This document shows positions 1 through 64,000 of a DNA stretch of 64,000 bases, piece after piece (the first letter of the stretch is position 1; each line of letters opens with the position of its first letter). Source of the DNA: OM182 bacterium MED-G24 (lineage in GTDB: Bacteria > Pseudomonadota > Gammaproteobacteria > Pseudomonadales > Azotimanducaceae). The notes under the pieces are model-generated. The model was given only the letters and a program-made list of their open reading frames with translations. It did not search any database and was not told the origin of the DNA. The translations under genes and the position numbers were made by a program. The stretch is taken from contig NTKD01000002.1 in assembly GCA_002457275.1 (NCBI GenBank), positions 1 through 64,000 of the forward strand. The letters run 5' to 3'.

Positions 1-156
1 TTTCGCAAGCTATGGTACAGCATCAGGTCACGGTCGTCTGAGCATCACTTTTGACGGTTCCATTTTGGGCCGTAGTTGTGTTGACCCTCTGTGCAACGTA
101 AATCTGACCGTTCATATTCCAATAGGTGCCCTTCCTGTTCGAAAGGAACCCCCACC

Positions 157-767
157 ATGGCGATTGATCACAACTTTGGCAATATGGATGAGTTTCTGAG
201 TGCCGCGCACAAGCGCAGGTACCCCAGAGGTAGTAAAATCATCTACGCCGATGAAGAAAGTGACTCGATCTACTATCTCACCCAGGTTTCGGTCACCGTC
301 CTCATAGAAGATGACAACGGTCGGAAGATCATCGTTGCCTATCTGAGCGAAGGGGACTTTTTTGGCGAAATAGGTTTGTTTGGCGAGGGCAAACGCACCG
401 CGTGGATCAAAGCAAAAACAGAATGCAAGGTCGCGGAACTCAGCTACGCGAAGTTCGTTGATCTGAATAAGCGGGGCACGGGTATGTTGTTCCAACTGAC
501 GAGCCAGGTCGTGGAACGTCTTGGAAACGCGACCAAGAAAGTCAGTGACCTTGCCTTTTCGACGTTACTGGACGGGTGGCGCGCACATTGCTCGATCTCT
601 GCAACGAGCCCGACGCCATGACTCATCCGGATGGGATGCAGATCAAGGTGACACGACAGGAGATCGGCCACATCGTTGGATGCTCGCGTGAAATGGTTGG
701 GCGAGTACTGAAAACGCTCGAAGATCAGGGACTCGTTTCCGTCAAAGGCAAGACCATGGTCGTATAG
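157..767 (+). pseudogene. crp: CRP/Vfr-family cAMP-binding regulator, frameshifted
   Basis: This encodes a global cAMP-receptor-type transcription activator. The first part, from ATG 157 after an AAGGA site at 143-147, gives the cyclic-nucleotide fold with GDFFGEIGLF and KRTAW in the cAMP pocket and the start of the dimer helix (LTSQVVERL). At VSDLAF the frame breaks. The next frame resumes at once with RVARTLLDL and continues through the helix-turn-helix ([24 protein letters not shown]) to a stop at 765-767. Adding one base in the T-run at 556-560 restores a Vfr-like protein of about 203 residues. It lies convergent with trpC, as vfr does in Pseudomonas. A real single-base deletion and a homopolymer assembly error look equally plausible, because both halves are otherwise well conserved. 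Confidence 0.85.
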
Positions 768-826
768 GGCACCCGTTAACCGGTCTCTGTACGCCTGCAC
801 TTTCTGACCGGGCTGGCTGACCGAGC

Positions 827-1645
827 TTACCGCGGCTCTAACCTGAACAATTCCGCGAGCTTCGCTCCCGGATCGTCTGCGCGCATGAAGGCTTCACCCA
901 CCAGGAAACTGTTGATACCGCGCGATCGCATCGCTGCGATATCCTCCTGGGTGTGGATACCGCTTTCCGTGACGATATGGCAAGAAGGCTCCTCATGTTC
1001 TATCAGTGCCTGGAGCCGCCATGTGGTCTCCAGATCCACCTCAAAGGTCCGCAAATCTCGGTTGTTGACGCCAACAATTTCCGGTGAGACCTGCAGCGCC
1101 AATTCCAGCTCTGCCTCGTCATGCACCTCGACCAGAACATCCATACCCAGCTCAACCGCCTTTCCATAGAGGGCATGAAGCCTGTCGAGGGGAAGCAGAG
1201 CCACGATCAGCAGCACGCAGTCCGCACCTATCGCCCTTGCTTCCAGCAATTGGTACTCATCGACGACAAAGTCCTTTCGAAGTACCGGCAACGAAACGGC
1301 TTCCTTCGCCCGCATCAGGTATTGGTCTGAACCCTGGAAATAGGATTCGTCCGTCAACACTGACAGGCAAGAAGCCCCTCCGCGCTCATAGCTCCTCGCA
1401 ATCTGAAGTGGATCAAAGTTTTCTCGGATGACCCCTTTGGAAGGCGATGCCTTCTTGATCTCTGCAATGATTCCCGGGCACGCTGCCTTCCCCGCGGCGG
1501 CCAATGACGCCATGAATCCACGCGTCGGTGCCGCGTCCCGACAAATCGACTGAAGATCGCTGCGTGAAGTTTCTGATTCACGATCACGCAGCTCTTCCCA
1601 TTTTGTGGCCACAATCCGTTTCAGGATATCCGGGGTGCTGCCCAT
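827..1645 (-). CDS. trpC: Indole-3-glycerol phosphate synthase
   Basis: TrpC closes the indole ring from carboxyphenylamino-deoxyribulose phosphate in tryptophan synthesis. The TIM-barrel signature is complete: AEIKKASPSKGVIRENFDP near the N-terminus, LRKDFVVDEYQ in the middle, and VGVNNRDLRTFEVD and SGIHTQEDI near the C-terminus. I prefer the ATG at 1645, which has AAGGA about 11 bases upstream. The in-frame ATG at 1657 lies directly against that purine run. The gene follows trpD after 25 bases and is the last of trpE-trpG-trpD-trpC on this strand. It is a monofunctional enzyme, not fused to TrpF. Length (272 residues) is normal. Confidence 0.96.
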   Translation of the reverse strand: MGSTPDILKRIVATKWEELRDRESETSRSDLQSICRDAAPTRGFMASLAAAGKAACPGIIAEIKKASPSKGVIRENFDPLQIARSYERGGASCLSVLTDESYFQGSDQYLMRAKEAVSLPVLRKDFVVDEYQLLEARAIGADCVLLIVALLPLDRLHALYGKAVELGMDVLVEVHDEAELELALQVSPEIVGVNNRDLRTFEVDLETTWRLQALIEHEEPSCHIVTESGIHTQEDIAAMRSRGINSFLVGEAFMRADDPGAKLAELFRLEPR

Positions 1646-1670
1646 CTCAGATTCCATCCTTCATCGCACT

Positions 1671-2699
1671 TTAGCTATCGGCGACCAGCTGGCGCGTGAA
1701 CGCTGCAAAATCCTTCAGCTTCTCTCCGGCGAGTCCGGACCCGATCGCGTCCTGAGCCATATCCACGCCAGCCTGCAGCGAATGGGTCTGGCCTGACGCA
1801 TAGATTGCCGCACCAGCGTTCAACGCAACCATGTTGCTGGCGCCCGCATGCTCCGCGGAGAGCGCTTTGTTCACCATCGTCAACGACTCGTCGCTGTCAT
1901 TGATGACCAGTTCAGACAAGGGTGATGACGGTAACCCGAAATCCTCAGGCGCAATACGGTACTCCTGAATGGTGCCATCCTTGAGTTCCGCGATGTTGCT
2001 TGGTGCCGAAATGCTGATTTCGTCGAGTCCATCTTCCGAATGGACAACAAGCACATGTTCACTACCGAGATTTGCAAGTACTTCAGCCACCGGTCTCAGT
2101 AAATGTGGTGAATACACACCCAGAACCTGACGCTTGGCTCCAGCGGGGTTCGTCAGCGGACCCAGCGCATTGAAGATGGTACGCACCACCATTTCCTTAC
2201 GGGGACCAATCGCATGTTTCATGGCACCGTGGTGACTGACGGCAAACAGGAAACCCACGCCAACGTTATCGATGCAACGCGCTACCTGCTGGGGTGTCAG
2301 TACCACTTCTGCGCCGGCGGCTTCCAATAAGTCTGCGCTACCACTTTTGCTTGAGGCACCACGATTTCCGTGTTTCGCGACCCGGGCACCGGCGGCTGCT
2401 GCGACAAACACGCTGGCTGTCGACACGTTGAACTTGTTAGAGCCACTGCCTCCCGTGCCACAGGTATCCACCAGGCCGTCGGTGTCAACCGCAACGGGGG
2501 TTGCCAGCTCCCTCATCACAGTCGCCGCAGCCGCGATTTCATCAACCGTCTCGCCTTTAAGGCGCAACGCAACCAGAAACCCACCAATCTGTGCATCCGT
2601 GGCTTCCCCGGACATGATCAATCGCATCACAGACAACATTTCGTCAGCGGAAAGATCCTGACCCTCCATCACCTGCCCTATGGCCGATGGCATATCCAT
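1671..2699 (-). CDS. trpD: Anthranilate phosphoribosyltransferase
   Basis: TrpD transfers the phosphoribosyl group of PRPP to anthranilate. The PRPP-binding loop is seen as DTCGTGGSGSNKFNVST, with KHGNRGASSKSGSADLLEA after it and LGPLTNPAGAKRQVLGVY in the second half. The start ATG at 2699 is well placed behind AGGAGA. Length (342 residues) is normal for the stand-alone enzyme. It sits between trpG and trpC, 35 bases downstream of trpG. Confidence 0.97.
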   Translation of the reverse strand: MDMPSAIGQVMEGQDLSADEMLSVMRLIMSGEATDAQIGGFLVALRLKGETVDEIAAAATVMRELATPVAVDTDGLVDTCGTGGSGSNKFNVSTASVFVAAAAGARVAKHGNRGASSKSGSADLLEAAGAEVVLTPQQVARCIDNVGVGFLFAVSHHGAMKHAIGPRKEMVVRTIFNALGPLTNPAGAKRQVLGVYSPHLLRPVAEVLANLGSEHVLVVHSEDGLDEISISAPSNIAELKDGTIQEYRIAPEDFGLPSSPLSELVINDSDESLTMVNKALSAEHAGASNMVALNAGAAIYASGQTHSLQAGVDMAQDAIGSGLAGEKLKDFAAFTRQLVADS

Positions 2700-2734
2700 A
2701 CTGTTCTCCTAGTTTTTCCTCGCTGCCGTGCGAG

Positions 2735-3322
2735 TCAGTTGCTCAACGCCTGTTTGATGAAGTTGTCCAGCAACTCGTGGCCGTGTTCTGTGAGAATAGA
2801 CTCCGGATGAAACTGTACTCCGTGGACGTTTTCCGAACGGTGTCGCACACCCATGATCTCATCAGCTTTGCCATCCTGCTCTGTCCAGGCTGTGATCTCA
2901 AGGCAGTCTGGCAGTGACGCTTTGTCGATCACGAGCGAGTGGTACCGGGTTGCCGTAAACGGATTTGGCAACGTGCTGAAGACACCTTCTCCGTTGTGGT
3001 AAATCGATGACAGCTTCCCATGCATGACGTGTTTCGCCCGCACGATCTCACCGCCGAAGTTCTGACCGATACTCTGGTGACCCAGGCAGACTCCAAGAAT
3101 GGGGATCTCGCCACTGAACCGATCGACGACCTCGAGCGACACACCCGCCTCGTTCGGAGTACAGGGTCCCGGAGAGACAACAATCGCCTCCGGCGCCAGG
3201 TTCGTAATCTCGTCGACCGAGATCTGATCGTTCCGATGAACCAGCACCTCGTGCCCCAGTTCGCCCAGGTACTGAACGAGGTTATAGGTAAACGAGTCAT
3301 AATTGTCGATCATCAGGATCAT
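2735..3322 (-). CDS. trpG: Anthranilate synthase glutamine amidotransferase subunit
   Basis: This class I glutamine amidotransferase supplies ammonia to TrpE, and possibly to PabB for folate, as PabA/TrpG proteins often do. The start [19 protein letters not shown] is diagnostic. The nucleophile lies in [10 protein letters not shown] and the His-Glu pair in [13 protein letters not shown]. The ATG overlaps the trpE stop by four bases, consistent with translational coupling of the two subunits. Length (195 residues) is typical. Confidence 0.97.
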
Positions 3323-4899
3323 GATGATTCTCCAACGTTTCCCGACTTGCTCGGATCGTCCTGACCAACCAAGGGGCGAGTCTCTTCATGGCTGCGTGGT
3401 CTGTCGTTTCCGGTCCCACCAGCGCCAAACCCACCTTCCGCATGTTCAACCGCTTTGAAGATGGAACGTGCCTTGTTCATCGTTTCCTTCCACTCCAGCT
3501 CCGGGACCGAATCAGCAACCACGCCAGCACCTGCCTGAATGAATAGTCGACTGTCACGAATGACGGCGGTTCTGATGGCAATCGCCATATCCATATTGCC
3601 GTTCCACGACAGATAACCTACCGCGCCACCAAAGATGCCACGTTTCTCAGGTTCCATTTCGTCGATGATCTCCAAAGCCCTCACCTTGGGCGCGCCAGAC
3701 AGCGTACCAACCGGCAGTGTCGCCCGGAGAAGATCCACCGCCGTCAGATCTTCAAGGATCTGACCACAGACGTTTGAGGCGATATGCATGACATGAGCGT
3801 AGCGTTCGACCACCATCATTTCGGAGACTTCGACAGTTCCTGTTCGACACACTCGCCCAATATCGTTCCTGCCCAGATCAATCAGCATCAGGTGCTCTGC
3901 AATCTCTTTCGGATCTGCCAGCAGTTCCTTCTCGAGCGCCAGATCCTCATCCTCGTCACGCCCTCGCCGACGGGTACCTGCGAGCGGTCGTACCGTCACC
4001 TCGTCGTGGTCAAGTCTGGCCAGGATCTCCGGTGACGACGACACAATATGGTGATCACCGAGATCCATGTAATACATGTAGGGAGATGGGTTCAGCGCCC
4101 GTAAACTGCGATAGACATTGATTGGATCACAACCGACCGGGATCGACATGCGTTGGGAAAGCACAACCTGCATGACGTCACCAGCAACGATGTAGTCCTT
4201 AATCCGATCGACATCACGTTTGAAGGCATCTTCGCCGTAAGTGGAAACAAAATCCTCCTCGCGGACCGCAGGTCGCGCCTCTGGCGTCCGAACGGCCTCC
4301 GGGAGCGGTTGACTCATCGCCGCAACCATCTCATCAAGCCGCGCTTCAGCGACGTCGGCGGCATCTGGTAACGCGGGGTCAACATGGGTGATGTAGTGAA
4401 TACGGCCTTCGACACTGTCAAACACAAGGATATCGTTCGACACCATGAGCAGGATATCCGGGGTACCAATGTTGTCTGGCGGTGCACTACCGGCGACCTT
4501 CGACTCGACATACCGAACCGTGTCATAACTGAAATATCCAACAAGGCCACCCGTATAGATTGGCAGCTGATCCAGTTCCGGATATCGGAACTGCTGCTGA
4601 AAAGTGGCCACGTAGTCGAAAGGGTCACTACAGGTTTCCGTGGAGACTTCACCATCTTTGCGAATCGTCACCTCATGACCATCAATGTACAGGATATAGC
4701 TGGACGGCAGACCTACCATCGAATACCGCGACCATTTCTCGCCACCCTGCGCAGCGGATTCGAGCAGATAGCTATAGGGTCCACGCGCGGTTTTGACGTA
4801 AGCAGACAACGGCGTTTCGAGGTCAGCGAAAACCTCACGGATCACAGGGACGTGGTTGTAACCTTGTGCGGCCAGTTCAGCGAAAGAGGGAGTCGACAT
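3319..4899 (-). CDS. trpE: Anthranilate synthase component I
   Basis: TrpE converts chorismate and ammonia to anthranilate. The N-terminal regulatory half includes [19 protein letters not shown], with the tryptophan-site LLES motif. The catalytic half has [37 protein letters not shown] and [11 protein letters not shown]. The start at 4899 ([10 protein letters not shown]) matches the family and has GGA seven bases upstream. The upstream in-frame ATG at 4941 has no ribosome site. After the normal end around SIFKAVEHA there is an extra low-complexity tail of about 38 residues that overlaps trpG. The gene has its own upstream leader region and lies downstream of rpe on the same strand. Confidence 0.96.
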
Positions 4900-4947
4900 C
4901 AGAATTTCCAGAGTAGTTGGCAGTTTGGACGCGTGCGGCATCCGGTA

Positions 4948-5004
4948 ACGGTAGAGTGACTACCGTCGCCAACAAAACTGCACTGATCTGATCGTCCTGA
5001 ACAT
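4948..5004 (-). promoter_or_regulatory. trpE leader: short ORF ending in a hairpin
   Basis: The 220-base gap between rpe and trpE holds a 14-codon ORF (5004 to 4960) with one Trp codon, third from its end. Its TAG stop lies inside a perfect 7-bp stem with a 5-base loop (ACGGTAG/CTACCGT, 4948-4966). Upstream, around 5040-5065, two overlapping and mutually exclusive hairpins can be drawn (GCGCC/GGCGC and CGCCA/TGGCG). A weak promoter (TTGAAC, 16 bases, GATAAG) sits just after rpe. The arrangement resembles an attenuation leader, and attenuation of trpE is known in Pseudomonas. However, there is only one Trp codon and no U-run follows the stem, so this is tentative. Confidence 0.3.
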
Positions 5005-5119
5005 GAGTTCTCTTCTGGGGTGCTTTGGAGTGATCGCCACCTGATGGCGCCTATCGCGAGGGCGCAAGCTTATCGGATGTCGTCCAAACTGTTCAAGTCA
5101 GTACCGTGGCTGGCCGGGG

Positions 5120-5794
5120 TCATTTTTCATTGATGGCCGCACGCATCGCAGTAATCGTCGCGGCGTAGTCCTCCGAACCGAAGATCGCAGACCCTGCCAC
5201 AAACGTATCCGCTCCTGCATCTGCAATCTCACCAATATTGTCCGTTTTGACACCCCCATCGATCTCCAGGCGAATTTCCAGCTGCTCTGTGTCAATGATG
5301 CTGCGGATCGTGCGCAGCTTGTCCAGCGCACCCGGAATAAACCGTTGGTTTCCGAACCCTGGATTCACCGACATCACCAGAACGAGATCGAGCCGGTCCA
5401 AAACATGGTCGAGCACATGGACCGGGGTGCCCGGATTCAATACAACTCCGGCCTGACAACCACCTTCGCGGATCATCGTCAGGGTCCGATCCAGATGCTC
5501 CGTCGATTCCGGATGGACCGAAATCAAACTGGCACCAGCGTCGAGGAAATCTCCGATCAGGCGATCCACCGGTTTGACCATCAGGTGCACATCAATCGGG
5601 GCCTCGATGCCATAGTCTCGCAGAGCAGACAGGATCATCGGGCCAAAGGTCAGGTTGGGCACGTAGTGGTTGTCCATCACATCAAAATGCACCATATCGG
5701 CACCCGCCTGAAGCACAGCAGTGACGTCCTGGCCAAGCCGTGCAAAATCGGCAGACAGGATAGATGGTGCAATGACTGCAGGTTGACGGCTCAT
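5120..5794 (-). CDS. rpe: Ribulose-phosphate 3-epimerase
   Basis: Rpe interconverts ribulose-5-phosphate and xylulose-5-phosphate in the pentose phosphate pathway. Motifs are [34 protein letters not shown] (metal-binding His and Asp), [19 protein letters not shown] and EIDGGVK. Length (224 residues) is standard. It overlaps murU by four bases and precedes trpE. In Pseudomonas rpe, gph and trpE lie together; gph is absent here. Confidence 0.97.
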
Positions 5795-6522
5795 GATCTC
5801 TTCTCCGCATTGATGCTCGATGGACGTCGTCGTTCCTGTTGTTCGTCACTCAGACGACGCAGCCGCTCCGGGGTACCGACATCTTCCCAGACTCCCGAAT
5901 ACAACGCACCTGTCAGTCGTCGTTCGCGTACCGCTGGAAAGAGAAGGTCTCGGAGTGGCGCCGGTTCGTCGGGCGAATTGACAAACAATGCCGGTGAAAA
6001 AATACCGATGCCACTATAAGTGTGACAATCTCCCGTCGTTGTCAGTCGGTTTTCGCGGTCGAGCCCGAAGTCACCCTCCGGATGGTGTGGCGGATTGGCG
6101 ACAAGGACCAGCGACGCCATCATCGGCAAATCCGATGACATCATCAGACGGTCCCCAGACGAGACGACCGGCGTGAGATCCATATCGGTATAAACGTCAC
6201 CACTGACCACGAGGAAAGGATCCTCACCTCCGCCACGCTGTAACAGCGCATTCGCAATACCCCCGGCCGTCTCCAGCAACCGGGGTTCCATGGTGTATGA
6301 CACCTCCAGTCCAAAGCGGCTGCCATCACCGACATAAGAACGAATCTGGCCCCCCAGATGGTGCAGGTTGATCACTACATCCGTGATACCTGTTTTGGCA
6401 ATTGCAGAAAGATGTCGATCGAGCAATGGTGCACCGGCCACGCTCAGGAGCGGTTTCGGGGTGTAACGCGTGAGTGGATGCATCCGTTCGCCACGCCCTG
6501 CACACAACACCATCGCCCACAT
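5791..6522 (-). CDS. murU: N-acetylmuramate-1-phosphate uridylyltransferase
   Basis: This is a nucleotidyltransferase with the signature [34 protein letters not shown] and [10 protein letters not shown]. Paired with amgK on one side of lptD, it is best read as MurU, which makes UDP-MurNAc directly from MurNAc-1-phosphate in cell-wall recycling and bypasses the de novo MurA/MurB route. On sequence alone it could be called a mannose-1-phosphate guanylyltransferase; the context decides. It overlaps both neighbours (ATGA with amgK, four bases with rpe). Confidence 0.88.
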
Positions 6523-7610
6523 CAGGGGGAGCTCCCGTTTGAAGGGTCGTCATCGACGTTGGCAAGGTAGGCATCAAACGTCGGAATAATCTCCGACCGG
6601 AGCCAGCTATTGAACGCTGAGAACGCATCAACAGAGGCCGAAGCATCCACCAGGTAACGCAGGACCAGTGGAATATCCGCGATATACCCCGATTTACCGT
6701 CCCGTAAACAGAGGCGGGAGAATATCCCTGCGCACTTGAGATGCCGTTGCAGGCCCATGAGGTCAAACCACTGGAGGAACAAAGGCAACGAAGCATCGGA
6801 CAGTTCGGAATTCGCAGATACCAGTGCCTGATGGGCATCGCTGACCAGCTGATCCAGTTCGTCGTCCGGCAGCCTGAAATAACAGTCACGCAGCAGCGAA
6901 ACCAGGTCATAGGTCACTGGACCACTCACCGCGTCCTGGAAGTCGAGCACTCCTAGGGACAGATCACCTGGTTCCGCGGGCACCAGCATCAGATTACGTG
7001 CGTGATAGTCACGATGGACAAACACAGCGGGTTGTTCGAGGGCGCTTTCCACCAGGGTCTCACAGACGCGTTCCAGCATCATGGTCTCCTCAATAGACAT
7101 CGCATAACCCAACAGTCTCTCGATGAACCAGGAGCGGAAAAGACCCATCTCTTCCCGCAACTTCATCGCGTCGTAGGCCGGCAACGCGGCACTCGGTGTT
7201 GTCTGAACAGCGGTCAAACTCCTCATAGCCATTGCATACAACGAGAGCCGCTCATCGCGCTGCGCGACCCTCAGCGCATCCAGAAGAAGATCACCCCCAA
7301 AATCGGTCAGCATCATGAATCCGCGAGCCAGATCTACCGCATGGATCTTCGGAACGCGGACGCCTGCCGCTAGCAACATTCCGTCAATCGCGACGAATGG
7401 TGCGCTGTCCTCAAATTCTGGTGGCGCATCCATGAATACGAAGTTGCGATCGCCCATCGGCACACGCGAAAGCGGTTCTGCGCACCGAAAATACCGCCGG
7501 AAACTGGCATCGTTGGACGCGGGAATCAGGGAAAAATCGTCCCCGGTCACGTATCCGGCACTTTGCAGCTGGTCCGCTGCCCAAACAGTCAGCTGATGTT
7601 CACGATCCAC
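6522..7610 (-). CDS. amgK: N-acetylmuramate/N-acetylglucosamine kinase
   Basis: AmgK is an aminoglycoside-phosphotransferase-fold kinase that phosphorylates MurNAc at C1 in murein recycling. The kinase motifs VFVHRDYHARNLML (catalytic loop) and LGVLDFQDAVSGPVTYDLVSL (metal-binding Asp) are clear. The start is GTG at 7610. The gene diverges from lptD with only 36 bases between the starts, so the two promoters must overlap. The amgK-murU pair beside lptD-surA is a known gammaproteobacterial arrangement. Confidence 0.9.
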   Translation of the reverse strand: MDREHQLTVWAADQLQSAGYVTGDDFSLIPASNDASFRRYFRCAEPLSRVPMGDRNFVFMDAPPEFEDSAPFVAIDGMLLAAGVRVPKIHAVDLARGFMMLTDFGGDLLLDALRVAQRDERLSLYAMAMRSLTAVQTTPSAALPAYDAMKLREEMGLFRSWFIERLLGYAMSIEETMMLERVCETLVESALEQPAVFVHRDYHARNLMLVPAEPGDLSLGVLDFQDAVSGPVTYDLVSLLRDCYFRLPDDELDQLVSDAHQALVSANSELSDASLPLFLQWFDLMGLQRHLKCAGIFSRLCLRDGKSGYIADIPLVLRYLVDASASVDAFSAFNSWLRSEIIPTFDAYLANVDDDPSNGSSP

Positions 7611-7646
7611 GCGACAAACTTACCCCCACGGTGAGAATCATCTATT

Positions 7647-10223
7647 ATGAACCGCTTGTTTGCAGTGCCTCAATTCCTTCCTCGCCGGTCAACCCTGATG
7701 TTTCGTTACAGCTCTTCTGTTCGACCGGATGCTATTGACCAATCTACCCGGTTCATCGTCTTGTTGTTGCTGTTTGCGTCGGGTGTTTACGCAGCAGAAC
7801 TCCCAAAATCCGCAGCCGCCATCGACTGGCGCACCAGTAATGAACTCACCCCTGAACAACGCAGCGCCCTGCCCTGGTACTGTTCGGGTACGTATGTGGA
7901 ACCCATACGACGCACAACGTCCGGTCGAATCGGTACGATTGACGGGCTGGCCGATCAGGTGAATCAAGATCAGGATGGTGACATCGAAATGCGCGGTGAC
8001 GTCGTGGTCTGGCAACAGGGACGTCAATTGGAGGCCCAAGAGGTCTTTTACAACCGCGCCGAACAGTCAGCACGGACGATCGGCCCGTTGCGACTACGAG
8101 AGGACGGGTTGCTCATCACAGGCAGTAACGCGACGTCCGATCTGGATAAAGACAACGCCATCATCAACGACGCGAGCTTCCTGATCCACAACGTCAGTAT
8201 ACGCGGGGAAGCCCGTCAGCTGGAACGCCTCGCGAACAAACACCTGCTGATCCACGAGGGTCGATTTACACGTTGTGACCCCGGCAGCAACGTCTGGGGA
8301 CTGGCGAGCCCCCGTATCGAACTCGAACCTGAAACCGGATTCGGAACCGCCCGCAACGTCAAACTCGAACTGGGAGGCGTACCTGTTCTGTGGTTTCCCT
8401 ATCTTCGCTTCCCAATCGATGACGAACGACACGGCGGCTTTCTGATGCCATCAGCCGGTTACGACAGCACCGGCGGGACGGACCTGATCGCGCCTTACTA
8501 CATCAACATCGCGCCGCAAATGGACGCCACCTGGGAAGTTCGCAGTCTCTGGCAGCGGGGCCTGATCCACCGCAACCAGTTTCGCCTCAAGACGCGCCAT
8601 ACCAACAATGAGATCAATACCGGCATAGTGTTTGAAGACCAGCGGTACGATCCGAGGAATCTGGTTGATCTCACCATGGATTCCAACACTGAGGCAGACA
8701 TTCCTGCGTTCGAAGCTCAGGATCGATGGATGCTCAACGTGCGACACAGCGGTGAATGGTTGACCGATCTCACCAGTAGCATCAACTACAGTGCCGTCTC
8801 CGACATCGACTACCTATCTGATATTGGTGGGGATGTCGGCTCATCCCATATCGATGCATTCATCGGTCCTATTGATCAGAATCTCAACAATCGCCTCTCC
8901 GCTTCCCTTGATAGAAAAGGCGATATCACCTATCAGCAAGGTGGATTCACTGCCGCACTGCAGGTCCAGGCATTCCAGCCGCTGACCTTGAACGCACGCC
9001 CCCAGTATGGCCGACTTCCCCGCCTGTACTCCCGATACCACCACGATGTGGCAGGCCTCAATATGGAACTGCAGGCTGAACACACCTGGTTCGACCGCGA
9101 CCATGAACGGTTCAGCGGCATTCAGGCTGTCACAGGTGAACGAACCGTCGGGGATCTGACTGTCGCCTACCCCCTGAGAACGAGCTGGGGGTTTGCCATA
9201 CCGAGCGCGGGTGCCACTCATCGATCCTATCGACTGGATCAGGTACCGGACGGTTTGGAAGCCAGCCCGGACCGCACCGATACATGGGCATCTCTGGACA
9301 CAGGTCTGATCTTCGATCGATTCTTTCGCTGGCGGGAGAGAGACTGGCTACAGACGCTCGAACCGAGGGTCTACTATCTGTATGCCAATGCCACGGATCA
9401 GTCGGACCTGCCACAGTTTGACGCGGGCTCTCCCACGCCATCACTTTCCCAGCTGTTCAGACACAATCGATTCAGCGGCTGGGATCGTATCAACGATGCC
9501 AACCTGGCGAGCATATCCATGACCTCACGACTGGTCGCTCGTGAGACCGGGAACCAATGGGCATCGGTTAGCCTTGGCCAGCAGTACTATTTTTCGGATC
9601 GGGAGGTTCTCTACCGTGATCGTGATCCACGAGCGGCTACTCGGGGCAGTTCACCCCTGTTCGCAGAAATCCGCCTATCACCATTCACGAACATGTCGAT
9701 GGCCGCACGAGTCACCTATGACGCGAACGCCAGGCAGGCGAATCGATCCAATGTGACGTTCCGTTACACCCCGGACAATCGGCGTATCGTATCGCTCAGT
9801 TATCTCCATACCCACCCCGACATTCAGCCAGTGCAACAGTTTCGAAACAGTGAAGAGACTGACCTTGGTATCATCTGGCCCATCAAGGGACCGTGGAGCC
9901 TGATCGGACGATGGAACTTTGGCTGGACAGAGAATCAAACAATAGACTACTTCGCCGGCATCGAATATAACGACTGCTGCTGGAAATCTAGGCTTGTGTT
10001 GCGACGTTTTGTCCGCAACCCGCAGGTCCTGACCATATTGACCGACAACCCCGAATCGCCGGGCGATATCGTCACCGAGGACCAGACCGTACTGCCCCAC
10101 AATACGGTCATCTTTGTGGAATTCCAGATGAAGGGACTGGCAACGATCGGGGAACGCCTGGATCTGCTCCTGGAGCAGACGCTACCGGGTTACCGAGCAC
10201 GAGAGGATGACATTTCAAGATGA
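7647..10223 (+). CDS. lptD: LPS-assembly protein LptD
   Basis: LptD is the outer-membrane beta-barrel that inserts lipopolysaccharide into the outer leaflet with LptE. A hydrophobic signal segment ends near YAAEL (about residue 51). An OstA/LptA-like periplasmic domain follows (about 95-215), then a long barrel rich in alternating aromatic strands. Four cysteines match the E. coli disulfide set: C79 in WYCSGTY, C210 in TRCDPGS, and the pair C777-C778 in NDCCW. The start at 7647 gives a rather long N-terminal region; ATG 7698 is an alternative. It overlaps surA by four bases, so substrate and chaperone are co-expressed. Confidence 0.96.
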   Translation: MNRLFAVPQFLPRRSTLMFRYSSSVRPDAIDQSTRFIVLLLLFASGVYAAELPKSAAAIDWRTSNELTPEQRSALPWYCSGTYVEPIRRTTSGRIGTIDGLADQVNQDQDGDIEMRGDVVVWQQGRQLEAQEVFYNRAEQSARTIGPLRLREDGLLITGSNATSDLDKDNAIINDASFLIHNVSIRGEARQLERLANKHLLIHEGRFTRCDPGSNVWGLASPRIELEPETGFGTARNVKLELGGVPVLWFPYLRFPIDDERHGGFLMPSAGYDSTGGTDLIAPYYINIAPQMDATWEVRSLWQRGLIHRNQFRLKTRHTNNEINTGIVFEDQRYDPRNLVDLTMDSNTEADIPAFEAQDRWMLNVRHSGEWLTDLTSSINYSAVSDIDYLSDIGGDVGSSHIDAFIGPIDQNLNNRLSASLDRKGDITYQQGGFTAALQVQAFQPLTLNARPQYGRLPRLYSRYHHDVAGLNMELQAEHTWFDRDHERFSGIQAVTGERTVGDLTVAYPLRTSWGFAIPSAGATHRSYRLDQVPDGLEASPDRTDTWASLDTGLIFDRFFRWRERDWLQTLEPRVYYLYANATDQSDLPQFDAGSPTPSLSQLFRHNRFSGWDRINDANLASISMTSRLVARETGNQWASVSLGQQYYFSDREVLYRDRDPRAATRGSSPLFAEIRLSPFTNMSMAARVTYDANARQANRSNVTFRYTPDNRRIVSLSYLHTHPDIQPVQQFRNSEETDLGIIWPIKGPWSLIGRWNFGWTENQTIDYFAGIEYNDCCWKSRLVLRRFVRNPQVLTILTDNPESPGDIVTEDQTVLPHNTVIFVEFQMKGLATIGERLDLLLEQTLPGYRAREDDISR

Positions 10224-11527
10224 ACAACCAAGCGCACCGAATCGTTCGTATCACTGCGATACTGGGCCTGATACTCATGAACGTTGGCCAGTCAGCAACC
10301 AGTGACGACGCCATCATCCTGGACCGCATAATCGCGATCGTTGACGAAGATGTGATCCTTCAGTCCGAACTGGACGCTCGGACCGCGCGGATCAAAGCGC
10401 AACTGGCCAGCACCGATTCTCCGCTACCCCCAGAACCGGTCCTTGTGAGCCAGGTACTGGAACGTCTGATCCTGGAGAACCTGCAACTGAACATGGGTTA
10501 CAGAGGCGGTATCCGTATCGGTGACGAGCAACTGAATGAAGCGATGCAGCGTATCGCTGTCAGAAACAATCTCTCGCTGATGGAATTCCAGCAGGCCCTT
10601 GCAGCAGATGGCATGTCCTATGCCGAGATGCGGGAAGAAATACGCCGCGAGATGGTCATCGGCCACGTCCAGCAAAGTATGGTGAACAGTCGACTGACAA
10701 TCAGCGAGCAGGAGATCGAGAATTTTCTTGAATCGGAGGTTGGGCAGACGGTCACCGCGGACGAGTACCGCGTCAGCCACATACTGATCGCACTAGCGGA
10801 AAACCCCAGCCGGGACCAGATCGCTAATGCTCGGGATGACGCGCAAGCCCTGGTCGATGAACTCGGTCAGGGTACAGACTTCGCAGGTCTCGCTGCAGCA
10901 CGGTCGGCCGGCCAGAAGGCGTTGACGGGCGGTGACCTGGGATGGCGTAAGGTGGTTCAAATGCCTACGATTTTCGCAGATGTTGTTCCAGCGATGTCAC
11001 CGGGTGATATCCATGGTCCCATCAAGAGTGGTAGCGGCTATCACATCATCAAACTGATGGAAATCCGCGGTGCCGTCGCCGAAGGTCAGGTAGAGCAGAC
11101 CGAAGTTCGGCACGTGCTCATCCAACCCAGCGAAATCAGATCCGAACAGGAAGCCATGGAGCTTGCAGACTTGTTGCGGGAAGAGGCCCTCAACGGAAAA
11201 GCGTTTGATGAGATCGCCCGTTTACATTCCGAAGATCCTGGTTCAGCCCTGTCAGGTGGGGACCTCGGATGGTCCGCAGCCGGTCTGTTCGTTCCCGAAT
11301 TCGAGGATCAGATGCATAGAAGCGAAATTGGTGTCATCAGCCCTGTGTTCAGAAGTGAACATGGATACCATTTTCTGGAGGTCACAGGTCGACGTATCGA
11401 AGATTTCAGCAAGGAATTCAAAAGGCAGCAAGCCGAAAACTACATCCGCAATCAGCGATTTGATGAAGAACTTCAGGTCTGGGCACGCGAAGCCAGGGAA
11501 GACGCCTTTGTTGAAATTCGCATGTAA
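10220..11527 (+). CDS. surA: Periplasmic chaperone/prolyl isomerase SurA
   Basis: SurA escorts unfolded outer-membrane proteins, LptD among them, across the periplasm. A signal peptide of about 26 residues (ending near GQSA) is followed by the SurA N-terminal domain (IAIVDEDVILQSELDAR). Two parvulin PPIase domains follow, at about 178-278 and 290-390, recognisable by YRVSHILIAL, GGDLGWRK, VRHVLIQPSE and GGDLGWSAAG. Length 435. The TAATG junction with rsmA overlaps by one base. pdxA, which usually follows surA, is absent. Confidence 0.97.
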   Translation: MNNQAHRIVRITAILGLILMNVGQSATSDDAIILDRIIAIVDEDVILQSELDARTARIKAQLASTDSPLPPEPVLVSQVLERLILENLQLNMGYRGGIRIGDEQLNEAMQRIAVRNNLSLMEFQQALAADGMSYAEMREEIRREMVIGHVQQSMVNSRLTISEQEIENFLESEVGQTVTADEYRVSHILIALAENPSRDQIANARDDAQALVDELGQGTDFAGLAAARSAGQKALTGGDLGWRKVVQMPTIFADVVPAMSPGDIHGPIKSGSGYHIIKLMEIRGAVAEGQVEQTEVRHVLIQPSEIRSEQEAMELADLLREEALNGKAFDEIARLHSEDPGSALSGGDLGWSAAGLFVPEFEDQMHRSEIGVISPVFRSEHGYHFLEVTGRRIEDFSKEFKRQQAENYIRNQRFDEELQVWAREAREDAFVEIRM

Positions 11528-12273
11528 TGGGTGCTCGTAAACGCTTTGGACAAAATTTCCTGACCGATCAACGCGTCGTTCAGCGCATCATCACGGCCGT
11601 TTCACCCTCAACTGATCAGCACATACTGGAAATTGGTCCGGGACACGGGGCCCTGACCAGCCATCTCACAAGTTTCGGGTGCCATCTGCAGGTGATTGAA
11701 ATCGATCGTGACCTTGCTCAGGCACTTCAAGCAAAGAATATTGATGTGATCGTGGGCGACGTCCTGAAGCAGGATCTGGCGGTCATCACCACCGGACCGA
11801 CCCGGGTCGTAGGGAATCTCCCCTACAATATCTCGACACCACTTCTGTTCAGACTCTTTGCGCTGGACAACATTGTGGACATGCACTTCATGTTGCAAAA
11901 GGAAGTGGTCGACAGATTGACGGCCTCACCGGGCAACAGGGACTACGGTCGACTCTCTGTGATGGCCCAGTACCAATGTCGACCTGAGAAATTGTTTGAG
12001 GTCTCACCTTCCGCGTTCACACCTTCGCCAAAAGTCATTTCCGCAGTCATCCGGATGATTCCTCGATCGGACAAACCTGACGTCGCATTGCCAGACCTGG
12101 AGAAGGTCGTTACAACTGCATTCACACAACGTCGCAAGACTATTCGCAATGCCTTGTCATCTTTGCTCGATGAAAATACGCTTGTATCACTTAACATTGA
12201 TCCAGGGCAACGTCCCGACACGCTGTCACTGGACGAGTATGTTCGATGCGCGAAGACCATAGCAGAACACTGA
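11527..12273 (+). CDS. rsmA: 16S rRNA dimethyladenosine transferase
   Basis: RsmA (KsgA) dimethylates two adjacent adenosines in the 3' terminal hairpin of 16S rRNA during late small-subunit assembly. Motifs are KRFGQNFLTDQ, the SAM site LEIGPGHGALT, the catalytic NLPYN, and FTPSPKV. Length (248 residues) is a little short but complete. It is coupled to surA through a one-base overlap. The next gene starts nine bases after its stop. Confidence 0.97.
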   Translation: MGARKRFGQNFLTDQRVVQRIITAVSPSTDQHILEIGPGHGALTSHLTSFGCHLQVIEIDRDLAQALQAKNIDVIVGDVLKQDLAVITTGPTRVVGNLPYNISTPLLFRLFALDNIVDMHFMLQKEVVDRLTASPGNRDYGRLSVMAQYQCRPEKLFEVSPSAFTPSPKVISAVIRMIPRSDKPDVALPDLEKVVTTAFTQRRKTIRNALSSLLDENTLVSLNIDPGQRPDTLSLDEYVRCAKTIAEH

Positions 12274-12281
12274 GAACGCGG

Positions 12282-13043
12282 ATGATACCTCTAAGTGACC
12301 TTTTCAAAGATTACACGCTTGGAGAAGCGGAACGGCGGGCCCTCGGCCAAAACGGTCACCTTCTACTGCCCGGACTGCTCACCGATCAAGCTTCCTCCAG
12401 ACTTGTTCTGTCTCTCCGAAACGTCGTCCAACGCGGCAAACATGCGGTCAAGGGTCACGAACCGCAGCGATTCTCCGCAGAGTTTGACGACTACCTGGCC
12501 AGTCTGATCAATCATCCGCAAATGCTGGCGCTCGCTCGGAACATCCTCGGACAGGACATACGTTACGATCATTGTGTCTCGCTTGTTAGACCACCGGGTA
12601 CACCTGCCATGGCGTGGCATAGCCACGAATACGCTGAAGATGATCCCAGCCTCGGGTTTATCCGGATTTTCTTCTACGTTTCCGGATTTGCAAGCGATGA
12701 TGGCGGGCTGAAAGTGGTGCCAGGCAGCCATCTCTTTCGAGATCGTTCAATTTCTGCAAAAAATGACGTCGATCTCCGCGATGACTGGCTACTTGGAAAG
12801 ACACACCCGGAAACAGGCGAGGATCTCAACATCGAACACCTGGATGCGCCACCTGGCAGCATCATCATCATGTGGACCCACGCGGCCCATGGCGTAGTTG
12901 CCCGTAAAGCCGACAGCACAACGCGGTACTGCGTCGTCTATGCCTATCGAAATCCCGGACGGTCATCGGACGCGCGGTGGATCAGTGAAGCCTTTGAGGC
13001 TCAGCCGCCCTCCGGCTGCGCCGAACTGATGCCGCTCTATTGA
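12282..13043 (+). CDS. Phytanoyl-CoA dioxygenase-like protein, first of three
   Basis: The protein has the PhyH double-stranded beta-helix layout, from GHLLLPGLLTD at the N-terminus to GGLKVVPGSHLF and MWTHAAHGV at the C-terminus. The family's iron site is H-x-D followed by a distal His. Here the first site reads AWHSHEY (residues 111-117), so the aspartate position is His, while the distal His203 is present. It occupies the position where apaG normally lies between rsmA and apaH. The start at 12282 avoids the 28-base overlap with rsmA implied by an upstream ATG. The substrate cannot be predicted. Confidence 0.75.
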   Translation: MIPLSDLFKDYTLGEAERRALGQNGHLLLPGLLTDQASSRLVLSLRNVVQRGKHAVKGHEPQRFSAEFDDYLASLINHPQMLALARNILGQDIRYDHCVSLVRPPGTPAMAWHSHEYAEDDPSLGFIRIFFYVSGFASDDGGLKVVPGSHLFRDRSISAKNDVDLRDDWLLGKTHPETGEDLNIEHLDAPPGSIIIMWTHAAHGVVARKADSTTRYCVVYAYRNPGRSSDARWISEAFEAQPPSGCAELMPLY

Positions 13044-13089
13044 ACGCGCTCCGCCACATCAGGTAGAGCGTGTACGGGTCGAATCAACC

Positions 13090-13896
13090 ATGAGTACCTT
13101 CGTCATCGGTGATATCCAGGGGTGCTACGATGAGTTCATGTCTCTGCTGGCAGAGATCAGATACTCATCGCAGAATGACCACCTGTGGTTAGCCGGCGAT
13201 ATGATCAATCGTGGCCCCAATAATGTCGGTGTCATGGAATTCTGTATGAACGAGCCTCACTGTCAGGCGGTCCTTGGTAACCACGATCTGCATTTCCTCG
13301 GAATCACCGCGGGTGTGGCCGGGCCTAAAGGCAAAGACACGATTGCTGATCTCCTCGAGTGGGATGCCTGTGGTGACGTCATCGACTGGCTTCGCCAGCA
13401 ACCGCTCATCCATCGCGCAGACGATCATGTCATGGTGCACGCGGGGATTCCTCCGAACTGGGGTATTGATGACGCGGAGCGATATGCGGCAGAGGTTGAG
13501 TGGATTTTGTCCGGGGACAACTACCAGGACTTTCTCGCCGAGATGTATGGCAATGATCCAGTTTCCTGGGATACGAATCTAAAGGGTATGGCTCGTCTTC
13601 GACTGATCACCAATTATCTGACCAGACTTCGGTTCTGCAAACCTGATGGAGAAATCGAACTGACCCACAAGACCGATGTGGCACCTCCGGGGTTCTCCCC
13701 CTGGTATGCACTCCCGAGGCCCCTGCACCAGGGTACCACCATCCTGTTTGGTCACTGGGCGGCCATCGATGGCATCACACATCAGAAGGATGCCCTGGCC
13801 CTGGATACGGGTTGCGTCTGGGGCCGAAGCCTTACCGCCCTCCGATTGGAGGATGGCCAGCGCTTCAGTGTACCAGCCCGGGGAGAGTGGGCCTGA
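13090..13896 (+). CDS. apaH: Symmetrical bis(5'-nucleosyl)-tetraphosphatase
   Basis: ApaH hydrolyses Ap4A and related dinucleotides and removes Np4 caps from RNA. The metallophosphatase motifs are all present: FVIGDIQGCYDEF, LAGDMINRGPNN, VLGNHDLHFL, MVHAGIPPNW and FGHWAA. Length 268. Its TGA overlaps the cca ATG by one base, so the two are probably co-translated. The rsmA-apaH order is conserved, although apaG between them is gone. Confidence 0.96.
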   Translation: MSTFVIGDIQGCYDEFMSLLAEIRYSSQNDHLWLAGDMINRGPNNVGVMEFCMNEPHCQAVLGNHDLHFLGITAGVAGPKGKDTIADLLEWDACGDVIDWLRQQPLIHRADDHVMVHAGIPPNWGIDDAERYAAEVEWILSGDNYQDFLAEMYGNDPVSWDTNLKGMARLRLITNYLTRLRFCKPDGEIELTHKTDVAPPGFSPWYALPRPLHQGTTILFGHWAAIDGITHQKDALALDTGCVWGRSLTALRLEDGQRFSVPARGEWA

Positions 13897-14993
13897 TGGA
13901 GGTCTTTCTGGTGGGAGGCGCCCTGCGCGATGAACTGCTGGCACAACCGGTGACTGATCACGACTGGGTGGTGGTGGGAGCGACGGATCAGGAGATGCGT
14001 GCCGCCGGATACCGTTCTGTCGGGAAGAGCTTTCCCGTGTACCTGCACCCCGAAACCGGGGAGGAATACGCCCTGGCACGACAAGAGAAAAAGTTCGCCG
14101 CCGGGCATCAGGGTTTCGAATTCGAAACGGACAACGTCTCCCTCGAACAGGACCTGCTTCGTCGTGACCTGACCATCAACGCGATCGCGCGAGACCTTGA
14201 GGGTCAGTGGATCGACCCGATGGGAGGACGCAACGACATCGAGGAAAAACTACTGCGTCATATCAGTCCAGCTTTCTCTGAAGATCCGCTTCGAGTGCTC
14301 CGGGTGGCACGTTTCGCGGCCCGTTTTCATCACCTGGGCTTCCGCATCGCGGACGAAACATTGTCGTTGATGGCGGCCATCACCAGCGGTGGTGAACTGC
14401 AGACACTGTCATCCGAGCGAGTCGTCGAAGAAACCAGAAAGGCGTTGTCCACGCAAGACCCCATCATATTCTTTGAAGTGCTCAGTTCATGTGGTGCGCA
14501 CGCGATCTTGTGGCCGGAAATCGATCTGTCCGCCATTCCGAACTCGGTCCGTGCACGCATCACAGAAGACCCAGGCCTGCAGTGGGCTGCGATGCTTCAC
14601 ACTCAGTCAGCTGATGTGATCTCAACGCTCGACCGTCGACTTCCTCTACCCAGTGCCTGGGTGCAGCAGGCAGTGGACACAATGAGCCTCAACCCGCTGT
14701 GGTCAGATTTCGACACCCTTTCATCAACAGGAATCCTCGAGATGCTGTATCAGCTGGATAGCTTTCGCCAGGGTGAACGTTTGCAAACGGCCAGTGCGTT
14801 GCTGGTCCTAATCAATGACAGCGACGACAGATCGAAACGCGTGCACCAGAACTGGATAGAGGTCCTGGGTTGGACGCGGTCGATCTCCGGGGCACAGGTA
14901 ATGGCAACACAACCGACACTTGAAGGCGCCGCGATTGGTTCGGCAATCCGGGAAGCCAGACTCAGCGAACTGGGAACCCAGCTCGGCCGTTGA
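13896..14993 (+). CDS. cca: CCA-adding enzyme, short form without HD motif
   Basis: This class II tRNA nucleotidyltransferase adds or repairs the 3' CCA end. The catalytic head is intact: FLVGGALRDELL, the D21-x-D23 metal pair in TDHDWVVVG, the DLTINAIA region and a DPLRVLRVARFAARF-type template segment. The start at 13896 follows from the family N-terminus. The protein has 366 residues against about 412 in E. coli. The tail helices carrying the HD phosphohydrolase are shortened, and the His-Asp pair (E. coli ALxHDLGK) reads AMLHTQS. CCA synthesis is therefore likely retained and the HD phosphatase/phosphodiesterase activity lost. Confidence 0.92.
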   Translation: MEVFLVGGALRDELLAQPVTDHDWVVVGATDQEMRAAGYRSVGKSFPVYLHPETGEEYALARQEKKFAAGHQGFEFETDNVSLEQDLLRRDLTINAIARDLEGQWIDPMGGRNDIEEKLLRHISPAFSEDPLRVLRVARFAARFHHLGFRIADETLSLMAAITSGGELQTLSSERVVEETRKALSTQDPIIFFEVLSSCGAHAILWPEIDLSAIPNSVRARITEDPGLQWAAMLHTQSADVISTLDRRLPLPSAWVQQAVDTMSLNPLWSDFDTLSSTGILEMLYQLDSFRQGERLQTASALLVLINDSDDRSKRVHQNWIEVLGWTRSISGAQVMATQPTLEGAAIGSAIREARLSELGTQLGR

Positions 14994-14994
14994 C

Positions 14995-16311
14995 CTACGC
15001 GCCGTCGCGTTGCTCTCTGGCGACAGCCAGATAACCAATATCAGAACGATATTCACTGTTCTTGTATTTGATCCCATCAATCATCCCGTATGCGCGGGAC
15101 TGTGCTTCAGCAACTGTGTTGCCCAACGCGGTAACCCCGAGGACCCGTCCGCCTGCCGTCACAACCCCCGCGTCTGTAAGTGTGGTGCCAGCGTGGAAGA
15201 CCTTTCCAACGGTGGCGCTCTGATCGGGGGAGTTCGCCGCGTCGACAGACAAACCATCAATGACATCACCGGTCTCGAAGGAGCCCGGGTATCCGCCAGA
15301 CGCCATGACCACCGTCAACGCAACCTGGCCGTCAAAAACAATCGATTCCTCCGCGATTCGCCCATCAATCGCTGCTTCACAAAGTGACACCAGATCTGAC
15401 TGCAGACGCATCATGATCGGCTGTGTTTCCGGGTCCCCAAAGCGACAATTGAACTCGATCACCCCGGGCTCGCCCTCGGGCGAGATCATAAGCCCCGCAT
15501 ACAGGAATCCTGTATAGGGCGTACCGTCCAACACCATCCCTGCGATCGTCGGTTCAATGACCTGCTCAACGATTCGATTGTGAACCGCTTCTGTGACCAC
15601 GGGTGCCGGTGAATAAGCCCCCATACCTCCAGTGTTCGGACCAGCGTCACCATCGTACGCTCGCTTGTGATCCTGAGACGATGCAAAGGGCAGGAAATCA
15701 TTCCCATCGGCAATGACAATGAAACTTGCCTCCTCACCTTCGAGGAAGTCTTCGATCACAATCCGTGCCCCTGCCTCGCCAAACGCGTTTCCGCTCAGCA
15801 TCTCCCGGACGGTCATCTCGACCTGGTCGAATGTCTCGGCCACGACCACACCTTTACCTGCCGCAAGACCATCGGCTTTTATCACAATCGGCAAGGATCT
15901 GGACCTTACATACGTTAGCGCTGCCTCAGGTTCTGTAAATGTCTGGTACGCGGCCGTTGGAATCTGGTGGCGCTTCAGGAAATCCTTCGTGAACGACTTA
16001 GACCCTTCCAGTTGGGCAGCCTGTTTTCCGGGCCCAAAACACCGCAAACCCGCGGCCAGAAATGCATCGACGGCGCCTGCGACCAGAGGTGCTTCTGGAC
16101 CAATCAGCGTCAGGCCAATCCCTTTTTCTTTCGCAAATGCGATCTGTGCATCGATATCCATGACATCAATACCCGCGTTATACATACCCGGTTCCAACGC
16201 CGTTCCCGCGTTTCCGGGAGCCACATACACTTCCGTCACCCGCGGTGAACGCATCAGTTTCCAGGCCAGCGCGTGCTCTCTGCCGCCACTCCCCGTCACC
16301 ATTATCTTCAT
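14995..16311 (-). CDS. purD: Phosphoribosylamine-glycine ligase
   Basis: PurD is an ATP-grasp enzyme of de novo purine synthesis that joins glycine to phosphoribosylamine. MKIMVTGSGGREHALAWKL fixes the start at 16311. GPEAPLVAG, VIKADGLAAGKGV, NTGGMGAYSP and EFNCRFGDPETQ are the family motifs. Length 438. It lies 77 bases after purH on the same strand and is convergent with cca, with one base between the genes. Confidence 0.97.
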   Translation of the reverse strand: MKIMVTGSGGREHALAWKLMRSPRVTEVYVAPGNAGTALEPGMYNAGIDVMDIDAQIAFAKEKGIGLTLIGPEAPLVAGAVDAFLAAGLRCFGPGKQAAQLEGSKSFTKDFLKRHQIPTAAYQTFTEPEAALTYVRSRSLPIVIKADGLAAGKGVVVAETFDQVEMTVREMLSGNAFGEAGARIVIEDFLEGEEASFIVIADGNDFLPFASSQDHKRAYDGDAGPNTGGMGAYSPAPVVTEAVHNRIVEQVIEPTIAGMVLDGTPYTGFLYAGLMISPEGEPGVIEFNCRFGDPETQPIMMRLQSDLVSLCEAAIDGRIAEESIVFDGQVALTVVMASGGYPGSFETGDVIDGLSVDAANSPDQSATVGKVFHAGTTLTDAGVVTAGGRVLGVTALGNTVAEAQSRAYGMIDGIKYKNSEYRSDIGYLAVAREQRDGA

Positions 16312-16388
16312 CGAGACCCCCTGCGTTGTGGATCGTTGCAATGACTCTTGCTCAACACGAGTAAACCCTATCGCGCCCCCCGGGTTCG

Positions 16389-17957
16389 TCAATGTCGGAA
16401 ATGACGCATCCCGGTAAACATCATGGCCATCCCTGCTTCATCGGCCGCCGCGATCACCTCTTCGTCGCGAACGGACCCCCCCGGCTGGATCACAGCGGTG
16501 ATACCCGCCTCTGCAGCGGCATCAATACCATCACGAAAAGGGAAGAAAGCGTCGGAAGCCATCACAGAGCCAGGAACCACAAGCCCCTCATCCTCTGCCT
16601 TGATACCTGCAATCCTTGCACTGTAGACCCGACTCATCTGTCCGGCACCTACACCAACTGTTGCCTGGTCTTTGGCGTAGACAATGGCATTCGACTTGAC
16701 GTACTTGGCGACTCGCCACGCAAACAAAAGGTCCGCCTCTTCACCACTCGTCGGTCCGCGATTGGTCACAACCCTCAGCGCATCCTCGGACAGCAGTTCG
16801 GCATCGACTTCCTGAACAAGCAAACCTCCACCTACTCGTTTGAAGTCGAGGGGTACGTTGGCCGCGTACACGTCCCCCACCGTCAATACACGTACATTTT
16901 TCTTTTTCGCAAGCACCGGCCTGGCTGCATCCTCAACGTCCGGTGCAACAATGACTTCAACAAACTGCGAACACATCTCCGCAGCCGTTTTTTCATCGAG
17001 GACACGATTGACGGCGATAATGCCACCAAACGCCGATGTTGGATCGGTCGCAAACGCACGTCGATACGCTTCATTTATCGAATCTGCCACCGCCACGCCA
17101 CATGGGTTTGCGTGCTTGATGATGACACAGGCCGGTTCCTCGAAAGCTGCAACACAAGCGAGCGCCGCATCCGTGTCCGCCACATTGTTGTAGGACAATG
17201 CCTTGCCCTGGATCTGAACACCACTCGCCACCTGTCCTGCTACCGGGTCACGCTGGGTATAGAAGGCAGCGTTCTGGTGTGGGTTCTCACCATAGCGCAT
17301 GTCTTCAAGCTTCCTGTATTGAAGCGTCAGAGAGCCCGGGAATCGAACTGGTGCCGCATCAGGCTCTAGCAGAGCGGACAGGTAATTCGAAATGGCAGCA
17401 TCGTACGCCGCAACGTGCTCAAACGCTTTCACCGCAAAGCGGTATCGGGTGTTTTGGGAAAGTGCGCCACCGTGATGCGCCATCTCCTCAATAACAGCAG
17501 CGTAATCTTCAACATCAACGACCACTGCGACACGTGCAAAATTTTTTGACGCAGACCGCAACATGGCAGGGCCGCCGATATCAATGTTCTCCACTGCATC
17601 GGCAAACGTTGTTCCAGGTTTCGCAATCGTGGACTCAAACGGGTAGAGGTTCACCACGACCAGATCAATCGGTGTGATGCCGTGATCCGCCATGATCTGG
17701 TCGTCAGTTCCGGCTCGGCCAAGCAGACCGCCATGAACAACCGGATGCAGCGTTTTCACGCGACCATCCATCATCTCGGGAAAGCCCGTGTATTCCGAAA
17801 CTTCCTGCACCGCAACCCCGGTTTCATCAAGCGCCCGAGCGGTACCACCCGTTGAGAGTACCTGCACATCATGGGTTGCCAACGCCTCTCCCAATACGTC
17901 AAGGTGTGTTTTGTCAGAAACGCTAATCAGCGCCGTTCTGATTCGAATAGCATCCAT
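16389..17957 (-). CDS. purH: Bifunctional AICAR transformylase/IMP cyclohydrolase
   Basis: PurH performs the last two steps to IMP. The N-terminal cyclohydrolase starts [20 protein letters not shown] and includes [10 protein letters not shown]. The C-terminal transformylase has [25 protein letters not shown] and the catalytic [10 protein letters not shown]. Length 522. It lies 38 bases after fis, in the conserved string dusB-fis-purH-purD. Confidence 0.97.
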
Positions 17958-17995
17958 CCTGTTACTCCGTTCATTTCGCCCAGAAATGGTGCGAT

Positions 17996-18283
17996 CTACA
18001 ACATGCCGTATTTCTTTAGGCGCGCGCGTAGAGTCCCTCGACTGACGCCGAGTAATTCAGCCGCTCGGCTTTGGTTGTCCCCAGTATGCCGCAGAGCACA
18101 TTCAAGCAAAGGCCGCTCAACCTGGGTGAGGACAAGCTCATACAGGTCGTCTACCCTCTGTTCTTCCATCGCTCCCAGATAGTTCTGTACAGCACGAGTC
18201 ACTGACTGTCCTAACGTTTCTGTTCGCTCCCCACTCGACGAAGAAACGGCCGCTGGTTCGTCGTTGGCTGGACCCGGTCCCAT
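17996..18283 (-). CDS. fis: Nucleoid-associated protein Fis
   Basis: Fis bends DNA and regulates rRNA and growth-phase genes. The C-terminal helix-turn-helix ([20 protein letters not shown]) and the dimerisation segment [18 protein letters not shown] are almost identical in pattern to E. coli Fis. The last residues (LKKYGML) also match. Start ATG 18283 overlaps the dusB stop; a GTG three bases upstream is an alternative. As in enterics, fis is cotranscribed behind dusB. Confidence 0.95.
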
Positions 18284-19245
18284 CACGCTGCCTGTTGGCC
18301 GACGTCAAAATACTCAGCGATCAGCGCAACCTGATCATCGCAGGTTTCAAGATGATTAAAGCGCGACGTCAATTCGCGATCGTCCACCTGCCAGCCAACA
18401 TGTTTTCTCGCGATACGCACACCCATGGTTTCCCCGTAGAAGACTGACAACGCCTGTATATGGCGGATGAGTTCGTACTTGATGGTCACCAGGTGAGGTG
18501 ACTCTAGATCATCCAGGCCCGTCAATGCCTGGTCGATCTGTACCGGCAGCCATGGGGCGCTCTGAACTGCCCGTCCCAGCATCAGCCCGGCAGCGCCAGT
18601 CCTTTCAAAAACCTCTCGCGCTTTTTCGACGTCTGTTATATCGCCGTTGGCGACTACCGGTAGTGACACGGCGCCAACCACTCTGGTGATCGCATCATAG
18701 TCCACCGTGCCCTGAAATCGACAGGCTCGAGTACGACCGTGGACCGTCAACATCGAAATTCCGGCCTCCTCGGCGATACCTGCAACAGTCTCTGCATTCT
18801 GTTCTTCACGGGACCAGCCCAGTCGAATCTTCAGAGTCACTGGGACGGAGACGGCTGAAACCACCGCATCCAGAATTTCCTTCACCAACGGTTCATCACG
18901 TAACAACGCGGAACCCGCAGCTTTGCGACACACCTTCTTCGCCGGACAACCCATGTTGATGTCAATCAACTGCGCACCCTGAGACTCGTTAAACTGTGCC
19001 GCATCCGCCATCATCGCCGGATCCGCTCCTGCAATCTGAATCCACCGGGGACCAGGCTCATCGTGGTATTGCATTCGAAGCGACGATTTTCGTGTGTTCC
19101 ACAAGCGACGATCGGAGGTGACCATTTCACCCACCATCCAATAGGCACCGTAGCGTCGGCACATCGCCCGGAAAGGTCGGTCAGTGACACCTGCCATAGG
19201 AGCAACGATCACACGACTGGGGTGTTCAAAAGGACCGATCTGCAT
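18283..19245 (-). CDS. dusB: tRNA-dihydrouridine synthase B
   Basis: DusB is a flavoenzyme that reduces specific uridines in tRNA to dihydrouridine. It has VIVAPMAGVTDRPFR, the catalytic cysteine in NMGCPAKKVCRKAAGSAL, VTLKIRLGW, LTVHGRTRACRF and the FMN-site VVANGDI and GLMLGRAVQ. Length 320. It is the first gene of the dusB-fis pair and follows the DUF3426 gene after about 100 bases. Confidence 0.96.
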   Translation of the reverse strand: MQIGPFEHPSRVIVAPMAGVTDRPFRAMCRRYGAYWMVGEMVTSDRRLWNTRKSSLRMQYHDEPGPRWIQIAGADPAMMADAAQFNESQGAQLIDINMGCPAKKVCRKAAGSALLRDEPLVKEILDAVVSAVSVPVTLKIRLGWSREEQNAETVAGIAEEAGISMLTVHGRTRACRFQGTVDYDAITRVVGAVSLPVVANGDITDVEKAREVFERTGAAGLMLGRAVQSAPWLPVQIDQALTGLDDLESPHLVTIKYELIRHIQALSVFYGETMGVRIARKHVGWQVDDRELTSRFNHLETCDDQVALIAEYFDVGQQAA

Positions 19246-19344
19246 CAGGCGTTCGACAAGAGGGAGGTCGTATTCAGCAAGCGAGCATCATAACAATCGT
19301 CGCCATCGGCAACAATCGGATTGGCCGCACGGCACAGCAGTCGG

Positions 19345-21213
19345 TCACCCGAATGGGACACCATCCGGCATCAGTTCCAGCGAATAGCCCAGCGCTTCCG
19401 CACCAGGATCAATAACAGAGAGAGATATCCGAACCTCTGTCTGCGCAGGAATCATGCGTACCCCATTCATTTCGCCCGCCAGGTAATCCGATGGCGCGAA
19501 GCGACGAGCCGCCAGCGCATCGCCGCGCACCGAACTGAAACGCAGGTAGACGACCGGGAACGGCTGACGGAAGCCGGCGTCATTTCTGATGATCGCATCC
19601 ACATGCAGAACACCAGGTTTTTCAGGCACCTGTCTGACAACAAGATCACCCGCCGTGAGCTTGTCCGGGTCATTGAATGCTGAGACTTCACATCCGATGA
19701 CACTGCAAACGCTGAGATAGGCTGGTCTCAAAGTCTCGTCCTGGGCAAGTGTCTCCCTATCCGACCACATCCATTGTCCGAACAGCAGCAGCGTCAACGC
19801 AACAACTGCAGACCACCACCAGCCAGAAACCCTGGGAACATCGTCAAGCGGTCGTTCCTCAACGTCCTCGATAGGATCTTCTGGTGGCTGATCCTGAAGC
19901 GCCTTTTTTATCTGCTCAGCAAAGTGTGCGGCATCAATTTCTTCAGGCGCGCCGGAAGGTGCTAAGGGTAAGTCCTCAGCTTCTTCTGCAGCGCGATAAG
20001 CCGCTTCGGCAGACGAGGCGGACGGAGTACGCGACTCCTGACCTCGACTGTCCGACTCGTCGCCAGCGGTCACTTCCTGTAGATAGTGATCGAGATGATC
20101 GGAAAACGAAGGTGCTTCTGTACCGGGTTCGCTTTCTGTCTCGTGGACCCTTTCTTCCTCATGGATCCCTGCTATCTCGAGAGTTTCCGCTTCGCCGTAA
20201 GGCTCAACATCGATGTCTTCCTGGTCGTCGTCATCACGTGCTGAGAACGTGCCCGGCGCCCGTCCGTCATCTGTCGCCGCAAGCAATCTGGCCTTCGCGT
20301 CATCAGACCAATCACTGCCCTCTCCGAACGGGTCCTCATCCTCATCGTCCTCAGGGTGCGGCCAGTCAGATTCAAAATCCATGGTCGCAGAACCTGAGTC
20401 GCTATTCTCTTGGGGTGACGCTGCATCTTCCAGTGGATGAACATCTTGTGGTGAAGGAGTACCTCCTCCTACAGCAGTGTCGTCCTTACTAAGGGCAAAC
20501 AACTTTCCCTGTGTATCCTCATCATCCGGCGAATAGACCCGGTGATCACGATCTTCCTCTGAATCCCAATTCGTATCGTCCGTGATTTCGTCCGACGGTC
20601 CTGTTTCGGCCTCATCGAAATGAGATTCCCGGTCAGTGTCAGTGTCTTTGTCTGTATCAATGTCGAGGCCCATGACCGACATCTCATCCAGCGTTCGAAT
20701 CTCATCACTCTCAGAGGAAAACGAAACGCTGTTTGCGTTGGCACCATCAGGATCCAATTCGGAGAATCCACCATCGGACTCTATAAAATCCTCATCATCA
20801 AACGTCTTGTCACCCGCGTGACCAGCCCCCCGACTGTCATCGTCTTCCGAGAAAAAGGGGTCATCGGCGAACATTTCAAAGTCGTCGTCCCTGTCGTCCT
20901 TAGCCGGGACCAACGGCTCCTCGCTTGAGGGAATATCACCGCCTAGTTCACTTCCTGATTCGAGAGCCACTTCTGTAGGTTCCACGCTTTCATCGTCGAC
21001 ATCAGTCCCAACGCGCACATCTCGTGTTCCAGACAGGGGATCGTGTTCCTGCGCCGCAGATGTGTTGAGTTCGATAATGTGATTGCGGGCGGTAAAAATC
21101 TCAAGACATGAGCCGCAACGCACAGCGCTACCGGCAACTTCAAACTGGTTCTCGGTAACACGAAACGTTGTATTGCAATGCGGGCATCGAGTAATCAGAT
21201 CACCTGACTGCAT
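19345..21213 (-). CDS. Zinc-ribbon DUF3426 membrane protein with long acidic region
   Basis: The N-terminus is a four-cysteine zinc ribbon (TRCPHCNTTFRV and VRCGSCLEIF), of the MJ0042/DUF3426 family. A very acidic, low-complexity stretch of about 400 residues follows, dominated by Asp, Glu and Ser. A single membrane helix (WWWSAVVALTLLLFGQWMW) leads into a C-terminal DUF3426 domain (LRPAYLSVCSVIGCEV to the end). The start at 21213 has GAGGT five bases upstream. Family members lie between prmA and dusB in Pseudomonas too, but usually with a much shorter linker. The function of the family is unknown. The zinc ribbon faces the cytoplasm if the helix is oriented N-in. Confidence 0.8.
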   Translation of the reverse strand: MQSGDLITRCPHCNTTFRVTENQFEVAGSAVRCGSCLEIFTARNHIIELNTSAAQEHDPLSGTRDVRVGTDVDDESVEPTEVALESGSELGGDIPSSEEPLVPAKDDRDDDFEMFADDPFFSEDDDSRGAGHAGDKTFDDEDFIESDGGFSELDPDGANANSVSFSSESDEIRTLDEMSVMGLDIDTDKDTDTDRESHFDEAETGPSDEITDDTNWDSEEDRDHRVYSPDDEDTQGKLFALSKDDTAVGGGTPSPQDVHPLEDAASPQENSDSGSATMDFESDWPHPEDDEDEDPFGEGSDWSDDAKARLLAATDDGRAPGTFSARDDDDQEDIDVEPYGEAETLEIAGIHEEERVHETESEPGTEAPSFSDHLDHYLQEVTAGDESDSRGQESRTPSASSAEAAYRAAEEAEDLPLAPSGAPEEIDAAHFAEQIKKALQDQPPEDPIEDVEERPLDDVPRVSGWWWSAVVALTLLLFGQWMWSDRETLAQDETLRPAYLSVCSVIGCEVSAFNDPDKLTAGDLVVRQVPEKPGVLHVDAIIRNDAGFRQPFPVVYLRFSSVRGDALAARRFAPSDYLAGEMNGVRMIPAQTEVRISLSVIDPGAEALGYSLELMPDGVPFG

Positions 21214-21220
21214 GTGCACC

Positions 21221-22084
21221 TCATTTCTGCTTTTGCCCTGTCAATCGGACCCATCCATCACGGACCAAAGGTTCATCAAATCGCACATTGGTATACGCAT
21301 CGGAGACCCAGGCCACCTGGCTTTCCACAATGCCCGACAACACCAGCAGCCCCCCTGATTTCAGTGCGCCACTGACTTTCCGGGACAACGTTACCAATGG
21401 TTCAGCGAGTATGTTGGCAACAACCACATCAAAGTCTGAGGTGACCCGCTGTTTGCTATCCAGAACCTCCACAGACTGCTCAATATCGTTTCGGGCTGCG
21501 TTGATTCGTGCTGCCGTCACTGCCTGCGGATCATTGTCGATCGCCGTTGTCGTACCTGCCCCAAGTTTGACCGCGGCAATCGTGAGTATCCCTGAACCAC
21601 AGCCATAGTCCAGCAACTTCTCTCCACCCTGAATGGACGCGTCCAGCCATTCCAGACACATCGCCGTTGTTGCATGCGTACCGGTACCAAACGCCAGTCC
21701 AGGGTCCAGGTCCACCACAACTGCGCCAGGTTCGTCTACCCTGAATCCGGTTGGGCATATCCACAATCGCTCACCAAACCGCATCGGACGAAACCGCGCC
21801 AACCAGGCGCGCTCCCAATCCTGATCGAGGATGGTGTCAGCGTGAACCTGAAGCCCAAGAGCTCTCAACTTTAACTCAACGGTCTGGACATCCACGTCCT
21901 CTTCAAACAAGCCACTAAGACTAACGGATTCCCACAGGGGAGTTTCACCGGGTGCAGGCTCAAGAAGATCCACCCCGCTATCGTCCATCATCGTCACTGA
22001 CACCGCACCAAGGTCCCAGCAACACTGTTCAACCTCTTCAGCCTCAGCCTTGGATACCGTCATGGTCAATTGATGCCATTTCAC
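21221..22084 (-). CDS. prmA: Ribosomal protein L11 methyltransferase
   Basis: PrmA trimethylates lysines and the N-terminus of ribosomal protein L11. The SAM site LDYGCGSGILTIAA, the VDLDPGLAFGTGTHATT motif and VVANILAEPL are present. GTG start at 22084. Length 287. It follows accC after 12 bases. Confidence 0.96.
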   Translation of the reverse strand: MKWHQLTMTVSKAEAEEVEQCCWDLGAVSVTMMDDSGVDLLEPAPGETPLWESVSLSGLFEEDVDVQTVELKLRALGLQVHADTILDQDWERAWLARFRPMRFGERLWICPTGFRVDEPGAVVVDLDPGLAFGTGTHATTAMCLEWLDASIQGGEKLLDYGCGSGILTIAAVKLGAGTTTAIDNDPQAVTAARINAARNDIEQSVEVLDSKQRVTSDFDVVVANILAEPLVTLSRKVSGALKSGGLLVLSGIVESQVAWVSDAYTNVRFDEPLVRDGWVRLTGQKQK

Positions 22085-22096
22085 GGTTTCGGTGAC

Positions 22097-23455
22097 TCAG
22101 TCCATATCCTGTTGACGACGCCAGTCGAATAACAGTTGCGCTATGAATCCCGTATCGACGTTACCCGTCTCGAAAGCACCACTGGCCATGATCTGTCGAT
22201 GCAATGACAGGTTGGTGGTCACACCAGAGACACGTAGTTCCCGAAGCGCACGACGCATGCGCGCGACACACTCGAGCCGGTCGGCACCACCAACAATCAC
22301 TTTCGCCATCAGGGAATCATACTGGTGAGGTATGTCTGCACCCGTACGCAAATGCGTGTCCACCCGGACACCAATACCCGCCGGTAGTGAGAGTTCCGAG
22401 ACCACACCCGGGGAAGGGGCAATTTCACCGGTACCGATATCGAGTGTTTCCGCATTCAATCGACATTCGATGGCGTGTCCACGCAAAACAACGTCGTCTT
22501 GACTGAACGGTAGCTCCCCCGATGATGCAACCGTCAGCTGAGCCTTCACAAGATCTATTCCCGTCACCATCTCAGTCACAGGGTGTTCCACCTGGATCCT
22601 GCCATTGGCTTCAATGAAGTAGAACTCACCGGCTTCATACAAGAACTCGAACGTACCAGCATTACGGTAGTGAAGATCGGCAGCCGCTGTCGACGCGATG
22701 TCACAGAGCCAAGCGAGCTTCTCGTCATCAATCCCCGTAGCCGGCGCTTCCTCGAGAACCTTCTGGTGACGTCGTTGCAACGAACACTCGCGGGTACCCA
22801 GATGCACAACCTGCCCTGCTCCATCTCCCAGCAACTGGACCTCTATATGACGAGGATTCGTCAGATACTTCTCCATATAGATCTCATCACGCCCGAAACC
22901 AACTCGCGCTTCTGCCTGTGCCTGCTCCAGTTCGCCAGCCATCTCGCCTGAATCTCGAACCACACGGATCCCGCGACCGCCACCACCATAAGCTGCTTTA
23001 AGCAGCACCGGATAACCAATCTCCTCTGCCGCCGCAGACGCGTCGGCTTCCCCCTCGATGAAGGCGGTTCCTGGAAGCACCGGCACACCCACTTCGGTTA
23101 GTCGCTCTCGCGCTGCAGATTTGTCACCCAACAAACGGAGCTGATCTCCCGTCGGCCCGATAAAGATGAGCCCTCCATCAGACACGAGATCCGCGAACCC
23201 GGCGTTCTCGGACAGGAAGCCATAACCAGGATGGATCGCGTCACAACCTCGGCTTTGAGCCGCCGCTACGAACGCACCCCCATCCAGATAACTGCGTGAA
23301 CTGATACACACGGTATCGTCCGCCCATGCAAGGTAAGCCTGGTGGTCGTCAACGCGGGAGTGCGCAATCACCACCTCGATCCCGAGTTCTCTGCATGCAC
23401 GCAGGACACGAACCGCTATCTCACCACGGTTTGCGACAAGCAGTCGTTTAATCAC
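22097..23455 (-). CDS. accC: Acetyl-CoA carboxylase, biotin carboxylase subunit
   Basis: AccC carboxylates biotin on AccB with ATP and bicarbonate. The family start is LLVANRGEIAVRVLRACRELG. The ATP-grasp loop is KAAYGGGGRGIRVV. Later come ECSLQRRHQKVLEEAPA and EANGRIQVEHPVTEMVTG. Length 452. GTG start at 23455, 17 bases after accB. Confidence 0.97.
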   Translation of the reverse strand: MIKRLLVANRGEIAVRVLRACRELGIEVVIAHSRVDDHQAYLAWADDTVCISSRSYLDGGAFVAAAQSRGCDAIHPGYGFLSENAGFADLVSDGGLIFIGPTGDQLRLLGDKSAARERLTEVGVPVLPGTAFIEGEADASAAAEEIGYPVLLKAAYGGGGRGIRVVRDSGEMAGELEQAQAEARVGFGRDEIYMEKYLTNPRHIEVQLLGDGAGQVVHLGTRECSLQRRHQKVLEEAPATGIDDEKLAWLCDIASTAAADLHYRNAGTFEFLYEAGEFYFIEANGRIQVEHPVTEMVTGIDLVKAQLTVASSGELPFSQDDVVLRGHAIECRLNAETLDIGTGEIAPSPGVVSELSLPAGIGVRVDTHLRTGADIPHQYDSLMAKVIVGGADRLECVARMRRALRELRVSGVTTNLSLHRQIMASGAFETGNVDTGFIAQLLFDWRRQQDMD

Positions 23456-23472
23456 GACGTCATCCCGTCAGG

Positions 23473-23922
23473 TCAGTGTGACAATGTGAAGATCGGTTGA
23501 TCAAATTCGACAGCATCCTCATTTCGAACCAGCACCGCTTCAACAACCCCTGCAACCTCAGCCTTCACCTCGTTCATCATCTTCATGGACTCGATAATGC
23601 ACAGGGTGTCACCGACCTTTACACGGCTGCCTACATCAACAAACGGTGGAGACCCGGGAGATGGGGAAAGATAAAACGTACCCACCATGGGTGCTCGAAG
23701 GAGTTCGCCCTGCGTATCTTCAACCGCGACGGGCTGTTGTTCTGTGTCGGGTGACCGGACCTGATCTGAAGAAACGGACGCAACCGGCGGCGCCACCATC
23801 AGCGCCGCCTGTACCCCCGCGCGGCTGATCCTCACCGAATCGTCGCCTTCGCGAACTTCGATCTCACTCAGATCCGATTCTTCCATGAGTTCGATCAGTT
23901 TCTTGATTTTCCTGATATCCAT
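23473..23922 (-). CDS. accB: Biotin carboxyl carrier protein
   Basis: AccB carries biotin for acetyl-CoA carboxylase, the first step of fatty-acid synthesis. The N-terminus MDIRKIKKLIELMEES fixes the start at 23922. A Pro/Val-rich linker leads to the biotinyl domain, with the modified lysine in ESMKMMNEV. Length 149. It is cotranscribed with accC and preceded by aroQ. Confidence 0.97.
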   Translation of the reverse strand: MDIRKIKKLIELMEESDLSEIEVREGDDSVRISRAGVQAALMVAPPVASVSSDQVRSPDTEQQPVAVEDTQGELLRAPMVGTFYLSPSPGSPPFVDVGSRVKVGDTLCIIESMKMMNEVKAEVAGVVEAVLVRNEDAVEFDQPIFTLSH

Positions 23923-24024
23923 GACGTGATCTCTTCTTCTATCGGGTCTTTTCTGGGACGTTTTCAGCGCCCTTCCAACGGCTTTTTTGACCACACTATT
24001 CTCGGGAGGTCCTGCAACCTTGAT

Positions 24025-24477
24025 TTACGTCTGCTCCTCCCGCTCGATATGCTCGATCGCAGCTGCCAGCGCATATTCATAGCCTGACGCCCCCAGGCCA
24101 GCGATCGTACCTAGGGCAATATCAGCCAGGTAGGAATGATGCCTGAAGGACTCACGCGCATGGACGTTGGACAAATGGACTTCAATAAAGGGGATCTCCA
24201 CACCAAGCAGCGCATCTCGAATCGCGACACTGGTGTGAGTGAACGCCGCCGGGTTGATCACTATAAATGCCACCCCTGATGCTTTCGCTTTATGGATTGC
24301 GTCCACCAGTGTGCCTTCGCTCGAAGATTGGAGGGCATTCAACTCATGTCCGGAGGAGGCCGCCTGCGCCCCAAGACGCTTGTTGATATCGTCAAGCGTC
24401 TCACTGCCGTAAAGTTCAGGTTCACGGGTGCCCAGCAGATTGAGGTTAGGGCCATGTAGTATGAGTATCGCCGCCAT
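24025..24477 (-). CDS. aroQ: Type II 3-dehydroquinate dehydratase
   Basis: AroQ removes water from 3-dehydroquinate in the shikimate pathway. [17 protein letters not shown], the [11 protein letters not shown] segment and [17 protein letters not shown] are all characteristic. The start at 24477 (MAAILILHG) matches the family. Length 150. The dsbD-aroQ-accB-accC-prmA order is the usual gammaproteobacterial one. Confidence 0.96.
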
Positions 24478-24545
24478 GAGAGTTCCGGTCGCGTTTACCG
24501 AAATTCTATGCGATTTCAGGATATTTAGCAGCACATTACCGGAAT

Positions 24546-25094
24546 TTATCTTTTCAAACCCTTTAGGTTGGCGACGGGTTTGCTGACACCAATGATGGAA
24601 CCTGTCTGTGCAAACCTAGACAATTGCAAGGTGCGCTTCTGGGGTAGATAGCACAACCCGGAGATCGCGCACCCCTGGTACCCCACATCGATCGTCATCT
24701 CACTCAGGTGGGTCTCTACCGGCAGCGTGACTTCCAGATAGTGGTGATAGACCTGGACGGTTCCAAAGAACTCGTCTTCTCTTTCTTCACCGTCTTCAAT
24801 ACCGGGTTGCCCTTTCAACGGGACAGAAGGATCGAAACTCAGCTTGTGACGATAGAGATAGTAGCCATCTGCGATCGACCAGCGCAGCCTGACGGTGTCA
24901 TCCTGCAACTCTCCCGTCAGCACAAACGCCTGGTCGACCGGCAGGAAGTCGTTTTTCCCGAGTGACAGGGGCGCAGCCACTGTCCGACCCGCCAGAAACA
25001 GTACGATCAGCAGCAGCACGGTGAACACGCTGGCACTGTGCCAGGATATTCGCGGGCAATTTGAATTGATAAGCCTGTTCATTCGCAATTCCAT
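24546..25094 (-). CDS. Stand-alone DsbD alpha domain (truncated DsbD)
   Basis: This is a secreted protein with a signal helix ([15 protein letters not shown]) followed by a domain that matches the N-terminal alpha domain of Dsb[28 protein letters not shown], and the redox pair in [12 protein letters not shown]. The two cysteines are spaced as in E. coli DsbD. The protein stops after about 180 residues, so the eight-helix membrane domain and the thioredoxin domain are absent. aroQ starts 69 bases later, at the place where full-length dsbD normally ends. Without the membrane domain it cannot take electrons from cytoplasmic thioredoxin by itself. ATG 25082 is an alternative start. Confidence 0.75.
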
Positions 25095-25369
25095 CAGATC
25101 TTTTCAGACAGTCCCCTTCCTCTTTTCGATCTCTCAAAAAGAGTCGTCGCGGTCCAATCTCATCAATCGCTCATCTATCGTTAGTATTGCGCGTCCGTGC
25201 AGCCTCGTGTTTCGTCAATTTCCTTTTCGATTTTTGCCTTTCGCACCCTTCCTAATAGGTGGATGTTGTGTCTTCAGCACTGCCGCCAGACTGAATCGGG
25301 ACCCGAACCATTTTCCATGCGCGATGCTTAAGGTCTATAGTCCGCACATCCCCCCATGTTACACCGTCC

Positions 25370-26095
25370 GTGAACAGTTACGTATCCAGAATCCCGCTCC
25401 TCACCCTACGACGACACCGGGTGTCCAGTTGCAGAATTCCCCTACTATTTCTAGCTATCTTGGGTCTTTCGAGCTGCGAGACTATCGAGATCACGCCACC
25501 AGATGCCTCCACAGCGCATGAACCATCTGCCCCGACCCCGACACCCGTGGTTGAATTGGTCACCGCAGCACGCAAAGCAACAGAGCAAGGGCATCTGGTC
25601 TCCCCATTCCCCGCAAGTGCGGTACATCTCACTCAACAGGCACTGCAACAATCACCTGATGACGACACCGTAATACTCTTGCGGTCCGACGTCTGTGAAT
25701 CGTTGCTGGCCGCCACGCTCGACCTGATCAGCCAGGAACGATCTGATCCCGCAAGCGAAATGCTGAAGCACGCTCGGGCACTGGATCCAGAACATCCCAA
25801 CCTTCCTGCAGTCGCCAGGAGGCTCGCGAATGCCGAGCTATATGTGTCCGAGAACCTCTACATCCATCCACCGGATCTGCGAAATCGTTCCGCCTTCCTC
25901 CGGGAGCAGCTCGCTACGCTGGGTCAACGAATTGTGGCAGAGCAGGCCAGTATCAGGATCCGCACAAGCAATGACTCAGCGGCACGATGGACCTACCAGC
26001 AGTTGAGCCAGAAAGTCGATCTACGGATCTCTGCAACCATGGAATACGGCGCACCTCCCGCGATCATCATCCGCTGGCCCCGCAAAGATCGCTGA
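25370..26095 (+). CDS. Probable lipoprotein with TPR-like region, unidentified
   Basis: I do not recognise the family. The N-terminus has a hydrophobic stretch ending in a lipobox-like LGLSSCE, so it is probably exported and lipidated. A Pro/Thr-rich linker follows, then a helical region (SAVHLTQQALQQSPDDDTVI, ASEMLKHARALDPEHPNLPA) that reads like TPR repeats. The tail (DLRISATMEYGAPPAIIIRWP) may be a small beta domain. The only available starts are GTG (25370 or 25421), neither with a good ribosome site. It diverges from the truncated dsbD and precedes the DUF2333 gene by 136 bases. Confidence 0.5.
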   Translation: MNSYVSRIPLLTLRRHRVSSCRIPLLFLAILGLSSCETIEITPPDASTAHEPSAPTPTPVVELVTAARKATEQGHLVSPFPASAVHLTQQALQQSPDDDTVILLRSDVCESLLAATLDLISQERSDPASEMLKHARALDPEHPNLPAVARRLANAELYVSENLYIHPPDLRNRSAFLREQLATLGQRIVAEQASIRIRTSNDSAARWTYQQLSQKVDLRISATMEYGAPPAIIIRWPRKDR

Positions 26096-26231
26096 CCACA
26101 TCTCGCGCGTTGACAGCGCTGTTGTATGGATTTTTCCTGTTATCTGCCTGCAATCTGCCCTGAATGTTCATGCGGCGGACCCTTTTCCGCTAACATCCAA
26201 CTGTTGTACTGATACACCTACGGAACTGACG

Positions 26232-27266
26232 ATGGACCTGAAAACTCGCGTCTCCGATTTCTTCGAAACCTCGAAGATCACAAGTACCATCGGACGTGCA
26301 GCGGCCATTACGCTGATTTTGTTCCTGATCCTCTTCGGCGTACTGGGATTCATCTGGGATACTGAACCCCACATTTTCGACATCACAGATGTTACAAACG
26401 AGCGAACATCGGCGATGGGCGCCCGCATTGTGGTTGGCAGTACCACCGTTGCAACAACCATTGAAATTGCCAATACACTGCTGGCTAAGCAGGGTGGCTA
26501 CCTCGAGAATGACGTCGCGCCACCTGGTGTGTGGATGGATAACGTCCCAAACTGGGAGTTCGGCGTCCTTGTCCAGATTCGCGATATGGTCCGGATCATG
26601 CGCAAGACGTTGAGTCGATCTCAATCACAATCCCAAGAGGATATTGACCTGATCACGGCTGAAAACCAGTTCTACTTTGACTCAAACAGCTGGATTCTTC
26701 CGGATACAGAAGGCGAATACGAACAGGGCATCGCCGCGCTGACGTCCTACCTAGGGCGCCTTGGCGACAACAATCTGCAGGACGCACAGTTCTACGCACG
26801 AGCAGACAACCTGCAGGCCTGGCTTGCTGAAGTTGAAACCCGACTTGGCAGCCTTTCACAACGCCTCAGCGCCAGTGTGGGCAAACGCCAGCTTGATGTA
26901 TCACTGGCGGGGGACAGCGCAGCATCCCAATATACTGAGACCAACGGGGATTCAGAGGTCAAAACACCCTACTTTGAGCTCGACGACGTGTTCTACGAAG
27001 CACGTGGTACAACCTGGGCACTTATCCACCTGCTACGCGCGATCGAGGTTGATTTTCACGATGTGTTGGTGAAGAAAAATGCGCTGGTGAGCCTTCAGCA
27101 GATTATACGAGAACTGGAGCCCACCCAGGACACGGTCTGGAGCCCTGTTATTCTGAATGGCAGCGGTCTTGGGGTGCTGGCCAACCATTCGCTGGTCATG
27201 GCTTCCCATGTTTCCAGGGCCAATGCCGCCATTATCGACCTTAGAACCCTGCTCACCGAGGGTTGA
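26232..27266 (+). CDS. DUF2333 family inner-membrane protein
   Basis: One membrane helix near the N-terminus (AAAITLILFLILFGVLGFIW, about residues 24-43) anchors a long periplasmic domain. GARIVVGSTTVATTIEIANTL, GGYLENDVAPPGVWMDN, PNWEFGVLVQIRDMVRIMR and ENQFYFDSNSWILP are typical of the DUF2333 family found across Gammaproteobacteria. The family's function is unknown. The gene ends 119 bases before hppA and may be transcribed with the lipoprotein upstream. Confidence 0.8.
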   Translation: MDLKTRVSDFFETSKITSTIGRAAAITLILFLILFGVLGFIWDTEPHIFDITDVTNERTSAMGARIVVGSTTVATTIEIANTLLAKQGGYLENDVAPPGVWMDNVPNWEFGVLVQIRDMVRIMRKTLSRSQSQSQEDIDLITAENQFYFDSNSWILPDTEGEYEQGIAALTSYLGRLGDNNLQDAQFYARADNLQAWLAEVETRLGSLSQRLSASVGKRQLDVSLAGDSAASQYTETNGDSEVKTPYFELDDVFYEARGTTWALIHLLRAIEVDFHDVLVKKNALVSLQQIIRELEPTQDTVWSPVILNGSGLGVLANHSLVMASHVSRANAAIIDLRTLLTEG

Positions 27267-27385
27267 TCCCGCATCCACGCAATGCTCAGGGTGACTTCAC
27301 CCCGGATGCCGACTTCTGTAATATGCGCGCTTTGACGGTGACCCTACCCGGTCATTAAAACCAATAAACAGAACCGGTACTTGTT

Positions 27386-29413
27386 ATGAGCAGCTTTGAT
27401 GCACTGCCAATCACCATGGGGGGATTCGGCCTCCTGGTCGCTCTCGTGATCTATTTTTTGATGGTCCGCTACTCTGAGGGTGGCGAGAAGATCAAGAAGA
27501 TCGCTGATTCAATTCATGAAGGAGCCATGGTATTCATGCACAGAGAATACCTGATGCTCGCCCTGTTCGCCGTACCCTTGTTCTTCATCATTCTGTTCTC
27601 ACCCCTCGGATTCAATACCGCGCTTTCATTTGCAGTCGGCGCGATCTGTTCCGCCGCAGCGGGCTACCTAGGTATGTTCTCTGCGACAAAAGCCAATGTC
27701 CGCACCACTTCCGCTGCACAGACAGATGGCGCAGCCGGCGCCCTGACGGTGGCTTTCTATGGTGGTTCGATCATGGGTCTCTGCGTGGCATCGCTCGGAC
27801 TGGTCGGGCTGGGTTTCCTCTACCTGTACTTTGGTGGCGATCCAGACACTGCTCATGCCATCCATGGTTTTGGCATGGGGGCCTCCAGCGTGGCGCTTTT
27901 CTCACGTGTGGGTGGCGGCATCTTCACCAAGAGCGCTGATGTCGGCGCTGACCTCGTTGGTAAGGTTGAAGCCGGCATTCCCGAGGACGACCCCAGAAAC
28001 CCGGGCGTGATTGCTGACAACGTTGGTGACAACGTCGGTGACGTTGCTGGAATGGGCTCTGACATTTTCGAGTCCTACTGTGGCGCGATGATCGCGACGA
28101 TCGCTATCGCTTCCACCCTCGCCTTTACAGGCGCCTACGGCATCGAAGAGATCGCACCAGGCGGCGGCAAGGAAGCCCTGATGTTCCTCCCTCTCGCACT
28201 CGCCTCTGTCGGATTGATCTGTTCCGTAATCGGTATCATCATCGTGCGCAGTATGTCCGGGAGCGCACCTGAAACTGCACTGCGCATGGGACACCAGATT
28301 TCTGCTGTCGCCCTGATCGTCGCAGCATACTTCCTGACCGAGATGGTCGGAATTTCCATCTGGGTCTTCTGTGCCATTGTGGCCGGAACCGCCGGCGGCA
28401 TTCTGATTGGTATCGTGACTGAGTACTACACTGCCAAGGGTCCTGTGATTCGAATCGCAGAGTCAGGGAAAACCGGTACGGCAACCGTCATGATCACCGG
28501 GCTCGCCGTTGGCATGCAATCGGTGGTCATTCCCATACTCGGGATTAGCGCCATCATCTATCTTTCTACCGAATTCGCCGGTCTTTACGGTGTGGGTATC
28601 GCCGCTGTTGGAATGCTGGCGACAGTGGGTATGACCATGGCCCTCGACGCCTATGGTCCCGTTGCGGACAACGCCGGTGGCATCGCCGAGATGGGTGAGC
28701 TTGGCGAAGACATCCGCGAAATCACAGACGGCCTTGACGAGGTGGGTAACACCACCGCAGCGATCGGTAAGGGTTTTGCAATCGGCGCTGCAGCACTGGC
28801 CGCACTCGCGATCATCGCAGCCTTCGTAGAGACGATGGTGGCGAATAATCCGCACTTCTCTCTCGAGCTCTCCAATCCGAAGGTGCTGACCGGTATCTTT
28901 ATCGGTGGCGTGCTGCCATTCCTCATTGCATCAATGACCATGACCTCTGTCGGTGACGCAGCCATGGAAATGATCGAAGAGATCCGTCGACAGTTCAGGG
29001 AGATTCCAGGACTGATGGAAGGCAAGGCGGACCCGGATCACGCCAAGTGTATCGATATCGCCACAAAGGCAGCACTCAAGAAAATGATACCGCCCGGTGC
29101 GATCGCGATCGCGATGCCTGCTGTGGTTGGTTTCGGTCTCGGTGGTGAGAGCCTTGGCGGCATGCTGGCCGGCGCGCTACTGGGTTGCGTCCTGATGGCG
29201 CTGATGATGGCGAACGCCGGTGGTGCCTGGGACAATGCCAAGAAACACGTTGAGAAAGGCAACCTTGGCGGCAAGGGTTCAGACGTTCATGCGGCAGTAG
29301 TCGTGGGCGATACTGTAGGCGATCCGTTCAAGGATACATCCGGCCCCGCAATGAACATCCTGATCAACGTCATGGCCATCGTCAGTCTGGTGATTGCACC
29401 GCTACTGACGTAA
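27386..29413 (+). CDS. hppA: Membrane-bound proton (or sodium) pyrophosphatase, K+-dependent type
   Basis: This integral membrane enzyme of about 16 helices hydrolyses PPi and pumps H+ or Na+. The active-site signatures [20 protein letters not shown] and [20 protein letters not shown] are complete, as is the second set near the C-terminus ([24 protein letters not shown]). The potassium-specificity motif reads [10 protein letters not shown], with Ala458 where K+-independent pumps have Lys, so it should need K+. Length 675. The ion (H+ or Na+) cannot be decided by eye. A clear terminator follows, and the PPi-linked phosphofructokinase gene is convergent with it. Confidence 0.95.
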
Positions 29414-29432
29414 ACGTCGACCATGACTAACC

Positions 29433-29462
29433 AAAAAAGTCGGACATTGTCCGGCTTTTTTG
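29433..29462 (+). terminator. Rho-independent terminator after hppA
   Basis: A stem is formed by AAAAAGTCGGAC and GTCCGGCTTTTT around the loop ATT, with one G-U pair. The A-run before and T-run after it make it usable from both sides, for hppA and for any transcript running out of the convergent pfp. Confidence 0.9.
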
Positions 29463-29516
29463 TGTCCGGGCGACAAGCACTCGCTCAGAACCCTGCCGGA
29501 CTATCACTTTCGTGGA

Positions 29517-30782
29517 TTAACCATCCATCTCGAACGACGGAAGCTTCTTCCTCACCATTGATCCTTTAAGGCTCACGTAGGCGGGAAGCCCGTTGCGATA
29601 AGGCGGATGATCTTCTCCTTCGATCAGAGGCGCGAGGTATGCGCGGCCCTTCGCGGTAATACCGTAGCCATCTTTTGTGATGTAACTGCGCGGCAACGGC
29701 TTCTCAACATTGGCCACCTTCGAGAGCGGTGCATCCTCAATGTGCCAGCGGTAGCGCTTGGATTTCTTGTCTCGAACAATGATTGGCAAGACGGCGTTTT
29801 TTCCCACCAGTGCAAATTCAACCGCCGCTTTGCCCACCGCATAGGCCTGTTTAACATCCACCTTCGAAGCCACATGTCGTGCTGCACGCTGCAAGTAATC
29901 TGCCACGGACCAATGGCACTTGAAGCCATGTTCCGCCTTGACCATATCCACGAGTGTCGGTGCGACGCCGCCCAGCTGCGTGTGACCGAATACATCTTTC
30001 GCACCTGCATCGGCGACAAATGTTCCGTCTTTGTATTGTGCGCCTTCCGATGCAACGATCACGCAGTGCCCGACTTTGTTTACGGTTTCCTTCACCTTCT
30101 TCAGAAAGTCTTTTCGCACGAAGGGGATTTCAGGAAACAGAATGATGTGCGGTGGATCGTTCCTCGAGTCTTTTGCGAGACCCGCGGCCGCCGCAATCCA
30201 CCCCGCGTGACGACCCATGACTTCCAGAACAAAAACTTTTGTGGAAGACTCCGCCATGGAGGCAACGTCCAGACCTGCTTCTCGCGTCGATACAGCAACA
30301 TACTTCGCTACTGATCCGAAACCAGGGCAGCAGTCTGTCAGTGGCAGATCATTGTCGACGGTTTTGGGTATACCAATACAGGTGATTGGGAAGTTCTGCG
30401 CCTGGCTGAATTCCGCCACCTTGTTCGCTGTATCCTGCGAGTCACCACCGCCGTTGTAGAAAAAGTAGCCAATGTCGTGTGCCTTGAATACTTCAATCAA
30501 TCGCTCGTATTCACGACGATTGTCATCCGCGTTCGCCAGCTTGTAACGACAGGACCCGAACGCACCGGCAGGTGTATACCGGAGCCCCGCAATGGTCGCC
30601 TTGCTCTCTTTGGACGTATCAATAAGTTCTTCACGAAGGGCACCGATGATACCGTTACGCCCCGCATAGACCTTGCCAAGACGTCTGGACCCGCGCGCCG
30701 TCTCAATGACCCCACAGGCGGTCGCATTGATGACCGCGGTGACACCACCTGATTGAGCGTAAAAGACGTTCCGTGGAGCCAT
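29517..30782 (-). CDS. pfp: PPi-dependent 6-phosphofructokinase
   Basis: This enzyme phosphorylates fructose-6-phosphate reversibly with pyrophosphate instead of ATP. PPi use is indicated by GGGDSQDTANK, in place of the GGDGS of ATP enzymes, and by the lysine in GIPKTVDND. MGRHAGWIAAAAGLAKD completes the site. Length 421, ATG at 30782 with AAGGA seven bases upstream. With the membrane pyrophosphatase next door, two enzymes that save or generate energy from PPi lie end to end. Confidence 0.93.
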   Translation of the reverse strand: MAPRNVFYAQSGGVTAVINATACGVIETARGSRRLGKVYAGRNGIIGALREELIDTSKESKATIAGLRYTPAGAFGSCRYKLANADDNRREYERLIEVFKAHDIGYFFYNGGGDSQDTANKVAEFSQAQNFPITCIGIPKTVDNDLPLTDCCPGFGSVAKYVAVSTREAGLDVASMAESSTKVFVLEVMGRHAGWIAAAAGLAKDSRNDPPHIILFPEIPFVRKDFLKKVKETVNKVGHCVIVASEGAQYKDGTFVADAGAKDVFGHTQLGGVAPTLVDMVKAEHGFKCHWSVADYLQRAARHVASKVDVKQAYAVGKAAVEFALVGKNAVLPIIVRDKKSKRYRWHIEDAPLSKVANVEKPLPRSYITKDGYGITAKGRAYLAPLIEGEDHPPYRNGLPAYVSLKGSMVRKKLPSFEMDG

Positions 30783-30911
30783 GATCTGTCCTTGTGTGTT
30801 AGGAAATGAAAGGTCGGGGGGCGCACCTCAGCAACTGCTACATCGGCGCGGTGACGACCACACGCGTGCGTATTATCTGTAAATCGCAGGGGCGCCGCTA
30901 GCTGTTACCGG

Positions 30912-32060
30912 TCAGACGCAGCTTCCCGTTGTCTCATCAACCAACCAGGCAACGACCTTGCGAAGTGCTTTGTCCCGCGAATCGTCTTCGAAGAGCGGAC
31001 GACCATACCTGTGCAACTGGTGATGTGCACTGGTTCCCTGCACCATGATCTGACGCAGTCCAGTCAGGGCATCGAGACAATCCAGCGCTTGCGCATCCTG
31101 TGACAAAATTTCAATCAATTCCTCCAACAGCTCGGGGAACAGCGTGATCTGACTCTTTCCGAAACCAATCATGCCTTCATCAATGCCGTATCGCATCGCA
31201 CGTCAGCGGTTCTCAGAGATCAACGAATTGTCGTAGACGCGCCAACGCATGCTCCCGCGGCTCGTTCTATGCATGAATCTCAAGAGGCACTGGGTCAGTG
31301 CTGTATGGGACACAGCGTGGTCCAGCGAAGTACAGACATCCATGATGCGTGTCTCCAGCGTTGGGAATCGCGCACTGGGGCGGAGATCCCACCAGATGCT
31401 GGAGCCGTCGGCAACGACACCTGTCGATTGGAGCAACCCCATCTGACGTTCGTACTCCGCAAACGAAGAAAACTGGGGAGGTAACCCGGTTCTTGGCAAT
31501 CCGTCAAACACGGTCAGCCGGCAACTCTTAAGTCCGGTATTTGCCCCCTCCCAGAACGGTGAAGAACACGACAGCGCAAGCATATGCGGCAGAAAATATG
31601 GCTGCTGGTTCATAACATCAATCCGCAGATTAGGTTGCCCAATCCCCACATGGACATGCATGCCGCAGATCAACAAACGACATGCAGCTCCCTGCATTTC
31701 CCGCGTGAGTGCTACGTACCTTGATTTATCAGTCTGCTTTTTATCCAACTACCTCGCAAAGGGGTGAGTAGACGCGGCGATCGGCGCAAGGCCATAGTGC
31801 CCTGTGATTTCAGCGATCTTTTTTCTCAACTCAATGAGCTGACGTCTCGAATTTCCTGCCGTCTGACATACATCGGTGCCGACTTCGATCTGGGACTGTA
31901 TTAGTTCGGGACTGACCCGTTGGCCCAGCTCACGGCTGCAGGCCAGCATCAGATCCCTGGATGGATCTGTTGCAAGCTCTCCGGTCTCCAGATACACCAG
32001 CAGATACTCCTCCTCAATTCCCAGCGAGAAGTCATTATCATCTGATCGAGGTTTTCCCAT
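30912..32060 (-). pseudogene. YbdK-type carboxylate-amine ligase with two nonsense codons
   Basis: Three ORF pieces in one reading frame together span a complete GCS2/YbdK protein (weak gamma-glutamyl-cysteine ligase family). They are FSLGIEEEYLLV to ASTHPFAR, then LICGMHVHVGIGQPNLRID to DNSLISENR, then RAMRYGIDEGMIGFGKSQ to the end. The first interruption is TAG at 31749-31751, where the family has Trp after HPFA. The second is TGA at 31203-31205, where the family has Trp in ENRWRA. Both are single-base changes of TGG. Other Trp codons in the gene are normal. No frameshift is needed. The start is probably ATG 32060. It diverges from another broken gene. Confidence 0.85.
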
Positions 32061-32134
32061 GTGACGCAATATCCCACGAAGAGAACAGTCTTATACTGAT
32101 TGTACACGCGAACCGCCGCCACAAAGACGTTGCC

Positions 32135-33153
32135 ATGACATCCATGTCACCACAACTTCACCATGTCGACGCAGATCAGCTGGCACCGTCGAGTGACTTT
32201 CGCACCGCACTCCTTTCGTTGCCCGGTGCGAGTGTGATTCATCTGGAAGGATCGGATCGCCTTCGAACGCGGGCCGTCGTGACCCTCCTTCACTCGAATG
32301 AACCCTCAGGATTCAAAGCGATTTATCGGATCATTCGGGAAGGCGTGGTTCCGAGTACAAATGTCGCAATCATTGTAGCGAGCATTGACGCCGCCCAGAC
32401 AGGGCCATTGTTATACCATCACCACCTCCAGACCGAGGCAGACCTCAATCGTTGTTTCACACCACCATTTGATACGCCTCAGCGTCAGCTCGCAGCAGCC
32501 ATACTGCAATACTTACGGTCGCTGGAACCAGAAGTTGTCATTGATACCCACAACACGTCCTCCCATAGTGAGCCATTCTGCGTAACGGCTGATCACACAC
32601 CGGAAACCAGACTGTGGTCTACGCTGTTCAGTCCCCGGCTGGTCGTGTTGACGCACGTTGCTTGAACAGATTGTGGCTCGAGGACCTGTGATCACTATTG
32701 AATTCGGAAGTTGGATGGGCCCTCGTGTCGATGACATCGCCTTCGAAACATTGAAGCGGTTCGTGTGCGCGGATGACCCCGCTTCCGTACCCTCTACAAA
32801 TCCTGCTGCATCAACCCAGAAGGCTGTTGTTGGCGACCGATGCAGAACTGAGCTACGGCGCTGGCATGGTCACTCACAACGATGCGGAACATCTGACCCT
32901 GATCAGCAGGATCGACCAATGCAATTTCAAACGACTGTCCGTAGGCACAACCCTGAGTTGGTGCTCATCAAACTACCTACCCGTGATACTGGATCACTCT
33001 GACGATTCGATCACGGATTACCTGGCAGTTTCGGGAAACACGGTGACGACTGCCGTGAGTGTCATGCTGTTCATGGCGACGACCGACGCCACCGTTGCCG
33101 CCGAGGACTGCATCGCGTATCTCGTTCCCGAGAGGAATATCCAGACAGTCTAA
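32135..33153 (+). pseudogene. Succinylglutamate desuccinylase/aspartoacylase-like gene with two frameshifts
   Basis: The fragments belong to the zinc-dependent AstE/AspA family. The zinc and substrate motifs are visible: LHSNEPSG (His and Glu ligands), ADLNRCF, and VIDTHNTSS (His ligand). The first frame ends at a TGA just after LVVLTH near 32664. The sequence continues in the next frame (LLEQIVARGPVITIEFG), and near 32775 it shifts again to a third frame (LPYPLQILLHQPRRLLLA) that runs to 33153. Each shift equals a one-base insertion or two-base deletion. It lies beside a broken YbdK gene; AspA/AstE-like, GCS2-like and RimK-like genes often sit together in Proteobacteria. Both appear to be decaying here. 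Confidence 0.75.
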
Positions 33154-33159
33154 GGTCGA

Positions 33160-34920
33160 TCAAGACCATTTCTCGACGATGGGAATCCGGCGACCGATGC
33201 CAAATGCCACCTTGCTCACCTTGGTCCCCGGACAGGTCTGACGTCGTTTGTATTCCATCCGACCGATCAGACTCACGATGCGTTCATAGTCGGTGGAGGA
33301 TGCTGGCTGGGAGCACCAGTTTGTGAGGACCTCTGGCTCCGACGAAATCACCTGGCCGCCTGCAAGACTCTGATCCACCCAGGAAGTAAACACCTCAAAC
33401 GATGAGACGTACTCCTCGATGTGAGCCTGTGCAATGGGGTCCAGTACGGCGTAGGGGAGCAGGCTCGCCTCATCTGTCTGGTCTGGTGCGAGCTCAGCGC
33501 TGGGCGGCTTCTGCCAGATGGCATCTGGAATACCCGGGTGCACGCGTGCGAGCTCGAAAACCTGGTGCTTGTACAGGTCTTTGATGGGCGCAAAACTGAA
33601 GTTCATGTCGAAGTGCGTGTAGTAGCCGCACGCGGATTCTGTCTTGTTCCCGGTCGACAACGGCATCGCCCCGAACGCGTTACTGAAATGCATCACAGCT
33701 AGGTCGCGGATACGCGCCTGAATATTCTCGTCGGCGACAGCCCCGTAACGCTGCTCCGAAAATGTCCGGGTCACAAGATTGGAATCCCGCGCCTGATGTA
33801 CGTTGATGTGCTCGTTAAACCGGTCGACCAGCGTCTCATGTTCGACCGGCAATTCGTAATCCCAGCAACCCAGGTTCCGGTGAAGCAACAACGCGTCTTC
33901 GCGAGAGTGATCGCTGCTGAAAACCGAGGGCAGTCGAATCGCGTGGACGTGATCACTACCCACCGCATCGCAGGCAATTGCGCACACTAGGGCAGAGTCA
34001 ACGCCTCCACTACTCGCAAGCACCAGCTCGCTGAAACCGCTCTTGTGTACATAGTCCTGAACGCAAAGCACCAGGAGGTCGTACAACGGCACGCTGCCCT
34101 TGCGGATTACGGATGCGTTTCCTTCGTCAGCAACATCACCGATTGTAGGTGACGCTGCCCCGAGATCCACCACCTCGTAGCTGTCACCACTGATGTCGCC
34201 GGACTTGAAAACGAGATCGCCATCGGAAAGAACAAAGCTCTGCCCATCGAACACAAGCCCGTCCTGGCCACCATATTGGTTCACGTAGACCACGCTCAGA
34301 TCCATGGTACCGGGCGCGATAGTTCGGATGCGTTGCCAGGCCTTGTCATGGACATAAGGGGACGCATTCAGCGACAGGATAACCTCCACGCCTTGGTCGC
34401 GGTATCGCGCCATCGGATTCGTCAAATGGTTGTAGTCATCTGAACCCTTGTCGTTCCAAAGATCCTCACAGATCGCCACGCCTACCCGCTGTCCTGCGAT
34501 CTCCAGAATCAGCAACTCTGTTCCGGGCTGAAAGTAGCGCAGCTCATCAAATACGTCGTAAAACGGCAGTAGATGTTTATGGTACGTACCTTTGATCTCG
34601 CCGTGGTGAAGGACGCTCGCGGCGTTCAGGAACGGTTTGCCTGCCCCGTTATTGTTCTGAATATGGCCGACGACAACGTGCAGATCCGAGGCCAGTGTCT
34701 TTGTGAGATCGCAGAGTTCCCCGATGACCTCATAGTTCCGACGCACGTAGTCCGGGTGGTACATCAGGTCCTGGCTCAGGTAGCCAGGAATACAGAGCTC
34801 CGGGAACACCACGACGTCCGCACCAGCCTCGTCAGCGGCACGAATACCCTGGACGATTCGGTCGCTATTACCCGTAAAGTCACCGGGTGTCGTATTGATC
34901 TGACCCAGGCAGACCTTCAT
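33160..34920 (-). CDS. nadE: Glutamine-dependent NAD+ synthetase
   Basis: The two-domain enzyme amidates nicotinic acid adenine dinucleotide. The N-terminal nitrilase-type glutaminase has the Glu-Lys-Cys triad in FPELCIPGY, YHKHLLPFYDVFDE and GVAICEDLW. The C-terminal ammonia-dependent synthetase has the pyrophosphatase loop SSGGVDSALV and the STGNKTE motif. Length 586. The ATG overlaps the ctaA stop by four bases. Confidence 0.95.
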   Translation of the reverse strand: MKVCLGQINTTPGDFTGNSDRIVQGIRAADEAGADVVVFPELCIPGYLSQDLMYHPDYVRRNYEVIGELCDLTKTLASDLHVVVGHIQNNNGAGKPFLNAASVLHHGEIKGTYHKHLLPFYDVFDELRYFQPGTELLILEIAGQRVGVAICEDLWNDKGSDDYNHLTNPMARYRDQGVEVILSLNASPYVHDKAWQRIRTIAPGTMDLSVVYVNQYGGQDGLVFDGQSFVLSDGDLVFKSGDISGDSYEVVDLGAASPTIGDVADEGNASVIRKGSVPLYDLLVLCVQDYVHKSGFSELVLASSGGVDSALVCAIACDAVGSDHVHAIRLPSVFSSDHSREDALLLHRNLGCWDYELPVEHETLVDRFNEHINVHQARDSNLVTRTFSEQRYGAVADENIQARIRDLAVMHFSNAFGAMPLSTGNKTESACGYYTHFDMNFSFAPIKDLYKHQVFELARVHPGIPDAIWQKPPSAELAPDQTDEASLLPYAVLDPIAQAHIEEYVSSFEVFTSWVDQSLAGGQVISSEPEVLTNWCSQPASSTDYERIVSLIGRMEYKRRQTCPGTKVSKVAFGIGRRIPIVEKWS

Positions 34921-36035
34921 TCCACAGTCACCTGATGTGACGCTTCCTGTTCGTTCGCTGTGCCGTCATAAAATACAAGGTGAAGCACATGGACGGTCGC
35001 CAGCAGGACCACACAGGCGCCTCCCTGGTGTGCACTTGCCAATCCCAGTGGTACAACTTTGATCAGTGTGAGGACACCCATCATGAATTGGACGAGCACA
35101 GCGGCGAGCAACGCCGCTGAGCTCCACATGAGTGCCCTATTGATCCGGCGCGCCCGCCACCACAACCATGCGATCGCCACCACGAGTGCTACCGCCAACC
35201 AGCGATGGATGAACTGGATGGTCGCCGTACTCTCCGTGAGGTTGTGCCACCAGGGATTCATCTGCATAACCGCTTCGGCAATCCAACGATCGTGCATCAG
35301 GGGAAACGTGTTGTAACCGTAACCCGCGTGGCTTCCTGCCGTGAAAGCTCCATACAGCAGCTGGACACCCAACAACCCGAGTACCACAAGGACCAGTGGG
35401 CGCAGCCCTCGCTCGGGGACACCCATCAACGGGCCGGTGCCAACCTGAGCCGCAAACCTGGGCTGTATACCCCGATGGACACCCATGGAACGGAGCGTCA
35501 ACCAATAGATGTACGCCATCAACCCCATCGCCAGAAGTAGGTGAGCCGCCAGGCGGTAGTGGCTGACACGCGCGTCGTCAACGAGACCGCTTTTTACCAT
35601 GTACCAGCCCATTAACCCTTGCAGCCCCCCCAAAACGAGAGCAATCACCAGGTGTGGTTTGATCCACGATGCCAGCTGCTGGGACACCCACAAAATCAAC
35701 ATCGGCAAAAAAAATAGCAGCCCAATGACACGACCCAGCACCCGGTGGGCATATTCCCAATAGAAAATCTGTTTAAAGCCGTCCAAGTTCATATCGCGAT
35801 TGTAGAGCTGATACTCAGGGAACTGCTGGTAGGCCAAGAAAAGGGCCTGCCAATCCGCATCATTCATGGGCGGTAAAATGCCCATGATGGGTTGCCAATC
35901 CACCATAGATAGACCGCTGCCTGTGAGCCTGGTGACACCACCCACGATGACCATGCCAAAGATGGTTGCACAGGTAATAAGAAGCCAGGCCACCACGATC
36001 TGGCTCGACGCGGTCAAGCCTCTTGAGGTGTTCAT
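34917..36035 (-). CDS. ctaA: Heme A synthase (CtaA/Cox15)
   Basis: This membrane protein oxidises the C8 methyl of heme O to make heme A for cytochrome aa3 oxidases. It has about eight helices and the family's heme-ligand and substrate motifs: GGVTRLTGSGLSMVDWQP, EYAHRVLGRVIG, RLAAHLLLA, IHRWLA and ASAHQGGA. The pattern is close to alphaproteobacterial and mitochondrial Cox15. The start may be ATG 36035 or TTG 36059; neither has a good ribosome site. It is coupled with nadE. Confidence 0.92.
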   Translation of the reverse strand: MNTSRGLTASSQIVVAWLLITCATIFGMVIVGGVTRLTGSGLSMVDWQPIMGILPPMNDADWQALFLAYQQFPEYQLYNRDMNLDGFKQIFYWEYAHRVLGRVIGLLFFLPMLILWVSQQLASWIKPHLVIALVLGGLQGLMGWYMVKSGLVDDARVSHYRLAAHLLLAMGLMAYIYWLTLRSMGVHRGIQPRFAAQVGTGPLMGVPERGLRPLVLVVLGLLGVQLLYGAFTAGSHAGYGYNTFPLMHDRWIAEAVMQMNPWWHNLTESTATIQFIHRWLAVALVVAIAWLWWRARRINRALMWSSAALLAAVLVQFMMGVLTLIKVVPLGLASAHQGGACVVLLATVHVLHLVFYDGTANEQEASHQVTVE

Positions 36036-36446
36036 TGATGTGTTCGTGATACTCGTCAAAATCGCTTCTCGCAGTTCCCTATATTATCTTGGATCACACC
36101 GCGTGTTGCCATTGGTTCGTGACACTACCCTCCGCAGAGACCCGTGCCGAGGGCAAGAATTCAGGATACCCAACAGCCTCCTTGCACCGTGCCGGCAGTT
36201 CTCCGCAGGAATCATCCACCCTCCAAGAAGTCCTCCAGGACACCCATCAGCCCTCCAAGAACACCCATCAGGGAAGCACTGGGAGGAAGCGGACACCCAG
36301 GCTGGAGGTCGAAAGGCGGGAAAACCAAAGGGAGAAGCCTACAAGCGTAAACGAGATCCGGACATCTATCTATCAGATTCAACCGCTACATCTCCCAACC
36401 TCGCTGCTTTTCATTTAGTATTGCGGGCTTAAAGATGGAGTCACTT
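36036..36446. other. Intergenic region between ctaA and the acyl-CoA dehydrogenase
   Basis: No convincing gene lies in this stretch; the overlapping open frames are low-complexity Pro/Ser/Lys. Part of it (36219-36300) holds repeated elements described separately. Promoters for the two divergent genes must lie here, but I cannot point to good -35/-10 pairs. Confidence 0.6.
36219..36300. repeat. Repeat cluster with three CACCCA elements
   Basis: The 11-mer CCCTCCAAGAA occurs at 36219 and again at 36251, each followed by CACCCATCAG, with an 11-base insertion in the first copy. Three versions of the ACACCCA motif lie here: GGACACCCAT at 36238, GAACACCCAT at 36259 and GGACACCCAG at 36291. They belong to the motif family found in five other gaps of the window. 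Confidence 0.55.
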
Positions 36447-37643
36447 ATGTCCGATATCGCGTCATTTCAATCAGACACCCGAGAATGGCTGGAAGCGAAC
36501 TGTCCTGAAAGCATGCGCGCCAGGAGCTTCCATTGGGAGGATGCTCACGAAATCTACGATACGAACGACGCACGCCAATGGCTGACTTGCATGGCAGAAC
36601 GTGGTTGGACAGCACCGACTTGGCCAAAGGAGTATGGTGGCGGTGGCCTGACGTCTGAAGAAGCCGGCGTCTTGCGCCAGGAAATGTCCCGTCTTCGTGC
36701 CGTCGCTCCTACTTCTGGAATGGGTCTCACGATGATCGGGCCAACACTCTTGGAGTTCGGTACAGAAGAACAGAAGCAGCGTCACATTCCTCGGATCGTC
36801 AGCGGCGAAGTATCATGGTGCCAGGGTTACAGCGAACCCGGCGCGGGATCAGATCTTGCGTCACTTCAGACAAAAGCTGTCATCGATGGTGATCAGTTCA
36901 TCATCAACGGGCAAAAGATATGGACTTCAGGTGCCCAATACGCGGACTGGATGTTTGCATTGGTCCGAACTGATCCGGATGCGTCGAAACACGAAGGCAT
37001 TAGCTTCGTGTTGCTCGATATGCACCAGGCAGGCGTCACCATCAAGCCAATCAGCCTGATCAGCGGCTCGTCGCCATTCTGTGAAACATTTTTCGACAAC
37101 GCGGTTGCCAAACGCGAAGACCTGGTCGGCGAACTTAATCGTGGCTGGACCATCGGAAAACGACTGCTCCAATATGAACGCTCTGGAATCGGTGGTCTTT
37201 CCGGGGCTGGAGGGAAAAAGAAAAAGAGTGCGGAAAAACCAAAAAATCCGTTGGCAGAGCTTGCCAAGCACTACGTCGGTCAGGATGACGGTCGAATTTC
37301 TGATGACGGGTATCGTGAACAAATCCTAAAACACGCGATGACCGAACGAGCATTCCAGCTGACCGCATCGCGTGCAGCGGCTGAAAATCAGTCTGGTCAG
37401 ACACCCGGTGCCGCCACATCAATATTCAAGCTCGTCGGTTCAACGTTGAGCCGAGGCAGCTCTGAACTGCAATCAAGCATCATGGGTACCCAGGGTCTCG
37501 GATGGTCAGGGGAAGGCTTCAATCCCGGTGAACTTGAGTCAACCAAGAATTGGCTGAGCAATCGCGCCGTAACTATTTACGGTGGCACGAATGAAGTCCA
37601 AATGAACATTATCTCAAAGAGAGTTCTGGCCCTCCCGGACTAA
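36447..37643 (+). CDS. Acyl-CoA dehydrogenase
   Basis: This FAD enzyme introduces a 2,3-double bond into an acyl-CoA. Motifs are WCQGYSEPGAGSDLASLQT and GQKIWTSGAQYADW (FAD and substrate), LQYERSG, and the C-terminal ITIYGGTNEVQMNIISKR-type end. An unusual Lys-rich insertion lies in the middle (GAGGKKKKSAEKPKNP, before LAELAKHYV). The start at 36447 has GGAG eight bases upstream. It resembles acyl-CoA dehydrogenases of alicyclic or steroid-type pathways more than short-chain ones, but the substrate is not evident. Confidence 0.88.
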   Translation: MSDIASFQSDTREWLEANCPESMRARSFHWEDAHEIYDTNDARQWLTCMAERGWTAPTWPKEYGGGGLTSEEAGVLRQEMSRLRAVAPTSGMGLTMIGPTLLEFGTEEQKQRHIPRIVSGEVSWCQGYSEPGAGSDLASLQTKAVIDGDQFIINGQKIWTSGAQYADWMFALVRTDPDASKHEGISFVLLDMHQAGVTIKPISLISGSSPFCETFFDNAVAKREDLVGELNRGWTIGKRLLQYERSGIGGLSGAGGKKKKSAEKPKNPLAELAKHYVGQDDGRISDDGYREQILKHAMTERAFQLTASRAAAENQSGQTPGAATSIFKLVGSTLSRGSSELQSSIMGTQGLGWSGEGFNPGELESTKNWLSNRAVTIYGGTNEVQMNIISKRVLALPD

Positions 37644-37715
37644 GGGGGCCACAGGGCACTTGGTCCGAAAATACCGACCTTTCGCCCTGTTTCAGCTGCC
37701 TTCGCCCCCTTTCTC
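37644..37715 (+). terminator. Nested stem structure after acyl-CoA dehydrogenase, probable terminator
   Basis: Three nested pairings start immediately after the stop codon: GGGGGC/GCCCCC (37644-37649 with 37704-37709), CAGGGC/GCCCTG (37652-37657 with 37684-37689) and GGTC/GACC inside. The outer stem is followed by TTTCTC. It is longer and more elaborate than a standard terminator and may also act as an RNA-stability element. Confidence 0.5.
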
Positions 37716-37764
37716 AGTTAGTTTCGGTGCATTAGCCGTGTGATTTTGCGAAAAGGAGAGCGCA

Positions 37765-38016
37765 ATGAGTCAGGCCAGTACCGCGCGCCTAGTTTTGATC
37801 ACGCAGTCCAGAGATGACGGCGGGCATCAAACAGACGCACTTTCATACCAGCGAGTGAACCAGGATTATTTGGTCGTTGCGACCAATGAAACCAAGAACA
37901 CAAAGCCTGACTGGTATCTTAATCTCAAGTCCGATCCTGTCGTACAGGTAGAGCTGGACCAAATGAGCTTCTACGCCCACGCTTCAGCTCCAACCGGCAA
38001 AGATCGGTCAGATTAA
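37765..38016 (+). CDS. Truncated Ddn-like (deazaflavin-dependent oxidoreductase family) protein
   Basis: The 83-residue product matches the core of the F420/FMN-binding nitroreductase-like (Ddn, split-barrel) family: DYLVVATNETKNTKPDWYLNL followed by SDPVVQVEL. A good AAGGAGA site precedes ATG 37765. The family normally continues for another 30 to 40 residues, ending near REIPVVVL. Here a TAA stops it after TGKDRSD. Another frame just downstream contains REIPR, so a C-terminal frameshift is possible. The cofactor need not be F420, since distant members bind other flavins or heme. It is either a relic or a short divergent form. Confidence 0.5.
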   Translation: MSQASTARLVLITQSRDDGGHQTDALSYQRVNQDYLVVATNETKNTKPDWYLNLKSDPVVQVELDQMSFYAHASAPTGKDRSD

Positions 38017-38123
38017 ACACCAACGTAGACACGATCAGAGGCTCGCGGAGCAGAGAGATACCGCGCGAAACTACCGCCGTTCTCCTGTCACCCATCTATC
38101 GCCTGAAGGGTTGCTCCGATGGT

Positions 38124-38170
38124 GGGGACGCCCATGATTAGGTCGTAGCGGCCGCGGGGATACCCATGAT
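38124..38170. repeat. Direct repeat, 15-mer pair at 32-base spacing
   Basis: GGGGACGCCCATGAT (38124-38138) and GGGGATACCCATGAT (38156-38170) differ at two positions and start 32 bases apart. Both are variants of the GGGACACCCAT motif that recurs in neighbouring gaps. Confidence 0.6.
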
Positions 38171-38353
38171 CGCGTTGGCCCTCGAGAAGGGTCTAAGGAA
38201 CGACCGGCACGACAACTACTCCAGAACATCCATCACGTCTCTCGTTCAAGCGTCTCTTCTTCACTCCCACGTTCTTTCTCGATCAGTCATAGCTCTCACC
38301 GTGCGGAGAATACGCTTGCATAGGCGGGCACGGGTTAGCTGATCATATGCCAG

Positions 38354-38363
38354 TGGGTGTCCC
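38354..38363 (-). repeat. GGGACACCCA motif, minus orientation
   Basis: TGGGTGTCCC lies 50 bases upstream of the inferred TTG start of the MFS gene. It is one member of the dispersed motif family. Confidence 0.5.
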
Positions 38364-38413
38364 GGGAACAGCGAAGAACGTATACTAACGCTCGTAGTGC
38401 TTCTGGAGATGAG

Positions 38414-39712
38414 TTGAACACCGCCGCTGAGCTCGAGGAGCTCTCTGAAGCGTCTTACGATCGCTCCCTTTTTGCGTCCCTCAAAGTTCGTGACTACCTG
38501 TACCTTTGGATCGGTATGTTTGGATCTGCGTTCGCAATGAACATGCAGATCGTTGCACAAGGTTGGCTTGTCTATGAAATGAGTTCATCGGCAGTTGACC
38601 TCGCCTGGGTAACGCTGGCGTCGATTGTTCCTCAATTCCTCTTCTCGCTACCAGGCGGAGTTCTGGCGGACCGCATCCCCAAGAAGCCCATCATCGGGCT
38701 GGCGCCAATCATCAACTGTGGTGCCACCATCGTGATGACGTGGATTATCTTCACGGGAAACGTTGGTTTCTGGGAATTCGTCTGGGTGGGTTTCCTGAAC
38801 GGCACGGTCATGTCATTGTCGATACCCGCACGGACCGCAGTAATCCCGGAAGTCGTCGGTGAACGCCTAATGTTCAACGCGATGGCTTTCAACACAGCTG
38901 CATGGAATCTCTCACGTATTCTTGGACCGGCACTTGCTGGATACATGATCGCGTTACTGGCCGACGGTGACACGACATCTACCTTTGGGGTGGGTTGTGT
39001 CTTTGCCGTCATCTCCGCGCTCTATCTCGTGTCGGGAGTCTCCGTCCTTCTGATCAAACACGATGGTCAACCTACGCGACAAGCAACGTCTCAACATCCG
39101 CTCACGGATATCGGCGAGTGCCTTGTCTATGTCATCCGGTCTCCTGTTGTGGGTGGCCTGATTCTGCTATCTATCCTTCCGTTCATGTTCGGACTGAGCA
39201 TCAATACACTACTCCCGGCTTTCAACCGAGACGTTCTGTTCGGTGGCGCAGATGATCTGGGACTGCTGATGACAGCGATGGGCATCGGCGCGATCCTTGG
39301 TGCGCTGCTATTGGCCAAACTCGGCGGTACACGACACAAAGGTTACTGGGTGCTCGGTACCAGCGCTGTATGGGGAATCGGCGTTACGTGGTTTGCACTC
39401 TCATCGACGTTCTCATTGGCGTTTCTGACAATTGCCTTCATAGGATTTGTTTCTTCAATCAATATGTCGATGAACCGAAGCCTGGTGCAGCTACAAGTCG
39501 ACCATGCGATGCGGGGCCGTGTAATGAGCATCGATATGATGTCGCACGGCTTCATGCCGTTAGGTGTTTTACCGATCAGCTGGGTGTCCGAGGTATACGG
39601 AGTATCCTGGGGGCTTGCATTGAGCGGTGTCATATTGTGTGTTGCAACAATTATCATGGGCACAGCCATGAAGGGGGTCCGAGGGATTGATACAGGCTAC
39701 GTATCACGGTGA
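38414..39712 (+). CDS. MFS transporter, EntS-like
   Basis: This is a twelve-helix major-facilitator protein of the MFS_3/EntS group. The group includes exporters of siderophores and other small molecules. Evidence is YLWIGMFGSAFAMNMQIVAQGWLVYEM, GGVLADRIPKKPIIG (loop 2-3), IPARTAVIPEVV, NRSLVQLQVDHAMRGRVMSI and a repeated hydrophobic layout. I prefer the TTG at 38414, which has GGAG close upstream. The GTG at 38357 would put the repeat motif inside the gene and has no ribosome site. The substrate is unknown. The gene stands alone between acyl-CoA dehydrogenase and mpl. Confidence 0.85.
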   Translation: MNTAAELEELSEASYDRSLFASLKVRDYLYLWIGMFGSAFAMNMQIVAQGWLVYEMSSSAVDLAWVTLASIVPQFLFSLPGGVLADRIPKKPIIGLAPIINCGATIVMTWIIFTGNVGFWEFVWVGFLNGTVMSLSIPARTAVIPEVVGERLMFNAMAFNTAAWNLSRILGPALAGYMIALLADGDTTSTFGVGCVFAVISALYLVSGVSVLLIKHDGQPTRQATSQHPLTDIGECLVYVIRSPVVGGLILLSILPFMFGLSINTLLPAFNRDVLFGGADDLGLLMTAMGIGAILGALLLAKLGGTRHKGYWVLGTSAVWGIGVTWFALSSTFSLAFLTIAFIGFVSSINMSMNRSLVQLQVDHAMRGRVMSIDMMSHGFMPLGVLPISWVSEVYGVSWGLALSGVILCVATIIMGTAMKGVRGIDTGYVSR

Positions 39713-39715
39713 TAC

Positions 39716-39760
39716 GGACACCCACTAAGAGACAAATACCGGGACATAAGGGACACCCAT
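39716..39760 (+). repeat. Two GGGACACCCAT-type motifs between MFS gene and mpl
   Basis: GGACACCCAC at 39716-39725 and GGGACACCCAT at 39750-39760, with a partial copy GGGACATAAG at 39741. Same family as in the neighbouring gaps. Confidence 0.55.
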
Positions 39761-39830
39761 CGATGAACCAATCAGCAACATCCGCCGTGGTACGAGGTCT
39801 AGCAAGTAGCGAACTCAACGGAGTGAGTCA

Positions 39831-41234
39831 TTGAACATCCACATCCTGGGAATATGCGGCACCCTGATGGGTAGTATCGCAATACTCGCAAAGGAAACAG
39901 GGGCACAGGTTTCCGGGAGTGACGAACACATCTATCCCCCGATGAGTGATCAACTCCAAGCGGCGGGAATCGAGATTTACGAGGGTTACAGCGATACCAG
40001 CGTTCCCGAAGGAACCGATCTCGTCATCCTCGGGAACGCAGGTTTGGGTAGGGGAAACCCGGCGGTTGAACATCTCCTCAGGCACAACATTCCGTTCATA
40101 TCCGGTGCCGAATGGCTCGGCACATACCTACTCCGTGACCGATGGGTCATCGCGATCGCAGGTACCCACGGCAAGACAACCACTGCCAGTATGGTGGCGT
40201 GGATTTTGGACTACGCTGGAATGGAACCGGGTTACTTAATCGGCGGTGTGCCACAGAATTTTAGCGTGTCCTCTCGAAACGGCTCCCACCCGTTCTTTGT
40301 GATCGAAGCCGACGAGTACGATACATCCTACTTCGATCGGCGCTCCAAATTTCTGCACTATTTCCCTCAGACGCTCGTGATGAACAATCTTGAATTCGAC
40401 CACGCTGATATTTTCGATACGCTTGAGGACATCAAACGCCAATTCCATCAGCTGGTGCGAACAGTCCCTGAACACGGCCTTATTATTCATCCAAACGATG
40501 ACGTCAATCTCTTGGATGTCTTGGATCGGGGTTGTTGGACAGAGACCCAAACATTCTTAGCAAAACCCTTGGACAGCCATCATCCATCCGTAAATAAAGC
40601 TGAGCAACTACCTCAATCCGATCTTTCGATTACTTCGACATCTGATGACTTCAGCCGATTCACGGTCACCAGCAACGGCTATGAACTGATGGTCCATTGG
40701 AACTTGCGGGGACGCCACAATCTCCACAACGCACTCGCCGCGCTGTCGGCAGCAAGACACGCTGGCGTACCTCTTGCTACAGGATGCGCAGCACTTTGCG
40801 AATTCTCAGGGGTAAAACGCAGGATGGAGATCATCTATGAAAACCAAGACGTTGTCGTTTACGACGACTTCGCCCATCACCCGACGGCGATAGAGAGCGA
40901 TCTGGATGGGTTACGTCGATCACTTCAAACCGACGATCTTCTGATTGCGGTGATCGAACCAGCGTCCCATACAATGAGGAGCGGCATCCATCAGCGAGAG
41001 CTCACTGCCGCCACGGCCGCAGCAGACCACACACTGTGGCTTGAACCTGCCAATATCGGTTGGGACATGCAGACGTTAGTCAGTCACCGTTCGCACGTGC
41101 ACTCGACGCCGCGCGAAATCATCAATCATCTGGATACTTTGTTTAAAGGATCTACCAGACGCTGTCACATCGCCCTAATGAGCAATGGGTCTTTCCAAAA
41201 CCTCAGAGAAGATCTGTCAGCCCACCTGTCCTAA
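39831..41234 (+). CDS. mpl: UDP-MurNAc:L-Ala-gamma-D-Glu-meso-DAP ligase
   Basis: Mpl attaches recycled murein tripeptide to UDP-MurNAc. The Mur-ligase ATP loop GTHGKTTTASMVAW, the Mpl-type opening IHILGICGTLMGSIA, EADEYDTSYFD, NNLEFDHADIF, GVKRRMEIIYE and YDDFAHHPTAI are all present. The start is TTG at 39831, with GGAG nine bases upstream. Length 467. Together with amgK and murU, this cell can recover both the sugar and the peptide part of murein. Confidence 0.94.
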   Translation: MNIHILGICGTLMGSIAILAKETGAQVSGSDEHIYPPMSDQLQAAGIEIYEGYSDTSVPEGTDLVILGNAGLGRGNPAVEHLLRHNIPFISGAEWLGTYLLRDRWVIAIAGTHGKTTTASMVAWILDYAGMEPGYLIGGVPQNFSVSSRNGSHPFFVIEADEYDTSYFDRRSKFLHYFPQTLVMNNLEFDHADIFDTLEDIKRQFHQLVRTVPEHGLIIHPNDDVNLLDVLDRGCWTETQTFLAKPLDSHHPSVNKAEQLPQSDLSITSTSDDFSRFTVTSNGYELMVHWNLRGRHNLHNALAALSAARHAGVPLATGCAALCEFSGVKRRMEIIYENQDVVVYDDFAHHPTAIESDLDGLRRSLQTDDLLIAVIEPASHTMRSGIHQRELTAATAAADHTLWLEPANIGWDMQTLVSHRSHVHSTPREIINHLDTLFKGSTRRCHIALMSNGSFQNLREDLSAHLS

Positions 41235-41338
41235 CATGATAGGAGCGACGGGTGAACCTTTGTACATCGACCATCGATGGACGTCCTCCCGACACCTACC
41301 GTCAACTTTCATCGCCAGGCTAGATGGTGACCCTTTGC

Positions 41339-41350
41339 CATGGGTGTCCC
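41339..41350 (-). repeat. GGGACACCCATG motif, minus orientation
   Basis: CATGGGTGTCCC lies in the 170-base gap between mpl and argS, 54 bases before the argS start. The rest of that gap shows no gene. Confidence 0.55.
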
Positions 41351-41403
41351 TTCATCACGCAGATCGTGTAGTATGCTCCGCTTTTTGCCAGCCGCGCTTT
41401 ATC

Positions 41404-43116
41404 ATGAACCTCAAAGAGCAGATCGAACTCGCGGTCGCCCAGTCATTCGAACGACTGGGAGTCACGGATAGTCCACCCGTCGTCAAGCAGGCGCAGAGAA
41501 GGGAATTCGGCCACTATCAGGTCAACGGTGTGATGGGCGCTGCCAAAACCGCAAAGACAAATCCGCGAGAGCTTGCGACCAAGGTTACCGAAGCACTGGA
41601 TCTTCCTATGGCCGCAAAGTTAGAGGTGGCAGGACCCGGATTCGTCAACGTTCATCTCGACGCAACGTCAATCGCTGAGCAACTTGATCTGCTGGGAAAC
41701 GACGTGTCGCTGCCGTCCCCAGAGCCCCGACACTTCGCCGTTGACTACTCCGCTCCGAACCTGATGAAGGAAATGCATATTGGCCACCTCAGGACCAACG
41801 CGATTGGTGATTCCATCGTACGTGTCCTCGAGGCCGTGGGCCACCAAGTCACCCGTGTGAATCACGTGGGAGACTGGGGTGCCCAATTTGGTAGTCTCCT
41901 TGCCTATCTGGATCAACTGCACACGACAGAGATCTCAACTGAATTGAAAGATCTTGAGGTTTTCTACCAGTCCGCCAGCAAACTCTTTAAATCAGATGAA
42001 GCCTTCGCAGAACGCGCCAGGGGATATGTCGTCCGACTGCAGAGCGGGGATGAACAGTGTATGAAACTGTGGCGTCAGTTCATCGAAGAATCCATCCAAC
42101 ATTGTCAGGAAGTCTACAAACGCCTCGATATCTCGCTGACAAGAGAGGACATCCATGCAGAAAGCGCCTACAACGATGACTTGCCCATCGTTGTCGCGGA
42201 ACTGGAGCAACAGGGGCTGATCGAGGAATCCGACGGCGCGTTGTGTGTTTTCCTGGATGAGTTCACCGGCAAGGAAGGTAACCCGTTACCAGCGATCGTT
42301 CGAAAGTCCGATGGTGGCTTTCCATACATGGCGACAGATCTGGCCGCGGTTCGATATCGCGCAGAGAAACTCCGGGCCGATACTGTGCTCTATGTCGTGG
42401 GTGCACCTCAACAGCTGCATCTGAAACAGGTTTTTGCCGTCGCGCAGGCGGCCGGGTATCTGACTGACCAGGAATTCAGACATCTGCCTTTTGGCAGCAT
42501 CATGAAGAGTGACGGCAAACCCTTCAAAACCAGAGATGGCGCTGAAGTCAAACTGATCGATGTCATCGACGAAGCCGTCGCGAGGGCGCATCAATTGGTC
42601 AAGGAGAAGAACCCTGACCTGTCTGAAGAAAAACATCGCACGATCGCTGAGATTGTCGGCGTCGGAGCCATGAAATACGCTGAACTGTCCAAGAACCGCG
42701 GCACCGACTATATTTTCGACTGGGACATTCTGTTGTCCTTTGAGGGCAATACGGCACCCTATCTCCAATACGCCTATACGCGAATACAGAGCATTTTCAG
42801 AAAGGCTGGAGTCACCCCGGGAGACCTACGTGGCAAGATCACTCTACGGGAACCAGCGGAACTTGATCTCGGCGTCAAACTGCTTCAATTCCCTGAAGCC
42901 ATTGAAACAGCATTGGAGGACTACCAGATGAACATCCTCTGCAATTATCTGTACGAACTCTCAGGCCAGTTCATGAGCTTCTACGAACACTGCCATATCC
43001 TGAAACAGACCGATCAGGGCATCCAACAGAGTCGGCTTCGACTTGCGGCAATGACGGCCAATACCCTCCAACAAGGGCTTGGATTTCTCGGCATCAAAAC
43101 TGTCGACCGAATGTAA
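41404..43116 (+). CDS. argS: Arginyl-tRNA synthetase
   Basis: ArgRS charges tRNA-Arg. The class I HIGH motif is in SAPNLMKEMHIGHLRTNAIGD. RVNHVGDWGAQFG, FGSIMKSDGKPFKTRDG and SKNRGTDYIFDW follow, with the anticodon-binding domain at the C-terminus. The start at 41404 (MNLKEQIELAVAQSFERLG) matches the family. An open frame further upstream is not conserved. Length 570. Confidence 0.97.
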   Translation: MNLKEQIELAVAQSFERLGVTDSPPVVKQAQRREFGHYQVNGVMGAAKTAKTNPRELATKVTEALDLPMAAKLEVAGPGFVNVHLDATSIAEQLDLLGNDVSLPSPEPRHFAVDYSAPNLMKEMHIGHLRTNAIGDSIVRVLEAVGHQVTRVNHVGDWGAQFGSLLAYLDQLHTTEISTELKDLEVFYQSASKLFKSDEAFAERARGYVVRLQSGDEQCMKLWRQFIEESIQHCQEVYKRLDISLTREDIHAESAYNDDLPIVVAELEQQGLIEESDGALCVFLDEFTGKEGNPLPAIVRKSDGGFPYMATDLAAVRYRAEKLRADTVLYVVGAPQQLHLKQVFAVAQAAGYLTDQEFRHLPFGSIMKSDGKPFKTRDGAEVKLIDVIDEAVARAHQLVKEKNPDLSEEKHRTIAEIVGVGAMKYAELSKNRGTDYIFDWDILLSFEGNTAPYLQYAYTRIQSIFRKAGVTPGDLRGKITLREPAELDLGVKLLQFPEAIETALEDYQMNILCNYLYELSGQFMSFYEHCHILKQTDQGIQQSRLRLAAMTANTLQQGLGFLGIKTVDRM

Positions 43117-43133
43117 CAAAAGGCGGAGAACTG

Positions 43134-43637
43134 GTGACAAAACCTCATATCGACATTGTCGTTGCCAGAGCCAAAAACGGTGTAATCGGTCACGCAAATG
43201 ATATTCCGTGGAAGGTCGAGGGAGAGCAACGACTCTTCAAGGAGATCACTCAGGGTGGGACCGTGATCATGGGTCGCAAGACCCATGAGTCGATCGGCAG
43301 ACCGCTCCCTGGACGGCTGAATATCGTCATTACGCGCCAGGACCTGACGTTTGACGGTTGTTCGGTCTGTGCCTCACTCGACGAAGCGATCGCTATTGCT
43401 GTGGACGAGGGCCGACCCATATACGTTATCGGCGGCGGGGCAATCTATGAACACGCGCTACCATTGGCTGATGGCGTCTATATCTCAACGCTGGACGTCG
43501 ATATCGACGGCGACGTGTTCTTCCCTACGTTTCCGGATGAATCGTTTGAACTCCAGAGTGAGCGCTACGTCGAGAGCAATATCAACTACACCCACCAGTA
43601 CTTCGTCCGTAAAACCGGGCACGGGAGTTCAGGATGA
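43134..43637 (+). CDS. folA: Dihydrofolate reductase
   Basis: FolA reduces dihydrofolate with NADPH. NGVIGHANDIPWKVEGEQRLFKEIT, GGTVIMGRKTHESIGRPLPGR and YVIGGGAIYEHALPLADGVYI are the substrate and cofactor motifs. GTG start at 43134 behind GGAG. Length 167. It overlaps the next gene by four bases. Confidence 0.96.
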   Translation: MTKPHIDIVVARAKNGVIGHANDIPWKVEGEQRLFKEITQGGTVIMGRKTHESIGRPLPGRLNIVITRQDLTFDGCSVCASLDEAIAIAVDEGRPIYVIGGGAIYEHALPLADGVYISTLDVDIDGDVFFPTFPDESFELQSERYVESNINYTHQYFVRKTGHGSSG

Positions 43638-44569
43638 CATTCGACAACCGGATCACGAGGCTCACAGGCACACGCCTACCCATCGTACAGGCACCCATGG
43701 GGTGGATTGCACGTTCAACCCTGGCCTCTGCAGTCTCTAACGCCGGTGGATTGGGGATTATCGAGACATCATCCGGTGAACTCGAAGCCATCAAAAATGA
43801 AATCAGGCAGATGAGGCACCTCACGGATCAGCCTTTTGGCGTGAACATCGCCCAGGCATTCGTAAGAGATCCCAACATCGCGCAGTTTGTGATCGATGAA
43901 GGCGTGCAGTTTGTCACTACTTCTGCCGGGAGCCCCGCGCGCTACACCGAGCAGCTAAAGAGCGCAGGTCTCACAGTCTTCCATGTGGTACCCACTCTGT
44001 CCGCCGCGCTCAAGGCCGTGGATGCTGGGGTTGATGGTCTCATCGTTGAAGGTGGCGAAGGCGGAGGGTTCAAAAGCCCCACCCCCGTCGCATCAATGGT
44101 CTTACTACCCCTAATACGTTCACGCGTGGATGTCCCGATCATCGCCGCTGGCGGATTTGTCGATGGTGCATCCATGGCTGCAGCATTCGCACTGGGAGCG
44201 GAGGGCATCCAACTCGGGACACGCATGGTGTCAGCACTAGAGTCCCCGGTACACGACAACTGGAAACAGCAGATCGTCGACGCAAGTGAAACAGATACTG
44301 TGTTTTTGAATCAGCGCCACTCACCAGCCCTCAGAGCACTTCGGACAACACGCACTGAGTCACTTGCCGATGTCGAAGAAAACGTCATGCCCCAATTCGG
44401 GGACACCCAGGCCCTCTACTTCGGTGGGGATATGAATGCTGCCATCGCCCTTTCCGGTCAGGTGTGCGGGCGAATCAGTGAAATCAAACCTGTTGCGACC
44501 ATCCTGGCGGACATTGAGCAGGAATTTCTCAGCACCGTCACGAAGCTGAAGGCGGACTATCCGAGCTGA
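43634..44569 (+). CDS. Nitronate monooxygenase/2-nitropropane dioxygenase-like flavoprotein
   Basis: This is an FMN TIM-barrel enzyme. LPIVQAPMGWIARSTLASAVSNAGGLGII, the EGGEGGGF glycine-rich segment, PIIAAGGFVDG and EGIQLGTRMVSALES bind FMN phosphate. Related proteins detoxify alkyl nitronates, and FabK enoyl reductases share the fold, so the true substrate is open. Length 311. It is translationally coupled to folA. Confidence 0.85.
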   Translation: MTFDNRITRLTGTRLPIVQAPMGWIARSTLASAVSNAGGLGIIETSSGELEAIKNEIRQMRHLTDQPFGVNIAQAFVRDPNIAQFVIDEGVQFVTTSAGSPARYTEQLKSAGLTVFHVVPTLSAALKAVDAGVDGLIVEGGEGGGFKSPTPVASMVLLPLIRSRVDVPIIAAGGFVDGASMAAAFALGAEGIQLGTRMVSALESPVHDNWKQQIVDASETDTVFLNQRHSPALRALRTTRTESLADVEENVMPQFGDTQALYFGGDMNAAIALSGQVCGRISEIKPVATILADIEQEFLSTVTKLKADYPS

Positions 44570-44650
44570 ACATGAGTTCTCCGCGGATTTCGATCGCCGC
44601 TGGTTCCAACATCACTCGCATGAGAACAGTGCGGGGCGCGTACACCCACC

Positions 44651-44662
44651 CATGGGTGTCCC
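44651..44662 (-). repeat. GGGACACCCATG motif with palindromic core
   Basis: CATGGGTGTCCC at 44651-44662 extends leftward into CACCCATGGGTG, a perfect 12-base palindrome. It lies between the convergent NMO-like gene and the protease gene. Confidence 0.55.
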
Positions 44663-44666
44663 GAGG

Positions 44667-45902
44667 CTAATCCCCAAACGAGGCAATTGCGCTCGAGCTC
44701 GCGCACGACACTTCATCCCTGATGACCGCCTGACAGATATCAATCATCGGTACCGACTTGTCGTCAGCATCGACCTCTACGACACTGGACCTGAGTTGGG
44801 ACCGCAGCGCCGCAACACTGATACCGGGCTGCACCGCCTTCATCAGCGCGGCGACACCTGTAACATACGCAGTCGCCAATGAGCTACCAGAACGGAACGC
44901 GTAGGTTGCTCCTGGCGTGGTTGTAAGCACATCGGTGGCCGGCGCAATCACGCCACCCGACGGTAATCGATCGCTGCCAACCCGCGAGGCCACCGCGACC
45001 ACCGAGTCCATGGCGGCTGGAAACGAGTGACCTCGATTGGCGTCTACCGCAGCCGTCACGAGGGTGCCCTGGGCAACAATCATACCCAACAGTTGCTCTA
45101 TGAGTACCGAGCGAGGGCCTGCGAGGCTCAGATTCAGAATGTCTGGTTTCTCCTCAGACACAGCAATCAGCGCACTGATAAGGGACTGACTGTCACAACG
45201 CGCTCGATTAGTTGATCCCTCGTGTCGACACGCCTTGAACACCATCAACCGAGCATCCGGAGCGATACCCACAATACCCAGATGATTGTCCGCCGTCGCC
45301 GAGATAACGCCTGCTACAGTCGTCCCATGTTCATCCTGATCGAAACCTCCACGATCATCCATCTCGTGGTTCTGAGCCAGCACAACCCTGTTCGCCAGCT
45401 CGGGGTGTTGTCGATCAACGCCAGTATCAATGATCCCGACGTTGACCCCGGCGCCGGTTGACCGACTGTGCACGAGCGAGATCACTTCCTGCGGCACCGA
45501 TGATTGCTGCATGGGGAAATAAGGATCGTTGTAGGTCGTCATCAGATCGAAATACGAGACCTGCTCAACACTCTCCACCCGTTCGTCATCCGACAGCGCG
45601 GTGATTACATCTGATAGCTCAGAGGCATCGGTGATCTCTGCAACAATTGTATCCAACCCGAGCGCTCGCACCGGCCACTGTGCGATCTTAATCAGGCCAT
45701 GGAGTTTGAGGAGGCTTGCAATCCCAGCATCTGAGCGGGATGCGTTGGTTTCGACAGAAGCTTCTTCATCCAGGGAATCTCGAGAGATCGGGACGGTAAA
45801 TATGACCCGTTTCGAATAATCCAGCTCATTAGAGAGCAGGCGATGGTCCGTGGTACACGCACCAATGAGAAGGACGCTAAACGCCAGGAAACCTTTCAAC
45901 AC
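44667..45902 (-). CDS. Subtilisin-like (S8) lipoprotein protease
   Basis: This is a secreted serine protease. A GTG start at 45902, with AAGG upstream, gives a perfect lipoprotein signal (FLAFSVLLIGAC, Cys16). A propeptide region follows (about 30-118), then the S8 catalytic domain: Asp159 in IIDTGVDRQHPEL, His192 in DEHGTTVAGVI, and Ser341 in SGSSLATAYVTGVAALM. It is probably anchored to a membrane facing the periplasm. It overlaps the anti-sigma gene by 26 bases and is third in an operon behind an ECF sigma factor. Propeptide residues 84-114 align without gaps to the C-terminus of the anti-sigma factor. Confidence 0.87.
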   Translation of the reverse strand: MLKGFLAFSVLLIGACTTDHRLLSNELDYSKRVIFTVPISRDSLDEEASVETNASRSDAGIASLLKLHGLIKIAQWPVRALGLDTIVAEITDASELSDVITALSDDERVESVEQVSYFDLMTTYNDPYFPMQQSSVPQEVISLVHSRSTGAGVNVGIIDTGVDRQHPELANRVVLAQNHEMDDRGGFDQDEHGTTVAGVISATADNHLGIVGIAPDARLMVFKACRHEGSTNRARCDSQSLISALIAVSEEKPDILNLSLAGPRSVLIEQLLGMIVAQGTLVTAAVDANRGHSFPAAMDSVVAVASRVGSDRLPSGGVIAPATDVLTTTPGATYAFRSGSSLATAYVTGVAALMKAVQPGISVAALRSQLRSSVVEVDADDKSVPMIDICQAVIRDEVSCASSSAIASFGD

Positions 45903-46584
45903 GCTCGATACCTTCGAGTTCCTGAAGCCCTCCCAGCAGAGAGCCAGCATCTTGTACGTCAGGAATCGTCACCACGAGATACCCTGCCTGGTCCGGTCCG
46001 CTGACAATATTGGCGTCCATGGAGATCAGCACCTGACGCATGAGACCCTGTTCAATATCATCTGCAAACAGAATACGAATTGCGATTCTCTTACTGGCAG
46101 ATACCTTCGGATCGCTTAGTGCGACGAAGGACTCATCTACAGGTGGCAGACGGTTGAGCCACACGCCCCCACCAATCGCCACAACCAACGATGCAGCGAG
46201 GGCAAAAACACCCGAACGACGAGACCTGCCGACACCTCGGTTTTCAGTCTCTCGACCAGTACTTCGGGGAGCTGATCGCTCGATTCGACGCATGAGCCTA
46301 CGGAACGATGGTTTGTAGTCCCTGTCACCCGGTGTCTCGTCTCGCAGCTCGGAAACGACGCACTGCAAACGATCACGGTCTTCGCGACAATCTGCACATT
46401 CCCTGAGATGCGCCAGCACAAGGCTGGTTTCTCCGGCGGACAGGCTGTCATTGACCAACCATGGCAGGAGTTGCTGCACCTTGTTGTGCACGCGTTGATG
46501 ATTGCGGCGACCTAAATTCACACCCACGTACCGTTTATCTCGTATCTCGCCCCTTCTTCCTGAACTCTCCGAAACGGCGTGCAT
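45877..46584 (-). CDS. Membrane anti-sigma factor with zinc-finger and propeptide-like tail
   Basis: The cytoplasmic part has a zf-HC2/ZAS anti-sigma motif (His59, Cys63, Cys66 in HLRECADC), which usually clamps an ECF sigma factor. One membrane helix spans about residues 125-143 (VFALAASLVVAIGGGVWL). The periplasmic tail (about 164-235) ends in a block, residues 201-231, that aligns gap-free with the propeptide of the downstream S8 protease. The shared positions are Val204, Ile207, Asp209, Leu220, Glu224, Glu227, Val229 and Glu230. The start at 46584 lies one base after the sigma stop. Role inferred from context: it holds the sigma factor until the periplasmic tail is bound or cut. Confidence 0.8.
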   Translation of the reverse strand: MHAVSESSGRRGEIRDKRYVGVNLGRRNHQRVHNKVQQLLPWLVNDSLSAGETSLVLAHLRECADCREDRDRLQCVVSELRDETPGDRDYKPSFRRLMRRIERSAPRSTGRETENRGVGRSRRSGVFALAASLVVAIGGGVWLNRLPPVDESFVALSDPKVSASKRIAIRILFADDIEQGLMRQVLISMDANIVSGPDQAGYLVVTIPDVQDAGSLLGGLQELEGIERVERFPGV

Positions 46585-46585
46585 C

Positions 46586-47263
46586 CTAGAGTTTCCGGGA
46601 ACCCACCGGCTTTCGTTTACCCTCACCTGAACTGCGATGAACGTCAGGCTTGCCGGGTAGGACCCCGTCAGGGATTCTGTCGACTAGAGTATGTTCCTCC
46701 AAAACCGGTAAAAGTTTCGCCAGATGTCGCCGCGCGTGAAACATCCGGGTTTTGATGGTATTCACAGGACATTGCATCACATCGGCGATCTCCTGGTAGG
46801 AAAACCCGGAAAAGTAAGTGAGCTCTACCACAGACCGCTGATCCGCTGAGAGAGCGTGGAGCCCGGAACGTAGCCACTCCTCAAGCCCGAGCTTCTGAAT
46901 GACATCGTTGGCATCTTCCAGATCAAATTCCTCAGACAACGTCTGTGCGCCGTCTTCGGGGACCATCCGCAGGCGGTCCAGAGCCTTGATCCCCTTCAGA
47001 TAGGCGATACCCGTAATCCAGGTTGATACTTTTGAGCGTCCTTCGAACGTTCCGGCCTTCTGCCAGACCACATACATGGTGTCGTTCACAACCTCTTCGA
47101 TCATCTCCGGACGACGAAGCAACCGCGTCAGGTATCTCGACAGTGAAGAAAAGTACTTGGCGTAGAGTGACTCAAAGGCCATCCTGTCCTGGGTCGCTAC
47201 GCGAGCAAGCAGGGCACGGTCTTTGTCATCTTCCGAATTGTCCGCTTTGGATCGCCTGGCCAT
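46586..47263 (-). CDS. ECF-type RNA polymerase sigma factor
   Basis: Region 2 (AFESLYAKYFSSLSRYLTRL, VNDTMYVVWQKAGTFEGRSK, VSTWITGIAYLKG) and region 4 (SADQRSVVELTYFSGFSYQEIADVMQCPVNTIKTRMFHARRHL) are clear. Region 3 is lacking, as in ECF sigmas. The second ATG (47263) has GGGAG at the right distance, while ATG 47269 is too close. A basic tail of about 35 residues follows region 4. Upstream, on the minus strand, GGCAACTT (47354-47361) followed by a GATA-type box might be an autoregulated ECF promoter, but the spacing is not convincing. The cognate anti-sigma gene follows directly. Confidence 0.9.
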   Translation of the reverse strand: MARRSKADNSEDDKDRALLARVATQDRMAFESLYAKYFSSLSRYLTRLLRRPEMIEEVVNDTMYVVWQKAGTFEGRSKVSTWITGIAYLKGIKALDRLRMVPEDGAQTLSEEFDLEDANDVIQKLGLEEWLRSGLHALSADQRSVVELTYFSGFSYQEIADVMQCPVNTIKTRMFHARRHLAKLLPVLEEHTLVDRIPDGVLPGKPDVHRSSGEGKRKPVGSRKL

Positions 47264-47430
47264 TGCCATTCTCCCATTGCATCACCCAATCCCGACCGAT
47301 ACCGCCTGATGTGCCGCCAGTACCCGGTTCGGTGTATCAGCCCAAACTAGCAGAAGTTGCCACGAAATACACTGCAACGTATCGCATAAACAGAACCTGA
47401 AACCATCAAAATCAAGCTATAATGGATGGC

Positions 47431-48279
47431 ATGCAGACTCGAGCTCTTCCAGCGGCATGTTTCGCCGCACTCGCGCTTCTTCTGGTGGAGCCGGTGGGAT
47501 ACGCCGACTTCGAATCAGCGTCGGCGGCCTACCAGCGTCAGGAATTCAACGCTGCATTCCAGGAGTTTCTGCAGCTCGCAAAGCAAGGAGATGCGCGATC
47601 GCAGACAGTGATCGCGATGATGTACAAGTATGGTGAATCGGTAGCCCAGGATTCGAGCGAGGCCGCGAACTGGTACGAAAAAGCCGCCGAACAAGGCTAT
47701 TCAATAGCCCAATATCACCTGGGCACCTTGTATAGTGAGGAACGAGGTGTCCCGCAGGATCGCGATGAAGCGATCCGTTGGCTGACACTGGCCTCTGAAG
47801 GTGGTTTCGAACGGGCAAACGATGCGCTGTTTGCGCTGAACGTGACCATCGAAACTACAACGGCGGTGAGTGATCCGACGATTCCCTGGTCGCAGAAATG
47901 GGACCTGAGTCTCCCACAAGAGGTCACCCCGGCGGCCGTCCAGCCGCGACCAGCCAATCCCACACAGAAGGCACTGCCCAGGCCCACGGAGTCCGGAACA
48001 TCCGAAGCATCGAAAATCAGGAACGAAGACGGATTTGGCGTACAGCTGGGCGCGTTTTCCCGCGTTCAGACCGCAGAGCAACTAGTGTCCGATCTGCGTT
48101 ATGCCGAGCCTGACCTGTTCGACCGTCCTGCAAGCATCGTCCCTCCGGAACCTGGCAACCGTGAAATCTATCGATTGCAGATCGGCGGAATGAACTCACG
48201 AACAGATGCAGATTCATTCTGCGCTACTCTCAAGGCACGTCATCCGCGTGCGGCTTGCATCGTGTTGCTCCCACGTTAA
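47431..48279 (+). CDS. Sel1-repeat and SPOR-domain periplasmic protein
   Basis: A signal peptide (AACFAALALLLVEPVGYA) is followed by Sel1-type helical repeats (ARSQTVIAMMYKYGESVAQD, ANWYEKAAEQGYSIAQYHLG, EAIRWLTLASEGGFERA). A Pro-rich linker and a C-terminal SPOR domain (GFGVQLGAFSRVQTAEQLVS to the end) come next. SPOR binds denuded peptidoglycan at septa, so the protein may act at cell division or on wall sites. TATAAT at 47418-47423 lies just upstream. If it is a real -10 box the transcript would be nearly leaderless. It diverges from the sigma operon. Confidence 0.82.
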   Translation: MQTRALPAACFAALALLLVEPVGYADFESASAAYQRQEFNAAFQEFLQLAKQGDARSQTVIAMMYKYGESVAQDSSEAANWYEKAAEQGYSIAQYHLGTLYSEERGVPQDRDEAIRWLTLASEGGFERANDALFALNVTIETTTAVSDPTIPWSQKWDLSLPQEVTPAAVQPRPANPTQKALPRPTESGTSEASKIRNEDGFGVQLGAFSRVQTAEQLVSDLRYAEPDLFDRPASIVPPEPGNREIYRLQIGGMNSRTDADSFCATLKARHPRAACIVLLPR

Positions 48280-48304
48280 TGCACGGCACGCACGCCGCCT
48301 CGGT

Positions 48305-48826
48305 ATGAGAACGCTGCCCCGACAAGCGCAACAACGACTGACCGCATTAGGGATTGAAAAACGACACTTTCAAGCGTGCAAAATGCCCTTCCAACCAGAA
48401 CAGAGCGTGGTCGACGCAGGTCTGGATATCTATGATCGGCCCGTTCAGATGTCACCAGGCACGTTGACCGCCTGGCAAAGGCTATCCTCCGCAGCCAAAG
48501 GGGAGGACGTCACAATCCAGCTTGTAAGTGCCTTTCGGTCTTTCGCATACCAATGTCAGATCATTGAGCGAAAACGTGAGCGCGGTCAGAGCATGGACGA
48601 AATTCTAAGAGTTTCGGCGATCCCCGGTTTCAGCGAGCACCACAGCGGCTGTGCGCTGGATCTGACCACTCCGGGACACCCACCTCTGGAAGAGAGCTTT
48701 GAACAAAGCGACGCCTTTGGATGGTTGTCCCGACAGGCCCACGAATTCGGTTTTACTCTCTCATATCCCCGAAACAACCCTCTCAATGTCGACTACGAAC
48801 CCTGGCATTGGTGCTGGCATCGATGA
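48305..48826 (+). CDS. M15-family D-alanyl-D-alanine carboxypeptidase-like protein
   Basis: This is a VanY/LdcB-type zinc peptidase. The substrate segment is VSAFRSFAYQCQII, the zinc His and Asp lie in PGFSEHHSGCALDLT, and the last zinc His is in YEPWHWCW. The inferred start at 48305 leaves no signal peptide, so it may act in the cytoplasm on recycled muropeptides, as LD-carboxypeptidases do. A longer upstream frame overlapping the Sel1-SPOR gene is unlikely. It starts 25 bases after that gene and is probably cotranscribed with it. Confidence 0.85.
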   Translation: MRTLPRQAQQRLTALGIEKRHFQACKMPFQPEQSVVDAGLDIYDRPVQMSPGTLTAWQRLSSAAKGEDVTIQLVSAFRSFAYQCQIIERKRERGQSMDEILRVSAIPGFSEHHSGCALDLTTPGHPPLEESFEQSDAFGWLSRQAHEFGFTLSYPRNNPLNVDYEPWHWCWHR

Positions 48827-48855
48827 GACCTAACGGAGAGCTTTCAATCCCCGCG

Positions 48856-49665
48856 CTAATCTCGATACGCATCATGGATCATTCGTAGATCCTCGCCTTC
48901 AGGACGACTGTTCCGTCGCCAATCACCCGAATCTCCGCGACACGGCACCGCATCCATCAGCACCCGTTCCGCGCCCTCCTTCACAGTCGCCGAAGAGGGG
49001 ATGTACCGGAGTGTCAGCCCACAGCGTCGTCGGTTCGTTGTATTGGGAAGAGAGCCATGGACCAGGGTACTGGCATGCAGTGAAATTTCACCAGCGCGAA
49101 GCAGGTTATCAACCGGCTCCCCAAGTTGCTCCGCGTCTGGGATTTCCTGCTGCAACGCCACCGCACCTTCAGCAGGCTGCCAGTCAACTTTACCGAGCCG
49201 ATGACTACCGGGGATAAACCGCATGGGTCCCATATCCTCCAATACGTCATCAATCGCCAACCAGGCGGTAACTGTGTCAGTAGGTCGAACAGGCCAGTAG
49301 GTCGCATCCTGATGCCAGGGTACACGGCGCTCGTCGCCTGGCACTTTGCAGAAGTAGTGCGACGTCCAGCACACAAAATCAGATCCGAGGAGGTCCTCTA
49401 CGTATCCCAGAATCGTGGGGTGCATTGCCAGGTCCCAGATGCCCTGACATCGATGGTGATAGCCCATGATGGCATATGCATTCCGACCATCCTTCATGCC
49501 CTGCATCGTCGAAAGCAATTCATCAAAGTACAACCGCGAAGCTGACGCTTCTTCCTGACTAAGTGCGGGTAGCGGCGATAGAAAACCGTCGCGATTGAAG
49601 TCGCTAATCTGAAAGGGCGTGAGATTCCGAGCGTTCGCTGGATCAGACTCTGTGAAACCTATCAT
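48856..49665 (-). CDS. Phytanoyl-CoA dioxygenase-like protein, second of three
   Basis: This Fe(II)/2-oxoglutarate oxygenase fold has an intact iron site, His-x-Asp in VPWHQDATYW, and a distal His in STLVHGSLPNTT. PMRFIPGSHRLGKVDW and the RRCGLTLRYIPS 2-oxoglutarate Arg region support it. Length 269. Such proteins hydroxylate many small molecules and the substrate cannot be told. It follows the histidine-phosphatase gene by 72 bases and may be the last gene of the mevalonate-kdsB operon. Confidence 0.85.
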   Translation of the reverse strand: MIGFTESDPANARNLTPFQISDFNRDGFLSPLPALSQEEASASRLYFDELLSTMQGMKDGRNAYAIMGYHHRCQGIWDLAMHPTILGYVEDLLGSDFVCWTSHYFCKVPGDERRVPWHQDATYWPVRPTDTVTAWLAIDDVLEDMGPMRFIPGSHRLGKVDWQPAEGAVALQQEIPDAEQLGEPVDNLLRAGEISLHASTLVHGSLPNTTNRRRCGLTLRYIPSSATVKEGAERVLMDAVPCRGDSGDWRRNSRPEGEDLRMIHDAYRD

Positions 49666-49737
49666 GTGATCGTGAACCTGAAAAATGCTGGCGAACGCAT
49701 CCTACCCCAGGTACAAAACAACATCACATGGACCAGT

Positions 49738-50358
49738 TCACGGCCTGATGTTCCAACCATCGACGACCCAACTGTCATCTCTGGGACCATGTCGAAAGAT
49801 GCCCACAGCCCCCGTCGACAATTTCGGGTGATGACGCCCCAGAAATCCTTCGAAGTCATCGGTGACATGTGGTGCAAATCGGGCGACGCCGTTGCTGGTG
49901 ACTACCAGCGCTACGTCGACACCTCCTTCAATCAACCCGTCAGCAAAACGGCGCCACTCGACGACAATGTCATCCGGGTCAACACGCCAGCCGGGAGGCA
50001 CCTCTGCGCGTTGATTCCATGCATCAATGGCTGCCTGTCCCACACGTGCCACAACATCCGATTCCGGTTGATTCTCGTCAGGGCCATAGTCAATTTCATC
50101 AAAACAATTCAGGGCTTCAGGTTCCCGGTCAACCCCGCAACGTTCGAGCGCGATCCTCGCCATTTCTCGAGTTCTCTGCAGCGTGGACGTAAACACACGA
50201 TCCGGCACCAGCGCCTGCTCCGCAAGGTAGTCCCCCAAACGGGCTGCCTGAGCCCTTCCACTCTCCACGAGCGGCAGGTCAGTTCTGGCACCAACTCGGG
50301 TTGGCACGTCATCTGGACCAAACGTATTGCCGTGACGGGCGATAACCAATGTGGTCAC
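49738..50358 (-). CDS. Histidine-phosphatase (PGM) family protein with altered second motif
   Basis: The catalytic RHG motif is present (VIARHGNTFG), with a two-part insertion before LPLVESGRAQAARLGDYL and FTSTLQRTREMA. The second motif, usually SHGG with the second active-site His, reads VVTSNGVARF here, so that His is replaced. It could use another residue or have a narrow role. The GTG start overlaps kdsB by four bases (GTGA), so it is translated with the operon. The substrate is unknown. Confidence 0.75.
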   Translation of the reverse strand: MTTLVIARHGNTFGPDDVPTRVGARTDLPLVESGRAQAARLGDYLAEQALVPDRVFTSTLQRTREMARIALERCGVDREPEALNCFDEIDYGPDENQPESDVVARVGQAAIDAWNQRAEVPPGWRVDPDDIVVEWRRFADGLIEGGVDVALVVTSNGVARFAPHVTDDFEGFLGRHHPKLSTGAVGIFRHGPRDDSWVVDGWNIRP

Positions 50359-51176
50359 GACAGCAACCGCTCGGCCCGCTTTACGTCGTCTGGACTATCA
50401 ACACCTGACATCGCGGGACGGCCTCGGTAGTCCACTTCAACGCAGTGAATCCGATAGCCATTTTCAATCAGGCGCAACTGCTCCAGCCCCTCCAATTGCT
50501 CATAGTGAGCTGGCTTCAACGAGACAAAGCCCTCCAACGCATCGCGGCGAAACCCGTAGAGACCGACATGACGCATCACCGGCGACAGGCCATCATCACC
50601 AACATCCGCACGCAACTGCTTTTCATTACGGACAGCCGGTAAAATCTGTTTGCTGAACCAGAGCGCTTCGCCGTTATTGGACACAACCACCGTGGTGCCC
50701 GAAAACGGCGTCACCTTCTTTTGCTCGCGCATAAGATCCAGCTCATGCCATCGCAACCTGACTACGGGCGTTGCGACATCAGCAACACTGTCCTCAAGTC
50801 CCAGGATCAGACCAGAGACGAAGTCCGCGGGCGTCAGCGGCGCATCTCCCTGCAGATTGACCACATAGTCGGCAGCATCGTCTTTGGCTCTTAGCGCTTC
50901 GCGTGCTCGGTCGGTCCCTGTAGGACAATGCTCCGGGGTCATCACCACATCTACAGATCGTTCATGGCAGTGTTCACTGATACGCTCATCGTCCGTCGCC
51001 ACCAACACGTCAACCCGGTGACTCGGGCGTGTGAACATCACTTCTTCAGCGGCACTTCTTGCAATATCAACCACCCGGGACAACATACTCTGACCGGCAA
51101 TCTCTACGAGCGGCTTGCCTGGGAGGCGCGTCGAACCCCAACGTGCCGGCACCACAATCAATGTCTCTGTTGTCAT
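50355..51176 (-). CDS. kdsB: CMP-KDO synthetase
   Basis: KdsB activates KDO for the inner core of lipopolysaccharide. VVPARWGSTRLPGKPLVEIAG, VDVVMTPEHCPTGTDR, VVNLQGDAPL, RHVGLYGFRRDAL, EQLEGLEQLRLIENGYRI and the C-terminal SGVDSPDDVKR match the family. At 273 residues it is somewhat longer than usual. It lies inside the mevalonate operon, ten bases after idi, which is an unusual place for it. Confidence 0.92.
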   Translation of the reverse strand: MTTETLIVVPARWGSTRLPGKPLVEIAGQSMLSRVVDIARSAAEEVMFTRPSHRVDVLVATDDERISEHCHERSVDVVMTPEHCPTGTDRAREALRAKDDAADYVVNLQGDAPLTPADFVSGLILGLEDSVADVATPVVRLRWHELDLMREQKKVTPFSGTTVVVSNNGEALWFSKQILPAVRNEKQLRADVGDDGLSPVMRHVGLYGFRRDALEGFVSLKPAHYEQLEGLEQLRLIENGYRIHCVEVDYRGRPAMSGVDSPDDVKRAERLLS

Positions 51177-51186
51177 TGATCCGTCA

Positions 51187-51753
51187 TCAACCTGTGGGAA
51201 GGTGTTCGGGGAATTCCTGTGTCAACCGCGTCCATTCCATCCTAAGCCACGGTGTGAACTCATCAGGCTTCGCCGCAAGTACGTAGGTCAGCTCCGCTGC
51301 GCTCAGCAATCGCACCTCAGAAATTTCGTTGGTATTTGGCTGAAGCGACGCCATATCGACATCGCCAACCCATACCGAACAGAGTTCATGTTCAGATCCC
51401 ACGTCGGAAAATGACGCCTGATAGATGAACTTGTAGACGCACTGTACTTGTGCGGCAACTCCAAGCTCCTGATGCATACGACGTTGTACCGCTTCAGACA
51501 TCACCTCACCCATTCGAGGATGTGAGCAGCAGGCATTGGACCAAAATCCCGGCCAGAGCCGCTTCGCCGGACTACGCCGCTGCAACAACACCTCGCCATC
51601 TTTGGTAAACAGGAAAACAGAAAACGCACGATGCAGTACACCGTCACCTTCATGGCAAGCTAGCTTGCTTTGAGACCCGATCTCCCGGTCCTCCTCATCG
51701 ACCAGGATCAGTGCCTCCTGGTCCGAAGACACCACCGGCATGAGCTCTGTCAT
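51187..51753 (-). CDS. idi: Isopentenyl-diphosphate delta-isomerase, type I
   Basis: Idi interconverts IPP and DMAPP, a step that is required when IPP comes from mevalonate. It is a Nudix-fold enzyme with the catalytic Cys in SNACCSHPRMGE, the Glu in HELCSVW, and LHRAFSVFLF. Length 188. Its ATG overlaps the stop of the HMGR-mevalonate kinase gene (ATGA). Confidence 0.94.
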   Translation of the reverse strand: MTELMPVVSSDQEALILVDEEDREIGSQSKLACHEGDGVLHRAFSVFLFTKDGEVLLQRRSPAKRLWPGFWSNACCSHPRMGEVMSEAVQRRMHQELGVAAQVQCVYKFIYQASFSDVGSEHELCSVWVGDVDMASLQPNTNEISEVRLLSAAELTYVLAAKPDEFTPWLRMEWTRLTQEFPEHLPTG

Positions 51754-54011
51754 ACCGTCACCTGCAAGGCCTGATACCCTGCGCGCGCCAGAGAACCAGC
51801 AACATTGACACCGTGCGCATCGTCTTCACAAAGGCAAACCACCGAACCTCCTCCGCCGGCGCCTGTCAGCTTCGCGCCCAACGCACCCGCGGTTCGAGCC
51901 AGCTGAACCATTCGATCCAGCTCCGGACTGGAAACAGAGATGGCGTTCAGTAAACCGTGGTTCACCGTCATCATATCTCCCAGCGACCGATAGTCGCCTT
52001 CAGTGATAGCCGCAAGTCCCGTTTTAGCCACCATTTCGAAGTTATCGAAGAGCTGTTCGTACAGACTATGGTTCCTGCGCCATCGCTCACGTACACCCGC
52101 GACCATATCCACCGTCAAACTGGGCTGACCTGATATTCCAATCACCAGTTTCATGGGTTTTTCGAAATGAACCGCTTCGACTGTCGGATGCTCTCCTGAT
52201 CGAAACAGCAAGGGCTTGCCGAAAGTCGCTATCGTATTGTCAATGCCTGAAGGCGTCCCATGCGCCGCTTTCTCGCAGCGGAACGCCATCGCATTCACCT
52301 CATCGTCGCTGAGTCCTAGGCGAAAATGCTGATCGACGCCACGTATCACCGCTACTGCAATGGCCGCGGATCCACCAAGCCCCATCGCCGCAGGAATATT
52401 CGGTTGTACATGCACAAGGAAGCGCTTGCCAGCGACACCCAGTTCTTCAAACACACCAGAGACCGCAGACCACCAGATTGAATTGGTATGCTCCAGCTGC
52501 CCATCAATATCCCATGCGGGAACATGAATCTCCGGCGGTGAATCTGAGTCCATAACCTCTGCGATGACCGCATCAGGGATCGGGACGGCGATCGCCGGAC
52601 GACCATAGACCACCGCATGCTCGCCCAAAAGAATGACTTTCCCAAAGGATCTAGCAATGGTCTTGCCGGACGAAGGCGACTGATATTTCCCTGATTTTCG
52701 ACTTTCACCGCGTGCGGACGACACGTCACCGTCAAGCTCAGTCATTATCACTCGGGCCGCTTCAACCTTGATATCATTCTGCTCAATCAGTCGCGACACG
52801 ACTTCTTCGAAAAGTTCCTGAGGGACCCCCGCTGACAGGGCAACGCTGCGCGCATGCAGTGACATATGACCCTTTTGAATCCCCACCGTGGACAATGCGC
52901 GCACTGCCGCGAAGTTCTGTGTAAGACCGACGCTCGCCATCACCTCAGCGAGTTCCTTCGCGCTGGGCGCACCCAGCATTCGGTGCGCTATGTTCGCGGA
53001 TGCATTGGCGCGCAGTGATCCGCCCTGCGTGCCTACCTTCAACGGAATCTCAATCTCGCCCCGGAGGTCTCCATTGTTTGTGACATGCCATCGGGTCAAG
53101 GCAGTGTAGCGGCCACTCCGACTCGCGTAGGCATGTGCGGACGCCTCGATGGCTCGCCAGTCGTTCCCTGTCGCAATCGCAACAGAGTCAATGCCATTCA
53201 TGATGCCTTTGTTATGCGTCGCGGCACGATAGGGATCAATGCTCGCGAACTGGGACGCAAGAACAATCCCGTCACGGACTTCCTCTCCGGTGTAGCCCTT
53301 GCCAGAAAGTTGATCCGTTGGCACCGTGACCGATCCCCGGACCAGAGCGCGATCGGTGAGATTGGAGAGTATTCGAAGGAAAACCCGTCCTCCCGTCAGC
53401 GCTTCTATGTCAGGCGCGATTTCCTCACACATTGTATTAATGATGTTGGCGCCCATCGCGTCACAGGTATCGACAAGCAGATGAACTACCAGCATCTGCG
53501 GGTTATCGGGTGAACGCGGAAATGTGCGGACTTCAATATCGTGTGCACCACCACCCCGCGCGACCATGTTCGGGTGCAACGCGTTGAGTTTCGAGAGCAA
53601 CTCCGCTTTGCTCGCAAGCACCTGAAGCTCGCCATTCTCGAGGTCCGGCGGATTCACCACCTGAACCTGACCAATCAAAAGGGACTCGTCCGCCGTTGCG
53701 GTCATACCGCCACCGGAAGAGAAGGTCTTCGCCGCAGACGACAGCGCAGCAACAATCGACGGCTCTTCAACCACCAATGGAATCAGATAGTCACGATCAT
53801 TGATCACGAAATTAAGACCGACACCCATGGGCAAGCCCATGACACCCACCACGTTCTCGATCATCTTGTCCGCGAGTTCAGGTACCAGGACATGATCACT
53901 GGCGGACAGTGACTTGGCATCGTCATCAGCCAGCCAGCCATGTCGACGGATTACCTCCAGACGTTCTTCTACAGACAGCTTGTAGAATCCGGGGAATCTG
54001 GCCTTGCTCAT
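51750..54011 (-). CDS. Fused HMG-CoA reductase (class II) and mevalonate kinase
   Basis: One 753-residue frame encodes two successive enzymes of the mevalonate pathway. Residues 1 to about 427 are a class II HMG-CoA reductase. Glu83 in PLVVEEPS, Lys268 in HNKGIMNG, Asp284 in TGNDWRA and His382 in KGHMSLHAR match the Pseudomonas mevalonii catalytic residues almost number for number. After a polar linker (about 428-450) comes a complete GHMP mevalonate kinase (451-753): FGKVILLGEHAVVYGRPA, the ATP loop PAAMGLGGSAA, SGIDNTIATFG with the catalytic Asp, and KLTGAGGGGSVV. Codons run continuously with no internal stop. It overlaps the preceding kinase gene and idi by four bases each. Confidence 0.93.
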   Translation of the reverse strand: MSKARFPGFYKLSVEERLEVIRRHGWLADDDAKSLSASDHVLVPELADKMIENVVGVMGLPMGVGLNFVINDRDYLIPLVVEEPSIVAALSSAAKTFSSGGGMTATADESLLIGQVQVVNPPDLENGELQVLASKAELLSKLNALHPNMVARGGGAHDIEVRTFPRSPDNPQMLVVHLLVDTCDAMGANIINTMCEEIAPDIEALTGGRVFLRILSNLTDRALVRGSVTVPTDQLSGKGYTGEEVRDGIVLASQFASIDPYRAATHNKGIMNGIDSVAIATGNDWRAIEASAHAYASRSGRYTALTRWHVTNNGDLRGEIEIPLKVGTQGGSLRANASANIAHRMLGAPSAKELAEVMASVGLTQNFAAVRALSTVGIQKGHMSLHARSVALSAGVPQELFEEVVSRLIEQNDIKVEAARVIMTELDGDVSSARGESRKSGKYQSPSSGKTIARSFGKVILLGEHAVVYGRPAIAVPIPDAVIAEVMDSDSPPEIHVPAWDIDGQLEHTNSIWWSAVSGVFEELGVAGKRFLVHVQPNIPAAMGLGGSAAIAVAVIRGVDQHFRLGLSDDEVNAMAFRCEKAAHGTPSGIDNTIATFGKPLLFRSGEHPTVEAVHFEKPMKLVIGISGQPSLTVDMVAGVRERWRRNHSLYEQLFDNFEMVAKTGLAAITEGDYRSLGDMMTVNHGLLNAISVSSPELDRMVQLARTAGALGAKLTGAGGGGSVVCLCEDDAHGVNVAGSLARAGYQALQVTV

Positions 54012-54970
54012 TCTGTTTCCTGCATAAATCGATCGGTGGACACCAGATCGGCTCGGAAGCCGGTGGCAGCCAGCATCTCGTTCAGTTCTTTAAGGTGATC
54101 AGCATCCGTCGCCACAACCATGCCGAAGTCCCCCCCTCCCGCACCAGACGGCTTATAGACGCCACCTGACCGCGTTACGAGGTCGCGTAATTCTACGTGA
54201 ATGTCGGTGTAGAATCCCGTCGAGCGCTCGCTGAGCGCATTCAGGCAACTGTCCATCTCGGCAATGCCTCGTCGAAACGCGTCTTCACCGATACCAGGCC
54301 GGCTCAGATCTGTCGCAATGGGAATGAGCGGGTGCATCAAGGCTTTGTATTGCCCTGGATCTGACACCTTGAATTGCTGCATACGATCCAGATAACTAAC
54401 AGTGCCGGCGCCCCGTCCCGTCCACACGAATCCGAAGGCCAGGCCTGATGGTAGCCGGGCTGTCACGGGTTCCTCAGCTATTCGAAAACGCACCAGGTCA
54501 TCCAGCACAGCCACCGTCACATCAGCGCCACTGCCAAGCCCGCCCTGAAACCGTTGATGGCAAGCCATCGCGAGCACAAGGTACTCGTACTGGGACCAAT
54601 TCGCTGGTTTTGGGAACAGCGCCTTAAGTAAGGCTACCGTCAACGCCGCACTTCCACCCAGCCCCAGCTTTGTGACCTCATGGTAAACCTCGGTCTTGGT
54701 AAAGAAGGCGCGCGTGTCCAGACATAACCCTCCCTCTGGCTCGGTAAAGGACAGATTCCGACGGCTGAGTTCGTCGCAAACAGACTTGACCAGCGGGATC
54801 TCATGGTAGGGCAACGCGAGATCCCGATCCGCCCGCGTCCGCCAGTCGTCGCCTTCCTCACGCGAGACGATGGCTCGCTGGGACACTGGCATGACCAGTG
54901 CCGGCGCGCCCTCCATGACGGCGTATTCGCCTGAGAGGAACAGTTTTCCAGGTGCAGACGACAGGATCAC
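54008..54970 (-). CDS. GHMP kinase, probable phosphomevalonate kinase
   Basis: This GHMP kinase has SAPGKLFLSGEYAVMEGAPA, the ATP loop KLGLGGSAALTVALL, a GGLGSGADVTVAV segment and the C-terminal SGAGGGDFGMVV. The neighbours supply mevalonate kinase and mevalonate diphosphate decarboxylase, so phosphomevalonate kinase is the missing step and the best call. It has 320 residues. The start is GTG 54970. A hairpin with an AGGCGG-like ribosome site in its loop lies directly upstream. Confidence 0.8.
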   Translation of the reverse strand: MILSSAPGKLFLSGEYAVMEGAPALVMPVSQRAIVSREEGDDWRTRADRDLALPYHEIPLVKSVCDELSRRNLSFTEPEGGLCLDTRAFFTKTEVYHEVTKLGLGGSAALTVALLKALFPKPANWSQYEYLVLAMACHQRFQGGLGSGADVTVAVLDDLVRFRIAEEPVTARLPSGLAFGFVWTGRGAGTVSYLDRMQQFKVSDPGQYKALMHPLIPIATDLSRPGIGEDAFRRGIAEMDSCLNALSERSTGFYTDIHVELRDLVTRSGGVYKPSGAGGGDFGMVVATDADHLKELNEMLAATGFRADLVSTDRFMQETE

Positions 54971-54971
54971 T

Positions 54972-54988
54972 GGCGCCCGCCTGGCGCC
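54972..54988 (-). promoter_or_regulatory. Hairpin over the ribosome site of the phosphomevalonate kinase gene
   Basis: GGCGCC, five bases, GGCGCC forms a six-pair stem directly before the GTG start. The only SD-like bases (AGGCGG) lie in and beside its loop. Upstream, the 82-base gap and the end of mvaD carry four ACTYACC heptamers (plus-strand positions 54994, 55024, 55036 and 55051). It could tune translation of the kinase, which is the one gene in the operon not overlapping the gene before it. Confidence 0.35.
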
Positions 54989-55052
54989 GATGCACTCACC
55001 GCCAGACCGTTCGCCGCCAGCACACTTACCAGTTCACTCACCACCCGAATAC

Positions 55053-56024
55053 TCACCGCCATTGCACCGCTGGTTCACCACCGATTCCAGACTCAATGAC
55101 CGTCCTCACCCCCGACAACGAGTGCAATTCGTCGCGGCACTGATGGGCATCATCTCGATGACAGACGACTTTCACCTGGGGACCAGCGTCGATGGTGTAG
55201 AACACACGACGTCCCTCTTCGCGCCATCGTTCAACTGTTTGCACGACCACCAGTGTACCGGGATTCCAGTAAAAGATAGGAGGGCTTGACCCCATAATGG
55301 TGGCATGCATGTTGAGGCAACTCCGGACACTGACGTTAGCCAGACCGTCGAAGTCAGATGCCTCAATCGACCGAAGGGCCTCCGCCATATCGGCCGGATG
55401 CCGATCAACCCAACTCTGATAGAAAGGTGAAGAGTCCGCGGTCCTACGCATCGCGTCCGTGGACCCAACAGACTTTTCGGCTGAGTCCGTTACGGCAATA
55501 AACACGGTCAGTGGCCATTTGTTCGGGTCAACCTCGATCGGCTTCGCCGCACCATCTCCCTCAAGCTCAATCGCAACAAAGCCCCCAAACACAGAACGAG
55601 CGGCAGAGCCGGATCCCAGGCGTGCGAGACGTGATACATCCGATCCGTCCAGCCCCATATCAAAGAGCGCATTGCTACCTATCGCCAGCGCCGCAAAACC
55701 TGAAGCCGACGAAGCGAGTCCAGCGCCGGTCGGAAAATCGTTGGTCGACTCAACCTTTACAGGCCCCATAAAGGGGTAGATTTGACGGCCTCGATCTAGG
55801 AAAGATGAAATTCGATCGACCCCTGGTCCGGAACTCTCACCATTCAACGAAATCTGGTCCCTGAGTCCCGGTTTCGCACGTGTTATCAACGTGGTTGTCG
55901 TCAACGCTGCGAGACTGATCGACAGAGAACCCGTCGCCGGCAGGTTGGCTTCCTCATCCGCCTTGCCCCAGTACTTGACCAGCGCCACGTTGGCATTGGT
56001 CTGAACGCGAACCGTATCACCCAC
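55053..56024 (-). CDS. mvaD: Mevalonate diphosphate decarboxylase
   Basis: MvaD converts mevalonate diphosphate to isopentenyl diphosphate. ANVALVKYWGKADEEANLPA, SLSISL, TGAGLASSASGFAALA, GSGSAARSVFGGF and the catalytic Asp in YTIDAGPQVKV distinguish it from other GHMP proteins. Length 323, GTG start at 56024. It is the first gene of the leftward mevalonate operon. Confidence 0.94.
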   Translation of the reverse strand: MGDTVRVQTNANVALVKYWGKADEEANLPATGSLSISLAALTTTTLITRAKPGLRDQISLNGESSGPGVDRISSFLDRGRQIYPFMGPVKVESTNDFPTGAGLASSASGFAALAIGSNALFDMGLDGSDVSRLARLGSGSAARSVFGGFVAIELEGDGAAKPIEVDPNKWPLTVFIAVTDSAEKSVGSTDAMRRTADSSPFYQSWVDRHPADMAEALRSIEASDFDGLANVSVRSCLNMHATIMGSSPPIFYWNPGTLVVVQTVERWREEGRRVFYTIDAGPQVKVVCHRDDAHQCRDELHSLSGVRTVIESGIGGEPAVQWR

Positions 56025-56321
56025 GTCTGTTCATCCGAGGCATCCATTCCATGTCGAGTTTCTTGTATATCTTGTGTATCTGCAAAAGCACTTTGGGTGA
56101 CCCGCACCAGAGACATGAACAGGCGTGTTCTTCCGCTCGTGTTCTTCCGCTATTGTACGGGAGCATCTGATCATTCCGAAATAACACGGATCAGTTCCCA
56201 TACCTTTTGTCGCCAGCATCGCTCCCGTACACTCACTGCACTTTTATTTTCACTTCATTTTCATTTGGACCTGCTACTGCAAGTTCACTCCAACGTTTAC
56301 CTTCACTGAGACGAGACCGCA
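56025..56321. promoter_or_regulatory. Divergent control region of the mevalonate operon and ispA
   Basis: The 297-base gap separates mvaD (leftward) from ispA (rightward). On the minus strand TACAAT (56152-56157) is a good -10 box, though its -35 region is weak. It is followed at once by two perfect copies of a 14-mer. The mvaD leader would be about 115 bases long. On the ispA side the sequence is T-rich (56240-56275). I see no obvious ORF. Confidence 0.45.
56124..56151. repeat. Perfect tandem 14-mer, candidate operator
   Basis: CGTGTTCTTCCGCT is repeated exactly at 56124-56137 and 56138-56151. It abuts the probable -10 box of the mevalonate operon, so the expected transcription start falls inside it. 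A regulator binding site or an RNA leader element would both fit. Confidence 0.6.
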
Positions 56322-57221
56322 TTGTCGCCAGCAGAACCACCAGAATCCACCGAGTTCGTTGATCGCGTTGACGGCTACATATCACGCATTGATGGGTTCA
56401 TCGCAGGACAGCTGCCGGACTCACCGGATCAATTCCATCAGGCACTCCGGTATGCAGCGCTGGGAGCGGGCAAGCGCATTCGACCACTGCTGACCTACGC
56501 AACCGGCGAGGCCCTGGGTGTGCCCGCAGATATTCTGGACTATCCAGCAGCCGCGCTTGAAATGACGCACACCTATTCGCTGGTCCACGACGATTTGCCT
56601 GCCATGGATGATGATGACCTACGCCGGGGACGGGCTACGGTTCACGTCGCGTGGGACGAGGCCACCGCCATTTTGGTCGGTGATGCCTTACAGGCCATGG
56701 CTTTTGAGATCCTGGCGAAAGCACCGGTTGAACCGCCGATCATCCGCAATTGGGTCTCGATTCTGGCGACCGGTGCAGGCCATGGTGGTATGGTCGGCGG
56801 CCAGGTCCAGGATATGGCTGGTGAGCAACGATCGCTCACTGAACAGGAACTCAGGCAGATGCATGCCGCCAAAACCGGGAAACTCATCAGTGCGGGACCG
56901 CTCATGGCTGCGGCGGCCGCAAACGCGTCGGAAGCCATCACCACCAGCCTTGTAGAGTACGGTCATCACATCGGTCTCGCATTCCAGATCAAGGACGATG
57001 TACTGGACGTGACCCAGTCAACCGAGGCGTTGGGCAAACCTCAGGGATCGGACGCAGGTAACCGGAAATCAACGTTCGTCACACTGCTGGGTCTTGACGA
57101 ATCCATCCGCCAATTGACGACTCATTATGGCGCGGCTGTTGAGGCGCTATCCGCGATGGCTCAGTCGCCTCCCGAAGGGCTGAAGTACCTCGCGGATTAC
57201 ATTGCAAACCGGGAAAAGTAA
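56322..57221 (+). CDS. ispA: Farnesyl/geranyl diphosphate synthase
   Basis: This short-chain prenyl transferase condenses IPP with allylic diphosphates. The first aspartate-rich motif is LVHDDLPAMDDDDLRRG, and the second is AFQIKDDVLDVTQ. GAGKRIRPLL and KTGKLISAGPLMAA complete the IspA pattern. The start is TTG at 56322. Length 299. xseB and dxs, the usual ispA neighbours in Gammaproteobacteria, are absent, which fits use of the mevalonate operon it diverges from. Confidence 0.93.
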   Translation: MSPAEPPESTEFVDRVDGYISRIDGFIAGQLPDSPDQFHQALRYAALGAGKRIRPLLTYATGEALGVPADILDYPAAALEMTHTYSLVHDDLPAMDDDDLRRGRATVHVAWDEATAILVGDALQAMAFEILAKAPVEPPIIRNWVSILATGAGHGGMVGGQVQDMAGEQRSLTEQELRQMHAAKTGKLISAGPLMAAAAANASEAITTSLVEYGHHIGLAFQIKDDVLDVTQSTEALGKPQGSDAGNRKSTFVTLLGLDESIRQLTTHYGAAVEALSAMAQSPPEGLKYLADYIANREK

Positions 57222-57229
57222 GCGAACTT

Positions 57230-58036
57230 TCACTCGAGTTCAGGCGATCTCAAACCCGACGGGCCATGATCCGCACCCGGCTCATAGATGATCTGCCCGG
57301 ACCTCGTGAAAGGCACCGCATGGGCCCACGCACCGCCCGTGGAGCGCTGGATGACCTCACCGCTGTACTGCGCCAGGTAAGCACGTCTGGGTGCTTCCGT
57401 GGTATTGGCAGAGCTTCGATGCAGAGTAGTGCTTGAGAACACCACAACACTGCCCGCGGGTACCTCAATCGGTTCACCGGGATCACTACCTTCGTAGCCC
57501 ACCAGGTCATTCGTATCGGGCTCAGCCCGGTGCGGCAATATGTGGTTGCGTGTATTGGCACGATCGTGGGGCATGACAAAAATGGTTCCGTTGTCTTCAC
57601 TCATGTCATCCAGCGCACACCAGCAGGTCAGGTAGGGTCGATGTCTCGTCTTGGGATCAGAGAATTTCACATAACCACCATCCTGGTGCCATGCGAACTT
57701 CATACCCTGCTCCGCGCCTTTGACCACCCACTGTTCCACGAACAGATAGGATTCATCGCCGAGGAAGGCGCTCGTGATGTCCGCCATCAGTTGTCCGAAC
57801 AGAAACCCAGGTAATCGCCGACTCTCCCGGTAACGACCGCTGATGAAGTATCGCTTGCCGCGATGTGTGATCCCGTAGGTCTCGCGACCACGAGCCTTCA
57901 TGCTGCCATCAACATAACCGACAAAATATGAGCATTCTTCGCGCAACATGGTGAGCGTCTCTTCATCGAGTACCCGTGGGAGGAGGGAGTAACCCTGTTC
58001 CACGAATTCCTGCCGGTGCCGAACTGTAATCTGCAT
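57230..58036 (-). CDS. Phytanoyl-CoA dioxygenase-like protein, third of three
   Basis: The iron site is intact: His-x-Asp in FAWHQDGGYVKF and a distal His in STTLHRSSANTT, with an Arg-rich segment for 2-oxoglutarate after it. MPHDRANTRNHILPH and PIEVPAGSVVVF are family-like. The start at 58036 has a strong GGAGGT five bases upstream. Length 268. It is more like classical PhyH proteins than the first copy. The substrate is unknown. It is convergent with ispA, with eight bases between. Confidence 0.86.
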   Translation of the reverse strand: MQITVRHRQEFVEQGYSLLPRVLDEETLTMLREECSYFVGYVDGSMKARGRETYGITHRGKRYFISGRYRESRRLPGFLFGQLMADITSAFLGDESYLFVEQWVVKGAEQGMKFAWHQDGGYVKFSDPKTRHRPYLTCWCALDDMSEDNGTIFVMPHDRANTRNHILPHRAEPDTNDLVGYEGSDPGEPIEVPAGSVVVFSSTTLHRSSANTTEAPRRAYLAQYSGEVIQRSTGGAWAHAVPFTRSGQIIYEPGADHGPSGLRSPELE

Positions 58037-58213
58037 AACTACCTCCGACGCGGACGCTAACATGGTCACCTTGTCAGCGCTATGCCAGCGCCGCCGGGGA
58101 CACCATCACCGGAACCTTCCTCGCAGACGCGCGGTCTATTGCGGTCTATGCCCGAGCGGGCGTACTTTGTAAACTTTCCCGCTGACCCGTGACCGCTGCC
58201 GCCAGGCGAACCC

Positions 58214-59239
58214 ATGCGCGACTACTTCATTCGAAGACTTCTGCTGATCCCTCCCACATTGCTGGGGGTCACAGTCATCGTATTTGTGGTCACACGATTT
58301 GTGCCCGGTGGACCACTGGAACGCGCAATCGCAGAGAGTCAGCAACTTGATGCGCAAGGCGGTATCGCCGTGGAACAGGTTGCAGGACACGACATGGCAC
58401 TCTCCGACGACCAGTTGCAGAAACTCCGGGAGTATTACGGATTCGATAAACCCGTACTGGTGAGCTACGGCAATTGGGTTCTGAAGGTGATCCAGGGCGA
58501 CCTTGGCACGTCCTATCGCTACAACGAACCCGTCTGGGACGTCATCCGTGCGCGGTTCCCGATCTCGCTCTATTACGGGATCGTCACACTGATACTGACA
58601 TACGCTGTCTGCATACCGCTGGGCATATTAAAAGCTATCCGGCATAGAACCGTTGTCGACAACGTCACCTCCATTCTCATCTTTGTCGGATATGCCATCC
58701 CCGGTTACGCCCTAGGCTCCCTATTACTGCTCTATTTCTCAGTCACGCTGGACTGGTTTCCAATGAGCGGGTTCACGAGCTACAACTTTAGCGAACTCTC
58801 TCTGGGCGGCAAGGTCCTGGATATCATCAGCCACTCGGTACTGCCGCTGATCTGCTATCTCGTGGGCAGCTTTGCGCTGGTGACTCTTCTGCTGAAAAAC
58901 CACTTGATGGACAACCTTGCATCCGACTACATCCGAACGGCCATCGCCAAAGGTGTTTCGTTCAGGAAATCCGTGACACGTCACGCACTACGAAACTCCC
59001 TGATTCCCATTGCGACCACATTCGGGCAGAACATCACGCTGATCCTGTCCGGGTCTTTTCTGATTGAATCAGTTTTCGATATCGACGGATTCGGATTGCT
59101 GGGACTGACATCCATTCTGGATCGGGATTATCCGGTCGTGATGGGGATCGTCTTTCTTGCAAGTCTTCTGCTCCTAATCGGGAACATTCTCTCCGACATC
59201 CTGGTAGCGCTGGTCGATCCCAGGATTCGGTTCCAATGA
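58214..59239 (+). CDS. yejB: Peptide ABC transporter permease, YejB type
   Basis: This inner-membrane permease has about six helices. RDYFIRRLLLIPPTLLGVTVIVFVV is the family start, GDLGTSYRYNEPVW follows, and the EAA-type loop is YIRTAIAKGVSFRKSVTRHALRNSL. It resembles YejB and DppB, which take up oligopeptides (YejABEF also imports microcin C in E. coli). It overlaps yejE by four bases. The 177-base upstream gap contains a GCGGTCTATT/GCGGTCTATG tandem near 58131. Confidence 0.9.
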   Translation: MRDYFIRRLLLIPPTLLGVTVIVFVVTRFVPGGPLERAIAESQQLDAQGGIAVEQVAGHDMALSDDQLQKLREYYGFDKPVLVSYGNWVLKVIQGDLGTSYRYNEPVWDVIRARFPISLYYGIVTLILTYAVCIPLGILKAIRHRTVVDNVTSILIFVGYAIPGYALGSLLLLYFSVTLDWFPMSGFTSYNFSELSLGGKVLDIISHSVLPLICYLVGSFALVTLLLKNHLMDNLASDYIRTAIAKGVSFRKSVTRHALRNSLIPIATTFGQNITLILSGSFLIESVFDIDGFGLLGLTSILDRDYPVVMGIVFLASLLLLIGNILSDILVALVDPRIRFQ

Positions 59240-60297
59240 TCAACCCTGAGACACGAAAAAAACTTCGCCGTTTTCGTGAGATCAAACGCGGATACTACAG
59301 TTTTCTGATACTCGCAGGTCTGCTCGGACTCAGTCTGTTTGGGGAGGTTCTGGTCAACAGCCGGGCGCTGGTGGTCAGCTACGAAGGTTCGCTCTACTTT
59401 CCCATATACAAAGACTTTCATCCCGGGACAGATTTCGGAGAATCCTATTCCTATGAAACCAACTACCGGAACCTGCAGGCCAGGTGGCAAAAAGAAGGTT
59501 CCGACAACTGGCTCATCATGCCACCGGTCCCCTACAACCAATTCGAAAACCATGCCACGGGAAGCGTCTTCAAACCCGAACCTCCGTCAATGGCCTCACA
59601 GCACTACCTAGGTACCGACACGACCAGCCGCGACATCCTTGCAAGACTGTTCTATGGAACCCGAATTGCGTTGCTCTTCGCGATTGCATTTACGGTGGCG
59701 GTCTACGTCATCGGTATCGCCGTCGGTTGCGCGATGGGCTATCTCGGCGGTGTGTTCGACCTCTTTTTTCAACGCCTGATCGAAATCTGGTCCAACATCC
59801 CGTTTCTATACATGGTGATCATCATCTTCTCGGTGGTGCCTTCGACATTTTCCATACCCACAAGGATCGTGATTCTGCTGACCGTCATGGTGCTCTTTTC
59901 CTGGACTAGCATGACCTATTACATGCGCACTGAAACCTACAAGGAAAAGACCCGTGACTATGCGGCGGCGGCACGCGTCATTGGCGCCTCAACGAGCCGT
60001 ATCATCTTTCGCCACATACTGCCCAACGTGCTGTCCACGCTGGTCACGTTCATGCCGTTTACCGTCATCAGCGCCATCACCGCAATCACCGCGCTCGACT
60101 TCCTGGGTTTCGGTCTACCGCCACCCACACCCAGCCTCGGTGAACTACTGAAACAAGGGACCGCAACGCTCCGAACCGCACCCTGGATTGTCACGGCCGC
60201 GTTCGGCACACTCGTTGTCCTCCTCACTCTGGTGACCTTCATCGGTGAGGCCATTCGGGAAGCATTCGATCCACGCAAATTTACGGTCTATCGATGA
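59236..60297 (+). CDS. yejE: Peptide ABC transporter permease, YejE type
   Basis: The N-terminal RRFREIKRGYYSFLILAGLLGLSLFGEVL, a long periplasmic loop with GSLYFPIYKDFHPG, TDTTSRDILARLFYGTRIAL, and the loop YAAAARVIGASTSRIIFRHILPN are typical of YejE. It forms the heterodimeric channel with the preceding permease. Length 353. Confidence 0.92.
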   Translation: MINPETRKKLRRFREIKRGYYSFLILAGLLGLSLFGEVLVNSRALVVSYEGSLYFPIYKDFHPGTDFGESYSYETNYRNLQARWQKEGSDNWLIMPPVPYNQFENHATGSVFKPEPPSMASQHYLGTDTTSRDILARLFYGTRIALLFAIAFTVAVYVIGIAVGCAMGYLGGVFDLFFQRLIEIWSNIPFLYMVIIIFSVVPSTFSIPTRIVILLTVMVLFSWTSMTYYMRTETYKEKTRDYAAAARVIGASTSRIIFRHILPNVLSTLVTFMPFTVISAITAITALDFLGFGLPPPTPSLGELLKQGTATLRTAPWIVTAAFGTLVVLLTLVTFIGEAIREAFDPRKFTVYR

Positions 60298-60341
60298 CCC
60301 GGTGGTCCTGAATCACCGATCACGCGACCAGGAGAAAAACT

Positions 60342-62309
60342 GTGAACCATCCTTCAATCATCGCATCCAACTTGTCTCGAGGCGCACGATGGCTTATCGC
60401 CGTCAGTGTCGTCTCCTTGATCGGTTGCGGTGGTTCTGACGAAGCAACATTCCCCGAACACGACAACACGGCCGAGGTACAGGCCTACTACGCAAATAAC
60501 CCCGAGTTTTTTGTCTTCAGCTCCATCAATCAGCTTCCCAGTGACCTGGCCTGGCAGAATGGCAGTCACCTTCCGGACATCGGCTCCCCGGATGCCGTCA
60601 AAGGTGGCACACAATATTCATCCATTTCGGATTTTCCGCGCACATTCCGAACCGTCGGACCCGATTCCAATGGTTCCTTCAGGCCATGGCTGCTGGATTC
60701 CAACACGGTCACCCTAGCACAGAGACATCCGGACGAGTTTGACTACTACCCCGGCCTTGCAAACGAATGGGCCGTCGATCGCGAAAATAAAACCATCTAC
60801 GTCCGACTGGCAACAACAGCCAAGTGGTCCGACGGGGTCCCGGTCACGAGCGATGATTTCCTGTTCATGTTCTTTTTCTTCCAGTCCGAGTACATCGTCG
60901 CGCCCTGGTACAACAACTGGTATAGCAGCCAATACACGCGCATTACACGTTATGACGACCATACATTTGCCATTTCCATCCCCGAAGCAAAACCGGATAT
61001 GGACTCACGGGTGCTTGAACTTCGACCAGTCCCCCAACATTTTTTCAGCGAACTCGGCGATGACTACGTGGAACGGTACCAATGGCGCTTTGCACCGGTT
61101 ACGGGTCCTTATGTCATTCATGACGATGATGTCGATAAGGGACGGTCAGTCGTCGTCACCCGGAACAAGGACTGGTGGGCCAAAGACCGGAAGTTCTTCC
61201 GCAACAGGTACAACCCGGACCGTATCCAACTCACCGTCATTCGTGAGTCTGCGAAAGTCTTTGAGGCCTTCAAGCGAGGCGAAATCGACCAGTACGGGCT
61301 GAACCTGGCCGAGTACTGGTACGAGAAACTTCCAAACGAGGATCCCGATGTGCAGGCCGGGTACATCCACAAGGTGCAGTTCTACAACCAACGGCCAAGG
61401 CCCACCTATGGGCTGTGGATCAACAGCTCCAAACCACTGTTGCGCAACCAGGACATCCGAATCGGTATCAACTACGCGACGAACTGGGATCTCGTCATTG
61501 AGAAGTACTTTCGCGGTGACTACGAACGCATGGAGACCTCATCAGACGGATACGGCGAGTTCTCGCATCCAACACTCAGCGCGCGACCGTTTGATATCCA
61601 AAAGGCACTGGCAGCGTTCGCTCGTGCAGGGTTCTCGGAACGTGGTGGCGATGGCATCCTCGTAAACAGCGACGGTCAGCGACTGGCATTTACGCTGTCA
61701 ACCGGCTACGAAAAATTTAAGGATCTGCCCACAATCCTCAAGGAAGAAGCCAAAAAGGCGGGGCTTGAGTTCCGCATTGAGGTTCTCGACGGTACTGCAG
61801 GGTGGAAGAAGGTTCAGGAAAAGAAACATGACCTGCATTTCTCCGCATTCGGCGTATCACTCGAGATGTATCCCCGTTTCTGGGAGACGTATCATTCCGA
61901 TAATGCCTATGATCAGGCTTTCCTCGCAGACGACAGTGCAAATCCGGATCGTGAGGTCAAAACGCAGACCAATAACCTCGAGACACTCGCGATCGCGGAG
62001 ATGGACACCATGATCGACGCCTATCGAGCGAGTGACGACAAGGCCGAGATGATCGAACTCGCTCATCGTATGACGGCGCTCCATCACGACCATGCGTCCT
62101 TCGTACCAGGCTATAAACAGCGGTTTTACCGTGCCGGATTCTGGCGCTGGGTCAGATATCCATCGTTTTTCAACCACAAACATTCTTCCAGTAGCGGATC
62201 CTATTTTGTGCATTGGATTGATCCGGCTTTGAAAGAGCAAACCATGGCCGCACGAGATAGTGGTAGGAGTTGGCCGGTCGAGATCAAAGTCTACGACCAG
62301 CATCAGTAA
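60342..62309 (+). CDS. yejA: Peptide-binding lipoprotein of the Yej transporter
   Basis: This is a family 5 extracellular solute-binding protein of 655 residues. A GTG start at 60342 with AGGAG upstream gives a signal peptide ending in the lipobox SLIGCGG, so it is lipid-anchored. The family features are TAKWSDGVPVTSDDFLFMF, ITRYDDHTFAI and NYATNWDLVIEKYFRGDYERM. E. coli YejA is a soluble periplasmic protein, so the lipobox is a difference. It is located between permease and ATPase genes. Confidence 0.9.
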   Translation: MNHPSIIASNLSRGARWLIAVSVVSLIGCGGSDEATFPEHDNTAEVQAYYANNPEFFVFSSINQLPSDLAWQNGSHLPDIGSPDAVKGGTQYSSISDFPRTFRTVGPDSNGSFRPWLLDSNTVTLAQRHPDEFDYYPGLANEWAVDRENKTIYVRLATTAKWSDGVPVTSDDFLFMFFFFQSEYIVAPWYNNWYSSQYTRITRYDDHTFAISIPEAKPDMDSRVLELRPVPQHFFSELGDDYVERYQWRFAPVTGPYVIHDDDVDKGRSVVVTRNKDWWAKDRKFFRNRYNPDRIQLTVIRESAKVFEAFKRGEIDQYGLNLAEYWYEKLPNEDPDVQAGYIHKVQFYNQRPRPTYGLWINSSKPLLRNQDIRIGINYATNWDLVIEKYFRGDYERMETSSDGYGEFSHPTLSARPFDIQKALAAFARAGFSERGGDGILVNSDGQRLAFTLSTGYEKFKDLPTILKEEAKKAGLEFRIEVLDGTAGWKKVQEKKHDLHFSAFGVSLEMYPRFWETYHSDNAYDQAFLADDSANPDREVKTQTNNLETLAIAEMDTMIDAYRASDDKAEMIELAHRMTALHHDHASFVPGYKQRFYRAGFWRWVRYPSFFNHKHSSSSGSYFVHWIDPALKEQTMAARDSGRSWPVEIKVYDQHQ

Positions 62310-63299
62310 GTGACCCTCCTCGACGTCAACAACCTGAGCTGCGAGTTCGACACCGATGAGGGTCGGGTCAGAGCACTCGACCAGGTGTCCTTCTCCGTGA
62401 GCGCCGGTGAAACCCTCGGAATCGTCGGCGAATCCGGGTGTGGGAAAAGCGTGACCGCGTTGTCGATCATGCGACTGCTGCCACAACCAATGGGCCAGAT
62501 CGTGGATGGTGCTGTCACACTTAACGGGCAGGACCTCACGTCTGCAGACCTTCAGACGATGGAGAAAATTCGCGGGAACCAGATCGGTATGGTGTTTCAG
62601 GAACCCATGACCGCGTTGAATCCGGTTCAGACGATTGGGAAACAACTGATGGAAGGCATCCTGCTCCATGAGACAAAGGACATCCATACAGCGACAACCA
62701 TGACAATGGAAATCCTCGAAAAAGTCGGCATCCCTTCCCCTGACATCCGAATGGGAGAGTTTCCACACCAGCTATCAGGTGGCATGCGTCAACGGGTTGT
62801 CATTGCCATAGCACTCGCCTGCAAACCAGCACTGTTGATCGCCGACGAGCCCACAACGGCGCTCGACGTTACTGTTCAAGCCCAGATTCTGGCACTGATC
62901 AGCGAGTTGCAGAACGACCTGGGGATGGCCGTCATTCTCATCACTCATGATCTGGGTGTCATCGCTGAAGCGTGTGACAGCGTTGTTGTTATGTATGCGG
63001 GACGGGTGATGGAAACTGGTTCTGTGTTCGACATTTTTGATCGCCCGAGACATCCTTATTCCAAGGGACTACTGGCCTCGATTCCTCGCCTGGACACTGT
63101 ACCCAAGACAGAACTACCCGTCATTCCAGGGATTGTCCCGGGACTGCAGGACCTTCCTGGAGGATGTCGGTTCTCCGACCGCTGCACCCACGCGCAGCCA
63201 ACGTGTTCCACACAAACGCCACCACTCACTGCAGTGCCCAACGAATCATCCACGGCGCAAACACATGCCGTTGCCTGCTTACGATGGCAGGAACTGTGA
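62310..63299 (+). CDS. Peptide ABC transporter ATP-binding protein, DppD/OppD type
   Basis: Walker A is [14 protein letters not shown], the Q-loop is [14 protein letters not shown], the signature is [12 protein letters not shown], and Walker B is [14 protein letters not shown]. The C-terminal oligopeptide-transporter extension has the Cys-rich [16 protein letters not shown]. The GTG start is directly adjacent to the yejA stop. Length 329. It overlaps the next ATPase gene by four bases. In E. coli YejF both ATPases are one protein; here they are two genes. Confidence 0.93.
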
Positions 63300-64000
63300 C
63301 TGCTGCTCCGCTACTTCAGGTTGACGGGCTGCAAATGCACTTTCCGGTCCGTGAAGGTGTGCTGATGCGAGCCGCGGCCTACAACAAGGCCGTCGATGAT
63401 GTTTCTCTCTCGATATCGGCGGGGGAGACCCTGGGGCTCGTAGGCGAGTCAGGATGCGGCAAGTCTACATTAGGCAGGTGCATCGTCCGACTGTACAACC
63501 CGACTTCAGGTCAGATACTTTTCAACGGAACGGATATCACCAAACTCTCACAGAAAGCGCTACTGCCCTACCGTCAGCACATCCAGATGATCTTCCAGGA
63601 CCCCATGGAGTCCCTGAATGCCCGCCACAGCGTGGGCAACATCCTTGAAGAACCCCTTGTGATTCATGGACAGGGCAATGCTGCGCAGCGCTCCGCTCGT
63701 ATTTCCGAACTCCTTGATCTGGTCGGTCTGCCCGCCAGATCACGAACCCGGTATCCATTTGAGTTCTCTGGTGGGCAACGGCAGCGTATCGGCATCGCAC
63801 GGGCGATTGCCCTGCGACCGCGACTGATCGTCTGTGACGAGCCGGTCTCAGCACTTGATGTTTCGATCCAGAGCCAGATCCTGAATTTGCTGATCGACCT
63901 GCAGAAGGAGATGAACCTCGCATACCTCTTCATCGCACACGACCTGTCAGTGGTGAAACACATTTCTGATCGTATTTCTGTCATGTATCTGGGCAGAGTC
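63296..64000 (+). CDS. Peptide ABC transporter ATP-binding protein, DppF/OppF type (partial, runs off the end)
   Basis: From GTG 63296 the frame is open to the end of the window (235 codons). It contains [13 protein letters not shown], Walker [18 protein letters not shown]-loop [14 protein letters not shown], signature [15 protein letters not shown] and Walker [15 protein letters not shown], then the H-loop [12 protein letters not shown]. It is the partner ATPase of the preceding gene and closes the Yej-type operon. The C-terminus lies beyond the window. Confidence 0.95.

Follow-up and report, generated by a model that had tools for sequence, protein, structure and literature searches.

A natural fusion of class II HMG-CoA reductase and mevalonate kinase, carried by five bacterial phyla and likely of single origin

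HMG-CoA reductase (HMGR) flux and the hand-over of mevalonate limit bacterial terpene production. On contig NTKD01000002.1 of OM182 bacterium MED-G24, the window (the whole 64,000-nucleotide stretch of DNA analyzed here) contains a frame that an earlier note, made from the letters alone, had read as a class II HMGR joined to a mevalonate kinase (MVK), the next enzyme of the mevalonate pathway, which leads to building blocks of the cholesterol type. The locus raises the question of whether such a protein is real, how the two enzymes came to be joined, and what the cell would gain by joining them.

Anatomy and conservation of the fusion protein

The reading of a single two-enzyme frame was borne out. 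On the minus strand, positions 51750-54011 form one open frame with an ATG start and 753 codons, and the encoded 753-residue protein lies above the cut-offs of both domain models. Specifically, TIGR00532 covers residues 2-387 at 404 bits (curated cut-off 260), PF00368 covers residues 14-387 with an E value of 2e-104, and the mevalonate kinase model TIGR00549 covers residues 457-727 at 240 bits (cut-off 163), with the GHMP N and GHMP C domains each above its own cut-off. The class II HMGR half (52728-54011, minus strand; about residues 1-428) contains the ENV dimer motif, the DAMGAN motif, the cofactor helix HPNMVAR (residues 146-152) and a C-terminal flap domain (about 378-428), the extent of which was taken from an alignment to 1qax over residues 4-425. 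The MVK half (51753-52667, minus strand; about residues 449-753) carries GKVILLGEHAVV, PAAMGLGGSAA, the catalytic Asp591 and LTGAGGGGS. Between them lies a linker (52668-52727, minus strand; residues 429-448) that is predicted to be disordered and is unconserved; a linker had been expected at about 25 residues, and its presence stands, while its length by the predicted model is closer to 20. As judged from these models and motifs, the protein is a complete class II HMGR followed by a complete mevalonate kinase. The frame opens with the HMGR, and no thiolase domain was found in a protein that holds only the PF00368 and GHMP domains, in keeping with the contrast drawn earlier with the thiolase-HMGR of Enterococcus.

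Removing near-copies left 69 fusions for alignment. E83, K268, N272, D284 and H382 of the HMGR half and K458, E464, H465, S548 and D591 of the MVK half are invariant among them, and the GGGG loop of the MVK half is invariant or nearly so. The catalytic residues named beforehand (Glu83, Lys268, Asp284, His382 and Asp591) are thus all found at their predicted numbers. The dimer motif ENV.G is likewise kept, with E52, N53 and V54 invariant. The linker ranges from 10 to 86 residues in the same alignment and is unconserved in sequence. Comparison of the window gene with that of a same-genus relative gave dN values of 0.08 for the HMGR half and 0.05 for the MVK half but 0.57 for the linker (dS was saturated, and dN alone is given), which indicates, at the level of sequence, that both halves are under selection and that the join is free to drift.

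An AlphaFold2 model built on an alignment of 68 fusions contains two confident folds (mean pLDDT 88.9, pTM 0.61), the mutual orientation of which is uncertain. The HMGR fold, with helices to residue 428, is followed by a disordered stretch at 431-448 (pLDDT under 50), and the MVK fold begins at about 449. When compared with VIA-align, model residues 1-423 matched the Pseudomonas mevalonii HMGR with Z 49, and residues 448-753 matched the Methanosarcina mevalonate kinase with Z 37. Among the solved chains listed, none spans both halves.

A biosynthetic operon and the supply of HMG-CoA

The fusion gene sits within a mevalonate operon on the minus strand. Upstream are a diphosphomevalonate decarboxylase gene (55053-56024; TIGR01240, 263 bits, above cut-off) and a GHMP kinase gene (54008-54970) that probably encodes phosphomevalonate kinase and shares 4 bases (ATGA) with the start of the fusion. 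Downstream, a type I isopentenyl-diphosphate isomerase gene (51187-51753) overlaps the fusion stop by 4 bases, also as ATGA. A farnesyl diphosphate synthase gene of the same pathway (56322-57221, plus strand) is a divergent neighbour. The presumed phosphomevalonate kinase falls far under every curated model (64 bits against a curated cut-off of 166) and looks like a divergent member of its family; its gene holds the same position in nearly all relatives. The order decarboxylase-phosphomevalonate kinase-fusion-isomerase was found again in most relatives whose flanking DNA was long enough to show it. The mevalonate block has a PF05721 phytanoyl-CoA dioxygenase family gene on each side (48856-49665 and 57230-58069, minus strand). 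Genes for a KdsB-like cytidylyltransferase and for a histidine phosphatase (49738-51176, minus strand) lie beyond the isomerase gene and share its orientation, as they do in the same-genus relative.

Carriage of the fusion and of the MEP pathway is mutually exclusive in the window's family. Among its 37 genomes, the fusion occurs in 22 and dxr in 11; the two never coincide, and both are missing from the remaining 4. The chance of zero overlap is about 1.6e-6 by a hypergeometric count in which related genomes are not independent. Moreover, a search for ispH in five fusion genomes and two dxr genomes found it in both of the latter and in none of the former. Taken together, the placement of the fusion inside a biosynthetic operon and its exclusion of the MEP pathway indicate that it is very probably a working route, and the main one, to isopentenyl diphosphate in the cells that carry it. 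The fusion thereby marks a block of Gammaproteobacteria in which the MEP pathway has been replaced by a mevalonate operon. The four genomes of the family with neither (G004, G012, G017 and G029; 91-100% complete) lack dxr, ispH and any HMGR, and two of them have an HMG-CoA synthase; either the mevalonate operon falls in an assembly gap each time or these bacteria use an unusual precursor route.

The supply of HMG-CoA was examined with the Pfam C-terminal synthase model, an archaeal model and the relatives' own divergent synthase. By these searches no HMG-CoA synthase was found in the window's genome (G000) or in 13 of the 21 other fusion genomes of the family. The genome holding L061, from a close relative with a contig of 2.46 Mb, yielded none either. 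The other eight fusion genomes within the family encode a divergent synthase of ~500 residues, and in several its gene lies near the operon. Family genomes are 72-100% complete, such that single absences are not proof, and several of those lacking the synthase are 96-100% complete. An archaeal-type synthase in the window's genome was rejected, with no match at or near the cut-off; weak matches to the archaeal model elsewhere look like other thiolase-fold enzymes. In genome G025, genes for acyl-CoA dehydrogenase, carboxylase, biotin carboxylase and HMG-CoA lyase form a leucine-type cluster; a search of the window's genome revealed no such lyase. We tentatively consider it possible that this widespread, putatively bifunctional enzyme makes HMGR and MVK one inseparable step partly in cells with no recognizable HMG-CoA synthase, which would draw their HMG-CoA from leucine breakdown or from an unrecognized synthase.

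Distribution and origin of the fusion

A search for other fusions with the same order, as the earlier note had suggested, yielded 71 distinct ones in five phyla, of which two are truncated where their contigs end. Within the window's family, the 22 carriers have the gene in full-length or contig-split form, and the other copies are 49-86% identical to that of the window. Relatives thus carry the fused gene rather than two separate genes, the arrangement that the earlier note had held would speak against it. In a class sample drawn evenly (n=369), the fusion turned up in at least eight genomes beyond these. Carriers among GTDB species genomes are mostly Gammaproteobacteria, joined by Calditrichota, Acidobacteriota, Actinomycetota (Cryobacterium and a MAG labelled Nakamurella) and Planctomycetota (one MAG); the phylum labels of some MAGs may be wrong, and the isolate assignments are firm. 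Four cultured isolates carry the fusion: Dyella monticola, Cryobacterium aureum, C. levicorallinum and C. psychrotolerans. Spread on plasmids was rejected, as no plasmid record covers at least 80% of the fusion and the matching records hold only stand-alone relatives of one half.

In a tree of the HMGR half, built from the 71 fused rows and 47 stand-alone HMGRs, every fused row falls on one side of a single branch with SH-aLRT support of 100, and several independent fusions were rejected on this ground. Two fusions, L073 and L074, are only apparent exceptions to a single event, their contigs ending inside the MVK half. The next rows outside the fused clade are two from Myxococcota and those of Bacillaceae. 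Bacillaceae show the gene order of the fusion, with an HMGR frame that abuts or overlaps that of MVK. Taken together, the single fused clade and the adjacent, same-order genes of the nearest outside lineages make one fusion of neighbours likely, whereby the stop between an HMGR gene and the MVK gene following it in an operon would have been lost. In a myxobacterial MAG (L069:3467-5752), the HMGR ends with TGA and is followed, after three bases, by an MVK from GTG in the same frame; this arrangement resembles the state just before a fusion or just after a split.

The distances of the HMGR half and the MVK half are correlated with r 0.86, a value reached by 0 of 2000 permutations, which argues that the halves have travelled together. 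The tree of the MVK half is compatible with that of the HMGR half save for Bacillaceae, which it places inside the fused rows on a branch of 4.6. We take this position as a long-branch artefact with an unreliable placement, and owing to that branch the MVK-half tree was dropped as a guide to the origin. In both trees, the Cryobacterium fusions (L064, L066, L071 and L072) cluster with those of Salinisphaera and relatives (L046, L116 and L117), which suggests transfer of the fusion between Actinomycetota and Gammaproteobacteria.

Mechanism, rival readings and known systems

From the anatomy of the protein and established knowledge of class II HMGRs, we infer that the fusion is in all probability a bifunctional HMGR-MVK enzyme on a flexible tether, which would have arisen once from neighbouring operon genes and spread among Gammaproteobacteria and then into other phyla. 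Its N-terminal half would reduce HMG-CoA to mevalonate and its C-terminal half would phosphorylate mevalonate with ATP, the two being separately folded catalytic domains held by a flexible linker. Such a loose linker would leave the reductase flap free to move, and both halves could still form their usual dimers, as the retained HMGR dimer motif suggests. The likely gain would be production of the two enzymes at a fixed ratio of 1:1. In addition, the kinase may take away mevalonate where it is made and so pull the reversible reductase step forward, for which a shared tunnel would be unnecessary.

The cofactor was considered from the corresponding helix. NADPH-type class II HMGRs have the motif (H/Y)xSxxxR in this helix and NADH-type enzymes have Dx(V/L)xxxL (PMC13370337). 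At the site of these motifs, the fusions have HPxMVAR, with H146 in 67 and R152 in 68 of the 69 aligned sequences, but position 148, which is S in the NADPH motif as published, is mostly K, N or R. The HPNMVAR helix of the window protein departs from that motif at its middle position and suggests NADPH as the probable cofactor of the reductase half.

Several other readings have to be weighed against a flexibly tethered bifunctional enzyme. Packed halves or interlocking dimers might pass mevalonate directly between active sites within the protein; the reactions are indeed consecutive, and the fusion has been retained in five phyla with invariant catalytic residues. However, the linker is unconserved, disordered in the model and variable over an ~eightfold range (10-86 residues), and a pTM of 0.61 predicts no fixed arrangement of the domains. 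Thus, a loose tether fits these data better than a fixed channel, and we consider direct channelling unlikely. Alternatively, the protein may be cleaved in the cell, or MVK may also be made from an internal start, with the fusion securing equal amounts only. The disordered, fast-evolving linker is like those accessible to proteases, and the window protein has Met424 near the end of its reductase half, but a Met anywhere at 423-457 occurs in just 16 of the 69 fusions, such that an ATG start, the only kind considered, is unconserved. Separation into two proteins in either way appears decidedly improbable.

The TIGR00532 model carries the name "degradative", and the best solved relative of the reductase half is the Pseudomonas mevalonii HMGR, both of which would fit a reductase that runs from mevalonate to HMG-CoA with NAD while the kinase half competes for the substrate. 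Against this, the surrounding operon genes are biosynthetic, the MEP pathway is missing where the fusion occurs, and the NADH motif Dx(V/L)xxxL is replaced by HPxMVAR; a degradative direction is very hard to reconcile with these observations, and the name would mislead for this half. An annotation as "degradative reductase" likely also conceals the kinase half of the family. As to an assembly error or a frameshift that merged two separate genes, the window's genome is fragmented (86 contigs, 85% complete), but the two halves co-evolve and the same fusion recurs in dozens of independent assemblies and in the four isolate genomes. The same junction in independently assembled relatives, isolates among them, rules out misassembly, to which we give practically no weight. 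The fusion is a real gene, neither accident nor misassembly, and the earlier impression of a functional-looking protein holds, given its invariant catalytic residues and shared junction.

In titles, abstracts and passages from the open-access literature, we found no earlier description of an HMGR-MVK fusion; sequence databases surely already list such proteins, as domain architectures still awaiting examination. Members of the family, some of them from cultured bacteria, offer ready-made two-in-one enzymes with which to ask whether tethering consecutive enzymes helps. Among known natural fusions, the closest in kind is MvaE of Enterococcus faecalis, an acetoacetyl-CoA thiolase-HMGR (PMC13001223). 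Like the window protein, it joins a class II HMGR to another enzyme of the same pathway, but its partner is an N-terminal thiolase acting two steps upstream, whereas that of the window protein is the next enzyme and is C-terminal. IspDF, a common natural fusion of the MEP isoprenoid-precursor pathway (PMC13001223), joins non-consecutive steps, in contrast to the consecutive mevalonate steps joined here. The class II HMGR of P. mevalonii (1qax and others) has the same fold and catalytic residues and ~48% identity over the half, but it stands alone and has the NADH-type Asp146, where the window protein has His146 and Arg152. The mevalonate kinases of Methanosarcina mazei (6mde) and Leishmania major (2hfs) share the fold (Z about 37) and motifs of the kinase half at 31-32% identity and, unlike the fusion, are stand-alone enzymes. 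The Bacillaceae genes (Virgibacillus, Oceanobacillus and Ornithinibacillus), whose HMGR lies near the fused clade, have the order of the fusion but encode two separate proteins. Compared with these systems, both component enzymes are ordinary; what is new is their natural fusion, with its likely single origin and its spread.
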